Positions 1-64,000 of a stretch of 64,000 nucleotides of DNA are shown here, one piece after another; position 1 is the stretch's first letter, and each line of letters starts with the position of its first letter. The DNA is from Armatimonadota bacterium. GTDB taxonomy: Bacteria; Armatimonadota; Fimbriimonadia; Fimbriimonadales; Fimbriimonadaceae. The position numbers were made by a program, and so were the translations under genes. A model generated the notes under the pieces. It worked only from the letters and a program-made list of their open reading frames with translations, did no database searches and was not told the origin of the DNA. The stretch spans positions 310,001 through 374,000 of the forward strand of contig JADFMN010000002.1 of assembly GCA_022563855.1 (NCBI GenBank), given 5' to 3'.

Positions 1-1878
1 AGCGCAGTACTGCCGCAGGAACAATCGTACGAACAGTCTGAGCTGTACAAGCTGCGGCACTCTGCCGCCCACCTCATGGCGCAGGCGCTCACAGAGCTGT
101 ATCCCGGCGTAAAACTCGCCATCGGACCCCCGATCGAGAACGGCTTCTACTACGACATCGACCTACCCGAGCCTATCAAAGAGGACGAGCTGAAGAAGAT
201 CGAGGGTCGTATGAAGGAGCTTGCCAAGCTCGATATGCCGATCGTGAAGCGGGTCGCCCGCGACCGCGAAGACGCGAAGAAGATCATCCTCGAAGAGTGC
301 ACGCTCGGCCAGGGCTCAGAGACGGCCCTGTACAAGCTCGAGCTGCTCGACACGATTCCGGAGGGAGAGGAGGTCTCGTTCTACGAGCAGAAGGCCACGG
401 ACAAACAGGGCAAGGAGCGCCTGTTCATCGACCTCTGCCGCGGGCCGCACCTCGAGTCAACCAAGCAGATCAAGCACTTCAAGCTGATGTCGATCGCTGG
501 CGCGTACTGGCGCGGCGACGTGACGAGAAAACAGCTGACGCGCATCTACGGCACGGCGTTCGAGAGCAAGGACGAGCTGCACCAATACCTGCATTTCCTG
601 GAAGAGGCGAAGAAGCGCGACCACCGCAAGCTGGGCCGGGAGCTGGGCTTGTTCATGTTCAGCCCGAACGTCGGACCGGGGCTAGCTCTCTGGCTGCCGA
701 AAGGCGCGGTCCTGCGCGAAACGCTCGTCAACTTCTTGCACCAGGAGCAGCTGAAGAGCGGATACCTGCCTGTCGCCACGCCGCACATCGCCTCGAGCCG
801 GCTGTTCGAGAAGTCCGGCCACCTCCAGACCTACAAGGACAAGATGTACCCGTTGATGGAGGACGAGGAGAAGGAGACGTTCGTCCTCAAGCCGATGAAC
901 TGCCCGTTCCACATCGAGATGTACGCCTCGACGCTCCGCTCATACCGCGACCTGCCGATCCGGTACGCCGAGTTCGGGATGGTCTACCGGTACGAGCAGA
1001 GCGGGGAAGTCGCCGGAATCTTGCGCGCGCGCGGATTCACGATGGACGACGCCCACCTGTTCATGCGCGGGGACCAGCTTGTCGAAGAGTTCAAGCGCGT
1101 GGTCAACCTGAGACAGCTGCTGCTCAAGAAGCTTGGAATCACCGAGTATCGGGTCGAAGTCAGTACGCGCGGCGACGACGACGCGAAGTACGTCGGGCAC
1201 CTTGAAAACTGGGAGCTGGCCGAAAAGGCGATCATCCAGGCGTGCGACGAGCTCGGCGAGGAGTACACGATCGCTCCCGGCGAGGCCGCGTTCTACGGGC
1301 CGAAGCTGGACCTGTTCGTGAAGGACGCGCTCGGGCGAGAGTGGCAGATGGGCACGGTGCAGGTGGACTACAACCTGCCGGAGCGATTCGATCTGGAGTA
1401 CATCGGCGAAGACGGCAAACCGCACAGGCCGATCATGATCCACCGGGCGCTGTACGGTTCGCTGGAGCGCATGATCGGATTCCTGACCGAGCACTACGCC
1501 GGCGCGTTTCCGTTCTGGATGGCGCCAGTTCAGGTAGCGGTGCTGCCGATCGCCGACAGGCACAACGACTACGCCGAGGCCATTGCCGCCGCGCTCCAGG
1601 GGTACCCCAGTCCGGACTTCGAGCCGGTCGGCGAGATGGCGGACTTTGCGCCGATCAAGGCTAGACCCTCGCAAAACGTACGTGTCGAGGTAGATGACCG
1701 TCGCGAGACGCTAGGCAAGAAGATCCGTGAGAACGCGCGGATGAAGGTGCCGTACATGCTGATCGTCGGCGACAAGGACATCGAGAGCGGTACGGTCGGC
1801 GTGCGGTGTCGTGAAGACGGTGACATCGGTGCGATGAGCTTCGCCGACTTTCTCGAACGCATCGAAAAACAGCTATAG
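1..1878 (+). CDS. thrS: threonyl-tRNA synthetase (5' partial)
   Basis: Class II aminoacyl-tRNA synthetase that charges tRNA-Thr in the cytosol. The reading frame is open from base 1, so the true start and any TGS domain lie upstream; 625 residues are visible. It opens in the N2 editing domain with HSAAH (residues 20-24), later completed by CRGPH. The catalytic core shows the zinc site (Cys of MNCPFH, His of DDAHLF, His of MIHRA), motif 2 around GILRARGFTMDDAH and motif 3 in IMIHRALYGSLERMIG. The anticodon-binding domain starts near FWMAPVQVAVLPI. MNCPFH replaces the usual MNCPGH, a minor substitution. Identification is certain; only the start is missing. Confidence 0.97.
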   Translation, partial: SAVLPQEQSYEQSELYKLRHSAAHLMAQALTELYPGVKLAIGPPIENGFYYDIDLPEPIKEDELKKIEGRMKELAKLDMPIVKRVARDREDAKKIILEECTLGQGSETALYKLELLDTIPEGEEVSFYEQKATDKQGKERLFIDLCRGPHLESTKQIKHFKLMSIAGAYWRGDVTRKQLTRIYGTAFESKDELHQYLHFLEEAKKRDHRKLGRELGLFMFSPNVGPGLALWLPKGAVLRETLVNFLHQEQLKSGYLPVATPHIASSRLFEKSGHLQTYKDKMYPLMEDEEKETFVLKPMNCPFHIEMYASTLRSYRDLPIRYAEFGMVYRYEQSGEVAGILRARGFTMDDAHLFMRGDQLVEEFKRVVNLRQLLLKKLGITEYRVEVSTRGDDDAKYVGHLENWELAEKAIIQACDELGEEYTIAPGEAAFYGPKLDLFVKDALGREWQMGTVQVDYNLPERFDLEYIGEDGKPHRPIMIHRALYGSLERMIGFLTEHYAGAFPFWMAPVQVAVLPIADRHNDYAEAIAAALQGYPSPDFEPVGEMADFAPIKARPSQNVRVEVDDRRETLGKKIRENARMKVPYMLIVGDKDIESGTVGVRCREDGDIGAMSFADFLERIEKQL

Positions 1879-2033
1879 GATAGAGTCTGGCGACTGCTCC
1901 GTTCCGAACTCGGGCCGGGGCGCGGTGCAGGTTCGAATCTTTCAAAAAAAGGGGTCGAGCAATACCGTGCGTCGATAGACTCTCAACGTCGAAGAACGGA
2001 CGGGACACGGTTTCGGATCGTTCCCAAGCTGAA

Positions 2034-2061
2034 TTGCCAGAATCAGCCCGTGCAGTACAAT
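2034..2061 (+). promoter_or_regulatory. sigma-70-type promoter for the first pseudopilin gene
   Basis: TTGCCA (2034-2039), 16-base spacer, TACAAT (2056-2061). Transcription would begin near 2068, leaving a short leader before the gene starting at 2099 or 2114. The thrS stop is about 155 bases upstream, so this gene needs its own promoter. Confidence 0.5.
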
Positions 2062-2113
2062 AGCCGGGGGCTGGGTGTAGTCTACGTGGAAGGGAACAAT
2101 GGGAGCGGTGTAT

Positions 2114-2485
2114 ATGCGCAAGGGTGCTTTTACGTTAGTTGAGATCATGATCGTGGTCATGCTAACCGCGATCCTGCTCATGATCGCCGTTCCAGAGTTC
2201 GCCAAGGCACGGTTCCACAGCCAAAGAAACGCCTGCCTGAAGAACCAGAGCCAGCTGGATGAGGCAACGGCGATGTGGGCCATGCAGACCGGCGCTACCG
2301 ATTCGTCAGTGCCAAGTATGGGCGATTTGGCTCCGGCCTATATCAAGTCGATCCCTACCTGTCCGACCAACGGCATATACACGCTTACGGATCAGACCGC
2401 TCCCTCGACGTGCTCGATCCATCCAAGGGTGATCGGCAAAGGCAAGGACAAGGACAAGGATAAGGACAAGGACAAGGACAAGTGA
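2114..2485 (+). CDS. type IV pilin-like (pseudopilin) protein with Lys-Asp repeat tail
   Basis: Small secreted pseudopilin of 123 residues. It starts with a class III leader, MRKGA followed by FTLVEIMIVVM, which prepilin peptidase should cleave and N-methylate at Phe; the hydrophobic helix spans about residues 6-27. Two Cys residues in CPTNG and STCSIH could form a disulfide. The C-terminus is an alternating Lys-Asp tail coded by a hexamer repeat. ATG 2099 is an alternative start (GGAAGG upstream) that would lengthen the leader by five residues; 2114 gives the standard leader and has GGAG upstream. The gene at 2731 is a paralogue (shared FTLVEIMIVV, CPTNG.YTL, DHPR/IHPR). Exact role (pilus, T2SS or other) unknown. 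Confidence 0.8.
   Translation: MRKGAFTLVEIMIVVMLTAILLMIAVPEFAKARFHSQRNACLKNQSQLDEATAMWAMQTGATDSSVPSMGDLAPAYIKSIPTCPTNGIYTLTDQTAPSTCSIHPRVIGKGKDKDKDKDKDKDK
2444..2482 (+). repeat. hexanucleotide microsatellite (AAGGAC)6 in coding sequence
   Basis: Six tandem AAGGAC units (2444-2479; one has T for C at 2461) followed by AAG and the stop codon. Each unit codes Lys-Asp, so gain or loss of units changes tail length without a frameshift. Confidence 0.9.
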
Positions 2486-2730
2486 AACGGAACCGGCAGC
2501 GGGGACGAAAAGGGGAAGTCGTAGCCCGGCGCGTTCTGTCTCTAGTCATCTTCAACGCGATTCCGGCTGACGGGCGCCCATCGTTGGGACCGTGAGGCCG
2601 CGGTCGGCGGCGATCGTGATTCCACTCATAGCGGTTCTGCACCGTCAAATTCGCGTATCCAGGGATATTCACCAGGGCTGGTAGTTCGGAGCTTCGCCGC
2701 ACTGTGGAATATCCATAACGGAGTTCTCCT

Positions 2731-3048
2731 ATGCGCAGGGCTGGCTTTACGCTTGTTGAAATCATGATAGTGGTGCTGATCATCGGCATTCTCTTAGCCA
2801 TAGCTGTGCCAACCTTCATCAGCGCTAGGCGGGACGCACGCGAGACGTCCTGCTTCGCTAACCAGCAAAAGCTGGACGATGCAAAGGCAATCTGGTTCCA
2901 AGAAACCACCGCTGCACCAACCGATTCCCCTTTGATGAGCGACCTAGTTCCCGTGTATTTGAGGTTCATCCCAAGGTGTCCGACTAACGGCACCTATACG
3001 CTGGGAGACGCCGCGACCGACGTTCAGTGCTCGGACCACCCGCGTTAG
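2731..3048 (+). CDS. type IV pilin-like (pseudopilin) protein
   Basis: Pseudopilin of 105 residues with leader MRRAG before FTLVEIMIVVLIIGILLAIA, the canonical prepilin peptidase site with Glu at mature position 5. The globular part is short and keeps two Cys (RCPTNG, VQCSDH) that match the paralogue at 2114-2485. GGAG lies about nine bases before the ATG. The 245-base gap from the previous gene holds no clear promoter or other gene. It lacks the charged tail of its sister. Function beyond being a processed pilin-like protein is not shown by sequence. Confidence 0.82.
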   Translation: MRRAGFTLVEIMIVVLIIGILLAIAVPTFISARRDARETSCFANQQKLDDAKAIWFQETTAAPTDSPLMSDLVPVYLRFIPRCPTNGTYTLGDAATDVQCSDHPR

Positions 3049-3074
3049 CCGGTCCAGCGCCGTAGGATTGCGAC

Positions 3075-3093
3075 AGCCTCAGCGAGGCTTTCT
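3075..3093 (+). terminator. weak hairpin after pseudopilin gene
   Basis: AGCCTC (3075-3080), AGC loop, GAGGCT (3084-3089), then TTCT. It lies 27 bases after the stop at 3048. The short T run makes this only a weak intrinsic terminator candidate. Confidence 0.35.
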
Positions 3094-3111
3094 GGTACGG
3101 TCGGCGGGATT
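3091..3111. repeat. stray copy of the 3' end of tRNA-Arg
   Basis: TCTGGTACGGTCGGCGGGATT matches 3217-3237 at 20 of 21 positions. The second copy is the acceptor end, CCA and T-stem start of the tRNA gene. The single difference falls on the discriminator base. The copies are 126 bases apart, like attL/attR remnants of integration at a tRNA 3' end or a truncated tRNA duplicate. Confidence 0.75.
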
Positions 3112-3181
3112 TCCTTCGTCCTTCGTAAAGCTCAGGATGACGAGCTCAGGACAGGCTTCTCATCCCTTTCAAGCAAGGAAA

Positions 3182-3216
3182 CTAAGGCTGACCTACCTGC
3201 GGCAGGCCAGCTTTAG
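3182..3216 (-). terminator. long imperfect hairpin downstream of tRNA-Arg
   Basis: CTAAGGCTG (3182-3190) pairs with CAGCTTTAG (3208-3216), with further G-C pairs inside. It sits directly after the CCA end of the minus-strand tRNA and could end that transcript or be a repetitive palindrome; the segment beside it (3121-3142, CTTCGTAAAGCTCAGGATGA...) resembles 56402-56418. Confidence 0.45.
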
Positions 3217-3218
3217 TC

Positions 3219-3294
3219 TGGCACGGTCGGCGGGATTCGAACCCGCGACCCCTTGCTCCGGAGGCAAGTGCTCTATCCACTGAGCTACGACCGC
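3219..3294 (-). tRNA. tRNA-Arg (anticodon CCG)
   Basis: Reading the minus strand: acceptor GCGGTCG, TA, D-stem GCTC...GAGC, anticodon stem CTTGC/GCAAG around loop CTCCGGA (anticodon CCG, decoding CGG), T-arm GCGGG-TTCGAAT-CCCGC, acceptor CGACCGT, discriminator G and an encoded CCA. The first acceptor pair is G-U. All canonical elements are present over 76 bases. Confidence 0.95.
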
Positions 3295-3471
3295 GCAACG
3301 AATCCAGCTTACATGAAGTCCGCAGTTCGCTGCCCGATGCGGCAAACAGAACAAGCCCCGCGTCGCGTGGCCGCAGGTCCCTTGTGCTCCAAATGCTAGT
3401 TGGAACTCGCGGCACTGGACTTCTTCATGACGTTCATCTCTACTGCGATTTGCGATCGGTAATGAGAAGTT

Positions 3472-3500
3472 GCGGGAAGCGCCATCTGGCCGCTTCCCGC
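3472..3500 (-). terminator. intrinsic terminator-like hairpin after pseudopilin gene
   Basis: GCGGGAAGCG (3472-3481) and CGCTTCCCGC (3491-3500) form a perfect 10-base-pair stem with a 9-base loop. It is 29 bases past the stop (3529) of the minus-strand gene. On the minus strand it is followed by AACTTCTC, a weak U tract. Confidence 0.6.
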
Positions 3501-3528
3501 ATTCGCGGTCACTGCTTTATCAGCTTGA

Positions 3529-4416
3529 TTAGTCGAGGTCCCACAGGTACGCATCTTCATCGAAGATGGTGCCGCCCCAGTTGCCTTGCACGTCGCAGCC
3601 AACCGACAGAGCCGAGATTCGCTTCGCGCTTGCGTGGCTGTCAGTCCAGCCTACGTTAGCGACTTCGCTATGGTAGGGCCAAGCGTGGCCGAACACGTTT
3701 GCGGCCAGCGGGTTGTTGGGATTCCAGCCATTCAACGTATAGAGGTCGTTGCAACCAGACGGCAACTGCGGGAAGGTGTCGCGTCCACCATCGGTGAATC
3801 GGCACGGAGGGTCGACTCCCACGTTGCCGCCGCCTATTGGGTCGCCGTTGTTGTTGCGACCAAAAATGGAGTTCACGATGAAGATGGAAGCAGCGGTGTT
3901 CTGAACCGCTGAACCCGACGTGCCCAGCGAGAAGAAGGCCAAGCCCAAGGTTGGGCAGTCGCGGCCCATCCTCCCGTAGTACTGGAAGTTGAGGCCGTAG
4001 TCGGTCTTGAAAGCCATGTTGAACGCAAACTGCGCTCGCCTGTACGAAGGATCTACGCTATTGGAAGGAAACGGCGACGAGCGGTCGCGCTGGTCAGCTG
4101 TGATGTCGGAGCCAGGCGACTTCAGGATGTCCAAGTTCCTCATGTACGGCTGAAGCAGGTTGCCGATCGTCTGATCAGGATTGGCCGGGTTCGCGTCAAA
4201 CAGGCGATTGTACTGGACCGGAGGGAACCGGTCGTCGTAGTCAGCCAAGTACATGTGAACCGCGGTCAGATACTGCTTGGTGTTGCTCAGGCCGGCCGTC
4301 TTCTTGGCCGCTAATTTGGCCTGGGCGAACACAGGGAAAAGAATGGCTGCGAGAATCGCGATTATGGCAATCACAACTAGCAGCTCGATGAGGGTAAAAG
4401 CTTTAAGCTTATGCAT
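3529..4416 (-). CDS. large pseudopilin, prepilin N-terminal methylation domain
   Basis: 295-residue secreted pseudopilin. Leader MHKLKA precedes [19 protein letters not shown], the prepilin peptidase and inner-membrane helix segment, followed by LFPVFAQAK typical of Armatimonadota/Planctomycetota pilin-like proteins. Then comes the NTKQ...YLADYDDRFPP region shared with the genes at 13603 and 54209. The C-terminal GWTDSHASAKR corresponds to the DGHV-type motif of this superfamily but has Ser in place of Gly. GGAG lies about ten bases upstream of the ATG. It is preceded by a 541-base gap and followed by a hairpin, so it is probably monocistronic. Such genes occur in many copies per genome; individual functions are unknown. 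Confidence 0.85.
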   Translation of the reverse strand: MHKLKAFTLIELLVVIAIIAILAAILFPVFAQAKLAAKKTAGLSNTKQYLTAVHMYLADYDDRFPPVQYNRLFDANPANPDQTIGNLLQPYMRNLDILKSPGSDITADQRDRSSPFPSNSVDPSYRRAQFAFNMAFKTDYGLNFQYYGRMGRDCPTLGLAFFSLGTSGSAVQNTAASIFIVNSIFGRNNNGDPIGGGNVGVDPPCRFTDGGRDTFPQLPSGCNDLYTLNGWNPNNPLAANVFGHAWPYHSEVANVGWTDSHASAKRISALSVGCDVQGNWGGTIFDEDAYLWDLD

Positions 4417-4957
4417 TCAAAATTTCTCCAATCTGCTGCATCCTACGTCACGCCTGAGCCGGATTGCAGGGAACCTGACGGAATTGAGTCGAATAGCCAG
4501 ATCTTCCTGGCATATTCACCGGGAGTCGCTGGCGTTGCAGGCTGCTCTAGAATCGCCGGGCTTTCCGTCGCCATTATCAGAATTTTTGCAGCACCTAACC
4601 GCACGGCAGTTGCCGGCCCATTCCCATCAGGTCATCTTTTGGCAGGACGGGCTCTCTTTCCTTTAGACCAGCCATCGTAACGTTGCTGGCCATCTACTCG
4701 GCTGGCTTCTCGCTGATTTGAGCATCGGTCATGGCCTCTTCTCTGCGGCTGCCGAGGGTCGCGATCAGTGGCGCTATGTTAGAATTCATGCAGTGCCTGG
4801 TCGATCCGTCGGGCGGAGCCGGGTCGGCTCGGGCTGCTGCGCAGATTGATTCACTCGACGCAATGGTCGTGCCGAAAGTGCCGCGACGGACGCTGACTTT
4901 CGGCCAAGTCGTCTGTCAGCGTGCTCAGGTGCGTGATGCTGGCGCGTGGAACCCGCG
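4417..4957. other. 541-base intergenic region
   Basis: Upstream region of the minus-strand pseudopilin (start 4416), extending to the stop of the small minus-strand gene at 4958. Open frames run through it on the plus strand but lack ribosome sites and plausible protein composition. I find no RNA gene, repeat or convincing promoter in it. Confidence 0.5.
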
Positions 4958-5374
4958 CTACGTAAACCTGATAGCTCGGGCCACGTGCCTGACAGGCTTT
5001 GCGCGCGGGCCTGTGGTCCTAAAACTGACCACGATACATGCCGGGAACTTCCCTCTGTACTTCCCGTTCGGCTCCAACGGAATGACGAACTGTTTGTTGC
5101 CTGCGATCTTGCCGCCGGATCCCTTGACGCTCCTATCCACGATGAACGGCTTTTCGGAGCGCTTGACCGGAACCCACTTGCTACCGTTCCAATACTCGAA
5201 ATCGTAACGGGTGATTTTGATATGAAACGGGAACCGGGGCCAGCGTTTTGGAGAGCCGTTCTTTGGACTGCCCTTTGGCCTCTTCAACATGGAAAACGTC
5301 ATCACGTCCGTTGGGTTGTCGGGCTGTACACCGACGATCGGGTCGTATCCGCTAGAATCTGGTCCGTTCGGCAT
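4958..5374 (-). CDS. hypothetical protein, 138 residues
   Basis: Basic soluble protein of 138 residues with no signal peptide, membrane helix or family motif that I recognise. The N-terminal third is rich in Pro, Gly and Lys; the middle (YDFEYWNGSKWVPV) looks like a beta-rich fold. AGGAAG sits seven bases before the ATG, a good ribosome site that favours this frame over the overlapping plus-strand frame at 4731-5207. It starts 23 bases after the cyclase/ATPase/TPR gene stop on the same strand, so the two are probably co-transcribed, and it may be an effector or partner of that regulator (inference). Confidence 0.6.
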   Translation of the reverse strand: MPNGPDSSGYDPIVGVQPDNPTDVMTFSMLKRPKGSPKNGSPKRWPRFPFHIKITRYDFEYWNGSKWVPVKRSEKPFIVDRSVKGSGGKIAGNKQFVIPLEPNGKYRGKFPACIVVSFRTTGPRAKPVRHVARAIRFT

Positions 5375-5397
5375 TGTTCTTCCTCAAGTCCTGACTT

Positions 5398-8010
5398 TTA
5401 TTTGCGTGCGTCCAAGTATTGCCTAAAATCGCAGGCCAGTTCTGTAGCGTACGTCATACGCGCGGTGTCGTTCATGGAGCGCGCCCGGGTGTTCGCCGCC
5501 CCGACAGCCTCGTGGGGAACCTCATACCCGATCAGCCGGTGCAGCTCCTCGTAGGACTCGACCAGGCTCTTTGAAGGCTCGGCCTCAGTCTGGTCCAGGC
5601 AGTGCTCGGCAGCCGCAAGGAGCGTCGCGGCGTCCGTGAACTGCCGGCAATCGACCGCAATTCTGGCGAGTTGCGTCAAGCCGATGCTCATCTGAGAGTG
5701 GTCTGGGGACTCCGTCAGGATTCGAAACGACCTTTCCAAGTAGCCCAGCCGCCGCACGGGCTCGCCTTCGGGCAGGACGTCCGCGAGGTTGACGAGTGCA
5801 AGCGCCTCCCGCACCGGGTCGCTCCCTTGGAAGGTTGCGAGCGCCGTCTCCAAGAACGGAACAGCGTCATCGTCGTGGCCCGAGTCTGCCAGCATACGGC
5901 CGAAATTGAGCGCGACCTTCGCCGCCCCGACTGTGTCTCCTCCGGAGCGGTATGCATCGAGGCTGGCCTCGAACAGAGGCTTCGCCTTCTCAAAGTCGCC
6001 TTTCAAGGCGTGCAGAATCCCCATGTTCGCGATTGATGCTGCAGCGTTCGTCGGCAGGCCAAGCTCGCCAAACCGTTCTGCTGCCATGCCGAGGTTCTCG
6101 AGGGCCTTCTCGGTCTGCCCGACGTTCATCGCCATCGCTCCGAGCGCGTTGTGCGCGTTGGCCACGAGCTTCTCGTCCGAGTGCCCGACGTCGAAGATCG
6201 CCCGGCCGATCAGCTCTACACCCTCCGTCGTCGGGCCGCGCCGCAGCCACGGCTTGCGCAGAGCGAACGCCAGAGGCACCGCCCGGCCGTCCAGCGCGTC
6301 TATCGACCGCCGCAGAGCGGCGACAAGGTCTTCGTACGCTCGCTCCAGCACCTGGAACGCCTCGGCAGACGACTGTCCCTCGATCGTCTCGTCGATCCAC
6401 TCCGCCAGATCGAGAGCCCACTCCAGATGGCGCTCGAACGCGTCCGGCGCGTCCTCTTCGATCCGCTCGCGCCCAAACTCCTTCACCGTCTCGACCAGCC
6501 GGTACCCCATCGCGTGGCTCGAGCTATGCACGGCAGTGACGACGCACTTCTGCACGAGCGACTCCATCTCCTCCAAGGCGTCCCGCCCGCAGACCACGCT
6601 GGCGTCGGCCGTCGTGAACACGCCCTGGAACGCCGAAATCCGCGCGAATATCTCCCGCTCGGCGTCGTCCAACAGCCCGTGGCTCCACTCCAGCGTCGCC
6701 CTGACCGTCCTCTGCCGCGGCTCGACGTCGCGTTGCGTCGACCGCAGCAAGTCCAGCTTCTTGCCGAGGCGCTCGACGATCGCGTCCAGCCCGATCGTCC
6801 CGGCGCGGGCCGCCGCCTGCTCGATGGCCAGCGGAATGCCGTCCAGAGCGCGCACGAGGCGCACCACGACCGGCGCCGAGCCGGAGTCCAGCACGAAGTC
6901 CGCACGGCGCTGCCGCACCCTGTCGATGAACAGCGCGGCCGATTCGTGCCGCAGCACCTGCACGGGGTTCTGCTCGGTCTCGGGCGGCAGAGCCAGCGGG
7001 TTCGTGATGAAAGTCCGTTCTCCGCTCAGACCGAGGATTTCGCGGCTCGTGGCTAGGATCTTGACTCCCGGGCACTCCATCAGAAGCCGCCGCGCGACCG
7101 CCGCCGCAGAGTCGAGTACGTGTTCGCAATTGTCGAAGATGAACAGCGCTTCTCTCTTGTCGAACGCCTCGACGACCGCGTCGATCGGATCCGTCTGGTC
7201 CGGAGCGTCGACCCCCACCCCGCGTGCAACGACGCCAGACACGTCTGATGAGCGCGGAAGGTCCGCGAAGGAGACGAAGCGCACGACCTGCGTCGAGTAG
7301 CCGGCGACGTGCGCGCCCGCCTGCAGCGCCAGCCTCGTCTTTCCGCAGCCTCCCACGCCGATCATCGTCACGAGCCTCGACGCGGACAGCGCCTCCTCAA
7401 CCTCCCGCAGCTCCTGCTTGCGGCCGATGAACGCGGTGAGCTGAATCGGTAGGTTGTGGTCGAGCGCGTTCAGCGACCGGAGGGAGGGGAACTCCTCCTC
7501 AGAGCAGACAAGCTCGTAGATGTGCTCCGGGTGCAGAAGGTCCTTCAACCGGTGCAGCCCGTGGTCGCGGAAAGAGTGCTTGCCCGAAACGCACGCGTGC
7601 ACGGCCTGCGACACGACGACCTGGCCGCCGTGCGCGACCGCCCTCAGCCGAGCGCAACGGTTCACCGTCGCGCCATAATAGTCCCCGTCGCGGTCCTCGA
7701 CCTCGCCCCTGTGCAGGGCGATCCGGACGCGGATCGGCTTCGAGGTGGGCCAGTTCTCGGACGCAAGCTCGCGCTGCAGCGCCGCAGAGGCCGCTACAGC
7801 GTCCTCCTCGATTTTGAAGACGCAGAAGGCCGAATCCCCCTCCCCGCGCTTCTTCAAGACCTCGCCCCCGTGCGCCACGACGACCGATTCCACGATCTCG
7901 TCGTGGCGGGAGATTGCCTGCGATGCGGGGCCGGGCTCGGCCTCCCAGAGCGCGGTGCTGCCCTCGACGTCCGTCATGAGGAGCGTCAAAGCCTGACGGA
8001 CTGCCTCCAT
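5398..8010 (-). CDS. adenylate/guanylate cyclase-domain regulator with NB-ARC-like ATPase and TPR repeats
   Basis: 870-residue cytosolic regulator. Residues ~8-150 are a class III nucleotide cyclase domain: LLMTDVEGST supplies the first metal Asp, GEGDSAF corresponds to the second metal region, and ATVNRCARL to the Asn/Arg transition-state motif. An AAA/NB-ARC-like ATPase follows, with P-loop GVGGCGKT (~residue 220) and Walker B ALFIFDNCEH. The last ~350 residues are helical TPR-like repeats (NAHNALGAMAMNVGQ, ASIANMGILHALKGD). The architecture matches large actinobacterial/chloroflexal cyclase-ATPase-TPR regulators, but no LuxR-type HTH is visible at the C-terminus. TACACT at 8027-8032 (minus) is a candidate -10. 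Catalytic activity is not certain. Confidence 0.87.
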   Translation of the reverse strand: MEAVRQALTLLMTDVEGSTALWEAEPGPASQAISRHDEIVESVVVAHGGEVLKKRGEGDSAFCVFKIEEDAVAASAALQRELASENWPTSKPIRVRIALHRGEVEDRDGDYYGATVNRCARLRAVAHGGQVVVSQAVHACVSGKHSFRDHGLHRLKDLLHPEHIYELVCSEEEFPSLRSLNALDHNLPIQLTAFIGRKQELREVEEALSASRLVTMIGVGGCGKTRLALQAGAHVAGYSTQVVRFVSFADLPRSSDVSGVVARGVGVDAPDQTDPIDAVVEAFDKREALFIFDNCEHVLDSAAAVARRLLMECPGVKILATSREILGLSGERTFITNPLALPPETEQNPVQVLRHESAALFIDRVRQRRADFVLDSGSAPVVVRLVRALDGIPLAIEQAAARAGTIGLDAIVERLGKKLDLLRSTQRDVEPRQRTVRATLEWSHGLLDDAEREIFARISAFQGVFTTADASVVCGRDALEEMESLVQKCVVTAVHSSSHAMGYRLVETVKEFGRERIEEDAPDAFERHLEWALDLAEWIDETIEGQSSAEAFQVLERAYEDLVAALRRSIDALDGRAVPLAFALRKPWLRRGPTTEGVELIGRAIFDVGHSDEKLVANAHNALGAMAMNVGQTEKALENLGMAAERFGELGLPTNAAASIANMGILHALKGDFEKAKPLFEASLDAYRSGGDTVGAAKVALNFGRMLADSGHDDDAVPFLETALATFQGSDPVREALALVNLADVLPEGEPVRRLGYLERSFRILTESPDHSQMSIGLTQLARIAVDCRQFTDAATLLAAAEHCLDQTEAEPSKSLVESYEELHRLIGYEVPHEAVGAANTRARSMNDTARMTYATELACDFRQYLDARK

Positions 8011-8103
8011 GGGATACTCGCCTTAGAGTGTATCCGCTATCCGCGAAACCGGCAGGTTTGATCTTCGAAAGTACGCTAGACGGTTGTATCGAATGCTACA
8101 GCA

Positions 8104-9432
8104 TCAAGCTCTCGCCCGTACGACCCACTCCGGGTTGACCTCGCGCATCATCGGCGAGTCGACCATGCTGTGCCCGTGCTCGATGAAGTAGTCGAACTCC
8201 TCGGGGAACACCTTGATCGCTGCGACGACCGGCCACGCCGCCGCGTCGCCGAGGCCGCAGAACGAGCGGCCGTCGATCTGGCTGCAGATCTCCAGCAGCT
8301 GCTCCTTATCGCCTTTGCGCCCGTCGCCTCTCATGATTCGCTCTAGCAGGTGCTCCATCCAGCGTGTGCCCTCGCGGCACGGGGTGCACAGGCCGCACGA
8401 CTCCTCAGCGTAGAACCGCGCCGTGCGCCAGATGAAGCTGACGATGCAGGTTTGGTCGTTCAGGAAGATGCAGCCGCCGCTGCCGACCATCGAGCCGACC
8501 TCTTCCATCTCCTCGTAACCGAGGATCGCTTTTTCCGTGTCTTCCTTGTTGATCATCGGGACGGACGATCCTCCCGGCACGCACGCCTTCAGCTCGCCTC
8601 CCGTCATGCCGCCTGCGAGGCTGAGCAGCTCGATCAGTGGGGTGCCAAACTCGATCTCGTAGTTGCCGGGCTTCTTGACGTGGCCGCTGACCGAGAACAC
8701 CTTCGTGCCGGTCGAGCGCTGCGTGCTGGCGCCCATCTTCGCGAACCACTCGCCGCCTCGATCGACGATGAACGGTGCGCAGCAGAACGTCTCGACGTTG
8801 TTGATGAGCGTCGGCAGGTTCCACAAGCCGCCCACGGTCGGCAGCGGGCCGTGCGGGAACTTCAGCCGCGGCATGCCTCTTTCGCCCATCAGTGAGTTCA
8901 TCATGGCGCTCTCCTCGCCGCACTCGTAGCTGCCGGCGCCCATGTGGATGTGCAGGTCGAAGTCGAACCCTTTGCCCAAGACGTCCTTGCCCAGCAGCCC
9001 GGCCTCGTACGCCTCGTCGATCGCCGTGCGCAGAATCTTTGCGGCGTCCATGAACTCCGCTCGAATGTAGATGTATCCGACGGTGCTCAGGGTGCAGTAC
9101 CCCGCGATCGTCATGCCCTCGATCATCTGGAACGGGCACCGCTCCATCAGCTCCTTGTCCTTGAAGGTTCCGGGCTCGCCCTCGTCGGCGTTGCTGAGCA
9201 CGTAGTGGGGCTTGTCGGTGTCCTTTGGCAGGCCGTTCCACTTGATCCACGCCGGGAACCCTGCGCCTCCGCGTCCTCGCAGTCCGCTCGCCTTGATCTC
9301 GTCGATCACGGCTTGCCTGTCTATCTCGACGGCCTTGGCGAGGGCGTTGTAGCCGCCTGTGGCTTTGTAGCCGGCGAGGGTCGCGTAAGCGGGATCGTGC
9401 GCGTGTTCGAGCAGAAGCTTCAGTTCAGCCAT
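8104..9432 (-). CDS. nuoF: NADH-quinone oxidoreductase subunit F
   Basis: 442-residue flavoprotein subunit of respiratory complex I; oxidises NADH and passes electrons through FMN and a 4Fe-4S cluster. GLRGRGGAGFPAW is the nucleotide/FMN glycine-rich loop, SNADEGEPGTFKD the FMN contact region, and ESCGLCTPCREGT plus a later Cys in RSFCGLGDAA bind the 4Fe-4S centre. I chose ATG 9432 because TACACT lies ten bases upstream on the minus strand; an in-frame GTG at 9453 would add seven residues. nuoE normally sits beside nuoF, but here an opposite-strand dGTPase unit lies between them. The downstream cyclase gene is on the same strand 93 bases later. Confidence 0.96.
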   Translation of the reverse strand: MAELKLLLEHAHDPAYATLAGYKATGGYNALAKAVEIDRQAVIDEIKASGLRGRGGAGFPAWIKWNGLPKDTDKPHYVLSNADEGEPGTFKDKELMERCPFQMIEGMTIAGYCTLSTVGYIYIRAEFMDAAKILRTAIDEAYEAGLLGKDVLGKGFDFDLHIHMGAGSYECGEESAMMNSLMGERGMPRLKFPHGPLPTVGGLWNLPTLINNVETFCCAPFIVDRGGEWFAKMGASTQRSTGTKVFSVSGHVKKPGNYEIEFGTPLIELLSLAGGMTGGELKACVPGGSSVPMINKEDTEKAILGYEEMEEVGSMVGSGGCIFLNDQTCIVSFIWRTARFYAEESCGLCTPCREGTRWMEHLLERIMRGDGRKGDKEQLLEICSQIDGRSFCGLGDAAAWPVVAAIKVFPEEFDYFIEHGHSMVDSPMMREVNPEWVVRARA

Positions 9433-9461
9433 TGGCACGAGAAGTGTACCCACGGTATGAT
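9432..9461 (+). promoter_or_regulatory. promoter for the small-protein/dGTPase operon
   Basis: TTGGCA (9432-9437), 18-base spacer, TATGAT (9456-9461), close to sigma-70 consensus. It overlaps the nuoF start region, where TACACT on the minus strand (9443-9448) may drive nuoF, so the two divergent promoters interleave. Confidence 0.6.
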
Positions 9462-9519
9462 GAGAGCCCTACTTTCGGTCGGCGAGCATCGAACAGTAGG
9501 AAGGAGGCGTCCATAACTT

Positions 9520-9735
9520 ATGGCATTGGCAACTGCACTTGAGGAGAAAAAGAAAGTTCTTGAACAGGTCTTGAGCAACCTGGGCAGCGATGATGGTCCG
9601 AGGACGGTGGAGGGTCTGCTACAGGCTCTGTCAGATCGATTTCATGAGGATCTGATTGCTCATGCGATACTTGACCTCTTGCGAAAAGGCAGTATAGTTC
9701 GAGACGATAACGGCAGTCTGGTCCTACTCCAATAG
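9520..9735 (+). CDS. small winged-helix-like protein upstream of dGTPase
   Basis: 71-residue acidic protein preceded by a strong ribosome site (AGGAGG, 9502-9507). Residues ~30-70 have the helix-helix-hairpin pattern of a small winged-helix fold (VEGLLQALSDRF, AHAILDLLRKGSI, then a short two-strand tail). This is inferred from pattern only; I do not recognise a family. The dGTPase gene begins 28 bases later on the same strand, so they form one transcription unit. A transcriptional or accessory role for the enzyme is possible. Confidence 0.65.
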   Translation: MALATALEEKKKVLEQVLSNLGSDDGPRTVEGLLQALSDRFHEDLIAHAILDLLRKGSIVRDDNGSLVLLQ

Positions 9736-9762
9736 GATCAGTGAGAGCCTGAGGTTCGTTCA

Positions 9763-11037
9763 ATGGCGGAAAATCCAAGGGAGCACAGATACTTTACTGG
9801 CAACCCCCCGGAAGACAATCGATCTCAGTTTGAGAGAGATCGAGATCGGGTGCTACACAGCGGTTACTTTCGGCGCCTATCGGGAGTAAGCCAGGTTGCT
9901 TCGGCTGCCGATGGAGACCACTTTCACAATCGTCTAAGTCATACGCTAGAAGTCGCTCAGATCTCGCGCCGGATGGCGGAACACCTGGCCAAGTCAAGTG
10001 AGGTTAGCAAAGAGCTCCTACCGAATGCAGACGTCGCTGAGACTGCGGCACTCGCGCACGATCTTGGACACCCGCCATTTGGTCACGTCGGCGGATCCGC
10101 AATCGAGGGTTTTGTCAACGCACGAACTGGGGGAACAGACGGATTCGAAGGCAATGCCCAGTCCTTCCGAGTTGTTGTACGGCTAACGAGGCGTGAGGAC
10201 GATTTCGGGGGACTTGATCTAACTCGAGCTTCGTTGGCCGCGATCGTGAAGTACCCCTGGCTTGGGGGCTCGGAGAACGCACTCTCGATAGGCAAGTATG
10301 GAGCTTACGAGACAGAGAAGGAGGTGTATGAGGACGCAATGGAATGTGTCCTGGGCGTTGCCAACCGGTCAGTGGAGGCTGAAATAATGGACTGGGCAGA
10401 CGACATTGCGTACTCCATTCACGACGTATACGACTTCTATCGAGCTGGCAAGATACCCCTTGCAAGACTTGCCCGCGACCCAATGGAGTGGGCCCCGATC
10501 TTCGAGAGACTGAAACATGAGGATCCAGACGCTTTGCGGAATGCGGCAGTCGAACTGAGGGACGACCTCCACCTAGTGCCAAGTACAGAGTTTAATGGTG
10601 GTGCGTCGCATAGGGCTCGGATGCGTCAGTTGTCTTCCTACCTGATTTCAATGTTCATCCTGAAGTCCACAAAGTTAGTGGATCCTTCCGAAAACAACGG
10701 GGATTTCTTGGCTATCGATGAACGAGCACGTCTCAAGGTGGCTCTTCTGAAGAAACTCGTCTGGCACTTTGTAATCGAGGATCAAGCCTTGGCCGCTCAG
10801 CAAGTTGGTCAAAGGCAGTGCTTGAAGAAGATTCTCGCTGCGACTTGGGTCGATATGAAGAGAGAACGACAGATCATCCTGCCGCTTTCGCATCGAGAAC
10901 TACTAGAGTCCGGCAGCCCTCCTGGTCGAGTTCTCGCTGACTTCCTTTCGAATTTAACAGAGCGCCAAGCTCTCGCGCTGTACCGCAGATTAGTGGGTCT
11001 TCAGGAAGGCTCGATCATGGATGTCATCACGATCTAA
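9763..11037 (+). CDS. dGTPase-like HD-domain deoxynucleotide triphosphohydrolase
   Basis: 424-residue enzyme of the dGTPase (Dgt) family, which splits dNTPs to deoxynucleosides and triphosphate. Family marks in order: RDRVLHSGYFRRLSGVSQV, HNRLSHTLEVAQ (first metal His), AALAHDLGHPPFGHVGG (HD motif), FEGNAQSFR, and MDWADDIAYSIHD (last metal Asp). The gene lies on the plus strand inside a minus-strand complex I cluster. Its codons look more AT-rich than those of the nuo genes, consistent with acquisition. The stop overlaps the nuoE stop by three to four bases. Related enzymes act in dNTP control, and some in anti-phage defence; which applies here is unknown. Confidence 0.9.
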   Translation: MAENPREHRYFTGNPPEDNRSQFERDRDRVLHSGYFRRLSGVSQVASAADGDHFHNRLSHTLEVAQISRRMAEHLAKSSEVSKELLPNADVAETAALAHDLGHPPFGHVGGSAIEGFVNARTGGTDGFEGNAQSFRVVVRLTRREDDFGGLDLTRASLAAIVKYPWLGGSENALSIGKYGAYETEKEVYEDAMECVLGVANRSVEAEIMDWADDIAYSIHDVYDFYRAGKIPLARLARDPMEWAPIFERLKHEDPDALRNAAVELRDDLHLVPSTEFNGGASHRARMRQLSSYLISMFILKSTKLVDPSENNGDFLAIDERARLKVALLKKLVWHFVIEDQALAAQQVGQRQCLKKILAATWVDMKRERQIILPLSHRELLESGSPPGRVLADFLSNLTERQALALYRRLVGLQEGSIMDVITI

Positions 11038-11651
11038 CCCTTCTCACCAGGCATCAGATGGACTCTGACGACCTCGTCGGCCAGTTGCACGACCGTCGAT
11101 TCCTTCGTCGCTCGGAGCTTGTCGAGCAGCGCGTCCACCTTTGCGTCGTCCATCGGACCGTAGTACTGGTCGCCGACCTGCAGGAGCGGCGCGCGGTCGC
11201 AGGCGTCGAGGCACTCGACCTCGTGCAGGGTGAAAACACCGTCCTCGGTCGTCTCGCCGAAGTCTATCCCGAGCTTCTTCTTCAGGTGCGATGCCAGCTT
11301 GTACGCGCCGCACATGTGGCAGGTGAGGCACGTGCAGACCTCGATCATGTGTCTGCCGACCGGGTGGTCGACGTTGAACATCGTGTAGAACGTGGCCACG
11401 CCCTCAACCTCGGCGAACGTCCTCTTCAGCCGGGCGGAGACCTCCAACATCGCTTCGGGCGGCAGCCATCCGCCGTACTCGCGCTGCGCGATCCACAGCG
11501 CGGGGAGGATGCACGACTTCTTGTCCGGGTAGTGGGTCAGAATCGCGTCTAGCTGGGCGATCGCCTTTTTGCTGAACAGCAGCTTGAGGTCTTCTAGCTT
11601 TGGCGCCTTCGGCCGGTCGGAGGTGACGGTGAGTTGGGTGAGGTCGCTCAC
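11034..11651 (-). CDS. nuoE: NADH-quinone oxidoreductase subunit E
   Basis: 205-residue 2Fe-2S subunit of the complex I NADH module. Thioredoxin-like fold with cluster ligands in EVCTCLTC (C-X4-C pattern) and ECLDACD. The N-terminal helical part, with LPALWIAQREYGGWLP and GVATFYTMF, is typical. Start is GTG 11651. TAAACT at 11659-11664 on the minus strand lies seven bases upstream, suggesting a leaderless transcript and independent expression from nuoD. The C-terminus runs ~30 residues past the last cluster Cys. Confidence 0.95.
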   Translation of the reverse strand: MSDLTQLTVTSDRPKAPKLEDLKLLFSKKAIAQLDAILTHYPDKKSCILPALWIAQREYGGWLPPEAMLEVSARLKRTFAEVEGVATFYTMFNVDHPVGRHMIEVCTCLTCHMCGAYKLASHLKKKLGIDFGETTEDGVFTLHEVECLDACDRAPLLQVGDQYYGPMDDAKVDALLDKLRATKESTVVQLADEVVRVHLMPGEKG

Positions 11652-12021
11652 GAGCAGCAGTTTACTCCGGGGGCTCGTAGGCTGTGGGGACGGTTACCGC
11701 CTGCGGCGGAGCGTGCCACGGTCAGGCCTTGGCCTTTGGACTCTCAGTCGAAACAGGTCCAAGCCCCAACCTAACCTCCCCCGGCCACGACAGTCTTTGG
11801 CAGACGGCGGCCAGCAGGCCTGGGGAGGGACGGGGCAGATCAACGGTGTGCCACGGTCAGGCCCGGAGGGTCTGTTTGTGCTTATCGGAGCGCGGACTCT
11901 TAGTCCGCATCCCGTCCTTCGGACTCTTAGTCCGATGAACGAGGCGCACGACAGCAATGGTCACCCAGGAGGACGACCCTCCATCAGTGAAGTCCCGAGT
12001 TATGAGTCCGAAACTCCAAAA
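11652..12021. repeat. 370-base spacer between nuoE and nuoD carrying dispersed repeats
   Basis: No gene is evident. It holds GTGCCACGGTCAGGCC twice (11713-11728, 11848-11863), the second continuing to CGGAGGGT at 11871, and CCTAACCTCCCCCGGCCACG at 11770-11789. The same 20-mer recurs at 56497-56516, and the 24-base 11848-11871 recurs in reverse at 56579-56602. Two hairpins, CGGACT-CTT-AGTCCG, lie at 11893-11907 and 11920-11934. This is a non-coding dispersed repeat that has split the nuo operon. Confidence 0.75.
11659..11664 (-). promoter_or_regulatory. -10 box for leaderless nuoE mRNA
   Basis: TAAACT on the minus strand, seven bases before GTG 11651. The spacing puts the transcription start at or next to the start codon. 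Confidence 0.45.
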
Positions 12022-13239
12022 TTACCGGTCGATCTCGCCCAGCACGATGTCGATGGAGCCGATGATCGTGATGAGATCGGCGATGAGCCGCCCCTTGGCC
12101 ATGACCTCGAGCGACTTGAGGTTCATGAACGAGGACGGGCGCTCGTGCCAGCGGTACGGCCGGTTGCCGCCATCGCTGACGATGTAGAACCCCAGCTCTC
12201 CCTTTGAGCCCTCGATGCCGACGTACGCCTCGCCGGCGGGCACGTGGAACCCCTCGGTGTACAGCTTGAAGAAGTGGATGACCGCCTCCATCGAGGTGTC
12301 GATTTCCCCCGTCGGCGGAGGAGCGATTTTCCGGTCTTCGGTCCAGAAACCGCCTTCGGGCAGCCCGTCGATCGCCTGTCGGATGATCTTGCAGCTCTCT
12401 TTCATCTCGGCGATCCGCACCAGGAACCTGTCGTAGCAGTCGCCCTTCGTGCCGATCGGGATCATGAAGTCGAAATCTTCGTAGCTGCAGTACGGGTTCG
12501 ACTTGCGCATGTCGAGCGGGACGCCGCTGGCCCGGGCGATCGGGCCGGAGCAGCCCAGCGCCAGGGCTTCTTCACCGGTCAGCACGCCGACGCCCTGGGT
12601 CCGCAGCTTCCAGATCGGATTCTCGACCAGAAGAGTCTCGACCTGCCCAAGCTCGCTGGGGAACTTCTTGAGGAACTTCCTCAGACGTTTCTCGAATCCG
12701 TCAGGCATGTCGCCTCGCAGGCCGCCGGGAACGATCCAACTCGGCATCATGCGAGCCCCAGAGAACATCTCGAACAGGTCGAGGATCATCTCGCGCTGCT
12801 GCATGATGTAGAAGAACGGGGTCATGGCGCCGAGGTCGAGCGCGTGGGTGCCGAGCCAGACGCAGTGACTGGCCACTCGGCTCAACTCGGTGAGAATGAC
12901 GCGAAGGTACTGGGCGCGCTTCGGGATTTCACATCCCAGCAGTTTCTCGACCGTGAGCGCGTGCGCGAGGTTGTTGCCGTTCGCATTGAGGTAGTCCATG
13001 CGATCGGTCATGACCACGCATTTGTGGTACTGCTGAAACTCGCCCTCCTTCTCCATGCCGGAGTGCAGATACCCGATCACACACTTAGCATTGAGGATCG
13101 TCTCGCCGTCCAACTCGCAGATGATGCGGAGGACGCCGTGGGTCGACGGGTGCTGGGGCCCAAGGTTGACGACCATCGTGTTCTCGCCGATCCTTTCGTA
13201 CACGGTTTCGGTAGACGGCAAGAAGGTCTTGTGTTCCAT
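12022..13239 (-). CDS. nuoD: NADH-quinone oxidoreductase subunit D
   Basis: 405-residue 49-kDa-type subunit of complex I, forming part of the quinone pocket where the peripheral arm meets the membrane. Signatures: NLGPQHPSTHGVLR, the conserved His-containing GYLHSGMEK, MDYLNANGNN, GTHALDLGAMTPF and the C-terminal IVLGEIDR. Length is normal for a stand-alone NuoD. It is separated from nuoC by a lipoprotein gene, a pseudopilin gene and a terminator, so it probably has its own promoter; none is obvious in the 92 bases before the start. Confidence 0.96.
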   Translation of the reverse strand: MEHKTFLPSTETVYERIGENTMVVNLGPQHPSTHGVLRIICELDGETILNAKCVIGYLHSGMEKEGEFQQYHKCVVMTDRMDYLNANGNNLAHALTVEKLLGCEIPKRAQYLRVILTELSRVASHCVWLGTHALDLGAMTPFFYIMQQREMILDLFEMFSGARMMPSWIVPGGLRGDMPDGFEKRLRKFLKKFPSELGQVETLLVENPIWKLRTQGVGVLTGEEALALGCSGPIARASGVPLDMRKSNPYCSYEDFDFMIPIGTKGDCYDRFLVRIAEMKESCKIIRQAIDGLPEGGFWTEDRKIAPPPTGEIDTSMEAVIHFFKLYTEGFHVPAGEAYVGIEGSKGELGFYIVSDGGNRPYRWHERPSSFMNLKSLEVMAKGRLIADLITIIGSIDIVLGEIDR

Positions 13240-13330
13240 TTGGCAGCTTGGCTTAAGGCCAAGGCAAGGTTACCCGAGAGGTTGGGTCTCACTAGACCAG
13301 GTGGGGGACGGGCGATTGCGACGGTCGAAC

Positions 13331-13365
13331 AAAATGAAGTCCCCGGTTTTTATACCGGGGACTTC
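13331..13365 (-). terminator. strong intrinsic terminator after lipoprotein gene
   Basis: GAAGTCCCCGGT (13336-13347) and ACCGGGGACTTC (13354-13365) give a perfect 12-base-pair stem with a 6-base loop. On the minus strand it is followed by a T-rich run (ATTTTGTT). It ends the pseudopilin-lipoprotein unit before nuoD. Confidence 0.85.
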
Positions 13366-13391
13366 GTCATTGTAGGTTATGACGAGAACGA

Positions 13392-13586
13392 TTACTCGTC
13401 TGCTTCCATCAGTTCGGCAGCGCTCTCTTCCGCAACGCCAGTGCCCGGTCGGGCAGCGTCGTCAACGTCACCCATCTGCGGCACATCGGCATCAGAATCA
13501 TCGGTAGAGGCATCGTCTGAGCCACAGCCAGCAAACAGCAGGCAACTGCCCAGAATCATCGAACATACAAGTAGCTTTCGGATCAT
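13392..13586 (-). CDS. small lipoprotein
   Basis: 64-residue predicted lipoprotein. MIRK is followed by a hydrophobic stretch and a lipobox LLFAGC with lipidated Cys at residue 21. The mature part is about 40 residues, very acidic (Asp/Glu/Ser rich: GSDDASTDDSDADV) and probably disordered. ATG 13586 gives a proper signal peptide; a TTG three codons upstream is also possible. It follows the pseudopilin gene by about 16 bases and precedes a strong terminator, so the two form an operon. No family recognised. Confidence 0.75.
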   Translation of the reverse strand: MIRKLLVCSMILGSCLLFAGCGSDDASTDDSDADVPQMGDVDDAARPGTGVAEESAAELMEADE

Positions 13587-13602
13587 TTTCGTCAAGTCAG
13601 AC

Positions 13603-14496
13603 CTACCAGCCGTGCGGGTTCAGACCCGGCAGAACCTTCCAAGAGCGACCAGATTGGTTCGCTTCGTGGCCCTCGTAAAAGTAGCCGCGAACGTCAGTCG
13701 ATCTGGCGGATGTGTCGGTGGCGACGAACGTTGTTCGACCGCGTGCGACTGCGCACCACGTGCCGTCGCGCCTGTCGACCGGTCGGGTCAGCGTGTTAGG
13801 GCCAGCCCAGCCGTAGTCGTTGCCGTTGCGGTTCCAGCCTACCGGAACCCACTTCACGCACCAGCGCATCGGGCCGCCGGAGAGGTCGCCAAAGGTGCCC
13901 ATGACAGCCCACCAGACGTCCCAGTTGTTGCCTTCAAAGACCATGGCCGTGCCAGATACGTCTTCGATGCCACTAGTGGACAGCGAAGGATGGTGGATTC
14001 TCTTCAGCCAGTCAGGCCGCGAGTTGTCCAAGTTCACGAAGCCAGCGATGCCAGTGTAGCGAACGTCTTGTCCGAGGTGGACGCCCAACCAGTAACCATT
14101 AGTTGCTGGAATGGAAGCGCCAGAGGTGAAGGCTCGCGGAACGAGAGCCATGTCCTGCAGGCGAAGCCACGTCGTGTAGATAGTTCCCTCAATGATGGGA
14201 TCTCGCTTCGGGTGAGTTACGATGTCGTAATTCCTCATGTAGGGCTGTACGAGGTCTTGCCAGCCGAGGTCGATGGGCAAAATCGGGTGAGATGCCATCG
14301 TCGGCGACCAAAGATCGTCGTAGTCAGCCGCATAGAGCATATGTGCCGTGCCAATTTGCTTCACGTTGCTTAGCAACGCCGTATTCTTCGCGGACTCCTT
14401 GGCCTGTGCAAACACAGGGAAGAGAATCGCAGCGAGAATCGCAATGATAGCGATGACGACGAGCAGCTCAATTAGCGTAAACGCTTTCTTTCGCAT
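13603..14496 (-). CDS. large pseudopilin, prepilin N-terminal methylation domain
   Basis: 297-residue pseudopilin. MRKKA precedes [19 protein letters not shown] and [13 protein letters not shown]; then [25 protein letters not shown], closely related to the genes at 3529 and 54209. The frame is open upstream to 14550, but ATG 14496 gives the correct leader and has GGAG about 12 bases upstream. The globular domain is rich in Trp, Asp and Asn. A promoter lies ~115 bases upstream. The unit interrupts the complex I cluster between nuoC and nuoD. Confidence 0.87.
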
Positions 14497-14611
14497 ATTA
14501 TCAATTTTCTCCAAATAATTGCTCCAAGCGACGTTTGTCGCCTGAACCACAGCTTCTAAACGGGTACACGCTCAGATACGCCGAGCGAGACTAGCTCGAA
14601 GCCGTACGGCC

Positions 14612-14640
14612 ATTGTACGACAAGATGCGTACCGAATCAA
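14612..14640 (-). promoter_or_regulatory. sigma-70-type promoter for the pseudopilin-lipoprotein unit
   Basis: On the minus strand TTGATT (14640-14635), exactly 17 bases, TACAAT (14617-14612). Transcription would begin near 14605, giving a leader of about 110 bases before ATG 14496. Confidence 0.6.
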
Positions 14641-14737
14641 GTTTTAACTGGAAAAAGTGTTAGATTTTGTGGCTGCCCCGGCGATTTTGCTGGGAGAACC
14701 GGCCAGCGGAGGGCGTTCTCGCCCGAGATATAGGTGC

Positions 14738-15340
14738 TTATCGGCCGCCGATCTTCTCGCTTCCAGTCTCGCCCTCGAAGCTTTCTCCGGCGTGCGGAGT
14801 CGATTCGTCCTCGACCGCAGGCCCTTCGGTGCCTTGGGCAAACACCACGTCCTCGCCACCCAGCGGCTCGTCCTTCCTCAGAGGATGGCCCTTCCAGTTG
14901 TCGGGCAGCAGGAATCGCCCAGAGTGCTGATTCCCTTCGAAAACGACGCCGAACAAATCCCAAATCTCCCTTTCCGGATACTCTGCTCCCAAGAACACGT
15001 GCTTGGCGGTCGGCACAGACTGGCCGTCGTCAACGCCGACTTTGAGGTAGATCCTGGACAGGTTCTTCGTCGAGTACAGGTTGTAGACGACCTCGAATCG
15101 CCCGTCAACGTCGCGCTCGCCTTTCCAAGTCAAATAATCGACTCCGAGACACTCGACGAAGTAGTCGTACGCCAAGTCGGCATCGTCCTTCAAGAACTGG
15201 ATGACGTCGGCGATCTTCTCGCGCCGGATGCAAAGGTACGTCTCGTCGAGCTTGTCGCAGACCTTTGTGAGCGCGCCGCCGAACGCCTCTCGAATCTTGA
15301 TCGCCTCGAGTCGCTCTGATCCGACGGCAGGGCCCGTCAT
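14738..15340 (-). CDS. nuoC: NADH-quinone oxidoreductase subunit C
   Basis: 200-residue 30-kDa-type subunit of complex I. The family signature appears as EYPEREIWDLFGVVFEGN followed by LLPDNWKGHPLRKDEPL. The last ~40 residues (EGPAVEDESTPHAGE...) are an acidic extension not needed for the fold. It begins two bases after the nuoA stop, so the two are co-transcribed. nuoB, usually between nuoA and nuoC, is missing. Confidence 0.95.
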   Translation of the reverse strand: MTGPAVGSERLEAIKIREAFGGALTKVCDKLDETYLCIRREKIADVIQFLKDDADLAYDYFVECLGVDYLTWKGERDVDGRFEVVYNLYSTKNLSRIYLKVGVDDGQSVPTAKHVFLGAEYPEREIWDLFGVVFEGNQHSGRFLLPDNWKGHPLRKDEPLGGEDVVFAQGTEGPAVEDESTPHAGESFEGETGSEKIGGR

Positions 15341-15342
15341 CG

Positions 15343-15768
15343 TTACGATCCGCTCCCAGATGGCAGTTCAGCCACCTTCTCCAGGGCTATCGTCGTTTCT
15401 TCGTCCCAGTCGATGGCGCCCACTCGGATGATATACACGTCGCCGATGATCCACAGCGCCATGTAGATGGCGGTCACTACGCCCGTAAAGACCTTGAATT
15501 CAAGCGGAGCGTCCTTAAACACCGTCATCAGGCTCCACAGAAACACGACCTCGATGTCGAAGAGCACAAAGATGATGGCTACCAGATAGAACTTGATCGG
15601 AATCCGCTCCTGCCCCGTTCCGATCGGCTCGACCCCGCATTCGTACGGCGAGCTCTTATAGGGAGTGAGCTTCTTCGGGCCGAGAACCCAGCTCAGGGTC
15701 ACCATCGCCGCGCAGATAACGGCGGCGGCCACAAGCAGCAGGAGGATCGGCATGAACGCCCCGAACAT
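15343..15768 (-). CDS. nuoA: NADH-quinone oxidoreductase subunit A
   Basis: 141-residue membrane subunit with three transmembrane helices (~residues 5-28, 62-84, 92-114). The conserved loop YECGVEPIGTGQERIPIKFYL and the acidic helix segment FVLFDIEVVFLW are diagnostic. It is slightly longer than usual because of a hydrophilic C-terminal tail. TAACAT at 15775-15780 (minus) lies six bases before the ATG. The gene is divergent from trpD, with 55 bases between the two starts. Confidence 0.95.
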   Translation of the reverse strand: MFGAFMPILLLLVAAAVICAAMVTLSWVLGPKKLTPYKSSPYECGVEPIGTGQERIPIKFYLVAIIFVLFDIEVVFLWSLMTVFKDAPLEFKVFTGVVTAIYMALWIIGDVYIIRVGAIDWDEETTIALEKVAELPSGSGS

Positions 15769-15774
15769 GGCGGG

Positions 15775-15780
15775 ATGTTA
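15775..15780 (-). promoter_or_regulatory. -10 box for leaderless nuoA mRNA
   Basis: TAACAT on the minus strand, six bases before ATG 15768. It faces the trpD box at 15812-15817. Confidence 0.45.
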
Positions 15781-15811
15781 CCTCGCTGTTCAGGCGACGG
15801 ATGTGTCCAAG

Positions 15812-15817
15812 TAAACT
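15812..15817 (+). promoter_or_regulatory. -10 box for leaderless trpD mRNA
   Basis: TAAACT, six bases before ATG 15824. No ribosome site is visible, fitting a leaderless transcript. There is no room for a trp leader-peptide attenuator. Confidence 0.5.
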
Positions 15818-15823
15818 AGCCGC

Positions 15824-16825
15824 ATGGACGTCACGGCGACGCTGGAACTCCTGGTGGGTGGCACGTCTTTGACCCAAGAGCAAGCCGCAGATCTGATGCG
15901 CCAGATCATGGCTGGCGAATTGCACGAGTCCCAGATAGCTGGGGTTCTGGTCGCGCTACGGATCAAGGGGGTGGACGCGGAGGAGCTGGCCGGGTTCGCA
16001 CGGGTAATGAAGCAGAACGCAAAGGTATTTGAAAACGACGCTCCTAACCTCGTCGATACGTGCGGCACTGGCGGCGGGCCGCCCACGTTCAACCTCTCGA
16101 CAACGGCGGCGATCATCGCTGCCGCCGCAGGCGCGAAAGTTGCCAAGCACGGCAACCGAGCGGTGACCAGCAAGTGCGGCAGCGCGGACGTGCTGGAGGA
16201 GCTTGGCGTCGAGCTGACCGGCGATATGGGGCGGTTGCAGGCAAAGTTCGCTTCTACGGGCATCGTGTTCCTGTTTGCGCCCAACCACCATCCGGCGATG
16301 CGATTCGTCGGGCCGGTTCGCAAGGCCCTGGGCGTACGCACAGTGTTCAACCAGCTCGGCCCGCTGGCCAACCCCGCCAATGCGTCGTGCCAGCTTGTTG
16401 GCGTTTACGACAGATCGCTCATCGCGCCGATGGCGGATGCGCTGAAGATTCTCGGGCTGAAAAAAGCGATGGTCGTGTGCAGCGAAGAGGGGATGGACGA
16501 GATTTCGCCGTGCGGAGTGACGTATGGCTGCCTGCTGGAAAACGGAGCGGTCAGCGAAACGGAGCTGACGCCGGAGTCGTTCGGACTGGACCCGATTCCT
16601 TTCGAAGCGCTTGCGCCGGGTGAGACGCTTGCCGACGCTGCGGCAGCCGTCCGCGAGGCGCTGACCGAACACAGGTCGATGCGGGCGCGTGCGGCCTTGC
16701 CGAACGCCGGCGCGGCGCTATACCTGGCCGGCGTTGCAAACACTCTGCAAGAGGGGGCGTCGCTCGCCAGCAGGGCAATCGAAACCGGCGCGGCAGCGGC
16801 AACATTGGACGGGCTTGTCTCATGA
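15824..16825 (+). CDS. trpD: anthranilate phosphoribosyltransferase
   Basis: 333-residue enzyme of tryptophan synthesis: anthranilate + PRPP to phosphoribosylanthranilate. The PRPP/magnesium loop DTCGTGGG is at residues 78-85, followed by KHGNRAVTSKCGSAD, FAPNHHPAM and the family motif NQLGPLANPA. Length is normal. First gene of trpDCF; its TGA overlaps the trpC ATG (ATGA at 16822-16825), implying translational coupling. trpE, trpG, trpB and trpA are not in the window. Confidence 0.97.
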   Translation: MDVTATLELLVGGTSLTQEQAADLMRQIMAGELHESQIAGVLVALRIKGVDAEELAGFARVMKQNAKVFENDAPNLVDTCGTGGGPPTFNLSTTAAIIAAAAGAKVAKHGNRAVTSKCGSADVLEELGVELTGDMGRLQAKFASTGIVFLFAPNHHPAMRFVGPVRKALGVRTVFNQLGPLANPANASCQLVGVYDRSLIAPMADALKILGLKKAMVVCSEEGMDEISPCGVTYGCLLENGAVSETELTPESFGLDPIPFEALAPGETLADAAAAVREALTEHRSMRARAALPNAGAALYLAGVANTLQEGASLASRAIETGAAAATLDGLVS

Positions 16826-17604
16826 ACGTCCTCGACCGCATCTTGCAATCCAAGCGAGATCGGCTTCCAGATCGCATGGCAAGCATGTCGCTCGATGAGG
16901 TCCGATCGCAGGCCGCCGACGCGCCGCCGACCCTCGGTTTCTTGGACGCACTATTGTCGAGCGAGCACGACGTTTCCCTCATCGCCGAGGTCAAGAAGGC
17001 CAGCCCGGTACAAGGCGTCTTGCGGGAATCGTTCGATGCTGTGGAGATCGCTCAAACTTACAAGCTGTGCGGTGCGGACTGCTTGAGCGTTCTGACCGAC
17101 GTAGAGCACTTCCAAGGCCATCCGAGCTACGTTCGGCTTTGCAGGTCTGCGACCGGCCTGCCGACTCTGCGAAAGGACTTCACGATCCACGAGTACGATG
17201 TCTACGAGGCCCGAGCCCTCGGCGCAGACGCCGTCCTGCTGATTGTCAGCGCATTGGAGCGCGCGCACCTCCAGGAACTGCTCCTGTTGGCAGGGGAGCT
17301 GGGAATGGATGCGCTGGTAGAGGCTCACTCGTTGGACGAAGCGCTCGTCGCTGTGGAGATCGGAGCCAAGCTGGTCGGGCTCAACAACCGAGATTTGGAG
17401 ACGTTCGAAGTGAACATCGAGATTGCGAGAGACGTGATTCCACAGATCGCCGGTCGAGCGACGGTCGTCAGCGAAAGCGCGCTGAACAACAACGACGACG
17501 TCCGGCTGGCGCAGGAAGCCGGCGCGAGAGCAGTCCTCATCGGCACCAGCTTTTGCACCGCGCCAGACATTGCACAGAAGGTGCGGGAAGTGATGGGCTG
17601 GTGA
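16822..17604 (+). CDS. trpC: indole-3-glycerol phosphate synthase
   Basis: 260-residue TIM-barrel enzyme that converts carboxyphenylaminodeoxyribulose phosphate to indole-3-glycerol phosphate. Catalytic Lys/Glu are seen in EVKKASPVQG, LRKDFTIHEYD and VEAHSLDEA; GLNNRDLETF and VVSESAL/GTSF form the phosphate-binding end. Middle gene of trpDCF, overlapping both neighbours by four bases. It is not fused to trpF as in enterobacteria. Confidence 0.97.
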   Translation: MNVLDRILQSKRDRLPDRMASMSLDEVRSQAADAPPTLGFLDALLSSEHDVSLIAEVKKASPVQGVLRESFDAVEIAQTYKLCGADCLSVLTDVEHFQGHPSYVRLCRSATGLPTLRKDFTIHEYDVYEARALGADAVLLIVSALERAHLQELLLLAGELGMDALVEAHSLDEALVAVEIGAKLVGLNNRDLETFEVNIEIARDVIPQIAGRATVVSESALNNNDDVRLAQEAGARAVLIGTSFCTAPDIAQKVREVMGW

Positions 17605-18203
17605 CACGGATCAAAATCTGCGGCTTGCGTCGTCGATCAGACGCGGAGGTCGCCATTGAGTGCGGCGCGGATGCTCTCGGGTTCGTGATGGAGCTGACCA
17701 GCCCCAGGAGGATCACGGCGATAGAGCTGGGCGAGATGGCCGATACCGTCCCGCCGTTCGTTTTTGCGGTCGGCGTCTACGGCCGGTATGCGCCGGCGGA
17801 GCACGCGCCGTTCTTCGACGCGGTCCAGGCGATAGACGTAGACCAACACGTGCTGCCTGAGGGATGCCGCTCGGTTCTGACTTATCGAATGGGATCGGGT
17901 CAAGACTTGCCGGATCTCGCCTCTGTCGACGCGCTGCTGATCGATTCGTTCTCGCCCGACGAATACGGCGGGACGGGCAAGCAGATCGACGTCGAGGCTG
18001 CGAGGCGGCTCATTCACGAGACGAGCCTTCCGGTCATCGTTGCCGGCGGTCTCACGCCGGACAACGTCGGCGCGGTCGTCCGCGCTCTTCGGCCCTTTGC
18101 CGTCGACGTCAGCAGCGGAGTGGAAGAGGAGCCTGGGATCAAGAGCGCAGACCTGATCGCTGCATTTGTGGCCGCAGTTCGCGAGGCCGACGACTCGGAA
18201 TAG
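17601..18203 (+). CDS. trpF: phosphoribosylanthranilate isomerase
   Basis: 200-residue TIM-barrel isomerase of tryptophan synthesis. Starts at GTG 17601 overlapping the trpC TGA (GTGA). RIKICGLRR carries the catalytic Cys, ADALGFVM follows, LLIDSF holds the catalytic Asp, and VIVAGGLTPDNV plus VDVSSGVEEEPGIKS form the phosphate-binding end. Standard length. Last gene of trpDCF. Confidence 0.96.
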   Translation: MTRIKICGLRRRSDAEVAIECGADALGFVMELTSPRRITAIELGEMADTVPPFVFAVGVYGRYAPAEHAPFFDAVQAIDVDQHVLPEGCRSVLTYRMGSGQDLPDLASVDALLIDSFSPDEYGGTGKQIDVEAARRLIHETSLPVIVAGGLTPDNVGAVVRALRPFAVDVSSGVEEEPGIKSADLIAAFVAAVREADDSE

Positions 18204-18299
18204 CAAGGGGAATTGTCGCGATGTATCTGAACCGAGGCACGATTATTGCGCTGCACTCGTTGGAAACATACGGCGGGTTACCTCCCAGGTCGCGCAAGT

Positions 18300-18340
18300 T
18301 GCCTGTAGGTATACTCGCACCCGCAATTATACCGGAGGCA
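18300..18340 (+). promoter_or_regulatory. hairpin that can mask the ribosome site of the ABC transporter gene
   Basis: TGCCT (18300-18304) pairs with AGGCA (18336-18340) and GGTATA (18308-18313) with TATACC (18328-18333). The 3' arm includes the ribosome site GGAGG (18334-18338) of the gene starting at 18349. TATACT (18310-18315) in the 5' arm could instead be a -10 box, in which case the mRNA would begin after the 5' arm. Confidence 0.35.
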
Positions 18341-18348
18341 GAAACCGA

Positions 18349-19344
18349 TTGAGCCTGGCAATAGAAACGAAGAATTTGACCAAAACGTATAACGTCGGCG
18401 GTGGGAAAACCCGCGATGTCGTCGACAATTTGAACCTCGAAGTGAGGACTGGCGAGATATTCGGCTTCTTAGGACCGAACGGCGCTGGCAAGACGACGAC
18501 GATCAAGATTCTTCTCGGCATCATCAGGGCGACCTCGGGTGAGGCGTACGTGCTCGACAAGGTGGCCGGCGATGTCGAAGCGCACAGGCGCCTCAGCTAT
18601 CTGCCGGAAAAGCCTTACTACTACGAGCACATGACGGGCTTGGAGATCATCTCGTTTTACGCCTCGCTATTTGGCATCAAGGACATCGACCTTTGCAAGT
18701 CGCTCTTAGAAAGGGTCAATTTGGCAGATGATATGAACCGACCGATCGCTCAGTACTCCAGGGGCATGCAACAACGGATCGGTTTGGCTCAAAGTCTCAT
18801 CAACGACCCCGAGTTGCTGTTCTTGGACGAGCCGACTGCCGGGCTTGATCCGATCGCGCACATCGACATCCGCAACCTGATCCTGCAGTTCAGGGAAGAT
18901 GGCAAGACGGTGTTCATCTCTAGCCACGAACTGAGCGACATCGAGAGAATCTGCGACCGCGTCGCCATAATCAACCACGGGGTCGTGATCAAACAGGGCG
19001 AGTTGGACGAGCTTCTGGCTGGCGGTAGGATCGAGATCACGGCAAGCGGGCTCGCGCAGGAGAAGGCGAAGGCGATGAACTTTCCCGATACGATCGTTTC
19101 GGTAAGCGGCAACCGCGTGATCGTGGACATGCCGGATTCCGAGGACGCCGACGCAGCGATCGAACTGATGCGCTCTGCCGGCGGCAAAATCATAAGCGTC
19201 ATACCGCGGCGCAGACGGCTGGAAGATCTGTTCCTAGAATCCGTGGGTGCGTCTTTTGTCAAGGGCGGCGCATTCGGAAGAAGCGCCGATGCGGTGAAAG
19301 AGAAAGAAGCAGATGAAGACGAGAGGGACGAGGTGAAGGCTTGA
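18349..19344 (+). CDS. ABC transporter ATP-binding protein
   Basis: 331-residue ATPase of an ABC-2-type exporter. Walker A GPNGAGKT (residues 42-49), signature YSRGMQQRIGLAQ, Walker B LLFLDEPTAGLDP and switch His in ISSHEL. The C-terminal third, after NHGVVIKQG, resembles the accessory domain of NatA/CcmA-like ATPases and ends in a charged tail. TTG 18349 has GGAGG ten bases upstream; the frame is open earlier but translates into non-protein-like sequence. The stop overlaps the permease start. The substrate is not shown by sequence. Confidence 0.92.
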   Translation: MSLAIETKNLTKTYNVGGGKTRDVVDNLNLEVRTGEIFGFLGPNGAGKTTTIKILLGIIRATSGEAYVLDKVAGDVEAHRRLSYLPEKPYYYEHMTGLEIISFYASLFGIKDIDLCKSLLERVNLADDMNRPIAQYSRGMQQRIGLAQSLINDPELLFLDEPTAGLDPIAHIDIRNLILQFREDGKTVFISSHELSDIERICDRVAIINHGVVIKQGELDELLAGGRIEITASGLAQEKAKAMNFPDTIVSVSGNRVIVDMPDSEDADAAIELMRSAGGKIISVIPRRRRLEDLFLESVGASFVKGGAFGRSADAVKEKEADEDERDEVKA

Positions 19345-20132
19345 AGGTCATCTTTGCTATCGCAAGAACGACGGTCGGCGAGGCGATTCGGCGAAAAATC
19401 TTGTTGGTCATTCTCCTGATCGGCGTCCTGTTCTTGGTCATTGCTCCGGGGCTGAACATGCTGACGGCGCGACAGGAGCAGACTGTCTTGATCAGTTTGA
19501 CCCTCGGCGTCATCCAGCTGACGAGCGCAGTGCTCGCGCTGGTTCTGACCGTCTACATGATCCCGAACGAGATCGAGCGTCGAACGATTTACACGATCCT
19601 GGCGAAACCGGTTCAGCGCTGGCAGTTCGTGATCGGCAAGTACCTCGGCGCGATCGGAGCGCTTGGACTGATGATGGCGCTCATGACGTTCACGCTGATC
19701 ATCGTGTACGCGATCATGCAGGGGGTCAGCGATATCCAGCAGTTATCGCTGCTTGCGAAAGCGCCTCTGATGTTCTTCGTCCAAATGTGCCTGCTCTCGG
19801 CTGTTGCCGTGACGTTCTCGACGTTTGTGGCGCCGATGGTCAACTTCTTCCTCTCTGGCGGCGTTTACCTGCTCGGCTCGCTGTTCAATTCGCTTCTGGA
19901 GATCATTTCTGACAGTTCGACTATGCACCCGGCTATGAAGGTGGTGGCGACGGTGCTGTCGTCGGTCGTTCCGAACTTCCAGAACTTCAATGTGCAGAAC
20001 TCCTCGATCAACGCGAGCCAGGTGATACGCGGTGAACTCGCTCACTTCGTGAACCTGACCGCGTATGGAGTGACGTACATTCTAGTCCTTCTCTTCGTCG
20101 GAATTTTGATCTTTGATCGCAGAGAGGTCTGA
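19341..20132 (+). CDS. ABC-2 type transporter permease
   Basis: 263-residue integral membrane protein with about six helices (first IRRKILLVILLIGVLFLVIA, last YILVLLFVGILIF). The motif EIERRTIYTILAKPVQRWQFVIGKYLGA is typical of ABC-2 permeases of the NatB/NosY type. TTG start at 19341 overlaps the TGA of the ATPase gene. It pairs with that ATPase as the membrane half of an exporter. Confidence 0.9.
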   Translation: MKVIFAIARTTVGEAIRRKILLVILLIGVLFLVIAPGLNMLTARQEQTVLISLTLGVIQLTSAVLALVLTVYMIPNEIERRTIYTILAKPVQRWQFVIGKYLGAIGALGLMMALMTFTLIIVYAIMQGVSDIQQLSLLAKAPLMFFVQMCLLSAVAVTFSTFVAPMVNFFLSGGVYLLGSLFNSLLEIISDSSTMHPAMKVVATVLSSVVPNFQNFNVQNSSINASQVIRGELAHFVNLTAYGVTYILVLLFVGILIFDRREV

Positions 20133-20135
20133 GCC

Positions 20136-21623
20136 ATGAAAAGCAAAGTGAAGATATTGCTTCCGATGATCGCGCTTCTGCTCGCAGCGCAAGCGATTCT
20201 ACAGCAGGCGGTCGTGTATCCGTACTGGAAGGAGAACTACGCGGTTCAGAGCGAGGGCGACTACAGTCAGCTCGCGCCCGACCAGTTGATCATGGCCGCA
20301 GCAGGTTTCCGCGAGATGATCGCCGGAATTCTATGGGTGCGCGCCGACGGATACTTCGAGACCGGCAAATACGACGCGGTTCTTCCGATGATCCGCATCG
20401 TGACGTTGTTGGACCCGAAGCAGATCGACGTTTACTCGACCGGGATGTGGCACATCGCCTACAACTTCACAGACGAAGCTCAGCGTTCAGACCGCCGGTA
20501 CGTATCGGTCGCGCTTGCCCTGGGGCAAGAGGGATCGCGGAACAACGAATACAGCTACGAACTGTTCTTCGAGACCGGTTGGCTCTGGTATCACAAGATC
20601 AATGACGGCTACGACGAGGCCGTGCTGTTGATCGAAAAGGCGAGCACTTACGATAGAGACAAACTCGAGAAACAGTATTTGGACAGCGGTATGAGCCCGG
20701 CGGAGGCGCATTTCCACGCCGAAGTAAACGGCATTCCGCCAGCGCGAAGCAACCTTCTCGGCAAGGCTTATTTGCGCGCAGGGCGCATAAAGGATGCGCT
20801 GTATTACTTGAGGAGGCGCGTTCTGGATGAAGAGGCGAAGATGAAGGGCGACATCTATAGCGATCACAGAGTTGCTCGCGATACGAACGAGAACAATTTC
20901 GACAACCTCTTGGTCCGCATGGCGCAGCGAGGTTGGTTCGCAAGGGAAGGCGGATACTATGAAGGTGGCGGATACGACACCGATCCGCCGTTCGACGTCG
21001 GCTTCAGCGCCCAGGTGACCGTCACGGATCACAAGGTGTTGCAGGTTCGCGGTACGTGGAACGTGCTTCCCGTCGGAACACGAATTCGGTTTATTCTGCG
21101 CGATGCCGACTACCCCCATGCGACCCCGGGCGGAATGGTTTGGAACCAGGGTGAAAAAGTGGAGTTCGAGCCGTCCAGGGATCGTACATTCCTTCAGGAT
21201 TCGCTCTACGTCAAGAACCAGAGGTTCACCAAGCGGATCGACATGCGTCGAGACGTCACGATGTATCCGCTGACGCGCGACGAGTACGTGCTGGAGTTCT
21301 ACTATAACCCGCGCAGCGCGCCGGACCATATCCAGGACAGGTTCGGATTCACCGGCGAAGGGATGACCGACCAACTCTACTTGAACACGCAAGTACGAGA
21401 AGACCAGCGCGTCATATTCTGTCAGATGCGGCTGACGCGCGAACAGATCTATCGCATCGGCGAGTGGTCGCTGGGACGCAAGACGCCGGTTGTGCAGACG
21501 CCGAACTTCAGGGAGGAAGGGATGTTGAATAGAAGCGCGGATATCATTCAAGTCCCAGGCTTGCGCGCGCCGAGCGCCTCAAGGTCAGAAGACGACTCCG
21601 ACGAGCCGGATACTCCGGAGTAG
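20136..21623 (+). CDS. membrane-anchored TPR-like protein linked to ABC transporter
   Basis: 495-residue protein with an N-terminal membrane anchor or signal (KILLPMIALLLAAQAILQ) and a large extracytoplasmic part. Residues ~45-230 look helical and TPR-like (ADGYFETGKYDAVLPMIRIV, SNLLGKAYLRAGRIKDALYYLRRRV). Residues ~280-450 look beta-rich (VLQVRGTWNVLPVGTRIRFIL). It begins three bases after the permease stop with GAGAGG upstream, so it is the third gene of the exporter operon and may be its periplasmic partner. No named family recognised. Confidence 0.75.
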   Translation: MKSKVKILLPMIALLLAAQAILQQAVVYPYWKENYAVQSEGDYSQLAPDQLIMAAAGFREMIAGILWVRADGYFETGKYDAVLPMIRIVTLLDPKQIDVYSTGMWHIAYNFTDEAQRSDRRYVSVALALGQEGSRNNEYSYELFFETGWLWYHKINDGYDEAVLLIEKASTYDRDKLEKQYLDSGMSPAEAHFHAEVNGIPPARSNLLGKAYLRAGRIKDALYYLRRRVLDEEAKMKGDIYSDHRVARDTNENNFDNLLVRMAQRGWFAREGGYYEGGGYDTDPPFDVGFSAQVTVTDHKVLQVRGTWNVLPVGTRIRFILRDADYPHATPGGMVWNQGEKVEFEPSRDRTFLQDSLYVKNQRFTKRIDMRRDVTMYPLTRDEYVLEFYYNPRSAPDHIQDRFGFTGEGMTDQLYLNTQVREDQRVIFCQMRLTREQIYRIGEWSLGRKTPVVQTPNFREEGMLNRSADIIQVPGLRAPSASRSEDDSDEPDTPE

Positions 21624-21630
21624 GCGCGGT

Positions 21631-21789
21631 AAAAAAAGGACAGGCGACCGAGACCGGCGGGATGCTAAGATAAGGCGTCTCGCCGGGAACTGCGCGACAG
21701 CAGTGCGGCGAACTCCGCCAGGACCGGAAGGTAGCAACGGTAAGTCGTTACTCTGGGCGACGCACCATTCCCGGCGCCTGTCCTTTTTT
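21631..21789 (+). terminator. outer inverted repeat enclosing the SRP RNA, ending in a T run
   Basis: A7-GGACAGGCG (21631-21646) is complementary to CGCCTGTCC-T6 (21775-21789). The 3' arm runs directly into six T, so closing this outer helix would serve as an intrinsic terminator with the whole SRP RNA as its loop. Confidence 0.6.
21681..21776 (+). ncRNA. ffs: signal recognition particle RNA, small bacterial (4.5S) type
   Basis: Hairpin RNA of the signal recognition particle that binds Ffh. CGCCGGGAA (21681-21689) pairs with TTCCCGGCG (21768-21776). The apical domain has the conserved core GCCAGGACCGGAAGGTAGCAACGGTAA, with its GGAA tetraloop and asymmetric loops. It lies just upstream of dnaX, a common bacterial arrangement. 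Confidence 0.9.
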
Positions 21790-21808
21790 GGCGAACGTGA
21801 ACAGCATC

Positions 21809-23419
21809 GTGTCTAATCTTGCCCTCTACCGAAAATACAGAAGCCAAACGTTCGCCGACCTCATTGGGCAGGAACACGTTGTCAAGACCCTGCAGAGCGC
21901 CATCAGGCAGAACAAGATATCGCACGCGTACCTCTTCACGGGCCCTCGCGGTACGGGCAAGACCTCCACGGCAAGGCTCCTCGCCAAGGCATTGAACTGC
22001 GAAAACGGTCCTGCTGCCGAGCCGTGCAACGAGTGCGAGGCGTGTGTGTCGATCACAAACGGCAATTGCCTCGACGTCATCGAAATGGACGCAGCGAGCG
22101 AGTCGAAAGTCGAGATGGTGCGAACAAGCGTCGTCGAGGCGAGCGAGTACATGCCGTCGTCGTGCCGCTACAGGGTGTTCATCATCGACGAGGTTCACGA
22201 CCTCTCCCCCAAGGCGTTCGACGCGCTGCTCAAGACGATCGAGGAGCCGCCCGCCCACGTCGTGTTCATTTTGGCGACCACGGAGTTCAACAAGGTTCCG
22301 ACTACCGTGCGCTCTCGGTGCCAGCGGTTCGAGTTTCACCGCGGGACCATTCCCGAAGTTGCCGGCCGACTGGAGTACGTCGCCAAAGCCGAAGGTATCG
22401 AGTACGAGCCGTCGGCGCTCGTCGCGATCGCTCGCATGTCTGACGGCGGATTTCGCGACGCGTTGACGCTCCTCGAGCAGGCGATCCTGACGAGCGACGA
22501 AAAGGTGACGCTGCAGCAGGTATACGACCAGCTCGGCCTGATCGCGGACGAATCGACGGACAAGTTGCTTGCGGCTATGAAGGCGCGAAATGTCAAGGAA
22601 ATCATAGTAGAACTTGAACAAATCTATCGCCTTGGCCGCGACCCAAGATCGATTCTGGAGTCGCTTCTCATGCGACTGGCCGATCTCACAAGAGCTTTGT
22701 ACGGCGTGGAGGTTGGGGCGTCGATCGACTCGAGCGCCGAAGCGAGCCTCGCCTCGACGTCGGCAGATCTGGGCGAAGCGGCCATCCTGAAGTACAGGTC
22801 GGAGCTGTCCCAGGCGCACCGATTCGCGCGCGATGTCACCCTCCCCAGACTTTGGCTCGAGTCGGAGTTGATCCGTATTAGCTCGCAAGGCCAAGAGCCT
22901 GCGGCTCCGGCGAAGCAGCAGCCGGTCGAAGGGCCCGCAGAGAAAGCGAAACCGTCAGAACCCGAGCCAAAAAAGGCGACGAGCGATCAGCCGAAGGTGC
23001 CTCCCGCGCCGCCGGTCGAGTCCGCGAACGGCCAGTCTGATGAAATGGTGCTTGTTGCGTCCGCTTGGGCGACAACGGTCGAAGGGCTGATGGGCCAGTA
23101 CCGGTCGGCGGGCAACAGGCTCTCGAAGAGCAAGATCATCAAGGTGAACGGCAACGTCGCTACCGTCGGATTTGATCGCAAGGTTGATGCTGACTTTTTC
23201 GACAGGAAGTTGGACGCGCAGAAGAAGGTGCTGGAGTTCTGGCGCGAGACCCCAGCCGCAAAATACGAACTGAAATTTGTGTCCCGGGCAAAGCCGTCCG
23301 GTCGTTCGACCGAGGTTGAGCAGGCGACGGTAGAATTGCCGGTGACCGGCGAACGATTGCGAGAGATGGGACATGAGGTTTTGGGCCAAGCAAAGAAGCC
23401 TGACGAGCAGCAGGACTGA
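21809..23419 (+). CDS. dnaX: DNA polymerase III subunit gamma/tau
   Basis: 536-residue clamp-loader ATPase (tau form). Walker A GPRGTGKT (residues 45-52), zinc cysteines in NCENG...CNECEAC..GNC, Walker B/DEVHD, and SRC motif TVRSRCQRFEF. After the AAA+ and helical domains (to ~residue 355) is a Pro/Ala/Glu/Lys-rich linker, then a C-terminal domain V. Start is uncertain: GTG 21809 gives the usual N-terminus SNLALYRKYR; GTG 21797 and TTG 21788 are in frame. No ribosome site is evident. A slippery A AAA AAG at 22969-22975 may yield a gamma form of ~410 residues. ybaB and recR follow. Confidence 0.95.
   Translation: MSNLALYRKYRSQTFADLIGQEHVVKTLQSAIRQNKISHAYLFTGPRGTGKTSTARLLAKALNCENGPAAEPCNECEACVSITNGNCLDVIEMDAASESKVEMVRTSVVEASEYMPSSCRYRVFIIDEVHDLSPKAFDALLKTIEEPPAHVVFILATTEFNKVPTTVRSRCQRFEFHRGTIPEVAGRLEYVAKAEGIEYEPSALVAIARMSDGGFRDALTLLEQAILTSDEKVTLQQVYDQLGLIADESTDKLLAAMKARNVKEIIVELEQIYRLGRDPRSILESLLMRLADLTRALYGVEVGASIDSSAEASLASTSADLGEAAILKYRSELSQAHRFARDVTLPRLWLESELIRISSQGQEPAAPAKQQPVEGPAEKAKPSEPEPKKATSDQPKVPPAPPVESANGQSDEMVLVASAWATTVEGLMGQYRSAGNRLSKSKIIKVNGNVATVGFDRKVDADFFDRKLDAQKKVLEFWRETPAAKYELKFVSRAKPSGRSTEVEQATVELPVTGERLREMGHEVLGQAKKPDEQQD
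22969..22975 (+). promoter_or_regulatory. probable -1 ribosomal frameshift site in dnaX
   Basis: A AAA AAG in the correct phase (codons CCA AAA AAG). Slipping to -1 reads 21 further codons to TGA at 23038-23040. This is the heptamer that generates gamma in E. coli, located in the same interdomain linker. A weak downstream stem (GGTGC 22996-23000 / GCGCC 23006-23010) is present but further away than usual. Confidence 0.6.
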
Positions 23420-23443
23420 ATTCGGTGACGACTGGAGGGATCG

Positions 23444-23776
23444 ATGAAACTACCTAAGAACTTTGGCGGAAACAGTTTGCAGCAGATGATGGCGCAGGCG
23501 CAGCAGGCGATGGCGCGCGCCAAAAACCTAGAGGTCGAGTTGAAGGAAGAGCGCATTGAAATCGACAAGGGGCCCGTGAAAGCGAGCTTCGACGGTACTG
23601 GCGAACTGCTCTCGATCAGCATTGACAAAGAGGTGCTGGACCCCGAAGACGTCGAAGCGCTCGAAGACCTGATAGTCGGCCTCGTGCGCGATGGGAGCAC
23701 CAAGGCGGCTGACCTTCGGAACGAAAAGATGAAGGCGATCATGCCGGACGTTCCCGAAGGGATGATGCCTTTCTAA
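23444..23776 (+). CDS. ybaB: YbaB/EbfC family nucleoid-associated protein
   Basis: 110-residue DNA-binding protein. The N-terminus MKLPKNFGGNSLQQMMAQAQQAMARAK is rich in Gln/Met/Ala as is typical, followed by the family core VKASFDGTGELLSISID and the helical C-terminus ending in MPDVPEGMMPF. A ribosome site (GGAGGG) precedes the ATG. The dnaX-ybaB-recR order is conserved across many bacteria, which supports the assignment. Confidence 0.94.
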   Translation: MKLPKNFGGNSLQQMMAQAQQAMARAKNLEVELKEERIEIDKGPVKASFDGTGELLSISIDKEVLDPEDVEALEDLIVGLVRDGSTKAADLRNEKMKAIMPDVPEGMMPF

Positions 23777-23782
23777 TTCGTC

Positions 23783-24376
23783 ATGCTGTTCGCCCGCCCG
23801 CTAGCAGAACTGATCGCCGAATTTGAAAAGCTGCCGGGCATCGGTCCGAAGTCGGCGCAGAGGCTGGCGTTCCACGTTCTGAGACAGCCAGAGGACGACG
23901 TGCGCAGATTCGCCGAAGCGTTGACCGTCGCAAGATCGGAGTTGCGGCTGTGCGCGACGTGCCAGAACGTGAGCGAGTCCGAGCAGTGCGAGATGTGCGG
24001 CGATCCGAGCCGCGACCGGTCGACGATCTGCGTCGTCTCAGAGCCCAGGGACATCTCGGCGATCGAGAGGACGAACGAGTATCGCGGCGTGTACCACGTG
24101 CTGCACGGAGTGCTCAGCCCAATGGACGACGTAGGCCCAGAACAGCTCAAAATCCGAGAGCTGCTGCAACGGTTGGAGGGCGACGTGAAAGAGGTCATCT
24201 TGGCGACCAACCCCACGGTCGAGGGCGACACGACGGCGCTGTACCTTGCGAAGCTCATCAAGCCGATCGGGATTCTGGTGACAAAGCTCGCGCACGGCAT
24301 GCCGGTCGGCGGCGAGCTGGACTACACCGATAGCGCGACGCTGCTGAGCGCTTTGGAGTACCGGAGGGAGATGTGA
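23783..24376 (+). CDS. recR: recombination mediator protein RecR
   Basis: 197-residue RecFOR-pathway protein. Helix-hairpin-helix KLPGIGPKSAQRLAF (residues ~16-30), a C4 zinc finger (LCATCQNV...QCEMCGDP) and a Toprim domain with CVVSEPRDISAIE and EVILATNPTVEGDTTALYL; Walker-B-like C-terminus ITKLAHGMPVGGELDYTD type. It begins six bases after ybaB and its TGA shares one base with the purD ATG. Confidence 0.97.
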   Translation: MLFARPLAELIAEFEKLPGIGPKSAQRLAFHVLRQPEDDVRRFAEALTVARSELRLCATCQNVSESEQCEMCGDPSRDRSTICVVSEPRDISAIERTNEYRGVYHVLHGVLSPMDDVGPEQLKIRELLQRLEGDVKEVILATNPTVEGDTTALYLAKLIKPIGILVTKLAHGMPVGGELDYTDSATLLSALEYRREM

Positions 24377-25623
24377 TGCGTGTGCTGGTGATCGGATCGG
24401 GCGGTCGCGAACACGCGCTTTGCTGGAAGCTCGGCCAAGAGGCGGAGGTGCTTTGCGCGCCAGGCAACGCCGGAATCGCCGAGACCTGCGACGTGGAGAA
24501 AGTCGCGCCGGAAGACAGCGCGGCGGTTGTCGAGCTTGCCAAGCGCAGCGAGGTCGACCTGGTCGTGATCGGCCCGGAGGGGCCGCTGATCGCCGGGCTG
24601 GCCGACGAGCTGCGGTCAGCGGGGATCGCCGCGTTCGGGCCGGGCAGGGATGGGGCTGTGCTCGAGGGCTCCAAGGCGTTCAGCAAGCGCATGATGATCG
24701 AGGCAGGAGTGCCGACTGCCGAGTACGGCGACTTCACCGACGTGGATGACGCCATCGCATTTGCAGCAAAGATGTTCGACCGGGGCAAGAGCGTTGCGGT
24801 CAAAGCCAGCGGTGCTGCGCTCGGTAAAGGCGTCGCGATCTGCCACACGCTTGAGGAAGCGCGCGCCGCGCTGCAAGCGACGATGGTCGATCGGGTTTTC
24901 GGCGCAGCCGGCGAAACCGTCGTCGTCGAGGAGTGCCTGTACGGAAAGGAGTTCAGCCTGCTGACCCTGGTATCCGGCGACAGCTCTTGGTCCTTGCCCG
25001 TCGCTCAAGATTACAAGCGGGCGTTCAACGGCGATCGCGGCCCGAACACCGGCGGCATGGGTGCTTACTCGCCGGTGGAATGGCTTTCTAACGGTCTGCT
25101 GCACGAGACGGAGGAGCGCGTCGTCGCGCCGATGCTTGCCGCGATGAAGAAGCGCGGAATCGACTTTCGCGGAGTGCTGTACAGCGGCCTGATGGTGTCG
25201 GACGGCAAACCGTTCTGCTTGGAGTACAACGTCCGGTTCGGCGACCCGGAGACACAGACGATACTGCGGCGGCTCGGCAGCGGGTTCGCGGAGGCTCTGC
25301 GCGCGGTGGCCGCCGGTGAGCCGGTGCCCGAGGTCGAAGTGCTGCCCGAAGCGGCGATCACCGTCGTCATGGCGAGCGAGGGGTATCCGGGCAAGTATCC
25401 GAAGGGGAAGAAGCTGCTCGTGCCGAGCGAACTGCCCGGCGAAGTCGTCGTGTTCCATGCCGGTACCTCGTTGCTGATGCACGACGTGGTCACCAGCGGA
25501 GGACGAGTGCTAGGCGTCTCGGCGACCGGCGGGGACATTGAATCTGCACGGGCGACGGCGTACCGCGCGGTCGAGGACATTCAGTTCGCCGGAAGGCAGT
25601 ACCGCACCGATATCGGCGCGTAA
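24376..25623 (+). CDS. purD: phosphoribosylamine-glycine ligase (GARS)
   Basis: 415-residue ATP-grasp enzyme of purine synthesis joining phosphoribosylamine and glycine. N-terminal VLVIGSGGREHALCWKL, the DLVVIGPEGPLIAGL segment, the ATP-grasp region AVKASGAALGKGV, and NTGGMGAYSP with YNVRFGDPETQ. ATG 24376 overlaps the recR TGA by one base (TGATG); GTG one codon earlier is possible. Standard length. purB lies 4 kb downstream. Confidence 0.96.
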   Translation: MRVLVIGSGGREHALCWKLGQEAEVLCAPGNAGIAETCDVEKVAPEDSAAVVELAKRSEVDLVVIGPEGPLIAGLADELRSAGIAAFGPGRDGAVLEGSKAFSKRMMIEAGVPTAEYGDFTDVDDAIAFAAKMFDRGKSVAVKASGAALGKGVAICHTLEEARAALQATMVDRVFGAAGETVVVEECLYGKEFSLLTLVSGDSSWSLPVAQDYKRAFNGDRGPNTGGMGAYSPVEWLSNGLLHETEERVVAPMLAAMKKRGIDFRGVLYSGLMVSDGKPFCLEYNVRFGDPETQTILRRLGSGFAEALRAVAAGEPVPEVEVLPEAAITVVMASEGYPGKYPKGKKLLVPSELPGEVVVFHAGTSLLMHDVVTSGGRVLGVSATGGDIESARATAYRAVEDIQFAGRQYRTDIGA

Positions 25624-25632
25624 AGTTTCTGA

Positions 25633-25638
25633 TACACT
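25633..25638 (+). promoter_or_regulatory. -10 box for the tandem secreted-protein genes
   Basis: TGATACACT contains an extended -10 (TG-N-TACACT), with TACACT six bases before ATG 25645. Likely a leaderless transcript. Confidence 0.5.
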
Positions 25639-25644
25639 GAAGGC

Positions 25645-26850
25645 ATGATCGCCAGCGTCGCGTTCGCGCTTCTGGTCTTGCCACAGGCTGGCCTGTCGCA
25701 GCAGCGCGACGTGCCCGACGGCCTGAACGCGATCGTCGCGTATCAGCAGGCGGCCGCGATTCTCAGGCAGGAACCGTTGTGGAGCATCCAACGGAGCATC
25801 CAACGGAGCTATGAGATCTACGACTTGGAATCGCGCCGGATGCTTTTGCCAAGGATCGCGCGCGTCCACGGTGCGGTGCGGGTTGGAAACAAGCGACCGT
25901 ATGCTTTGACAAGGCTTGACCCCAACGTAGACTTGAGCGGTTTTTCAGATTACTCCAATTATAAGGAGGTCGCCATGGCGCTTGTAAGTTATGCGCAGGT
26001 GCTGATGGCGGACGGCAATACGAACAAGGCGTTTGAAGTGCTGATGGACGTGGACGTCATGGCCGACAGAATCGGGGTTTCAGCGACCTTGCTCCCTTAC
26101 TATGTCGGCAATGCGATGCATAGCATATCACGCTGGGGGATAAACAGCAATCTACAGAGGATGTCGCTTCCGGCAGCTGAGTACATTTTGGCCAACGTCA
26201 CACCTCCGGAATCACACAACGACGACATGAAGAGCGTCATCATCCGCGAATCTCAGTACGGCCGAGCGAAATCGTTGGCGCTTCTTTCGACTATGTACAC
26301 GTCTCGGGCCGACTTCATCACGGACTTGACAGACGAGTTCGGCAGGCCCCCGACAAGTCAAGAAGTCGATACCGCGTTGCGTGAGTTTGAAGAGATGAAG
26401 AGCGCTTTGCAGCGGCCGAATCCTCGGATTCAGGAGCTGGCGGCGGTCATCGACATGCCGGAAAGCGAATGGTGGCAAGCGTCATCGTGGATAGCCGATT
26501 CTGCAAACGACGAAAACAGCATTGACGACAATGAGATTAACCTCACATCCCAATTCTATCAAATACTGGTGCGAAACCGGGCTATAACGCGGTTGCTAAG
26601 GCTGCACGCGCACATCACGCGTTACTACTGGCTCAACGGGCGGCTGCCAGTCGATCTTGGCCAGCTCGATCAAAACGCTGACGCGACCGATCCCTTGACA
26701 GGCGAGTTCTTCAAGTATGAGATACGCGGCGAGAAGTACGACTTGTACAGCCTAGGGACTGGCAGTTCCGGCCCGATCGCGCTCGTGAGAGGCCCTAATT
26801 CCGGCTTTCCAATCAGTCCGGACGACCCGTCGGTCAGGGAGGAGAACTAG
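25645..26850 (+). CDS. secreted protein, first of three tandem paralogues
   Basis: 401-residue protein with a short N-terminal signal-like segment (IASVAFALLVLPQAGLSQ). Mostly helical (LVSYAQVLMADGNTNKAFEVLMDVDVMADR resembles a TPR hairpin). The C-terminus carries RLLRLHAHITRYYWLNGRLP, DPLTGEFFKYE and KYDLYSLGTG, the DP-x-G..Y/YDLYS-G ending found in GspG-like pseudopilins and many planctomycetal secreted proteins. The next gene, one base downstream, is a clear paralogue. No family name or function recognised. Confidence 0.75.
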   Translation: MIASVAFALLVLPQAGLSQQRDVPDGLNAIVAYQQAAAILRQEPLWSIQRSIQRSYEIYDLESRRMLLPRIARVHGAVRVGNKRPYALTRLDPNVDLSGFSDYSNYKEVAMALVSYAQVLMADGNTNKAFEVLMDVDVMADRIGVSATLLPYYVGNAMHSISRWGINSNLQRMSLPAAEYILANVTPPESHNDDMKSVIIRESQYGRAKSLALLSTMYTSRADFITDLTDEFGRPPTSQEVDTALREFEEMKSALQRPNPRIQELAAVIDMPESEWWQASSWIADSANDENSIDDNEINLTSQFYQILVRNRAITRLLRLHAHITRYYWLNGRLPVDLGQLDQNADATDPLTGEFFKYEIRGEKYDLYSLGTGSSGPIALVRGPNSGFPISPDDPSVREEN

Positions 26851-26851
26851 C

Positions 26852-28039
26852 GTGAGCGCGTTGATCGTATTTATGGTTCTTGGCCTGTCGCAGCAGCGCG
26901 ACGTGCCTGACGATCTGAACGCGATGGTCGAGTACCGCCGCGCGGCGGACCTGCTGTCGCAGGAGCCGCTGGCTAGCATTTACGATGCCATCGCACCGGG
27001 TTACGAGAGTTTCGACCTGAGTGCGCGCCGAAGACTGACTCCGCGCATCGTTCGCGTTTATGAAGCCGTGCAGTCCGGCAACGCACGACCGTATGCAGTA
27101 TCGTATGTCGATCCGAGCGACTTAGGTCTTGGAATCGTGGGTTTATCGCAGATTAAGGCGACTGCCAAGGCGCTTGTCAATTACTCCGAGGTCTTGATGG
27201 CTGACGGCAAGCCGAACAAGGCGTTCGAAGTGCTGGTCGCCGTGTACATCATGGCAGGTAAGGTCGGGTTCTCAGCAGACATCATCCACAATCTGGTCGG
27301 TGTGGCGATTCAGGCTATAGCTGTTGGGCCGATGGACAGAAATCTTCAGCAGCTTACGCTGCCAGCAGCAGAGCATATTCTCGCTAACGTCCCCCTTCCT
27401 GAGTCGTCGAACGATGCGTTGAAGGCGCTCATTATTCGCAGCGATGCTAATGACAGAGCCCGTACTCTCAGTTTGATTTCATCGCTGTACGCCAAGCGTT
27501 CCGAATTGATCAAGGAGCTGACCGACGAGCTTGGCAGACCTCCGAGCAGCGAGGAGGTGGACGACCGAATTCGCGTCTACGAGAACGTCAAGCTCGCCTT
27601 GGAGCTAGCAAGCCAAAGAGCTCTTGACGCGACGGACGTCGTGGACTTGCCAGAAGATGCGTGGTGGCAAGAGGCGTCGCGCTTGACGAAGATCGAGGAC
27701 GAGGCAGCAGACTACAACGAGTTCAGTTTTGCGCTCCCAAAGGCGTTCATTAGAGTGACGCTGAGAAACCGAACGGTTGCGCGATTGCTGCGTCTCCACG
27801 CGCACATCGCGAAGTACTACTGGACGCACGGGCGACTGCCAACGAGCCTGGATCAGCTCGGCCAGGATGATGCGATCCTCGACCCGGTGGCGGGAGGTCG
27901 CTTCGAATACGAGCTTCTCGGAGAAAAGTACGATTTATATAGCCGGGGATTCGGCCCATATGGGCCCATCCACCTCGCCGGTATGCCGCCGATCGGCCCA
28001 AGCGATCCCGACGACCCGTCGGCAAAGGAGAAAAAATAA
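26852..28039 (+). CDS. secreted protein, second of three tandem paralogues
   Basis: 395 residues. GTG start with GGGAGGAG upstream overlapping the previous gene's end. The N-terminal SALIVFMVLGLSQQRDVPDDLNAMVEYRRAA aligns with the first copy (LSQQRDVPDGLNAIVAYQQAA), and the match continues to the end: EVLMADGKPNKAFEVL, LTDELGRPPSSEEV, RLLRLHAHIAKYYWTHGRLP, DPVAGGRFEYE, KYDLYSRG. The N-terminal helix is short, so export is likely but not certain. Function unknown. Confidence 0.75.
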   Translation: MSALIVFMVLGLSQQRDVPDDLNAMVEYRRAADLLSQEPLASIYDAIAPGYESFDLSARRRLTPRIVRVYEAVQSGNARPYAVSYVDPSDLGLGIVGLSQIKATAKALVNYSEVLMADGKPNKAFEVLVAVYIMAGKVGFSADIIHNLVGVAIQAIAVGPMDRNLQQLTLPAAEHILANVPLPESSNDALKALIIRSDANDRARTLSLISSLYAKRSELIKELTDELGRPPSSEEVDDRIRVYENVKLALELASQRALDATDVVDLPEDAWWQEASRLTKIEDEAADYNEFSFALPKAFIRVTLRNRTVARLLRLHAHIAKYYWTHGRLPTSLDQLGQDDAILDPVAGGRFEYELLGEKYDLYSRGFGPYGPIHLAGMPPIGPSDPDDPSAKEKK

Positions 28040-28040
28040 C

Positions 28041-29297
28041 ATGACCGCGCTCATCATTCTTTTCGCGGCGGTCGTGCCGCAACAAGCCAGCCAGTCGCTC
28101 TACTCCAGGATCGTGCAGAACCCGACCGGGCGGAACGGTTACGAAGAGTACGTGATGGCGGCTGATCGAGTGATCGTCGGCGATTTACGAGAGGCCGTTG
28201 ATGCGATCGACATCGACGACGGTGAATCAACTCGTCTAGCGCGCATCAAGATCGTGTTCGACAAGTCTCACGATATCGCAAGGTTGATCACCACCGGAAA
28301 CCGGAAGTCCTCGTACTATCCGAACGCGATGAACTTCGAGACGTTACTTCCAGAACTCGGACAGTTCCGTATTGTCAGCCGCGTGCTGGCCGCGCGCGCA
28401 GAGTGGCAGTTCTCGCAAGGTCAACCGAACGAAGCGATCGAAACGACGGTCGATCTCATGGCGTTTTCAGAGGGTGTCGCAGGTGCCGGCCCGGTAATCC
28501 ACTATCTCATCGGCACGGCCGGGAAGAACAACGCCCTGGGCTCGTTGTCCAAGCACCGCGGCAGAATCGCTCTGCCAGGTGCGGCAGACCTTCAGTTGTT
28601 CGGGCAGTGGGCACTAGAAAGACCGAGCCCCCTTCTCGCCGCCTTGCGCACCGAGTATGAGGGAATCATTGCTAGCATGGATGGCTTGCTCACAAATCGG
28701 GAGTTAACCGGCATAGCGCCGGAACTTAAAAAGCAGCTTCAGGAGATGTCGGCAGTTAGATGGGCGCTCATCAAGGATGAGACCGTTTTTGCATTAACAC
28801 AGACCTACGATGCACGAATGGCCATGATGGATCAGCCGGAGTCTGAGTGGGAGAGCATAGCGGAGCAAATCGGTACCGTTGCAAAACTGGCAGATCCGGT
28901 CGCGCAACTTGTTTTCGAGTCAATCCTGCCAATGAATATGCGCATAGAAAAGTATGAGCTAGTCCGCAGGGCACAGTTTAGGCTGCTGGTTTTGCACGCT
29001 GGGATCATTCAGTACAAGTGGACGCACGGGAAGCGGACTTACGGGCAACTCCCTGATTCACTCGCCGACCTGGACGTTCCGATTTCGATCATCGACCCGC
29101 TGACGGGAGAGCCGTTCAAGTACGAGTTGGTTGACGACGAATACGATCTTTACAGCGAAGGCACGCCGGGAACAGGAAGGATCGACCTGAACTGGCGCTC
29201 CACTTCTTCAAGTAACGAACTGATGCCGCCGAACCTCGCTATGTTAAGCCGTGCTTCTTCTTCCACGACTTCGGCCACTCGCCTTGGTACGCCTTGA
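28041..29297 (+). CDS. secreted protein, third and most divergent tandem paralogue
   Basis: 418 residues, starting two bases after the second copy. The N-terminus TALIILFAAVVPQQASQ is signal-like. It retains the paralogue plan but only the C-terminus aligns easily: HAGIIQYKWTHGKRTYGQLPDSL, DPLTGEPFKYEL, EYDLYSEGTPG. It has a ~30-residue Ser/Thr/Pro tail that overlaps the minus-strand gene at 29239 by 59 bases, possibly after loss of an earlier stop. Confidence 0.75.
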   Translation: MTALIILFAAVVPQQASQSLYSRIVQNPTGRNGYEEYVMAADRVIVGDLREAVDAIDIDDGESTRLARIKIVFDKSHDIARLITTGNRKSSYYPNAMNFETLLPELGQFRIVSRVLAARAEWQFSQGQPNEAIETTVDLMAFSEGVAGAGPVIHYLIGTAGKNNALGSLSKHRGRIALPGAADLQLFGQWALERPSPLLAALRTEYEGIIASMDGLLTNRELTGIAPELKKQLQEMSAVRWALIKDETVFALTQTYDARMAMMDQPESEWESIAEQIGTVAKLADPVAQLVFESILPMNMRIEKYELVRRAQFRLLVLHAGIIQYKWTHGKRTYGQLPDSLADLDVPISIIDPLTGEPFKYELVDDEYDLYSEGTPGTGRIDLNWRSTSSSNELMPPNLAMLSRASSSTTSATRLGTP

Positions 29298-29697
29298 TCG
29301 CCTGCCCGATCGAGACGATCGTGTTGATGAAGCCGAGCAGCAGGAGCAACAGGTAGCTGATCAGCATCTTGATCCCTGCGGAGAGCAGCTCCTTGATCCA
29401 GTCGACGTTTTCCAGCCCCTCTTGGTAGACGCCTACAACGTGCACGATCGTGAAGGTCAGAGAAATAGCGATCGCCAGTCCGATGAAAACGTTCAGCCAG
29501 AGCGTCTCGACCAGGGACTGCCGCGCGTGCGCCGCGACGTAGACGGCCTTCTTGCGCGTAAAGAGATAAGCGCCGATTGGGAAGAGGATCGGGGCGAAGA
29601 TCGCACCGACGTGAACCGCCGCTCCGCCGAGGCGCTCGCGCGCGTTCGGCCTGGGCAGCGTCAATCCTGTTTCGGGCGGGGGGCTCACCGTCTCCAT
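29239..29697 (-). CDS. DUF4870-like membrane protein
   Basis: 152-residue protein with about three transmembrane segments (VGAIFAPILFPIGAYLF, LWLNVFIGLAIAISLTFTIV, LISYLLLLLLGFINTIVSI). The pattern HVGAIFAPILFPIGAYLF-RKKAVYVAAHARQSL matches the small DUF4870 family of unknown function. ATG 29697 is preferred over upstream in-frame codons, which give low-complexity Arg/Ser sequence. The 3' end overlaps the convergent gene by 59 bases. Confidence 0.8.
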   Translation of the reverse strand: METVSPPPETGLTLPRPNARERLGGAAVHVGAIFAPILFPIGAYLFTRKKAVYVAAHARQSLVETLWLNVFIGLAIAISLTFTIVHVVGVYQEGLENVDWIKELLSAGIKMLISYLLLLLLGFINTIVSIGQAIKAYQGEWPKSWKKKHGLT

Positions 29698-29741
29698 CGG
29701 TCGCAAGCGCCAGTGTACCAAGGGGTACGATAAGGGTGCCG

Positions 29742-31010
29742 ATGATCGACCGCTACACGACGCCCTCGATGTCCGAAATCTGGAGCCGCAAGGCGAAGTA
29801 CGCACGCTGGATGGAGGTCGAAATCGCGATCTGCGAGGCGCACGCCGAAGATGGCACGATCCCCGAAGAGGACCTGCGGCAGATCAAGGAGAGCGCGGCG
29901 TTCGACCTGAAAAGGTGCGACGAAATCGAGAAGGAGACGCGGCACGACCTCGCTGCGTTCGTTCGCAATCTCGACGAGAGCATCGGCCCCGCCGGTCGGT
30001 GGATTCACTTTGGCGTCACGAGCTACGACGTGATCGACACCGCGCTCGGCATGATGCTTCGCGACTCGTGCGACGTGCTCATCAAATCGGGCAAGGATCT
30101 CGGCGCAGAGATAAAGCGACTAGAGAAGGAGCATGCCAACACTCCGATGATCGGTCGCACACACGGCATCCACGCCGAGCCGATCACGTTCGGCTTCAAG
30201 TGTGCGTCGTGGAGGGAGGAGCTTCAGCGCAACGTGCAAAGGCTCGAAGACGTCCGGGAGCAGGTCGCTTTTGGAAAGGTCAGCGGCGCGGTCGGTATCC
30301 ACGCGCACGTGTCGCCAGAGATGGAAAAGCGCGTATGCGAATCGCTGGGATTGAAACCGGAGCCGGTCAGCACGCAGATCATCAACCGCGACCGGCACGC
30401 GCTGTTCTTGAACACTCTTGCGCTGCTCGGCGCAGGGCTGGAGCGCATCGCGACGGAGCTGAGGAACTTACAGCGAACGGAAATTCTCGAGGTGCAGGAG
30501 TCGTTCGCAAGCGGGCAGACCGGCAGCAGCGCAATGCCGCACAAGCGCAACCCGTGGAGCAGCGAGACGGTCGTCGGGCTGTCGCGGCTGCTGCGCTCGA
30601 ACGCGCACGCGATGCTCGAGGGCGTCGCCACTTGGCACGAGCGCGATCTCACCAACAGCAGCCTCGAGCGGGTCGTGTTGCCGGATTCGTGCCACCTCGC
30701 ACACTTCATGCTGGTGCGGGTGCAGAGCATCCTGTCCGGGCTGATCGTGAAGCCGGAGAACATGGAGCTGAACATGCGTAAGATGGGCGACCTCATTTAC
30801 AGCGAGCACCTGATGACTGCGCTCATTCGGAGCGGCCTGGGGCGAAAACAGGCTTACAGAATCGCCCAGCGGAACGCCGAAAAGGCGTGGGACGGCCAGG
30901 ACTTCAGGGCGAGCGTCGCTACGGATCCTGAGGTTAGCGCGAACCTGGACGAGGAGCAGCTAGAGGCGGTCTTCAGTCTGGAACACCATCTTAGAAACGC
31001 GCCACGATAG
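29742..31010 (+). CDS. purB: adenylosuccinate lyase
   Basis: 422-residue enzyme that cleaves adenylosuccinate and SAICAR in purine synthesis. Fumarase/aspartase superfamily: RWIHFGVTSYDVIDTAL, IGRTHGIHAEPITFGFK (catalytic His) and the signature loop SGQTGSSAMPHKRNPWSSE. AAGGG lies seven bases before ATG 29742, and TACGAT ten bases before. The last 57 bases plus a segment of the signature loop recur in degenerate form at 33317-33411, showing that this gene once formed part of a tandem duplication. Confidence 0.97.
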   Translation: MIDRYTTPSMSEIWSRKAKYARWMEVEIAICEAHAEDGTIPEEDLRQIKESAAFDLKRCDEIEKETRHDLAAFVRNLDESIGPAGRWIHFGVTSYDVIDTALGMMLRDSCDVLIKSGKDLGAEIKRLEKEHANTPMIGRTHGIHAEPITFGFKCASWREELQRNVQRLEDVREQVAFGKVSGAVGIHAHVSPEMEKRVCESLGLKPEPVSTQIINRDRHALFLNTLALLGAGLERIATELRNLQRTEILEVQESFASGQTGSSAMPHKRNPWSSETVVGLSRLLRSNAHAMLEGVATWHERDLTNSSLERVVLPDSCHLAHFMLVRVQSILSGLIVKPENMELNMRKMGDLIYSEHLMTALIRSGLGRKQAYRIAQRNAEKAWDGQDFRASVATDPEVSANLDEEQLEAVFSLEHHLRNAPR

Positions 31011-31034
31011 GCGACCAACCGGCCGGAAAGGTTG

Positions 31035-31040
31035 TAGAAT
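31035..31040 (+). promoter_or_regulatory. -10 box before first 750-residue gene
   Basis: TAGAAT, eight bases before ATG 31049; AGGTGAG directly abuts the ATG, too close to act as a ribosome site. The same arrangement is duplicated at 33436-33441. Confidence 0.45.
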
Positions 31041-31048
31041 TAGGTGAG

Positions 31049-33307
31049 ATGAGAATTCGAGGCCTCTCCGTCCTGTTCGCCGTCGGCGCCCTTGGCTTGG
31101 GGGCGGTTTGCTCTGCCCAGACCGAGTCTAAGACCGTGACGTACTCGACCGTCGCAAAGACAGCCGACAAAGTGATCGCAGATATCGCGGCTGAAACTGG
31201 CGAGCAGCTGGAGGTAACCAAGGACGCTCTGCGCCACGTCCTGGTCTTGCACGTCGTAGACGTGCCGCTCGACGAGCTTCTCGACCGGATCGCGACTGTC
31301 ACTTCGTCAAGGTGGACGAAGGAGAGCGACGGTCGACGAACTCTGAGGCCGGACCAGCCGCTGCGGCGGCGTCTTGAGCGAGAGGCTCAGCAGGAAAGAG
31401 CCGCTGCGATTCAACAATCGATCACGAAAATACAGAAGCAGCTGCAGGAAGCCGGCGAACAGGAGTACGGGGCCGGGACGGACACGATGTTTCGCCGAAT
31501 CAGCCCGATGTCGACGCCGGGAAGCGTTGCTCTGGCTAAATTGACCGTGCTACTGCGGCCAGCGGATATCGCAGGGATCAAAAACGGTCAACGAATCGTC
31601 TACTCGACTTCGCCGAACCGGATGCAGCGATCGCTCGGTGGCAACGCGGTCACCTCGATCCTCGACAATTTGGTGGCTGAGCACAATGCCTGGCATCGCA
31701 GCACGGCACAGCAGCGCGAAGAAGAGAGGATTGAGATAGAGAAGAAACTCGTTCTGACGGGGGAGGCAGCAGCGATATTCATGATGACGATCTATGCTCA
31801 GGAACCGAAGCTAATCGATTCTTCTGTAGACGAAGCGCTGCTCGTAGTTGAGCGGGGTGCACCAGGGCAACTAGGTTGGAACGGAGGAATCTCAGTCAGC
31901 CTGTCGCTGCTCGATGCAACCGGCAACGTGCTGCTGTCAGAAGAGATGGGCTTGGGCTCGTCATCTTTTGACAATGATGAATCGGCGGCGACGTCGGGCG
32001 GCGAGTTGGAAGGCGAGGGTGACGAAGAGGTCGACGAATCCGACACCGCGCCTGTGAAGTTCCGTGATATCTCCGTGCAGGTCGCGCGTGTGATTCAGCG
32101 ATTCTCGTTCGAGGGCGGCCCGCCCGAGATTGCGCCGGACGTACTCAAAATCTTCACGTCTCCAGTGCAGAACGAACCGCTGTCGTTCGCTGAATCCGAC
32201 GGCCTTCTGGCCGTCGCTAAGGCGAAGGGTTGGAACTTGGTCGCGAACGTGCCGGACGACTTCGACCTCTCACGTCTGGCGCTGGCAGAGGGGGAAACCA
32301 CCGTCGGCACCGTTTTGGAGGTCATAGGAGGCGACAGCAACGTGGAAGCGATGCTCGATGGCGATTGGTACTCCCTCGTGCCCGCCAACCCGGTTTTGTC
32401 GTTGACGGAACGTCTTGACCGTGCAGCGATGCAAACGTATGTTTCGGGAGTGCGGGCAAGAGGCTACACATTGCTGGACGACATGGCGTTCCTTGCCAGC
32501 AGAATGTCCGAAGAAGCTTCCAGAACGCACGCGGCGCAAGCAATTCGGCTCAGCGGGCATCCGATGGACTTGACGAGTGTGGGCCGCGAGGGGCTTTGGG
32601 AGACGCTGCGATTCTGGGGTTTGCTAAGCTCCGGAGTCAAGCAGAGCCTGCTGCGAGGCGAGTCGCTCAACTTCAATCAGCTCGGCACAGCGGCGCGCGA
32701 TCAAGTCTCAAAGATGGTGTACGGCAGCGGCGCTAACTTAATACCGCGCGCACAGTTGGCAGAGGAGCGGGGCATGACGATGTGGGATCGGCTCGCTACA
32801 CGCAGAATGTCGGGGCAGAGCATAGCAAGCTATCTTAACGAGCCGACGGAGGTCATGCCGGAGGGCCTTCCTGCTATGGGCTCGATCAGCATCAACGTGA
32901 CATCGGGCGGACTCGCAGTGATGGCAAAGCGCGGTTCCAGCAACATGGGTTTCTTCCAAGCCGTGGGCGCAGAAGAGATTGCAACGACTCAGTTCCTGCA
33001 GGATCTAGCAGACAAAGCTGGCAGGGATATGGGGATTTCAAATCTGGGAACGTTCAAGATCGGTACGCGGAACAAATTGCAGATCATGTTTCATCTGTCA
33101 CAAGAGGCGGTGATGGCTCGCTCGCTGAACGATGACTCGATCGAGCCTGGCGCGAGAGTCGTGCGGCTGACCGATTTGCCGGTTGATTTCGCCGCGGAAG
33201 TCAATGCGATCAAGGCTGTGCTGGCCAAGTCACCGTTCGTGACAATGCTGATGATGGGGTTCGGTAGCGCTCAAGGGGCAAAACCGCCGGAGTACGATGG
33301 CCATTAG
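31049..33307 (+). CDS. secreted protein with STN-like N-terminus, first of two tandem paralogues
   Basis: 752-residue protein with signal peptide (MRIRGLSVLFAVGALGLGAVCSAQ). Residues ~35-90 (KVIADIAAETGEQLEV, HVLVLHVVDVPLDELLDRIATVTSSRW) have the pattern of the secretin/TonB short N-terminal (STN) domain; this is my inference. A charged coiled-coil-like segment follows (REAQQERAAAIQQSITKIQKQL), then an Asp/Glu-rich linker near residue 320. No transmembrane barrel or secretin domain is recognised. About 70 percent similar by eye to the gene at 33450. Function unknown. Confidence 0.8.
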   Translation: MRIRGLSVLFAVGALGLGAVCSAQTESKTVTYSTVAKTADKVIADIAAETGEQLEVTKDALRHVLVLHVVDVPLDELLDRIATVTSSRWTKESDGRRTLRPDQPLRRRLEREAQQERAAAIQQSITKIQKQLQEAGEQEYGAGTDTMFRRISPMSTPGSVALAKLTVLLRPADIAGIKNGQRIVYSTSPNRMQRSLGGNAVTSILDNLVAEHNAWHRSTAQQREEERIEIEKKLVLTGEAAAIFMMTIYAQEPKLIDSSVDEALLVVERGAPGQLGWNGGISVSLSLLDATGNVLLSEEMGLGSSSFDNDESAATSGGELEGEGDEEVDESDTAPVKFRDISVQVARVIQRFSFEGGPPEIAPDVLKIFTSPVQNEPLSFAESDGLLAVAKAKGWNLVANVPDDFDLSRLALAEGETTVGTVLEVIGGDSNVEAMLDGDWYSLVPANPVLSLTERLDRAAMQTYVSGVRARGYTLLDDMAFLASRMSEEASRTHAAQAIRLSGHPMDLTSVGREGLWETLRFWGLLSSGVKQSLLRGESLNFNQLGTAARDQVSKMVYGSGANLIPRAQLAEERGMTMWDRLATRRMSGQSIASYLNEPTEVMPEGLPAMGSISINVTSGGLAVMAKRGSSNMGFFQAVGAEEIATTQFLQDLADKAGRDMGISNLGTFKIGTRNKLQIMFHLSQEAVMARSLNDDSIEPGARVVRLTDLPVDFAAEVNAIKAVLAKSPFVTMLMMGFGSAQGAKPPEYDGH

Positions 33308-33316
33308 GAGAAGCTT

Positions 33317-33411
33317 GGCAACAGTAGCGTGATGCCGAACGAGCGTAACCCGTGGAGCAGCTAGAGGAAGTTTTTAGCCTGGAACACCATCTTAGAAACG
33401 CGCCAAGATAG
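33317..33411 (+). pseudogene. purB remnant between the tandem paralogues
   Basis: Bases 33317-33361 match the purB signature-loop codons (30522-30563): ATGCCG-AC-AGCG-AACCCGTGGAGCAGC. Bases 33355-33411 match the purB 3' end (30954-31010) through the stop codon. The two pieces join at GAGCAGC, which occurs at 30557-30563 and 30954-30960 in intact purB, so a 397-base deletion between those repeats explains the junction; it also shifts the frame. This is the scar of a duplicated purB. Confidence 0.88.
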
Positions 33412-33435
33412 GCAACCAACCGGCCGGAAAGGTTG

Positions 33436-33441
33436 TAGAAT
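33436..33441 (+). promoter_or_regulatory. -10 box before second 750-residue gene
   Basis: TAGAAT, eight bases before ATG 33450, part of the ~90-base segment duplicated from upstream of the first copy. Confidence 0.45.
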
Positions 33442-33449
33442 TACGTGAG

Positions 33450-35705
33450 ATGAGAATTCGAGGCCTCTCCGTCATGTTCGCCGTCGCCGCGCTTGGCATC
33501 GGCACGGTTTGCTCTGCCCAGACCGAGTCTAAGACCGTAACGTACTCGACCGTCGCGAAGACCGCCGACAAGGTGATCGCAGATATCGCGGCTCAAACTG
33601 GCGAGCAGCTTGAGGTCACGAAGGACGCCCTGAGCCACGTCCTGGTCTTGCACGTTGTAGATGTGCCGCTCGAAGAGCTTCTCGACCGGATCGCGACAGT
33701 CACTTCGTCCAGGTGGACGAAGGAGAGCGACGGTCGACGAACTCTGAGGCCGGACCAGCCGCTAAGGCGGCGACTGGCGCGAGAGGCTCAGCGGGAAAGA
33801 GCTGCTGCGATTCAACAATCGATCACGAAAATACAAGAGCAACTTCAGGAAGCCGGCGAACGGGAATACGGGACGGGAGCGAACATGATGTTTGGCCCAT
33901 ATGGCCCGATGTCGACGCCCGGCAGCATGGCTGTGGCGCGATTGACCGGCCTGTTGCGAGCGGCAGACGTCGCCGCTCTCGATGAGGGTCAACGGATCGT
34001 TTACTCGACCTCGCCGAACCGGATGCAGCGATCGCTCACCGGCAATGTGGTCAACTCAGTTCTCAACACGTTGGTGGAAGAGCACAATACTTGGTTTCGG
34101 AGCACTGCCGAGAAACGGGAGCAGGAACGGCTGGCGATGCTGGATCAGTTCTCCGAAATGGGTATCGACTCGGCGTTCTTTGAGATGATGACGGCCGGTC
34201 AAGTGCCGAAGTTAATCGATGCTTCTGTAGCCGAAGCGCTGCTCGTAGTTGAGCAAGGATCTTCGGGGATGTTCGGTATGTTCTCGGGAACCTCGGTCAG
34301 CCTGTCGCTGCTCGATGCAAACGGAAACGTGCTGCTGTCAGAAGAGATGAGCTTGGGCTCGCAATATTTCGACTTTGAGGAATTAGCGGCGATGACGGGC
34401 GACGAGGTCGAGGCCGAGGAAGACGAGGGTGAGGAAGAAGTCGACGAAACCGACACCGCGCTAGTAACGTTCCGTGACATGACAGTGAAGGTCGCGCGCG
34501 CGACTCAGCGATTCTCGTTCGAAGAGGACTTGCCCGAGATCGCGCCGGACGTGCTCCAAGTGATCATGTCGCCGGTTCAGTACGAACCGCTGGCGTTCGC
34601 CGAATCCGACGGCCTTCTAGCCGTCGCCAAGGCGAAGGGCTGGAACTTGGTGGCGAACGTCCCGGACGATCTTGATATCTCTCGCTTGGCGCTGTCCGAA
34701 GGAACGACCACCGTCCGCACCGTCTTGGCGATCATAGAAGGCGTTCGCGATGTGGACACGATGCTCGACGGCGACTGGTACTCCCTCATGCCCGCGCGAC
34801 CGGTGGAGTCGTTGAACGAACGGGTAGACCGTGCCGCCGTTCAAACCTATGTCTCCAGGGTGAAGGCAAGAGGTTACGCCTCGCTGGACGACATGGCGTT
34901 CCTAGCCAGCCAGATGTCCGAAGAAGCCTCCAAGACGCACGCTGCGCAAGCGATTTATCTCAGCGGGCATCCGACCGAACAGAACATGATGGCTGGCGAG
35001 GGGCTTTGGGAGACCCTTCGGCTTTGGGGCATGTTGAGCGCCGGAGTCAAGCAGAGCCTAATGCGTGGCGGCTCGATCAACTTCAGCCAGCTCGGCACAG
35101 CGGCGCGCAATCAAGTCTCAAAGATGGCGTACGGCACGGATGCCAATTTGATGCCGCTCCAACAGCTTGCGAAAGAACGAACCATGACGCCGTTCGACCG
35201 GTTGTTTGCTCGGCAAATGGCGGGGCGTGGGGGTGCGACGTACCTCAGCGAGCCGACGGAGGTGATGCCGGCTGGCCTGCCTGGTGCCGGCTCGATCACG
35301 ATCAACGTGACAACGGGTGGACTTGCGGTCAGCGAAAATCCCGCGATCGGGGAGATGGCGTTCTTCCAAAGCGTCGGCGCAGAGGAGATCGCCTTCATCC
35401 AGTTCATGATGGATGCGGCCGATGAGGCCGGTGAGGACATCGGAATCCCAGAACTCGGAAGTTTCAAAATCGGAGTGCGGAACAAGCTTGAGATCGTGTT
35501 TCACCTGTCGCAAGAAGCGGTGATGACCCGCACGCTCAACGATGACTCGCTCGAACCTGGCGCGAGCGTAGTGCGGTTGACCAATCTTCCGCCTGAATTC
35601 GCCGCGGAAGTCAGCGCTTTCAAGGCCTTGATCGCCAAGTCGCCGTTCGCAAGTATGATGATGATGGGGTTCGGCGGCGATCAAAGAATCGAACCGCCGG
35701 AGTAG
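33450..35705 (+). CDS. secreted protein with STN-like N-terminus, second tandem paralogue
   Basis: 751 residues with signal peptide MRIRGLSVMFAVAALGIGTVCSAQ. The first 130 residues are nearly identical to the copy at 31049; divergence is highest in residues ~150-310, and identity rises again from the acidic linker on (FAESDGLLAVAKAKGWNLVANVPDD). The upstream ~90 bases are also conserved. Duplication through the purB 3' end explains this. The last coding bases overlap no other gene; a thioredoxin-like gene follows 18 bases later. Function unknown. Confidence 0.8.
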   Translation: MRIRGLSVMFAVAALGIGTVCSAQTESKTVTYSTVAKTADKVIADIAAQTGEQLEVTKDALSHVLVLHVVDVPLEELLDRIATVTSSRWTKESDGRRTLRPDQPLRRRLAREAQRERAAAIQQSITKIQEQLQEAGEREYGTGANMMFGPYGPMSTPGSMAVARLTGLLRAADVAALDEGQRIVYSTSPNRMQRSLTGNVVNSVLNTLVEEHNTWFRSTAEKREQERLAMLDQFSEMGIDSAFFEMMTAGQVPKLIDASVAEALLVVEQGSSGMFGMFSGTSVSLSLLDANGNVLLSEEMSLGSQYFDFEELAAMTGDEVEAEEDEGEEEVDETDTALVTFRDMTVKVARATQRFSFEEDLPEIAPDVLQVIMSPVQYEPLAFAESDGLLAVAKAKGWNLVANVPDDLDISRLALSEGTTTVRTVLAIIEGVRDVDTMLDGDWYSLMPARPVESLNERVDRAAVQTYVSRVKARGYASLDDMAFLASQMSEEASKTHAAQAIYLSGHPTEQNMMAGEGLWETLRLWGMLSAGVKQSLMRGGSINFSQLGTAARNQVSKMAYGTDANLMPLQQLAKERTMTPFDRLFARQMAGRGGATYLSEPTEVMPAGLPGAGSITINVTTGGLAVSENPAIGEMAFFQSVGAEEIAFIQFMMDAADEAGEDIGIPELGSFKIGVRNKLEIVFHLSQEAVMTRTLNDDSLEPGASVVRLTNLPPEFAAEVSAFKALIAKSPFASMMMMGFGGDQRIEPPE

Positions 35706-35723
35706 AATGGCATTAGGAGAAGT

Positions 35724-36617
35724 ATGGTGGTAGTAGCATTGTTGGCGTCGATTGCAGTCGGTCAAGCGCAACTCGGTCCTGGACAGCAGGTTCCAGACGT
35801 GACCCTCTTGAACATGAAGGGAGAGTCAGTGTCGCTCTCCCAGTTCCACGGCAAGAAGCTCGTCCTGTTCAACTGGGCGTCTTGGTGAGGCTGCCGCGCA
35901 CAACTGCCCGGGTGGCAGACCTTCAACGAACTGCACGACAGCGACGAGTACGTTTTTGTCGCGGTGGCGATGGACGTCGGCGGCATCGCTGACGTCAAGG
36001 ATTTATACGCGGGTGCGGGAGCAAAGTACATAACTCTCGTAGACCCTCAGAACGCGATGGGCGACGCATGGGGTTTCAAGGTAGTTCCGAACGGATGGCT
36101 CATCGACGAGTCTGGAACGATCATCAAGAAGTGGCTCGGCGGGTTCGACGTCAACAGGTCGAACATCATCAAGGACGTCGATGATTTCCTCGACCGTCCA
36201 CCCGTCAAGGCTGGCGAACGGAGCAAGCCGGTCGATGACAAGACGCGAATAGCCAACTTGAAAAAGCAGCTCAAAGCCAACGCCAGCAACGGACAGGCGA
36301 ACCTTGAGCTTGGCAAGATCTTGCTGCGGCAAGACCGCGCGAAGGAAGCCATGCCGTATCTCGGAAAAGCCGTCAAGCTGCTGCCGAAGAACGCAAGCGC
36401 GATGTTTGCGCTGGGTTCCTGCACGCTTGCTCAGGGCGAAAAGAAAGCGGCCCTTGCGATCATCAAGAACGCTCTGAAGCTCGATCCTACCAACTACTTG
36501 ATCCGCAAGCAGATTTGGCACCTCGAGTACCCGGAGAAGTTCCACCCGACGATCGATTGGGGCTGGCAGCGCGAACAGATGGCCCGCGAGCGGGCAGCAG
36601 AGCGCGGCGGCGGCTAG
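35724..36617 (+). CDS. thioredoxin/TlpA-like protein with TPR tail; probable selenoprotein (in-frame TGA 35886-35888)
   Basis: 297 codons with one internal TGA. A short signal (VVVALLASIAVGQ) is followed by a redoxin domain: QVPDVTLLNMKGESVSLSQFHGKKLVLFNWASW, then TGA, then GCRAQLPGW. The TGA (codon 55) sits where TlpA-like proteins have the first active-site Cys, and Cys57 would be the resolving residue (U-G-C). After it the frame stays intact, with cis-Pro loop VVPNGWLID, then TPR-like helices and the ending IRKQIWHLEYPEKFHP.IDWGWQ. AGGAGA precedes ATG 35724. A bSECIS-like hairpin follows the TGA. Alternatives: a nonsense mutation or sequencing error, less likely because the position is exactly the redox residue. 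Confidence 0.75.
35886..35918 (+). promoter_or_regulatory. candidate UGA/bSECIS element for selenocysteine insertion
   Basis: TGA (35886-35888) is followed by CTGCC (35904-35908), loop CGGGT (35909-35913) and GGCAG (35914-35918). The loop G lies 21 bases after the TGA and is the second loop base, within what is known of bacterial SECIS elements (short stem, small loop with an early G, ~16-37 bases from UGA). Confidence 0.6.
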
Positions 36618-36640
36618 CGAGCCACGATCACCGTAACCAG

Positions 36641-36684
36641 CGGCCTCGTCTGATAGTAGAATGTCAGGCGAGGCCGTCCTCTTT
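36641..36684 (+). terminator. intrinsic terminator after the thioredoxin-like gene
   Basis: CGGCCTCGTCTGA (36641-36653) pairs with TCAGGCGAGGCCG (36664-36676) over ~13 positions with one G-T pair, loop of 10, followed by TCCTCTTTT. It lies 24 bases after the stop at 36617. TAGAAT (36657-36662) in the loop could double as a -10 for the next gene. Confidence 0.75.
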
Positions 36685-36701
36685 TATCAGCAGGCTTGAG
36701 T

Positions 36702-37391
36702 ATGTGTGCAAGATTCGCGTTCTTCAGCGGCAAGATTATCAAAGACGAATTCGGAATTACGGCTGTGCCTGATCTTGCGCTGCAGTACAACATAGCGCCG
36801 ACAGACGTCGTGCCGATCGTGCTTCGAAGCGATGGTGCGCGCACGCTCAGGTTTCAACAGTGGGGGCTCGTGCCGAGCTGGGCGAAGGATCCCGCGATGG
36901 GCAACAAAATGATCAACGCCAGGGCTGAGACGCTGAGCGAAAAGCCTACGTTTCGGGCGGCGTTCAAGGCCCGGCGATGCCTTGTTCCTTGCAACGGGTT
37001 CTTCGAGTGGACGGGGAAGAAGGGCAGCAAACAGCCGCACTACGTTCACATGCGTTCGGGCGACCCGTTTGCGCTCGCCGGTCTGTGGGAGTACTGGGAG
37101 GGGGTCAACGGCGCACTGGAGACGTTTACCATCATCACGACGACGGCGAACGAGTTGGTAAGCAAGTTGCACAACAGGATGCCAGTGATCATCGAGCGAC
37201 GGCACTACGACGAGTGGCTCGGCTCATTTACCAAGAATACGGATCGACTGCAACGGTTGCTCGCCCCGTTTTCGTCAGAACAAATGAGATCGTATCCTGT
37301 CTCTTCGGCCATGAACAGTCTGCGGCTGAGTGGGCCGGAGTGCATCGCCAGGGTCTCCGTGCAGGAAACTTTGACCGGGCTAGCTGACTGA
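36702..37391 (+). CDS. SRAP domain protein (HMCES/YedK family)
   Basis: 229-residue protein that forms a protective covalent crosslink with abasic sites in single-stranded DNA. The start must be ATG 36702, since Cys2 (MCARFAFF) becomes the nucleophile after Met removal; an upstream in-frame TTG would destroy this. Other family residues: QYNIAPTD, WGLVPSWAKD, INARAET, RCLVPCNGFFEW, and NRMPVIIE (usually with His of HxRMP: here LHNRMP). Usual length. Convergent with the dprA-like gene, overlapping by 12 bases. Confidence 0.94.
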   Translation: MCARFAFFSGKIIKDEFGITAVPDLALQYNIAPTDVVPIVLRSDGARTLRFQQWGLVPSWAKDPAMGNKMINARAETLSEKPTFRAAFKARRCLVPCNGFFEWTGKKGSKQPHYVHMRSGDPFALAGLWEYWEGVNGALETFTIITTTANELVSKLHNRMPVIIERRHYDEWLGSFTKNTDRLQRLLAPFSSEQMRSYPVSSAMNSLRLSGPECIARVSVQETLTGLAD

Positions 37392-38273
37392 GTCGATCGT
37401 CGCGGGCAACCGCGCAGCGCCGAGGGCGGCGAGCGCGTCTTGCATCTCTGCCAACTCGCTGACCCGGACTTTGCGCCCGACCTTCAGCGCGATCCTGGCC
37501 AGGCGCTCCATGTTGCCGCCTTTGTTCACGCACACGAAGTCCAGCGACTGCGACAGCGTTGCGACCAGCCGGTCGCGCAGCCGGTTCGCGTTTCGGTGGT
37601 AGCTCTGCTCCGGGCCGATGCTCGTGACGGCCAGATCGGTAGTGGGATCGAACTCGTACCTCCAGAGTCGTGCGGCGGGGAACGGCTCTTCCTTCAGATC
37701 CTCGCCGAACGCCTCGAAGAACCCTTTGTCTAGCGCTAGCACACGAGGCGCGCCCCAACGCAGCGGCACCACTGCCGCGCGCTGATACTCGGGCGTGTCG
37801 TGGCCGGTGACGAGCACCTTTGCGTCCAAGACGCCCTGCTCCGTGAGTTTTTCGATCAAGCTGAGCGCCTGCTCAGACGAGCCTCGAGACGACAGAACGC
37901 AGAACGTGTTGGCGTCCAGAAGCCTGACGTTGCCGTACAGGAAGAGCACGCCGGGCGGATCGCTGTCCATCGCCTCGATTCGCCTGGGGTAATGGGCGTC
38001 CGCAGCCGTGACGATCGTCACTGAGTGGCCGTCCAGCTTCGCGAGCAACTGGTCGGCGGCGGCGATTCTTTCGCTGGCCTTGCTGGCCCACTCGGCCGCA
38101 GCCCTCGCGCCGAGCCGATACTCTTCGCGCAGCGCTTCCTCTCCCAGCCTGAGAAACTCGTCCTGGCCGCGCCCAAGAAGGTCGTTGCGCGTCATGATTC
38201 GCGTGATCGACTTGCCGCCGATCCCGGGAGTCAGGGCGAGAGCAAGAACAAGCGTTCGGCGCGATACCTCCAT
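37380..38273 (-). CDS. divergent DprA/Smf-like protein
   Basis: 297 residues. YPRRIEAMDSDPPGVLFLYGNVRLLD matches the start of the DprA Rossmann-like domain, and NANRLRDRLVATLSQSLDFVCVNKGGNMERLARIALKVGRKV aligns with the RNRxIAxLS...SGxLxTAxxAxxxGRxV region. The glycine-rich G-S/T-R and SGGAxGID motifs are largely eroded (VLSSRGSSEQ, LVTGHDTPEY). The N-terminal ~60 residues resemble the helical/HhH region (LTPGIGGKSITRI). Probably a DprA relative, possibly repurposed; DprA loads RecA on incoming DNA. One base separates it from the upstream MTA phosphorylase gene. Confidence 0.65.
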   Translation of the reverse strand: MEVSRRTLVLALALTPGIGGKSITRIMTRNDLLGRGQDEFLRLGEEALREEYRLGARAAAEWASKASERIAAADQLLAKLDGHSVTIVTAADAHYPRRIEAMDSDPPGVLFLYGNVRLLDANTFCVLSSRGSSEQALSLIEKLTEQGVLDAKVLVTGHDTPEYQRAAVVPLRWGAPRVLALDKGFFEAFGEDLKEEPFPAARLWRYEFDPTTDLAVTSIGPEQSYHRNANRLRDRLVATLSQSLDFVCVNKGGNMERLARIALKVGRKVRVSELAEMQDALAALGAARLPATIDSVS

Positions 38274-38274
38274 G

Positions 38275-39018
38275 TTATTCCTCTGCCGCCAGCCGCGCGG
38301 CCTCGCACAGCACGTCGGTTACCGATTCGCCGGAACTCTCCATCGCGCTCGTTACGTCTGTGTGCTGCAACTGCGTTGCGCTAAGTCCCGCCGCAAGGTT
38401 GGTGACGACGGACAGGCATCCGTACGCAATTCCTGCCTCGCCGAGCGCGATAGCTTCGGTCGCCGCAGTCATGCCGACAACGTCCGCGCCAAGCTTCGCG
38501 TACCGCTTGATCTCCTCCGGCGTTTCGTAGCGCGGACCGTTGGCGCACGCGTAGACAGCGCTCTCCTTTGCTTCGACCTTTAAGTTCTGGCAAGCGCTCA
38601 AGAGCAGTCGGCTCGCCGGAAACGGATCGGTGAAGTCGGTGTGAACGACTTCGCTGTCGAAAAGGGTCTGCGTCCGCCCGGAGAAGTCGAGGAAGTCGGT
38701 GCAGACGGCGAGCGTTCCGACCGGCCACTCTTCGTGCAACGATCCGACTGCGGCGCTCGAGAGGCAGGTCGTAATGCCCAGCTTCTGGGCGCCGGCGGCC
38801 AGAGCGCGATAGTTGACGTCGTGTGGCGGTACTTTGTGTCCTGTGCTGTGCCGTTGGATTACCGCGACGCTGGCTCCAGATAGCTCGACGAGTCGGCAAC
38901 GCATTACGCCGAACTTGGTCGGTACGTGCAGAGGCGTGCCGTCCAACGCGGCCAGTCGGGTGCCGATGCCTGTCCCGCCGATCAATCCGACGTCTATGCG
39001 CAACACGAGACGAATCAT
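38275..39018 (-). CDS. MTA/purine-nucleoside phosphorylase family enzyme
   Basis: 247-residue enzyme of the MTAP/PNP family, splitting 5'-methylthioadenosine (or a related purine nucleoside) with phosphate for methionine and purine salvage. VGLIGGTGIG is the phosphate-binding start; IQRHSTGHKVPPHDVNYRA and GPRYETPEEI...GADVVGMTAATEA are family signatures. RHSTGH replaces RHGxxH, and MTAATEA the usual MTGxPEA, so the substrate is uncertain (MTA or methylthioinosine). ATG 39018 fits the domain start; ATG 39030 is four codons earlier. Confidence 0.85.
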   Translation of the reverse strand: MIRLVLRIDVGLIGGTGIGTRLAALDGTPLHVPTKFGVMRCRLVELSGASVAVIQRHSTGHKVPPHDVNYRALAAGAQKLGITTCLSSAAVGSLHEEWPVGTLAVCTDFLDFSGRTQTLFDSEVVHTDFTDPFPASRLLLSACQNLKVEAKESAVYACANGPRYETPEEIKRYAKLGADVVGMTAATEAIALGEAGIAYGCLSVVTNLAAGLSATQLQHTDVTSAMESSGESVTDVLCEAARLAAEE

Positions 39019-39027
39019 ACCGTGCGG

Positions 39028-39033
39028 CATAAT
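39028..39033 (+). promoter_or_regulatory. -10 box for leaderless beta-CASP nuclease mRNA
   Basis: CATAAT, five bases before ATG 39039, within the 20-base gap between two divergent genes. Confidence 0.4.
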
Positions 39034-39038
39034 GGGCC

Positions 39039-40424
39039 ATGGCGCGCAGCATCACGTTCCACGGGGCTGCTCAGACCGTCACAGGCTCGCGGCACCTGCT
39101 GACCTTGGGGAAGAAGAAGATCCTGATCGACTGCGGCCTCTTTCAAGGGCGGAGGGAGATCAGAGCGCGGAATTGGGAGCCGTTCCCCGTAGATGTGACG
39201 AGCCTGGACGCTATCGTGCTGACCCACGCCCACACAGACCACGCGGGGTTCTTGCCGCGCGTCGTCCGGCAAGGGTATAGCGGGCCGGTCTATGCGACCC
39301 CCGGCACTATTTCGATCGCGAAGGTCAGCCTGCCCGACGGAGGCCGCATCCAGGAAGAGGACGCTCGGTACCACAACAGGCACAGAACTTCGCGGCACGA
39401 ACCTGCTGAACCGCTGTTCACAGAAGCGGACGCTATGCGGGCGCTGAAACTGCTGAAGCCGGTTCGGTACCACGTGCCGCAGAAGCTGCCTGGCGGAGCT
39501 TCCGTGCGGCTGCTGCCTGCCGGCCACATCCTTGGCGCGGCGATCGCGGAGATCACGCTGCCAGACGGCAAGCTGCTCGTGATGTCCGGCGACGTCGGGC
39601 GGTACGACAGGCCGATCATCAAGGATCCTTCGCCGGTCTACACCGCCGACTACCTCGTGATGGAGAGCACTTACGGCAACCGGCTGCACAGTGACCGAGA
39701 GGCGAAACCGGTGTTGGAAAGGCTGTTTATAGAAGCTGTTCAGAACAAGTCGGTCGTGCTCGTTCCGAGCTTCGCGATCGGCCGGACGCAAGAGCTGCTA
39801 TGGGACATTCATGAGCTGACGGAAGAAGGACGCATTCCGAAGATTCCGATTTACGTCGATAGTCCGATGGCGACGGCGGCGACCCTGCTCTACGCGACTC
39901 ACAAGGAGGATCACGACAAGGAGATGAAGGTCCGGCTCGCGAAGGGCGAAACGCCGCTCAAGCCAGACCTGGTTCGTTTCGTTCGCGACAGAGCTATGTC
40001 GAAGTCGCTGAACAAAGAGAAGGGGCCGATGGTGATCATCGCCGGCAGCGGCATGCTGAGCGGAGGCAGGATCGTCCATCATCTCCGTATCCGCCTGCCA
40101 GACCCTTCAACAGTGTTGCTGTTCACTGGATACCAGGCCGAGGGGACGAGGGGGCGCGACCTGATCGAAGGTGCGAAACAGATCAGGCTGTTCGGCCACA
40201 ATGTCGAAGTCAACGCGCGCATCGAGCGTTTGGACTCGCTGTCGGCCCACGCGGATTACAGCGAGCTGCTGCGGTGGCTGGAGTCGATTCAAGAACCGCC
40301 AAGAACGACGTACTTGGTCCACGGCGAGCTGCGTGTTCAAAAGGAGCTGAAAAGAAGGATAGAGGAGAAGTTCGGCTGGCCGGTCGAAATACCGGGGCAC
40401 GGTCAGAGTTTCGAGCTGGATTGA
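39039..40424 (+). CDS. beta-CASP metallo-beta-lactamase RNase (CPSF73/YSH1-like)
   Basis: 461-residue RNA-processing nuclease. Metallo-beta-lactamase motif HAHTDHAGFLP (motif 2, two zinc), motif 1 DCGLFQG, motif 3 GHILGAAI, motif 4 SGDVGRYD; beta-CASP motifs A (ESTYGNR), B (HADYSEL), C (VHGE). This architecture is that of bacterial CPSF73-like exonucleases rather than RNase J, which is longer with an extra C-terminal domain. Divergent from the MTA phosphorylase gene. Confidence 0.92.
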   Translation: MARSITFHGAAQTVTGSRHLLTLGKKKILIDCGLFQGRREIRARNWEPFPVDVTSLDAIVLTHAHTDHAGFLPRVVRQGYSGPVYATPGTISIAKVSLPDGGRIQEEDARYHNRHRTSRHEPAEPLFTEADAMRALKLLKPVRYHVPQKLPGGASVRLLPAGHILGAAIAEITLPDGKLLVMSGDVGRYDRPIIKDPSPVYTADYLVMESTYGNRLHSDREAKPVLERLFIEAVQNKSVVLVPSFAIGRTQELLWDIHELTEEGRIPKIPIYVDSPMATAATLLYATHKEDHDKEMKVRLAKGETPLKPDLVRFVRDRAMSKSLNKEKGPMVIIAGSGMLSGGRIVHHLRIRLPDPSTVLLFTGYQAEGTRGRDLIEGAKQIRLFGHNVEVNARIERLDSLSAHADYSELLRWLESIQEPPRTTYLVHGELRVQKELKRRIEEKFGWPVEIPGHGQSFELD

Positions 40425-40526
40425 CCTGGAATCGTGCCCAGTCGTGGTACGCCGGTGGGAACTCTCCGTCGCCGGGCTTCATTTGTATAGAGTGGTGCAC
40501 AGTGTCTATCGGGTTTGGATGTGCTG

Positions 40527-41054
40527 ATGCAGTTCCTAGGCAACAGCACTGATTTTGAACGCGCGGTTCGAGGTGAGTTGGCCGTGCTGTACCGGGTTGC
40601 CCGCCGCATGGGCGTGACCCAAGAACAGGCTGAGGATATCGTGCAGACGACTTTGATCAAGGCGTATCAGGCGTGGCATCGATTCGATGGTCGCCACCTT
40701 AGGAGCTGGCTGATCCGAATCTTGCGCAACGAGCGTCTGATGACTTTGCGATCCGAGCGTCACGAACCGTCCCTCGACGAGCCGAACGCGTACGAGGTGC
40801 CGGACGACACGGTCTGGAACGAGCTGAGTTGGAAAATGGAGGCCGATCGAGTCTTGGACGAGTTGAAGCAGATGCCTGATATCTACCAGCTTGTAGTGCA
40901 ACTTTGCGACGTCGAGCAACTGACCTACCAGGAAGCATCCGAGGCCTTGGACGTGCCGATAGGCACCGTTCGCTCGAGGTTGTTCCGCGCTCGCGCGATG
41001 CTGCGGAACCGTTTGCAGCCGGTGGAAGGCCAGCTAGAAGGAGTGTATCCATGA
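40527..41054 (+). CDS. ECF-type RNA polymerase sigma factor
   Basis: 175-residue sigma factor. Region 2: AEDIVQTTLIKAYQAWHRFDG..LRSWLIRILRNE; region 4: LTYQEASEALDVPIGTVRSRLFRARAMLR, a classic sigma-70 region 4.2 HTH. ATG 40527 is chosen; TTG 40515 is in frame. Its TGA overlaps the ATG of the anti-sigma gene, so the two are coupled. Confidence 0.93.
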   Translation: MQFLGNSTDFERAVRGELAVLYRVARRMGVTQEQAEDIVQTTLIKAYQAWHRFDGRHLRSWLIRILRNERLMTLRSERHEPSLDEPNAYEVPDDTVWNELSWKMEADRVLDELKQMPDIYQLVVQLCDVEQLTYQEASEALDVPIGTVRSRLFRARAMLRNRLQPVEGQLEGVYP

Positions 41055-41728
41055 GAATCGACTGGCAGATGTACGATGACGGGCTGTTGAGCCCCGAAGA
41101 GATGAAGGAAGCAGAATCGATGTTGAAGAAGGATGATGGTGCTCGCCGGGAGCTTGAAGGGCTTCGCTCGTTTAGACGGATGATCCGGCAGGCCGGCATG
41201 CGCGAGCCGGTGCCGTTCAGTCGATTGCGGCGTATTCTGCGCGAGATCGTAGGGCGCAGCGCGTCATGGTCTGGCCGACAGATAGCGGTGTTCGGATCAG
41301 TTGCCGCGGCGGTGCTGGTACTGGCATTATTCGCGTGGCAGAACGGCCCGCTCGGAGGCAGGAGCGACGGTGACGTGAGGCGCTTTGCGAGCGTCGAACT
41401 GGCCGTCCAGTGGGCTACTCCGGTCAGCGGCCTCGATCTTCCGACGTTCGAGCTGGGCGAGGTAGCAGACTTCGAGGGCGTGCACTGCGGCAAAGAGTGG
41501 GCGTGTTTCGACTACATCGTGGACGGCGAAACCGTCCATGTGTACGTTAGAGTCAAGTCGGACAAGGGAGTGTGCACGATCTTTGACAGGAATAACGTGC
41601 TGTACTACGTTAGCGACGAAATTGAGTTCGATCACGAGGATTTGACGATCCAGGTATCAGGCGGAGACGAGGCCGTTCGGTGGCAGGTTGCCCAAGCAGC
41701 GACCAACTGTCTTCCGATCTATCGCTGA
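41051..41728 (+). CDS. membrane-bound anti-sigma factor
   Basis: 225 residues. The N-terminal ~70 residues (MYDDGLLSPEEMKEAESMLKKDD, RRELEGLRSFRRMI) resemble the helical anti-sigma domain; one transmembrane helix at ~77-97 (IAVFGSVAAAVLVLALFAW); a ~125-residue periplasmic domain with three Cys. No HxxxCxxC zinc motif is seen. Overlaps the sigma factor gene by four bases, which strongly supports the role. The signal sensed is unknown. Confidence 0.82.
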   Translation: MRIDWQMYDDGLLSPEEMKEAESMLKKDDGARRELEGLRSFRRMIRQAGMREPVPFSRLRRILREIVGRSASWSGRQIAVFGSVAAAVLVLALFAWQNGPLGGRSDGDVRRFASVELAVQWATPVSGLDLPTFELGEVADFEGVHCGKEWACFDYIVDGETVHVYVRVKSDKGVCTIFDRNNVLYYVSDEIEFDHEDLTIQVSGGDEAVRWQVAQAATNCLPIYR

Positions 41729-41946
41729 TCCCGATTCTCTGTTCGCCTAGGGGGAATTGTCCTGGCTGGCCGCCAGCTTCCGACCGCATGGAATCGACAG
41801 AACCCGTCCTATTGCCGGTGTATGACGGCCACTAATGCGGAATGGCCAACTTGATAAGGCGGTGAGAATCCAATTTGATGTGGGCTGATCACCAGCCGAA
41901 CCAGTCGTGGCCCGACCGAGCAGTTCGAATCTAGGTACCAGGAAAA

Positions 41947-42435
41947 ATGAATAGGCGTAGACCGGAACGCGCGAATCTCATGAGGCGGCGTACAACGGGA
42001 GCACTCCTTATTGACGTGATGCTGGGTATTTTCATGCTCGTCCTTGCGACAGTGGCCCTCATGTCTCTGTACCCCGTAATCAAGCGGGGCGAAATGATGA
42101 GCTCGGACGAAACGAAAGCCGTTCAGATGACGACCAGGCTGATCGAACACATCCAGATGCTGGGTGCTGACGACGTCAATGGCCAAGTGCTCGAGAGCCT
42201 CAACCTGATCGACGCGGGACAGACCCTCCAGCCGTACTCATTCACGCACATACCTCTCGACGAGGCCTCGATGTACAGTCCGGCGCAGGTGCTCGACGAC
42301 GCCAACGGCAACCTAACGATCACGACGCTTGCAGACGGGTCGAAGAGGGTCGACATCAAGCTCGACTACAGGTCGAAGTCAGGTGAGCTGCAGACGGTCC
42401 AGACAGGAACGGTCATAGGAGCGTTCAGAGGATGA
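41947..42435 (+). CDS. PilV-like minor pseudopilin
   Basis: 162-residue type IV pilus minor pseudopilin. The hydrophobic helix is TTGALLIDVMLGIFMLVLATVALMSLYP, with Asp in place of the usual Glu at position +5-6. The region around MMSSDETKAVQMTTRLIEHI is the amphipathic helix. AGGA lies five bases upstream of ATG 41947. First gene of a four-gene pseudopilin cluster; its TGA overlaps the next ATG. Confidence 0.8.
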   Translation: MNRRRPERANLMRRRTTGALLIDVMLGIFMLVLATVALMSLYPVIKRGEMMSSDETKAVQMTTRLIEHIQMLGADDVNGQVLESLNLIDAGQTLQPYSFTHIPLDEASMYSPAQVLDDANGNLTITTLADGSKRVDIKLDYRSKSGELQTVQTGTVIGAFRG

Positions 42436-43001
42436 GAAAAGGTTTTACACTAGTCGAATTGTTGGTCGGAATGACGATCATGGGTCTCTTGATCGTCGGT
42501 GCGATGGCCGTCTACACTTCGACGATGAGGAGTTTCTACCAGACGCGGACAGACATCGACCTGACGACGGAGAACGCGCTTGGAATGCAGCGCGTGGCGA
42601 CCTCCCTTAAGGGCGCCTACAGCATGGAGATTCTTGATGGTGGAAACACGGTCAGGTATTTCATGCCTCTCCTGTCCAACGTCCCCGATCCCGTCACCGG
42701 CGAGCTCGAGATTGTCGACCCGTTGACGTCGGACGGAATCGAGCGCTGGTTCGTTATCGAGAACGGTCAGCTGATCAGCAGGGGTGGGGGCAATGCCGAT
42801 AGAGAGCTCGTCGAGAACATCGTCTTGATCGATCCGGAGCCGGACTCGAGCCAGTACAACCAGATTTACGCCCCGTTCCAACTGACGACCATCGGATCGC
42901 GAAGGGCGCTGACGATCAACTTTATCACGCAGGACCAGGTGCTCGGCAAGCAGCGCTACGTCCGCATGAAGACGACCGTGATCATAAGGAACAGCATATG
43001 A
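42432..43001 (+). CDS. PilW-like minor pseudopilin
   Basis: 189 residues. Leader MRKG before FTLVELLVGMTIMGLLIVGAMAV, a perfect prepilin peptidase site with Glu+5. The following helix and DxDLTTENALGMQRVATSLKGAY match PilW/GspJ-like proteins. Overlaps both neighbours by four bases (ATGA). Acts with the flanking genes in initiating pilus assembly (inferred from family and context). Confidence 0.85.
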   Translation: MRKGFTLVELLVGMTIMGLLIVGAMAVYTSTMRSFYQTRTDIDLTTENALGMQRVATSLKGAYSMEILDGGNTVRYFMPLLSNVPDPVTGELEIVDPLTSDGIERWFVIENGQLISRGGGNADRELVENIVLIDPEPDSSQYNQIYAPFQLTTIGSRRALTINFITQDQVLGKQRYVRMKTTVIIRNSI

Positions 43002-44707
43002 GAAATTTCTGCAAGCGCGGCGTCACATCCATCGCGATACTTCTGATTATGCTCGTGGCGACGACCCTGTTGCTCAGCTTGGCGGGTATGTCGATGGGGA
43101 CGGTCACGCGGTCGTCCAACGAAAGAGACTCCGGCCTCACCTTCAACATTGCACAAGCCGCGCTGGAGTACCAGTTGAGTCAAAGCTATGAATTTGCAAA
43201 GAATAACGTCGTCGGCGACTTCACTCTTGATACGTTCGATCTGTCGGCCCTGGCCGACTCGCTGACTCCCGGAGCGGTGGCATTTGTCACCGTCGAGCCG
43301 ACCGGGGTTCCCGGCCGAGCGTGGTTCACGAGCCACGCGACCTACAACGGCAAGAACTCGAGCGTACGAGTACTCGTTGCGATGAAGGATGTCTCTATGT
43401 GGAACAACGCGATCTTCGCGGGCACTGGGATGAGCGGCAAGGTGATCAACGGCAACGTCGAGATACGAGGCTCCGTGCACATCCTCGGCGAGGGCGAGTA
43501 CTTCTCCGACCTCAACGGCAACGGCGTTCGCGACGACGCCGAGCTGTACAGCGACGACAACGGCAACGGCGTCTGGGACTTTGGCGAGCCTTGGGTCGAC
43601 AGCAACGGCGACGGCGTCTGGAACTCCGCCGAGCCGTACAACGACTCGAACTGGAACGGTTTTTATGACAAGCCGATCACCTCGACGGAGTTTTCAGGCG
43701 AGTTCGGAGGCGGAGCGCACATAGGGAACAACTACTTTGAGATTCCGCCCGAAATAGAGGCGATGTTGCCGCCTTTGCCAGTCATCAATGGACGTGAGAC
43801 CCTACAGGCCGTGTTCCGTGGCAGGCACGGGCTCGTCGGTCTGTCAGGTTCTGCTACGATCGGCGACCCATTGGACCCCGACGGCGGTTCGAGCAAGGGA
43901 TATATGGATGGCGTGTTCGTCACCGACGGTTTCTCGGGCGATTTGGGGAAGCTCTCAGTGTTCAGCGACAACGGCGCCAGTGAGCCGTACGACCTTGATC
44001 ACTTGGAGTTCAAATTCCCGTTCATTACAGGGCTCGGGGCAGAAGAATACATTGACGAAGACGGGATCGCCTGGGCAACGCACGGGCTGTACCTGGATAA
44101 TAACTCCCTGACCGTGCCTGTGAACCTTTTCGACGAATTTACGGCCCCGTTCGACTACTCCGACAGCGATGGCAACCGATTCAGGTACACCCTCGGAGGA
44201 CCCCCCGACCCGATTACCGGATTTCCGACCCCACCGCCGACGATCCTCATCGATGGGATCATCAAGATCGAAGGCAGCTTCGATTTCGGCAAGAAACTCG
44301 GTGAGCTCCGGTACGAAGGCAACGGCACGCTCTACGCGACCGAGGACATCAACGTCCACATCAGCTTGCTGCCCCTGCCTGGCCTGATCTTTCCGACCGA
44401 CACGTCGTTCGGAATGATCGCCGTGCACGACATCAACCTCGCAACGGGAGGCGGTGATTCGCAGCTCGCGATGGTCGGCGCGTTCTTCGCGCAAGGCACG
44501 ATTAGGAGCGCGAAGCAGAACGACATCGCCGGAACGTTCGTATCCAACTACTTCGACATGGGCTCGAACGTCCCCAACATCTACCAGGTTCCCCAACTGG
44601 CGAAGAACATGCCGCCCGCCATGCCTGGCGACGAGCCGTTCATATCGATGAAGATACTCAACTGGCGCGATCGCATGGTGCCCAACGTTCCGGTTACTGG
44701 CAACTAG
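42998..44707 (+). CDS. PilX-like pilus protein with calcium-loop array
   Basis: 569 residues. N-terminal membrane helix VTSIAILLIMLVATTLLLSLAGM after a basic start resembles PilX/GspK-type proteins. Near residues 168-225 lie four EF-hand-like loops: DLNGNGVRDDAE, DDNGNGVWDFGE, DSNGDGVWNSAE and DSNWNGFYD. The rest is beta-rich, with filament-like VIDGIIKIEGSF and PFITGLG segments. The gene at 45014 is a full-length paralogue. Possibly a calcium-dependent tip adhesin (inference). Confidence 0.8.
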   Translation: MRNFCKRGVTSIAILLIMLVATTLLLSLAGMSMGTVTRSSNERDSGLTFNIAQAALEYQLSQSYEFAKNNVVGDFTLDTFDLSALADSLTPGAVAFVTVEPTGVPGRAWFTSHATYNGKNSSVRVLVAMKDVSMWNNAIFAGTGMSGKVINGNVEIRGSVHILGEGEYFSDLNGNGVRDDAELYSDDNGNGVWDFGEPWVDSNGDGVWNSAEPYNDSNWNGFYDKPITSTEFSGEFGGGAHIGNNYFEIPPEIEAMLPPLPVINGRETLQAVFRGRHGLVGLSGSATIGDPLDPDGGSSKGYMDGVFVTDGFSGDLGKLSVFSDNGASEPYDLDHLEFKFPFITGLGAEEYIDEDGIAWATHGLYLDNNSLTVPVNLFDEFTAPFDYSDSDGNRFRYTLGGPPDPITGFPTPPPTILIDGIIKIEGSFDFGKKLGELRYEGNGTLYATEDINVHISLLPLPGLIFPTDTSFGMIAVHDINLATGGGDSQLAMVGAFFAQGTIRSAKQNDIAGTFVSNYFDMGSNVPNIYQVPQLAKNMPPAMPGDEPFISMKILNWRDRMVPNVPVTGN

Positions 44708-45013
44708 CCTCTTGCGCTCCGTCGCCCTCGCTCAAGGGGAGACGGAGCCGAGGTCAGCCCCCCCCGCCTGTCCGTCCAGCTGACTGCTACGGCAACCTGC
44801 CCAACATGATGCTCGTGCCAGGCCGCGAGCGATCCCGAAAATCCCGCATAAAAGCCGTGGTCAACCCCGGTGCGACTACCTAAGCGAAACGTGTAATACA
44901 TGGAATAACCGAGTAGCAGCACGCCCTCGTGGCACTTGGCGGAACTTCACGAGACACTGCGGATCGGTGACCGACCGACAGGTCTACTACCAGTCCCGCG
45001 AGGTGCCAAAACC
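44708..45013. other. 306-base gap between PilX-like paralogues with a hairpin
   Basis: GCTCCGTC (44716-44723) pairs with GACGGAGC (44741-44748), enclosing CCCT/AGGG, as a terminator-like hairpin without a T run. A C8 tract lies near 44758. No gene or clear promoter seen; an in-frame extension of the downstream gene back to 44936 lacks a plausible leader. Confidence 0.5.
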
Positions 45014-46765
45014 ATGTATATGCGCCAGAACGTTCACGACCAGTCCGGCTCCCCGCTGGCGAAGACCAGCGGCAGTCATGCGCGGCATTCCATAAGAGCC
45101 TTCCGCAGGCGCGGCGTCACGTCCATCGTAGTGCTGCTCATGATGTTCGTCGCGATCACCCTCATGCTCAGCCTCGCTGGCATGGCCATGGGCTCGCTCA
45201 AGCGGTCGACCAACGAGAAGGGCAGCATGCTCTCGCTGCAGGTCGCGCAGACGATCATGGAGTACATGGTCGCTCAGAGCTATGAAGAGGTGAAGGACGA
45301 GAACGGCAACTTCTATCCGGAAGCGTTCGACATGACCGACCTTGCGAACGATCTTACACCGGGCGCCACGGCGATCCTGACCGTGCAACCGATGAGCGTG
45401 CCGACTCGAGCTTGGTTTACCAGTACCGCCACTTACAGGGGCAAGACGTCCAGCATCCGGTCGCTGGTCACAACCAAGGATGTTTCGATTTGGAACAACG
45501 CGATCTTCGCGGGAACCGGTGCTGGCGGTCGATCGATCGAGGGCAACGTCGACATCCGCGGCGGCGTTCACATACTCGGCGACGGTGAGCCGTTCTCCGA
45601 CCTGAACGGCAACGGACAGTGGGACGGCGAAGAGGTTTACGACGACGTCAATGGCAACGGCGTCTGGGATCCAGGCGAGCCTTGGGCCGATGCGAACGGC
45701 GACGGCGTGTGGAACTCGGCAGAGCCTTACGACGACACGAACTGGAACGGATTTTACGATCCGCCGATCGCAACCACCGACTTCAGCGGCAACATGTCCG
45801 GCGGCGCTTTGATCGGCAACAACTACTCTGGCATGCCGGTCGAGCTCGAGGCACTGATACCGGCGCTCCAAATCATCAACGGTCAGGAAACCCTGGAGGC
45901 CGACCTGAGGATCAAGCACGGCTTGATGGGCCTCAGCGGCACCGCGACTGCCGGACAGAACTACGACCCCGACGGCGGCACCAGCAAAGGAGCGCTGGCC
46001 GGAGTCTACGTCAGCGACGGATTCGGCGGAAACCAGGGCGCGAGCAGCGTCTTCAGCGACAACGGTTCAGGGCACGGCTACGATCTCGGCCACCTAGGAA
46101 TCGTGTTTCCGTATATCGAGGGGCTGTGGGCGCCTGAGTTCATGGACGAGTTCGGCGTGCTTTGGGACAACCAAAAGCTGTACCTCGACAATCGCTCGAT
46201 GACGATCCCGCTTGACGAAATCGACGGCTCAACTGAGGCGTTCTCCTACGGGCCGGATCTGTACGGCAATTCAATCACATATATGCCTGGAAGCGGAAAC
46301 GGCAACAATGTTACACCTGGTAGGTTGGATATCAACGGCATCATCAAGATAGATGGCAATTTCGAGATCGACGGGCTCGCCGGACTGCGCTACACTGGTT
46401 CCGGTACGTTTTACGTAACCCGGGACGTGTACATCGGCAACGACATTTTGCCCGAGGTTGGCTATGTGTTCCCGACAGATACAAGCCTCGGCATCATCGC
46501 TGGAAGAAATATGAATCTCGCCACAGGCAATGGAGATTCGCAGCTGTCGATGGCAGGAGCTTTTTACGCGCAAGGCACAGTGAGGAGCCCGAAGCAGAAC
46601 AACATCCTGGGAACGTTCGTTGCGAACTTCTTCGATATGGGCAAGAACGTACCGAATATCTGGCAGGTGCCGACCCTGGTGGACAACATGCCGCCAGGGA
46701 TGCCCGGTGACGTGCAGTTCATCACGATCAAGCTGAAGAACTGGCGCGAGCGAAAAGGAGATTAG
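45014..46765 (+). CDS. PilX-like pilus protein with calcium-loop array, second copy
   Basis: 583 residues. Starts MYMRQNVHDQS, then a basic segment and helix VTSIVVLLMMFVAITLMLSLAGMAM. Close paralogue of the gene at 42998 over its length, including four calcium-type loops (DLNGNGQWDGEE, DVNGNGVWDPGE, DANGDGVWNSAE, DTNWNGFYD) and the shared endings VPNI.QVP and MP.AMPGD/MPPGMPGD. ATG 45014 has GAGGTG upstream. A strong terminator follows. The N-terminal extension of ~30 residues before the helix is unusual for pilins. Confidence 0.8.
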   Translation: MYMRQNVHDQSGSPLAKTSGSHARHSIRAFRRRGVTSIVVLLMMFVAITLMLSLAGMAMGSLKRSTNEKGSMLSLQVAQTIMEYMVAQSYEEVKDENGNFYPEAFDMTDLANDLTPGATAILTVQPMSVPTRAWFTSTATYRGKTSSIRSLVTTKDVSIWNNAIFAGTGAGGRSIEGNVDIRGGVHILGDGEPFSDLNGNGQWDGEEVYDDVNGNGVWDPGEPWADANGDGVWNSAEPYDDTNWNGFYDPPIATTDFSGNMSGGALIGNNYSGMPVELEALIPALQIINGQETLEADLRIKHGLMGLSGTATAGQNYDPDGGTSKGALAGVYVSDGFGGNQGASSVFSDNGSGHGYDLGHLGIVFPYIEGLWAPEFMDEFGVLWDNQKLYLDNRSMTIPLDEIDGSTEAFSYGPDLYGNSITYMPGSGNGNNVTPGRLDINGIIKIDGNFEIDGLAGLRYTGSGTFYVTRDVYIGNDILPEVGYVFPTDTSLGIIAGRNMNLATGNGDSQLSMAGAFYAQGTVRSPKQNNILGTFVANFFDMGKNVPNIWQVPTLVDNMPPGMPGDVQFITIKLKNWRERKGD

Positions 46766-46786
46766 CCTTTCACGTCTCGCAGACTG

Positions 46787-46826
46787 GAGCGGGCTCTTCC
46801 ACAACGGATGAGCCCGCTCTGTTATG
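46787..46826 (+). terminator. intrinsic terminator after pilus operon
   Basis: GAGCGGGCTC (46787-46796) and GAGCCCGCTC (46810-46819) form a perfect 10-base-pair stem with a 13-base loop, followed by TGTTATG. It is 21 bases past the stop at 46765. Confidence 0.75.
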
Positions 46827-46835
46827 TCGCAAGGG

Positions 46836-46841
46836 TACGAT
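46836..46841 (+). promoter_or_regulatory. -10 box for leaderless ribulokinase mRNA
   Basis: TACGAT, six bases before GTG 46848, just downstream of the pilus-operon terminator. Confidence 0.45.
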
Positions 46842-46847
46842 CATAGG

Positions 46848-48500
46848 GTGACATCGAGCCCCTCCTTCGCCCTCGGCCTCGACTTCGGCACCGGTAGCGT
46901 CCGCGCTCTGATCGTCGACTGTCACGATGGTTCGGAGGCCGGCGTTGGGGCGTGCGATTTCCCGCAAGGTGAGGGTGGCGTTCTCGTCTCCGATGACCCG
47001 AACCTCGCACGGCAAGACCCGCGCGATTGGTTTCTAGGTGCGAGCAAGGCCATTTACGCTGCGATCGCGTCGTCTGGAGTAAATCCTACGGCGATCGTTG
47101 GGATCGGGCTCGATGCGACGGCATCGACACCAGTGCCGGTCGACGCCGGGTGTAGGCCGCTCTGTTTCGACGCGAAGTTCTCGGACGACTTGGCAGCCTT
47201 TGCCTGGCTGTGGAAAGACCATACGTCTCACGCCGAGGCCGCTGAAATCACTGCGCTCGCCATGGCTGAGGGGCGACCTTACTTGGCTAAGTTCGGTGGG
47301 GCGTATTCATCCGAGTGGTTCTGGTCCAAGGCGCTTCACTGTGCGCGGACTTCACCAGTCGTGTTCGACGCCAGCGCGACTTGGCTGGAAGAGACGGACC
47401 TCATAGCCGCACATCTTTGTGGCATCGACGTTCCTGCTTCGGTAAAGCGATCCGCGTGCGCGGCGGGGCACAAGGCCATGTTCAATCCGCAATGGGGCGG
47501 TTATCCAGACCGTGAGTTCCTCAGCGGCCTCGACCCCCGGCTCGCGCGCTTGCACGACAGCATGACGGGCGGTGTCTTCGCTTGCGACGTAGCCGCTGGC
47601 GGAGTTTCTGGTGCCTGCGCAGCAGAAACGGGGATTCCGAAAGATACGCCGGTCGCTGTCGGGATCATTGATGCGCACGCAGGCGCTGTTGGTAGCGGCA
47701 TCGTGGCAGGGACGATGGTCAAGATTCTGGGGACTAGCTCATGCGACATCCTCGTGGGGCCGAGCGATGGATCGGTCCCGGATATCGAAGGCGTTGCGGG
47801 GGTTGCTCACGACTCCGTCATTCCGGGAATGCTGGGGATCGAGGCCGGCCAGGCGGCGGTGGGAGACCTGTTCGACTGGTACGCCCGGTCTTGTGGCATG
47901 CGGCACGACGATCTGACGGAGGCCGCCGCTCAGATTACGCCAGGCAGCAGCGGTCTGCTGGCGCTCGATTGGAACAACGGCAACCGGAACGTTCTTGCCG
48001 ACCCTCTTCTGACAGGGCTCCTCGTCGGCCAGACGTTGCGCACGACCCCGGCGCAGATCTATCGCGCGCTCATCGAGTCCACTGCGTTCGGCGGGCTCAA
48101 GATCATTCAACAGATCGAGGAAGTCGGGGTGCCCGTTGAGCAGATGATCGTGTGTGGCGGCATCGCTGACAAGAACCCGCTCGTTCTGCAGATCTACGCC
48201 GACGTCTTGGGGCGGCCGATCAAGGTCAGTCGCAGCCAGGAGACATGTGCGCTTGGCGCGGCGATCTTCGGAGCGGTCGTAGGAGGTGCGCACTCTAACA
48301 CAGATCTGGCGATCAAGGCGATGACGGGCAGCCCTCGCGAGATCTATCGGCCAGTCGAGGCGGCGCAAGAAACGTATCGAGAGCTGTATGCGCTTTACAT
48401 CGACTTGCACGACGCGTTCGGTCGCCCGAAATCGGCAGGCAGCTTGCACCACGTGATGAAGCGGCTCATCGAGATTCGCCAGCGATCGCGTCCTGCCTGA
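46848..48500 (+). CDS. araB: ribulokinase (FGGY family)
   Basis: 550-residue sugar kinase phosphorylating L-ribulose. [16 protein letters not shown] is the phosphate-binding start; [45 protein letters not shown] and [13 protein letters not shown] match ribulokinases in order, and ILGTSSCDI the second FGGY motif. GTG 46848 follows a leaderless-type -10. No other arabinose genes are nearby. Overlaps aroC tail-to-tail by 35 bases. Confidence 0.9.
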
Positions 48501-49557
48501 GCCCGTGATCCGCCAGCACGAGCGCGACCATCGCCTCGACGATCGGCACGGCGCGGGGCAGGACGCACGGGTCGTGCCGCCCTCGGCCCTTGAGCGTAGT
48601 GTTCTCAAATTCGGTAGTCACCGTATCTTGCTCGTGCAGGATCGTTGCTGTCGGCTTGAACGCTGCGCGGAGCGTGATCGGCATTCCGTTGCTGATTCCG
48701 CCCTGGATCCCTCCGCTGAAGTTGGTCGTCGTGTACGCCGAAACCTGGTCGTCCGACCGAAACGGGTCGTTGTGTTCGCTGCCGGTCAGATCGGTGCCCG
48801 CAAATCCGCTCCCGACTTCAAACCCCTTGCACGCCGGTATGCTCAAGAGAGCCTTCGCAAGGTCCGCCTCCAGCTTGTCGAAAACCGGCTCGCCCCATCC
48901 CGCCGGTACGCCGCGAACGACGCAGGACACGATGCCTCCGACCGAGTCGCCCTTTTTTCGCACATCTTCGATCTTGGCGATCATCCTCTCGGCAATATTC
49001 GCGTCAGGACACCGCACGATCGTTGATTCGACGTCGGCCAGCTGCAAGGTCTCAAGATCGATGGTCGCCTCAACGTCGTGAACTTTGGTGACGCACGCCA
49101 CGACCTCCACGTCCCATCGGCTTTTGAGAAGCGCTTTGGCGACCGCCCCAGCGGCGACTCGGCCAACGGTCTCGCGCGCAGATGCACGGCCGCCACCCGA
49201 CCAAGCGCGCACGCCGTACTTCATGTCGTACGTAAAGTCGGCGTGCGACGGTCGATACTTGGTCCGCATCTCCTCGTAGTCGCGTGAGCGTGAATCCGAG
49301 TTGCGGACCAGCATGGCGATCGGCGTGCCGAGAGTTACGCCGTCGAGAAGTCCGCTGAGAACCTCCACTTCGTCCAGCTCTTTGCGCTGTGTGGTAATCG
49401 AGCTTTGCCCTGGTCGCCTGCGGTCCAGCTCGGCTTGTATTTGACCAAGCTCCAGCGGCAGGCGGGGCGGGCAGCCGTCAACGACGACCCCGACCGCGGG
49501 ACCGTGGGACTCACCGAAGGTCGTGACGCGAAAGACCGTGCCGAAGGTGCTGGACAT
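48466..49557 (-). CDS. aroC: chorismate synthase
   Basis: 363-residue FMN-dependent enzyme, last step of the shikimate pathway (EPSP to chorismate). Signatures: [82 protein letters not shown] and the C-terminal [17 protein letters not shown]. Full length. Follows the PCD gene by 19 bases on the same strand, so probably co-transcribed. Confidence 0.97.
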
Positions 49558-49576
49558 TCACGTTCGAGTCTACCGA

Positions 49577-49870
49577 CTAAGCGATAGAATCGACGCGCCG
49601 GGCCAGCTCAAAGTCGTAACTGGTGAGCCCGCCGGCATCGTGCGTCAGCACGGAAACCCGGACCTTTTGGTACCCGATCAGCAGGTCCGGATGGTGGTTC
49701 AGCCCGTCGGCTGTGTGTCCGACCGCCGAACCGAACACGACGCCTGCAGCATAGGAGCCGAATGAGAACTCCTTGGTCAGCATCCCGTCAACGACGCTCC
49801 AGCCGTCGAGCTGCGCGACCCGGTTTTTGATCTCATCGTCGGGGAGTCTTTCATAGGACAAATCTGACAT
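49577..49870 (-). CDS. 4a-hydroxytetrahydrobiopterin dehydratase (PCD)
   Basis: 97-residue pterin-4a-carbinolamine dehydratase. GLNHHPDLLIGYQKVRVSVLTHDAGGLTSYDFELARRVD carries the active-site His pair and family ending. TATCCT (minus, 49880-49885) lies nine bases before ATG 49870. First gene of a two-gene unit with aroC. Role in pterin recycling is the family function; the partner hydroxylase is not in the window. Confidence 0.93.
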   Translation of the reverse strand: MSDLSYERLPDDEIKNRVAQLDGWSVVDGMLTKEFSFGSYAAGVVFGSAVGHTADGLNHHPDLLIGYQKVRVSVLTHDAGGLTSYDFELARRVDSIA

Positions 49871-49879
49871 GATGGAGAG

Positions 49880-49885
49880 AGGATA
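49880..49885 (-). promoter_or_regulatory. -10 box for the PCD-aroC unit
   Basis: TATCCT on the minus strand, nine bases before ATG 49870. Confidence 0.4.
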
Positions 49886-49896
49886 CCAAGCAAAGG

Positions 49897-50544
49897 ATGT
49901 TCAGAGACCGCATCGACGCTGGCGAACAGCTCGCTGGACTTCTCGAAGAGTATAAAGGACGTTCGACTCTTGTGCTTGGTCTGCCCAAAGGCGGAGTCCC
50001 GGTGGCGGCGGAGGTAGCGCGGTTCTTGGATGCAGAGCTCGACGTTCTGGTCGCTCGGAAAGTCGGAGCCCCGCAACAAAGGGAGTTCGCGATCGGCGCT
50101 GTCTCCGAGCACTGCGCCGAAGTGCGCGACGAAGAGGCGCTCAAAGGCCTTGGTCTGAGCGAAGACGACTGGGAGAGGCAGAAGGCCCGCACGCTCGCGG
50201 AGATGCAAAGCCAGATCGAGCTTTTTCGAGGAGGGCGCGAACTGCCTTGTCTAACGGATCGTACCGTCATCGTCGTCGATGACGGGCTTGCGACTGGCAG
50301 GACGGCCCAGGCCGCAGTGCGGGCGGTCGCCGGCAGAGGGGCGCAAAAGCTCGTTTTCGCGGCTCCGGTCGCGTCCGTCGTCGGCAGGAAGCGGATCGAG
50401 AGGGAGGAGGGAGTGGACGAAGTCGTGACGGTGTCAGTGCCGTTCGTGTTCTACGCCGTAGGGCAGTTCTATCGCCGTTTCCGCCCTGTCGAAGCCGACG
50501 AGGTCGTTGACGTTCTCGAACGGTTTCGCAACGCCCGATGCTGA
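49897..50544 (+). CDS. phosphoribosyltransferase-domain protein
   Basis: 215 residues. The PRPP-binding motif [14 protein letters not shown] (residues ~128-141) and [31 protein letters not shown] are those of stand-alone PRTase-like proteins often next to dienelactone hydrolase or erythromycin esterase domains. Substrate unknown. Divergent from PCD with 26 bases between starts. Confidence 0.87.
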
Positions 50545-50666
50545 TCCGTCGAGCATCTTGGCAGAGGTCACAAGCTAGGCCAGCGACCAACGTATACTGT
50601 GAGCCAGATTCGCGCCGCGTCGCCAAGGCGAAACGTACCCTGGCAGCCGGACGAGGAAATCCAGCA

Positions 50667-52202
50667 ATGAGTTCTCCCAGCGTCACCGAAGGCGAAGTAG
50701 GTTTCCAGGCCGCCAAGTCAGTCAGCCGCAACCTAACGACAGCAGAGCTCGTCGAGCACGCGATCAAGAACGGCGACGGGGTGCTCTCGGCAGGCGGAGC
50801 GCTCGTCGCGTACACGGGAAAGTACACAGGGAGAACTCCCAAGGACAAGCGCGTCGTCCGCGACGAGTCGACGGAAGACAACGTCTGGTGGGACAACAAC
50901 GCCGAGATAACGCCAGAGGAGTTCGACACGATCTTGGGCCAGGTCAACAGTGCCTTGCCCAATAAGAACATCTATATCGTCGACGCGTGGGGCGGAGCGG
51001 ACCCAGACCACAGGATCGCCGTTCGGATCATCGTCGAGAACGCCTATCACGCGCTGTTCATCAAGTCGCTCTTGATACGGCCCACAGATGAAGAGCTTGC
51101 CGACTTTAGTCCTGAGTGGACGATCGTCGACCTCGGGTCTGAGACGTACAAGCGCACAGTAGACGGTGTCGAGCGGGACGCGATGATCGCCCTCGACTTC
51201 GCACGCAAGACCGTCGTCATCCTCGGCACGATGTACGCGGGCGAGATGAAGAAGAGCGTCTTTACGATCCTCAACTACCTCTTGCCGCTCAAGGGCGTCA
51301 TGAGCATGCACTGCTCTGCCAACATCGGCCAAGCCGGAGACACGGCGCTGTTCTTCGGGCTGTCGGGGACCGGCAAGACGACCTTGTCGGCCGACCCGGA
51401 CCGCAGGCTGATCGGAGACGACGAGCACGGTTGGACCGACAAAGGCGTCTTCAACTTCGAAGGCGGGTGCTACGCCAAGTGCATCAAGCTCAGCAAGGAG
51501 GGCGAGCCGGAGATCTACAACGCGATCAAGTTTGGATCGGTGCTGGAGAACGTCGTGCTGGACGACCAAAAGAGGCCGGACTACGACGACGGGTCGATTA
51601 CGGAGAACACGCGCTGCGCCTATCCGCTAGAGCACATCGAGGGCGCTGTCCTACCGAGCGTCGGCGGCCACCCGAAGAACATCATCTTTCTCACCGCGGA
51701 CGCGTTCGGCGTTCTTCCGCCGATCTCCAAGCTGACGCCGGAACAGGCGATGTTCCACTTCCTGAACGGATACACCGCCAAGGTCGCGGGCACCGAAGCC
51801 GGAGTGACCGAGCCGCAGGCGACGTTCTCGACGTGCTTTGGCCAGCCGTTCCTGCCGTTGCGGCCGAAAGTCTACGCGGAGCTGCTCAAGAAGAAGATTG
51901 CCGAGCACCGCGCTAGCGTATGGCTGGTCAACACGGGCTGGACGGGAGGCCCGTACGGCGTCGGCAGCCGAATGAGCCTTGCCTACACTAGGGCCATGGT
52001 CAACGCTGCGCTCAGCGGCGCTCTGGCCAGCGTCGAGTACGAGGTTGATCCGATCTTTGGGCTGTCCGTGCCGACGACGTGCCCCGAAGTGCCGACCGAA
52101 GTTCTGATGCCGCGAAACACGTGGTCCGATGGCGATGCTTACGATCTGAAGGCCAAAGAGCTGCAATCGATGTTCGACGAGAACTTCGAAAAGTACTCTT
52201 AG
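50667..52202 (+). CDS. pckA: phosphoenolpyruvate carboxykinase (ATP)
   Basis: 511-residue gluconeogenic enzyme: oxaloacetate + ATP to PEP + CO2 + [15 protein letters not shown] near the substrate site, kinase P-loop [22 protein letters not shown], the PEPCK signature with NFEGGCYAK and [18 protein letters not shown] 50667 has GGAAA ten bases upstream; TATACT at 50593-50598 is a possible -10 with a ~60-base leader. Overlaps the convergent gene stop by four bases. Confidence 0.97.
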
Positions 52203-53026
52203 CGCGTTTGCCACAGGTCGAGCAAGTCCGGCGAGAGGTGTTTGACCTCTGCCTGTTCCGGATGCAACAACCCGCGGTGGCCGTCTACGTAAATCATGTT
52301 CAGCCCTTGCCCATGCCTGCCTTTCACGTCTGCGCCGAGGTATCCAGATGTTCCGGCGGCGCGAAACGCCAGTCGCGTCACCCACTGCGTCGTTGAGTCG
52401 AAGCCGAAGTTGCCCGTGTTATAAGCGACAGAAAAGGCGTCAAACGGCACTTCGACGCCCGTACTCGTCGTGTACGGAACTGGGTTGAACGTGTCTCCCG
52501 CCCCATAGTTTGACGTCTCGACGAAGAGCAGCGTCTCATTCGTCGCAGCGAGCAGCAAGGGCTGCTTTGTGGACATCGCGGAGTACATGCCGTACGTCAG
52601 CTCCATCGGCCCGTCGCTCGCAGATAGGTCGATGGCTTTCATCGTCTCTTCGTCCGTCGCCGACGGACATCGGAACTCAGTTCTCGAGTTCGTGTAGTCG
52701 GCCAGCACAGATGCCCAAACCTGCGGCAGCCCGTCGTACAGCGCGGGAGAGCCGCCGCTACCGACTGCATACAGCGGAGGCAGCCGGTCGCCGTTCTGTG
52801 CGGCGTAAAGCAAGGTAGCTTGGCCGATATCTTTGAGGTATGTGGAGCAGACGTGCTTGTCCCTCTGCTCGGCAAACGCCTTGTATACCGGATAGCTGAT
52901 GACGAGAAAGGTGACGATTATGACGGCGATCCACTTGACGTCCTTGCGGGACGTGTATCCGCTACCGCGGCTCTTTGAGCTGTCCGGCTCGTCAGCGTCG
53001 TAGTTCGGGATGCTGAACGGGATCAT
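52199..53026 (-). CDS. membrane-anchored pseudopilin-like protein lacking a prepilin leader
   Basis: 275 residues. A ~30-residue hydrophilic N-terminus (with [11 protein letters not shown]) precedes one helix [20 protein letters not shown]; no prepilin peptidase motif. After it come [25 protein letters not shown] and a C-terminal [17 protein letters not shown] (H-X9-DG), both as in the large pseudopilins of this window. So it looks like a pseudopilin globular domain on an ordinary anchor. Follows the LCP gene by 21 bases in the same orientation. Confidence 0.7.
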
Positions 53027-53047
53027 GTAAAACCTGCATCCCGCTCG

Positions 53048-53989
53048 TTAAGAAGAGAGCAGTTCGAACTCCTTCAAGGTCTTTTCGAGCGACGCAGAGT
53101 CAACGACTAGGTCGTAGTTTTCCGCCTCCCAAACCGGGATCGTTCCGAGGCGAATACTGTCGTTGGACAGGCCGTGGCCGAAGTTGAAAAGAGCGGCGAG
53201 CTCTTCGTCGGTGAACGCATCTCCAGTCAGCTTCTGCAATTCATCTATCAGCGCCGGAATCTTCGTCCAGCGCTCTTTGACACGTTGTCGAAACGCGGTG
53301 AGAAACCGCTTTTGTCTCTGCTGGCGCTGAAAATCGCTGTCCTTGCGGTACCGAACGTATCCCATCGCCTCGTAGCCGTTCAGCAGCTGCTTGCCTTTCG
53401 CCAATTCTATGTGCAAGTTGCCGACGTCGTCGTGGTAGTTGAGAGCCTTCGTCACGTTCACCTCGACCCCGCCGAGCATATCCACGATCCTTTGGAATCC
53501 GCTGTAGCTAACGACAATCGTCCGGTCGACGCGCACTCCGATCAAGCTCTCGACTGCTTTTGCGGCAAGCTCCGCGCCACCGATCGCGTGGAACGCGTTG
53601 ATCCTGAGCGGAGTGGAGTACCCCTCCGGCGTTGCGAGGGTGTCCCTGGGGATCGACACGCCCGTGATTCTATTGTTCTCGAAGTCCAGCCTGGCGAGCA
53701 GGATCATGTCGCTTCTGACGCGAGAGTTCTCTAATACGGTGCCGTCCGAGTTCCTGTTTTCATCAACGCCGAGGATTAGCAGGTTCATGGCACCGGCGGA
53801 GAATACGTGTTCCGGCGGCTCGCTGGCGCCAAAAACTCGTCCAAGGAAAACTTCTCTGGCTATTGGGCTCTGATTGATCCAGCCAAAGCCTATCGAAACG
53901 ACCAGCACCGCCAGAACGAACAGCCCGTAGCCCGCCCAACTCAGGACGGCCTTCCAGGGTAAGTCGCTCTTTGGCCAGCTAAATTTCAA
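53048..53989 (-). CDS. LytR-CpsA-Psr (LCP) family protein
   Basis: 313 residues with an N-terminal transmembrane helix (VLSWAGYGLFVLAVLVVSIGFGW) and an extracytoplasmic LCP domain: LLILGVDENRNSDG, RVRSDMILLARLD, VSIPRDTLA, RINAFHAIGG, and the conserved basic YVRYRKDSDFQRQQRQKRF. LCP proteins transfer undecaprenyl-linked glycans to the cell wall; substrate here unknown. Start appears to be TTG 53989. Upstream gene of a two-gene unit. Confidence 0.92.
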   Translation of the reverse strand: MKFSWPKSDLPWKAVLSWAGYGLFVLAVLVVSIGFGWINQSPIAREVFLGRVFGASEPPEHVFSAGAMNLLILGVDENRNSDGTVLENSRVRSDMILLARLDFENNRITGVSIPRDTLATPEGYSTPLRINAFHAIGGAELAAKAVESLIGVRVDRTIVVSYSGFQRIVDMLGGVEVNVTKALNYHDDVGNLHIELAKGKQLLNGYEAMGYVRYRKDSDFQRQQRQKRFLTAFRQRVKERWTKIPALIDELQKLTGDAFTDEELAALFNFGHGLSNDSIRLGTIPVWEAENYDLVVDSASLEKTLKEFELLSS

Positions 53990-54208
53990 GTCGTTTCCAA
54001 TCCGTAGTATTGCGACGTGCGACGGTCGAACTCGATATCTTCAACGCCGCAGTCGAGCCGATGGTTCAATGAACTACGTTTTCGGGTCGTTCAACATTGA
54101 TTGTCGGTCGAACCATCTCAGTTCTTGGACGGGTCTGACAAGCAAGTCGTTTCGCCAGATTCTGGCACCTGGCCGGTTTCTGCGGCGTACACTATGCGAG
54201 CACCTGTC

Positions 54209-54879
<671 letters not shown>

Positions 54880-54883
<4 letters not shown>

Positions 54884-56043
54884 CACTTCGACCGTACGGC
54901 ATCGTAATCGATGGACGCCTTGAGCTCGGCCTCGAGGTCGTGATCGACGAGTCTGGCACGATCGACGAGCTGAGGCCGCACAACGGCGCCCCCGAGCCGT
55001 ACGTCTTGTCGCCCGCGTTCGTAAACGCGCATTCACACTTCGAATACCGGGGCTTGCTCGGCCAGATCGACGAGAGTTCCTATTTTGATTGGATCGCGGC
55101 GTTGACAAGGCTGAAGCGCGGGCAGGACCTTAAAGCTGTTCGCGAAGACTGTCTGCTGGCGGCTGCCGAAAACAGATCGACCGGGGTTGGATTTGTATGC
55201 GAGCACTCCGACCGGCCGTTTTCAGGCGAGGCGCTGGCGTCGTCTGGTCCAGAGGGGATCATTTTTCAGGAGGTGATAACATTCGGCGACCAAGGAGACC
55301 CGGCGCGAAAGTTGGAGGCGGTCGCTGAAAACGTTCGTAAGAACGCGGTCTTGTTCAAGGGTGAGATACACATGAGTCCCCACGCGCCGTGGTCGGTCGA
55401 TCCCGCGACGCTCCAGACTCTTGCAGAGGCCGGCGGGCGCATCAGCATCCACGTTGCGGAATCGGTGCACGAGAACGACTACTTCCGCTTCGGCAGAGGA
55501 CCGATCGCCGAGCTTTGCGCCGACGCCGGGATGGAGCACCCACAGGGTGTGCGCGTGGTTTCTCTATTGTCGGATCTCGGCTTTATGAGGCCGGGCGTAC
55601 AGTTCGTGCATGCCTGCGACGTTGATCACGACGAGGTCGCCCTCATTGCCGAATCGAGCGTGACCGTCGCGCACTGCCCGCGCTCGAACGAGGCGCTGAA
55701 CTGCCCTCGCGCGCCGGTTCGCGAACTGCTGGACGCTGGCGTTTCCGTCGGCCTCGGCCTCGACTCGGCGGCCAGTTCGGGGAGTATCGACATGTTCGCC
55801 GAGATGCGAGCGGCCGTAGACGTTGCTGCGGAGCGAGGCGGGCCGCTGACGCCGGAAGAGGTTTGGAGAATGGCCACATGCATGGGTGCGGAGTCAGTCT
55901 GGCTCGAAGGCTGGGATATCGCGGTCGGGCAGGCGGCTCCACTGATCAAGATCCTTGTCGAGGACGCGGAGCATATCGGAGATTTGATCGCCGAGGGTGC
56001 GCCGGATCGTATCGAATGGGTGAGCACGGGCATTCGCAATTAG
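54880..56043 (+). CDS. amidohydrolase/deaminase family protein
   Basis: 387-residue metal-dependent hydrolase of the cytosine-deaminase/SAH-deaminase group. Metal His in [10 protein letters not shown], later His in MSPHAPWSV and [19 protein letters not shown], catalytic [10 protein letters not shown] and Asp in GLGLDSAAS. Possible activities include aminodeoxyfutalosine deaminase (menaquinone pathway), but no motif settles this. TTG 54880 overlaps the previous stop. Confidence 0.82.
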
Positions 56044-56330
56044 ATCAGCTTTGGGCAGTCGTCCGGTCGATTCCGGCTGGTCGCGTCGCGAGCTATGGGG
56101 CGGTCGGACGCGCGCTGGAGAATCCCGCGTCCGGGTTCATGGTGGGGCGGTGGATGGCGAGCTGTCCGGAGGACGGGGTTCCGTGGTGGCGGGTCGTGAA
56201 CAAGCGCGGTGAGCTGCCGATCGCCAAGCGCGATCCTCGCATGGCCCTGGATCAGCGCGCGCGTTTGGAGGCCGAATGCGTGGCGTTCGACGGCGATTTC
56301 ATCGTGCAGTCGGCTTTTTGGGAGCCGTAA
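56016..56330 (+). CDS. alkyltransferase-like protein (ATL/MGMT family)
   Basis: 104-residue DNA-binding protein of the MGMT superfamily. SIPAGRVASYGAVGRAL is the HTH region; VPWWRVVNKRGELP replaces the PCHRV active site, so the alkyl-acceptor Cys is absent, as in ATL proteins that flag alkylated bases for nucleotide excision repair. ATG 56016 lies inside the amidohydrolase gene (28-base overlap). Confidence 0.87.
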   Translation: MGEHGHSQLDQLWAVVRSIPAGRVASYGAVGRALENPASGFMVGRWMASCPEDGVPWWRVVNKRGELPIAKRDPRMALDQRARLEAECVAFDGDFIVQSAFWEP

Positions 56331-56752
56331 GGGTCTAGGGTCAAGGGTCGATTGGGAAATGTCGCAGCGGGCATGAGAGTCCGGTTTGGGAGTGCGCGGT
56401 CCTTCGTCAGGCTCAGGAGACCGCGCTTTGCGTTCGCGCGGCTTGACGCGCGCGGTGTCGCAGGAGCGGCACGCCCCCTCCGGGGCACGGCCCCCTCCTA
56501 ACCTCCCCCGGCCACGGCATTTTGTCGGCTGGCGGAGTCCGAATGAGCCGGGAGAGGGATTGAGAATCGCACGGACAAACCCTCCGGGCCTGACCGTGGC
56601 ACGCTAACCTCGATTTCATCGGTTGATTTCTCAGTGGATTTGGCTCAATAGCTTGAACCCCTCACCCTAACCCTCTCCCCCAAGGGGAGAGGGTGCCGCC
56701 GACAGTTGGACTCGCACCTCTCACCTCGAACCGCGTACCTCGCACCTCAGTC
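56331..56752. repeat. 422-base spacer with dispersed repeats and hairpins
   Basis: No gene seen. CTTCGTCAGGCTCAGGA (56402-56418) resembles 3121-3137. CCTAACCTCCCCCGGCCACG (56497-56516) is identical to 11770-11789, and 56579-56602 is the exact reverse complement of 11848-11871. ACCCTCTCCCC-CAA-GGGGAGAGGGT (56670-56694) is an 11-base-pair hairpin. The last part, before the SDF gene stop, is an ACCTC-rich low-complexity stretch. Confidence 0.75.
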
Positions 56753-58324
56753 CTAGTCGTCGTCAGCGGCCTCTGGCTCGACCTCTTCGTACCGCTCGTA
56801 CAGGTCGTCCTCTTCGGCCTTGATGTCCGGATTCAAAGTCTGTATGACGCGCGCGGTCACGGCGTCGCCGGTGATGTTGACCACCGTGCGCATCATGTCG
56901 AGCGGTCGGTCGATCGCCCAGAGGAACGAGATCTTCGTCACTGGAAGGCCGACGGCGCTCAGAACGACGGTCATCGTCACGAGTCCGGCGGATGGAATCC
57001 CTGCCGCGCCCATAGCGGCCACGATGCTCGTAAGCGCAACGGTCACCTGACCTCCGAGGCCGAGGCTGTGGCCGAAGGCTTGGGCGAAGAACAGCACTGC
57101 GATCGCCTCGAAAAGCGCCGTGCCATCCATGTTCAGCGTTGCGCCGACAGGAAGAACGAAGTTGCTGATGCGCTTGGACACACCGGTCTTGGCGACGCAG
57201 GTCATCGTTACCGGCAGCGTCGCGCTGGAGCTGCTTGATCCGAACGCGGTCGCGAGGGCAGGACTGAAATGCCTCAGGAACGTGAACGGATTGTATTTTC
57301 CGACCGTTTTGACCATGATCATCAGGAAGATGAAGTGGGTGGCGAGGCTGAGGGTGAGAGTGAGAGCGAACAGTCCAAGCCCCTTCGATATGATGCCCAG
57401 ATATCCGAAGTCCTGCGTGCCGATCGACTCGGCGATCAGGCAGCCGACGCCGATCGGCGCCATCGTCAACACCCATCCGATGAGCATGTATATGATGTCG
57501 TTCAGCCCCTCGAAGAAGTTGAACACCGGCGCCACGCGGCGCTTGCCGAGCTTGAGCATCGCCAGCGCGAATATGATGATGAAGAACAGGATTGCGACGA
57601 TGTCCCCCCTTGCGATCGCGTCGATCGGGTTCGTCGGGATCGTCTTGAGGATCATGTCCGCTGGACTCATGCTGGCGATCGCGATTTCGCCGGCGTCTTC
57701 GCTCCACGCTTCGATCAACGGTTCGCCCGGATTGATGAGGTTGACGTAGGTCACTCCGATAGCGACGGCGACCAGCATCGTGCCGACGTACCAGAGCGCC
57801 GCCTGCTTGCCTAGCCGTCCGAGCTTCTTGATGTTCCCGAGGCTGGCGATGCCGATCAACACGGTCGCGATGATCAGCGGGATGACGAGCATCTTCAACA
57901 TACGGATGAAGATTTGACCGACGATGTAGACGATCTCTGTGGCACCAGGCCGCACGACCACCTTGTCTCGTTTCGTGACCTCGGCGGACTCGAACGTTAC
58001 GCCGGCTGATCGACTCAGCTCGGCCTGCGCGTTCTCCAGCGACTTGCCGATGACTGTTACCGGGCTGGCAAACGCAATCTCGTACGACGGGTAGTCATCT
58101 CTCTCTTCGGCCTCTACTACTGTCGCGGTCGATGGTTCCGTGCCCTTGGGGTCGTCGGCAGCCGTGGTGATCTTTACGTTGACGTACGTGCCGTCGCTGA
58201 GCGTGGCGCGCAGGACGTCGCCGGGTTGGACGCCTACCGGAACGATCAGCGTAAGCGCCAGTCCGAGACCGATGCCGAGGACGATGCCGATCATGACTTT
58301 GAGGCCAAAACGCTTGTCGTGCAT
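56753..58324 (-). CDS. dicarboxylate/amino acid:cation symporter (SDF family)
   Basis: 523-residue secondary transporter of the glutamate/dicarboxylate family. The Ser-rich reentrant loop FGSSSSSATLPVT, the NMDGTAL motif and the final DRPLDMMRTVVNITGDA are diagnostic. About 100 residues between the first helix (VMIGIVLGIGLGLALTLIV) and the second (~residue 130, FIRMLKMLVIPLIIATVLIG) form an extra hydrophilic, Ser/Thr/Glu-rich insert not usual in the family. Substrate not predictable. AGGAACA precedes the ATG. Confidence 0.92.
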   Translation of the reverse strand: MHDKRFGLKVMIGIVLGIGLGLALTLIVPVGVQPGDVLRATLSDGTYVNVKITTAADDPKGTEPSTATVVEAEERDDYPSYEIAFASPVTVIGKSLENAQAELSRSAGVTFESAEVTKRDKVVVRPGATEIVYIVGQIFIRMLKMLVIPLIIATVLIGIASLGNIKKLGRLGKQAALWYVGTMLVAVAIGVTYVNLINPGEPLIEAWSEDAGEIAIASMSPADMILKTIPTNPIDAIARGDIVAILFFIIIFALAMLKLGKRRVAPVFNFFEGLNDIIYMLIGWVLTMAPIGVGCLIAESIGTQDFGYLGIISKGLGLFALTLTLSLATHFIFLMIMVKTVGKYNPFTFLRHFSPALATAFGSSSSSATLPVTMTCVAKTGVSKRISNFVLPVGATLNMDGTALFEAIAVLFFAQAFGHSLGLGGQVTVALTSIVAAMGAAGIPSAGLVTMTVVLSAVGLPVTKISFLWAIDRPLDMMRTVVNITGDAVTARVIQTLNPDIKAEEDDLYERYEEVEPEAADDD

Positions 58325-58372
58325 ACCGTGTTCCTGTGAGCTGGGAGGCTGGACGTATCCTACCAGGCGCGG

Positions 58373-59467
58373 TCAGGCGTTCGCATATCGCTGAACCAGC
58401 GCAGGCCACGAAGATTCTTCGATCGCCTGGCGGATTTCCTGCATCAGACGGGCGTAGAACGCCAGGTTGTGCAACGTAGCCAGCCGTTGGGCGAGCGGCT
58501 CGTCGATGTTGAACAGGTGCCTCAAGTATGCGGCCGAGTACCGTTCGGTAGCAGGGAAGACCGAATCGGGATCGACGGGGCCGTCGTGGTCGGCCCACTT
58601 GGCAGCTGCGATGTTCACGCGGCCCTGAAGGGTGTAGAGGCAGTGGTGACGCGCCAGCCTCGTCGGCAGTACGCAGTCGAACATGTCGATTCCGCAGGCG
58701 ACCGCGTGAATGATATCTTGCGGGTGTCCGACGCCCATCAAGTACCGGGCCTTGTCGGGCGGCAGCAGCGGGGCGGTGTATTCGACGACCGGGCGTTGCA
58801 GGTCGGTTGACTCCCCGACCGACACGCCGCCGATCGCGAAGCCATCGAAGTCCATGGCGCAGACTGCGTCAACGGATCGACGCCGCAAGTCTTCGTGGAC
58901 GCCGCCCTGCAGGATGCCGAAAACCGCTTGCCCGTCGCATCGCGATTCAAGGCATCGAGCTGCCCAATCGTGCGTTCGCTCCATCGCGCGCCCAACCTCG
59001 GATTTGTCGCACGGGTGCGACGGGCACTCGTCGAGCGCCATGCAGATGTCCACTCCAAGCCGCGCCTGTATTTCAATCGCGCGCTCGGGCGTCAGGAACA
59101 TCTCGTTGCCGTCGAGGTGCGAGCGAAACCGCACGCCTTCGTCGCTGATCTTCCGGCTCTTGGCGAGACTCATGACCTGGTACCCGCCGGAGTCCGTCAG
59201 TATGGGGCGCTCCCAACTCATGAACTTGTGAAGCCCGCCGAGTCGTTCGATCCTCTCCGACCCAGGCCGAAGCTCCAGGTGGTAAGTGTTGGCGAGCAGC
59301 ATGCCGAAGCCGAGACGCTCAACGTCGCCAGAGTCGATCGTCTTCACCGCGCCGCTAGTCGCCACCGGCAAGAAGCAAGGTGTATCGACAGCGCCATGTG
59401 GCGTGTGCAGTCGCCCGAGCCTAGCCCTGGTCTGCTCGCCTGCCTTGATCAGTTCGTACTTCACCAT
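58373..59467 (-). CDS. tgt: tRNA-guanine transglycosylase, without usual zinc cysteines
   Basis: 364-residue enzyme inserting preQ1 at tRNA position 34. Catalytic Asp in ILTDSGGYQVMSL and nucleophile Asp in DMFDCVLPTRLARH are present, with GGVHEDLRRRS and AIGGVSVGES. Where bacterial Tgt has CxCxxC (before YSRAYLRHLF), this protein reads DPDSVFPATERYSAAYLRHLF, with no Cys; the distal His (TLHN) remains. Loss of the structural zinc site is unusual. Otherwise normal length and order. Confidence 0.93.
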   Translation of the reverse strand: MVKYELIKAGEQTRARLGRLHTPHGAVDTPCFLPVATSGAVKTIDSGDVERLGFGMLLANTYHLELRPGSERIERLGGLHKFMSWERPILTDSGGYQVMSLAKSRKISDEGVRFRSHLDGNEMFLTPERAIEIQARLGVDICMALDECPSHPCDKSEVGRAMERTHDWAARCLESRCDGQAVFGILQGGVHEDLRRRSVDAVCAMDFDGFAIGGVSVGESTDLQRPVVEYTAPLLPPDKARYLMGVGHPQDIIHAVACGIDMFDCVLPTRLARHHCLYTLQGRVNIAAAKWADHDGPVDPDSVFPATERYSAAYLRHLFNIDEPLAQRLATLHNLAFYARLMQEIRQAIEESSWPALVQRYANA

Positions 59468-59539
59468 TGCGCGTCTTCGCCCACCATGACCGATGGGACT
59501 TTACCGAAAATGGGTTCAGGTACGCTCCGAACTCCTCAG

Positions 59540-60883
59540 ATGTCCGCCAGTTACCCCACCGTCGTGATCGTCGGGCGCCCGAACGTCGGCAAGAGCACGC
59601 TGTTCAATCGAATGGCGGGGCGGCGCATCGCCGTGATCGACGACAAGCCTGGGATCACGAGGGACCGGCTTTACGCCGAGTGCGATCACCACGGACGCCA
59701 GTATCAGCTAGTCGATACAGGCGGAATCCTCTTCGGGGACGACGACCCTCTTGTAGAGCAGATTCGCGTCCAGGTCGAGGTTGCTCTCAGCGACGCGGAC
59801 ATCGTTCTGTTCATGGTCGACGCCGACACGGGTATTGCCCCGGCAGACTGGGACCTGGCGGAGCGTTTGCGCGGTTTTGACCGGCAGATCATAGTCGTCG
59901 TGAACAAGGTCGACAGCGAGGGAAGGGAGGACCTCGTACACGAGTTCCATGCGCTCGGATTTGAGAACCTCGTCGGGATCAGCTCGATCCACGGTCGCGG
60001 CGTGGACGACTTGCTCACCTCTATCGTCGAAGGTTTGCCGAAGATCGGCGAGCACGCGGAGAGCACCGCGCTACGGCTGGCGATCATCGGCCGGCCCAAT
60101 GTCGGTAAGTCTTCGATCCTGAACGCTTTGGCGGGGGAAGATCGAGTTATCGTCAGCGAGATTCCGGGAACGACCCGCGACGCGATCGACATGGACATAG
60201 TACACAAAGGGCAGGCGTTTCGGCTGATCGATACAGCTGGGATTCGGCGGAAGGGGAAGATCCAGGGAAGCATCGAGTACTACATGGTGCTGCGCGCGAC
60301 ACGGGCTCTTGCGCGCGCGGACTGCGCTCTGGTCTTGATCGACGGCAAAGACGGGTTGACGGACGGCGACAAGCGCGTGGCGAAGATCTCGCACGACCTG
60401 GGCAAGCCGTGCGTCTTCGCAGTGAACAAGTGGGACTTGGTGGAGCCTCCGACGGGCGATCTTGGCAAGCGCACAGCCATCAAGAAAGACTTCATCAGGA
60501 TTATCAGGGAGGAGGCGCCGGAGATGTCGTACGTGCCCATACGGTTCACGAGCGCCAAGGAGGAGACCGGCCTCGACGGCATCATGAAGGCCGTAACAAA
60601 AGCGATCGAGAACTGGTCTACGCGCATTCCGACCGGCAAGCTGAACCGCATCATCCAGGACGCGCTGTACGAGAAGCCGCTGACGCGCAAAGGCCGCACG
60701 GTCAAGGTGTTCTACGCGACGCAGCCCGAAGAGCGTCCACCTGTGTTCGTGCTGTTCTGCAACGATACCGAGCTGATGCACTTTTCGTACGTGCGGTTTA
60801 TCGAGAACCGGATTCGGGAGGAGTACCCTATGGTTGGAACTCCGATCAGGCTCGTCACCAGGTCCAGCAGGGAAAGGGACTGA
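59540..60883 (+). CDS. der: ribosome-associated GTPase Der (EngA)
   Basis: 447-residue double GTPase for 50S subunit maturation. Two G domains with GRPNVGKSTLFN and GRPNVGKSSILN; switch regions DTGG and DTAGIRR; NKVD and NKWD; then a KH-like C-terminal domain. ATG 59540 gives the usual N-terminus; ATGs at 59486 and 59510 are in frame. TACGCT (59521-59526) 13 bases upstream could be a -10. Confidence 0.96.
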   Translation: MSASYPTVVIVGRPNVGKSTLFNRMAGRRIAVIDDKPGITRDRLYAECDHHGRQYQLVDTGGILFGDDDPLVEQIRVQVEVALSDADIVLFMVDADTGIAPADWDLAERLRGFDRQIIVVVNKVDSEGREDLVHEFHALGFENLVGISSIHGRGVDDLLTSIVEGLPKIGEHAESTALRLAIIGRPNVGKSSILNALAGEDRVIVSEIPGTTRDAIDMDIVHKGQAFRLIDTAGIRRKGKIQGSIEYYMVLRATRALARADCALVLIDGKDGLTDGDKRVAKISHDLGKPCVFAVNKWDLVEPPTGDLGKRTAIKKDFIRIIREEAPEMSYVPIRFTSAKEETGLDGIMKAVTKAIENWSTRIPTGKLNRIIQDALYEKPLTRKGRTVKVFYATQPEERPPVFVLFCNDTELMHFSYVRFIENRIREEYPMVGTPIRLVTRSSRERD

Positions 60884-60908
60884 CCGAGCCGGAACTAGCC
60901 TGGCCAGG

Positions 60909-60914
60909 TACAAT
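60909..60914 (+). promoter_or_regulatory. -10 box upstream of grpE
   Basis: TACAAT, 35 bases before TTG 60950, with a strong ribosome site GGAGGGG (60940-60946) between. No clear -35. Confidence 0.4.
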
Positions 60915-60949
60915 TTTCGCCGAGAACAACCCTAATTCAGGAGGGGCAT

Positions 60950-61513
60950 TTGCTGCCAGAAGACACCAAACAGGAAAGTAATCAAGCCGCCAAGCCAGAC
61001 GAAGCAGAAACTAAAGAGCCTGCGACCGCTGAGCCGGAACCTGCGGTAGATCCGAACGTTGCGCTGATCGAGCAGCTGACCGGCGAGTGCGACTCTTTGA
61101 AGGACGAGCTGCTGCGGACGATGGCCGAAGCCCAGAACATCCAAAAGCGTTTGCGCGAGCAGCATCGGCAGGCGCTTCAGTTCGCGAGCGAGCCGCTGGT
61201 CCAGCAGATACTGCCAGTGCTGGACGATCTAGAGCGGGCTTTGGCAGCGCAAAAGGGTGGCGCGTCGGATAAAAACCTTCGCCGGGGCTTTGAGCAGATC
61301 GAACGGCAGTTGCGCAAGGCGCTGAAGACGGTAAACGTCGAGAAGTTGAACGTGCTTGGCAAAAAGTTTGACCCGAACATGCATGAAGCGGTGACGACGA
61401 TCGACTCGGACGAGCACGAAGACGAAACCGTGGCCGCTGAAATTCAACCGGGGTACAAAATGCTGGATCGCGTGATTCGACCGGCAAAGGTTCAGGTCGT
61501 CAAGAAGCAGTGA
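60950..61513 (+). CDS. grpE: GrpE nucleotide exchange factor
   Basis: 187 residues. Acidic disordered N-terminus (~40 residues, rich in Ala/Glu/Pro), a long coiled-coil (ALIEQLTGECDSLKDELLRTMAEAQNIQKRLR) and the GrpE head with VLDDLERAL, FDPNMHEAV and the ending VIRPAKVQVVKK. TTG start with a strong ribosome site. dnaK/dnaJ are not adjacent; instead glmM overlaps its stop (GTGA), a non-standard pairing. Confidence 0.95.
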   Translation: MLPEDTKQESNQAAKPDEAETKEPATAEPEPAVDPNVALIEQLTGECDSLKDELLRTMAEAQNIQKRLREQHRQALQFASEPLVQQILPVLDDLERALAAQKGGASDKNLRRGFEQIERQLRKALKTVNVEKLNVLGKKFDPNMHEAVTTIDSDEHEDETVAAEIQPGYKMLDRVIRPAKVQVVKKQ

Positions 61514-62892
61514 AGCGCGAGCATTTTGGTACCGATGGAGTGCGAGGCGTCGCCAACGAAAAGCTGACGCCCGAGTTCTGTATGCGACTGGGTCGCGCAG
61601 CCGGACGCTGGCTGCTCGAGCAAGGCGGTGAGCCGAGAGCTGTGATCGGGAGGGACACGCGCAGGAGCGGGCCGATGTTGGGCGCGTCGTTCGCAGCTGG
61701 GCTCTGTGCCGTCGGCGTGGACGTCGAGGCGCTCGGTGTCGTTCCTACCGGGTGCATCAGTTACGTCGCCCGCACGCAGGGGTTCGGCCTGGGCGGCGTG
61801 ATCAGCGCCAGCCACAACCCTGCGCCTGACAACGGAATCAAGCTGATGGGCTGTGACGGTCGCAAGTTGTCAGAAGAAGCGGAACTGCGAATCGAACGGT
61901 TCATGGACGCGGACGGTCTGCCGTGTCCGACCGGCGGAGGCGTCGGTTGGCTCAACGCCTCCGCAGAACTGACCGCCGCGTATTCAGAGTTCCTGATCGG
62001 GCTGCTGCCCGAGCGGCTGGACGGGATGAAACTGGCGGTCGATACCGCGAACGGCGCCGCTTACGCCATGGCGCCCAAGATGCTCAGAGAGCTTGGCGCC
62101 GAGGTTGTGACCTTGGGAGATGAGCCTGACGGCATGAACATCAATCGGGAGTGCGGGGCGACGAGTCCAGAAGCTGTACAGAAGCTCGTCTGCGATACCG
62201 GTGCGGACCTGGGAATCTCGTTTGACGGCGACGCCGACAGGGCCGTCTTTTGCGACGAGACCGGTCGGCTGATCAACGGCGATCGGACGATGGCGATCTG
62301 GTGCGTTCACTGGGGCGATTCCAGCCGGTTCGATCCAAAGGTCGTCGTCGGCACCGTGATGAGCAACGGGGGCTTCGAGCAGTACCTGAACGCTTCAGGC
62401 ATCCAGCTCGTGCGCACCCCGGTCGGCGACAAGCATATCGGCGCTCGATTGGTCGAACTCGGCGGCAAGATCGGCGGTGAGCAGAGCGGTCACATCATTT
62501 TTTCCGAACACGCGCCAACGGGAGATGGGCTCGTTACCGCGCTCGAACTTCTGAGAGTCATCCGGCGCGAGGGGCGTCCAGCATCGTCATACGTCGCAGC
62601 GTTCGACAATTGGCCGCAAACCTTGATCAACGTCGCGGTCGACAACTGCGGCGATTGGGAGTCGCGTCCGGAAATTGTAGACGCTCTCAGTAGAGCCGAG
62701 GAGGCGCTTGCCGGCAGAGGGCGCGTCGTCGTGCGGGCTAGCGGCACACAGCCGTTGATACGTGTAATGGTCGAGGCGGACGACGCCGCGCTGAGGGACA
62801 GCGAGGCATCGAGAATCGTCGCCGCGCTGAAGTCTGCGCTGAACGGCAGCGTCTACAGCCAAGTGGATCTCACTCATGCTTTGGGCGATTGA
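61510..62892 (+). CDS. glmM: phosphoglucosamine mutase
   Basis: 460-residue enzyme converting glucosamine-6-P to glucosamine-1-P for cell-wall precursors. FGTDGVRGVAN at the N-terminus, phosphoserine loop ISASHNPAPDNGIK (~residue 100), metal loop DGDADR, and RASGTQPLIRVMVEA for phosphate binding. GTG start overlaps the grpE TGA. Its 3' end overlaps coaX by 17 bases. Confidence 0.96.
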   Translation: MKREHFGTDGVRGVANEKLTPEFCMRLGRAAGRWLLEQGGEPRAVIGRDTRRSGPMLGASFAAGLCAVGVDVEALGVVPTGCISYVARTQGFGLGGVISASHNPAPDNGIKLMGCDGRKLSEEAELRIERFMDADGLPCPTGGGVGWLNASAELTAAYSEFLIGLLPERLDGMKLAVDTANGAAYAMAPKMLRELGAEVVTLGDEPDGMNINRECGATSPEAVQKLVCDTGADLGISFDGDADRAVFCDETGRLINGDRTMAIWCVHWGDSSRFDPKVVVGTVMSNGGFEQYLNASGIQLVRTPVGDKHIGARLVELGGKIGGEQSGHIIFSEHAPTGDGLVTALELLRVIRREGRPASSYVAAFDNWPQTLINVAVDNCGDWESRPEIVDALSRAEEALAGRGRVVVRASGTQPLIRVMVEADDAALRDSEASRIVAALKSALNGSVYSQVDLTHALGD

Positions 62893-63643
62893 CGTTGGCA
62901 ATACTCAGACCGTCGTCGGATTGCACGACGGGTCAGGCTGGAAGCACGTTTGGCGAGTCCAGACGCAGCGCGAAGGCACGGAGGACGAATTCGGCTCGAC
63001 CATGCACAGCTTGTGCTCGCTATCCGGAGTTGCGTTCGAAGCGGATGGCCTGGTAGCGGCGTCCGTCGTTCCTGCTCTTGATCGCACGCTGGAGCGGTTT
63101 GCCGAGCGTTGGCTCAAGGCTCCTATTCGGATGCTTAGCTCTGGGGAGCAGGTCGGTCTGCCGGTGGATTACTCGCCGGAACACGCGGTCGGCGCTGACC
63201 GCATCGCCAACGCGATCGCGGCTCTTGAAATCAGCGATCCGCCTGTCGTCGTCGTCGACTTCGGCACTGCGACGACGATCGACTGCGTCGATGCGACCGG
63301 CTGTTACGCGGGCGGTGCGATTCTGGCAGGCGTCGATGTCTCGGCCGGTGCGCTAGCAGCGCATACGGCGAAGTTGCCAGAGATCGACTTGCGTGCGCCG
63401 AGCACCGTAATCGGCAAGAATACAAGGCACTCGCTACAGTCTGGAATCATGCTCGGTCACGCGGGCGCAGTGAACAGCTTGGTGCGGCGGACGGTCGATG
63501 AGCTGGGCGGCACAGCGAAAGTCATCGGCACGGGAGGGCATTGTGAGGCGTTCCGAGACCTGTGTCCCACGATCGATCTAATCGTGCCGAACCTAACTCT
63601 TGACGGGCTCGTCATCGCTTGGCACAGGCTCGGGTTCGACTAG
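62876..63643 (+). CDS. coaX: type III pantothenate kinase
   Basis: 255-residue first enzyme of CoA synthesis. ASKHA fold: AIDVGNTQTVVGLHDG (phosphate 1), GADRIANAIAA, VVVDFGTATTIDCVD (phosphate 2), YAGGAILAGVDVSAGAL and GTGGH near the end. ATG 62876 lies within glmM, an overlap of 17 bases. Third gene of grpE-glmM-coaX. Confidence 0.95.
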   Translation: MLWAIDVGNTQTVVGLHDGSGWKHVWRVQTQREGTEDEFGSTMHSLCSLSGVAFEADGLVAASVVPALDRTLERFAERWLKAPIRMLSSGEQVGLPVDYSPEHAVGADRIANAIAALEISDPPVVVVDFGTATTIDCVDATGCYAGGAILAGVDVSAGALAAHTAKLPEIDLRAPSTVIGKNTRHSLQSGIMLGHAGAVNSLVRRTVDELGGTAKVIGTGGHCEAFRDLCPTIDLIVPNLTLDGLVIAWHRLGFD

Positions 63644-64000
63644 CTCTTCGACCGGTTCGCCGAGTGCCAGCTTCTTGAGCATCTCCTCAAATCTAGCAGG
63701 CTCTTTCACCAACTTCTGGCCGAAGAACGTCGTGCCCATATTGAACGCGATCCCGCTCACGCCGGCGCGTCGAGAGTACTTGCTGATCTTGCCGGCGATG
63801 ATCCAGTCCGCCGCCTTTTCCATATTCGGCTCAGGCACGATATAGCGAGAAATCGTGCGAAGCCAGCGGTCGATCGGATGGATGTAGATTCTGTCAGCGG
63901 GTTCGACGGACTGCTCAAGGTCGAAGATGTAGACGATGTCCCGCATGAACGTCGATGTGCTCTTCGGTCCTACGCCTCTGATGTCGACGATACGCTCGAA
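63593..64000 (-). CDS. HhH-domain protein, 5' partial
   Basis: 135 residues visible, continuing past the window end. The upstream part reads RIVDIRGVGPKSTSTFMRDIVYIFDLE, a helix-hairpin-helix (GVGPKS) as in the HhH-GPD/endonuclease III glycosylase fold; then RIYIHPIDRWLR with a His-Pro-x-Asp typical of the catalytic-Asp region. The tail is Pro/Glu/Asp-rich. Probably a DNA glycosylase-like protein, but the cluster-binding Cys of EndoIII are not seen. Overlaps coaX tail-to-tail by 51 bases. Confidence 0.65.
   Translation of the reverse strand, partial: FERIVDIRGVGPKSTSTFMRDIVYIFDLEQSVEPADRIYIHPIDRWLRTISRYIVPEPNMEKAADWIIAGKISKYSRRAGVSGIAFNMGTTFFGQKLVKEPARFEEMLKKLALGEPVEELVEPEPVPSDDEPVKS

Follow-up and report, generated by a model that had tools for sequence, protein, structure and literature searches.

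Does the single in-frame TGA of a redoxin gene in an Armatimonadota genome mark a broken gene or a selenocysteine (Sec) codon? The gene lies in a 64,000-nt window (the whole stretch of DNA that was analysed; contig JADFMN010000002.1, positions 310,001–374,000) of a genome of 3.18 Mb in 22 contigs, and its product is almost certainly a redox protein that contains selenium. The frame is opened by ATG 35724 and closed by TAG 36615–36617. Its single in-frame stop is the TGA of codon 55 (35886–35888, + strand), within the motif WASW-[TGA]-GCRAQLPGW, and the rest of the frame is open. A preliminary description made from the sequence had reported one TGA at codon 55 of a 297-codon frame, in WASW-[TGA]-GCRAQLP. 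Its coordinates proved exact, with no other in-frame stop. The features of the locus, in window coordinates, are as follows.

35715–35719, + strand: putative Shine-Dalgarno sequence AGGAG, inferred from the letters ahead of ATG 35724.
35724–36617, + strand: predicted selenoprotein gene with a Redoxin (TlpA/ResA-like) domain and a TPR tail, 297 codons plus the TAG stop.
35724–35780, + strand: hydrophobic N-terminus (MVVVALLASIAVGQAQ...), probable secretion signal, read from the sequence only.
35781–36161, + strand: Redoxin/AhpC-TSA (thioredoxin-fold) domain, residues 20–146, spanning the TGA (PF08534, 3.7e-17; PF00578, 2.1e-13).
35886–35888, + strand: in-frame TGA, predicted Sec55 in W-U-G-C-R; TGA in 10/10 family members of the phylum.
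35904–35918, + strand: putative bSECIS hairpin CUGCC-CGGGU-GGCAG with G at loop position 2; stem kept in 10/10 genes, −7.1 kcal/mol in isolation.
36300–36494, + strand: tetratricopeptide repeats, residues 193–257 (PF13432, 3.8e-10), helical in the AlphaFold model with pLDDT mostly 80–97.
36492–36581, + strand: conserved C-terminal motif NYxIRKQIWxxExPEKFxPxIDWxWQREQ, mostly invariant among six sequences.

Protein domains were searched using a translation in which the TGA was read as Cys. The Redoxin match runs across the TGA without a break, and the TPR matches fall in the tail; homology continuing past the TGA and a TPR tail had both been anticipated from the sequence. A short hydrophobic start is common to all orthologues in the alignment, which suggests export. 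AlphaFold (mean pLDDT 71, six-sequence alignment) predicted a thioredoxin fold that leads into the TPR helices; U55-C57 immediately precedes the first active-site helix. The best matches among solved structures are oxidoreductases of the ResA, DsbE and TlpA types.

Sixty related genomes were searched at the protein level and gave five full-length orthologues (46–56% identical); every one has a single TGA, in the alignment column of codon 55. The NCBIfam profile NF041054 was searched against 291 genomes of the phylum. The ten top matches each have one TGA, and the weaker matches inspected (L069–L073) have a CxxC motif without a TGA there. An unbiased DNA pattern, in which the active-site codon could be TGA, TGC or TGT, recovered the same ten genes from the 291 genomes and nothing else. 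TGA was found in 10/10, that is, at the position of codon 55 in all nine other members from the phylum, and the Cys form (TGC or TGT) of the family gave 0 matches in these genomes. In alignments with CxxC relatives, U55 falls on the first Cys and C57 on the second, and one intervening residue is missing, in keeping with the earlier placement of the TGA at the nucleophilic Cys. A tree that also included a few CxxC relatives places the ten UGC proteins together in a single group (support 100/100). Pairwise pN is ~0.2–0.3 and pS ~0.6–0.8 ahead of the TGA, and the redoxin part that follows it gives values in the same ranges. With pN well under pS there, the sequence after the TGA is translated and under constraint, and purifying selection differs little between the two sides.

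A hairpin, CTGCC-CGGGT-GGCAG, begins 15 bases past the TGA, with 20 bases between the TGA and the loop. The 5-bp stem is kept in 10/10 genes, and the loop reads N-G-(G/U)-N-N. The arm codons CTG and CAG are each present in 10/10; the preceding Gln codon occurs in two forms at 6:4, and the codons of the loop are variable. One gene has a Gly to Val change in the loop codon, with the G-U retained. Synonymous codons were resampled under assumed independence, and the hairpin is kept beyond codon-usage expectation (product probability 2.4e-6); this figure overstates independence because the ten genes are related. The published bSECIS model has a 3–9-nt apical loop, a 4–16-bp upper stem, a spacing of 16–37 nt from the UGA, a G at one of the first two positions of the loop, in many cases with G or U next to it, and a minimum free energy of −7.5 kcal/mol or lower (PMC13188914). 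All ten genes fit this geometry: the loop has 5 nt and the stem 5 bp, loop position 2 is G, and position 3 is G or U. The isolated 21-nt core of the window gene folds at −7.1 kcal/mol against the −7.5 threshold, and three orthologue cores fold at −8.7 to −10.9. The bSECIS-like hairpin of the preliminary description therefore stands in position, geometry and conservation, and its isolated energy falls just short. A 55-nt segment, folded unconstrained and without a ribosome, reaches −18.3, with GGCUGCC pairing with the 3′ arm in place of the local hairpin. The local hairpin, not this alternative fold, is the conserved structure. The stem gains no covariation support because its pairs are invariant across the ten genes, and no Rfam family matched at the hairpin site.

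The genome encodes the full set of Sec components. tRNA-Sec was detected at 74.2 bits, and ARAGORN also gave a tRNA-Sec with anticodon tca. SelA, SelB and SelD were found at 513.5, 345 and 358.9 bits, respectively, and the check for this machinery that had been proposed with the first reading of the locus thus came out positive. SelD (L075; G000:C4:338766–339668, − strand) has an N-terminal in-frame TGA, RLTHLVKCAG-U-ASKLGPTQLAEVL (KCAG-U-ASK), and is thereby itself predicted to be a selenoprotein, as is known for SelD from other bacteria. This TGA probably corresponds to the active-site Cys of E. coli SelD. A second thioredoxin-like protein (L051; G000:C10, ~107.4 kb, TGA at 957) has the sequence DFWAYW-U-GPCRASVP, in which the TGA replaces the first active-site Cys of a WUGPC motif. 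Its N-terminus is lipoprotein-like, and a strong hairpin directly follows the TGA.

Among the ten genomes with the UGC gene, SelA is present in 9/10, tRNA-Sec in 9/10 and SelB above cut-off in 8/10. The machinery exceptions are incomplete assemblies: G054 (73% complete) has SelB as a fragment, and SelB is missing from G048 (88% complete). In G079 the SelA match is spread over three reading frames (G079:C85:47095–48343), which suggests frameshifts or assembly errors; SelB, tRNA-Sec and the UGC gene are present. tRNA-Sec occurs in 35 of 61 related genomes, so its co-occurrence with the UGC gene (P ~0.18) is not significant and is weak evidence when taken alone. The set adds ten TGA-only orthologues, most from genomes with complete Sec machinery.

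These observations bear on two readings that do without selenocysteine. A pseudogene or a sequencing error would place a nonsense change in a Cys gene and leave the fragment from ~35964 as the sole product. A plain ORF caller does see 35964–36617 alone, as the preliminary description had expected of standard annotation. However, this 217-aa fragment has no active site, the TGA is shared by ten separately assembled genomes with no Cys form found in the phylum, and the two sides of the TGA are under equally strong selection. A sequencing error, such as a miscalled TGC or TGT, is ruled out by the recurrence of the TGA in ten independent assemblies, and this recurrence, together with the equal selection, also leads to rejection of the pseudogene; the probability left to either is negligible. 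Readthrough, or reassignment of UGA to Trp, Gly or Cys without Sec machinery, would agree with the clearly translated frame after the TGA. Yet TGA terminates 18 of the 42 long ORFs in the window and so is not generally reassigned, which led us to reject general reassignment. The genome also has a dedicated tRNA-Sec(UCA), SelA, SelB and SelD, and the TGA coincides exactly with the position of the catalytic Cys and has a SECIS-like hairpin downstream, leaving readthrough or reassignment highly improbable. UGA recoding to Sec is strongly supported instead. The gene has the marks of a bacterial selenoprotein, namely an in-frame UGA at a redox-active site, homology on both sides, the tRNA-Sec/SelA/SelB/SelD set, and relatives with either Sec (TGA in 10/10) or, in the CxxC proteins, Cys. 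Gene callers would miss the active site and label the remainder a TPR fragment, and the annotation would thereby lose the protein's function. The locus is a warning of such mis-annotation, in which a selenoprotein gene resembles one broken by a stop codon.

The U-G-C motif had been put forward as differing from the usual CxxC, and it is real. The class itself has been catalogued since 2008, when the Global Ocean Sampling selenoproteome listed 46 Sec sequences of 'Prx-like (UGC-containing)' selenoproteins, commoner in non-marine samples (PMC2398784). It was retained in a 2022 catalogue (PMC9312934), and a 2026 AEM review lists a 'UGC-containing TlpA disulfide reductase family' (PMC13188914). 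Compared by description, the window protein shares with this class an AhpC-TSA/TlpA-type domain, a UGA-encoded Sec in U-G-C and the bacterial Sec machinery. It fits the family definition, which is the domain plus U-G-C. The consulted parts of these reports give domain and motif, and a TPR tail was not found described in them. The gene is a well-supported further example of a class known since 2008, not a new kind of system.

The best NCBIfam match of the window protein is NF041054, WAxxUGC_long (ResA-like WAxxUGC motif-containing protein), at 139.3 bits (E 1.9e-40). The two share the WAxxUGC motif, and profile positions 287–324 also match the IRKQIW...W.WQ motif. The first ~80 positions of the profile have no counterpart in the window protein, whose TPR tail is the longer. 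The curated equivalog cut-off of this profile is 300 bits, and at 139 bits the protein is a divergent and shorter relative, not a member by that definition. The phylum members of closest architecture, G067 and G249, share the longer N-terminus and score 148 and 181 bits, also under the cut-off. The C-terminal motif is present in G067, G249, G079 and G161. This tail also exists on its own: a TPR-only protein at 5001–5363 of PNMZ01000001.1 (L002) carries it (NYVIRKQRWQLEFPEKFHPSIDWGWQREQ) without a redoxin domain, and was the sole match in one scan of genome contigs for relatives.

ResA, TlpA and DsbE resemble the window protein in fold and domain, and their first and second active-site residues align with U55 and C57. 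The window protein differs in having U-x-C, one residue shorter than the C-x-x-C that defines ResA/TlpA oxidoreductases, in having Sec in place of Cys, and in its TPR tail. We hold it very probable, from the sequence evidence as a whole, that SelB and the hairpin direct Sec insertion into an exported TlpA/ResA-like oxidoreductase with a Sec-Gly-Cys site and a TPR tail. A ribosome reaching the UGA at 35886–35888 would meet the hairpin at 35904–35918, which would recruit SelB carrying Sec-tRNA-Sec, and selenocysteine would be inserted at codon 55. The product would be an exported thioredoxin-fold protein that has a Sec-Gly-Cys pair in its active site and carries a TPR tail. Sec55 probably attacks and Cys57 resolves, in a cycle that would pass through a selenenylsulfide. 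The targets may be disulfides or oxidised thiols of partner proteins, which would be reduced or rearranged, and the TPR tail may hold these partners. From sequence and fold we infer export, chemistry, substrates and the role of the tail, and with them an exported Sec-dependent disulfide reductase or isomerase whose TPR tail would bind a partner.

Sec could instead be inserted into a peroxidase or a metal chaperone. The AhpC-TSA match and a weak Pfam match to glutathione peroxidase are consistent with such a function, and complexes are known of a thioredoxin-like TlpA bound to ScoI, a copper chaperone, and to cytochrome oxidase subunit II (PDB 4txo, 4txv). Gene neighbours vary by genome and give no functional hint, and no conserved operon partners were seen among the genes flanking the orthologues, as far as these were inspected. 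Against a peroxidase or chaperone, the closest folds are the disulfide reductases ResA, DsbE and TlpA, and a resolving Cys two residues off suits thiol exchange. We consider a peroxidase or chaperone unlikely, with appreciable weight all the same, and favour the disulfide reductase or isomerase. A more tentative proposal, to which we give a rather low probability, is that the TPR-tailed UGC branch is obligately Sec-dependent in the phylum and that Sec-Gly-Cys and the IRKQIW...IDWxWQ tail handle a specific exported partner beyond the CxxC thioredoxins. The Sec-Gly-Cys active site is defined and testable, and we found no study of its chemistry in the literature.

A scan of viral contigs returned no relative, and a virus or mobile-element origin was rejected. 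Other redoxin matches with exactly one TGA occur in related genomes (G050:C22, G044:C10, G042:C11, G038:C13, G012:C3, G048:C275, G035:C126 and G054:C3) and are possibly more selenoproteins in the order. Directly upstream of the selenoprotein gene, the window encodes tandem proteins of 752 and 751 aa (31049–33307 and 33450–35705) that are 71% identical and have no Pfam match. Rfam searches of the window detected a bacterial small SRP RNA at 21681–21779 and a tRNA gene at 3222–3294.
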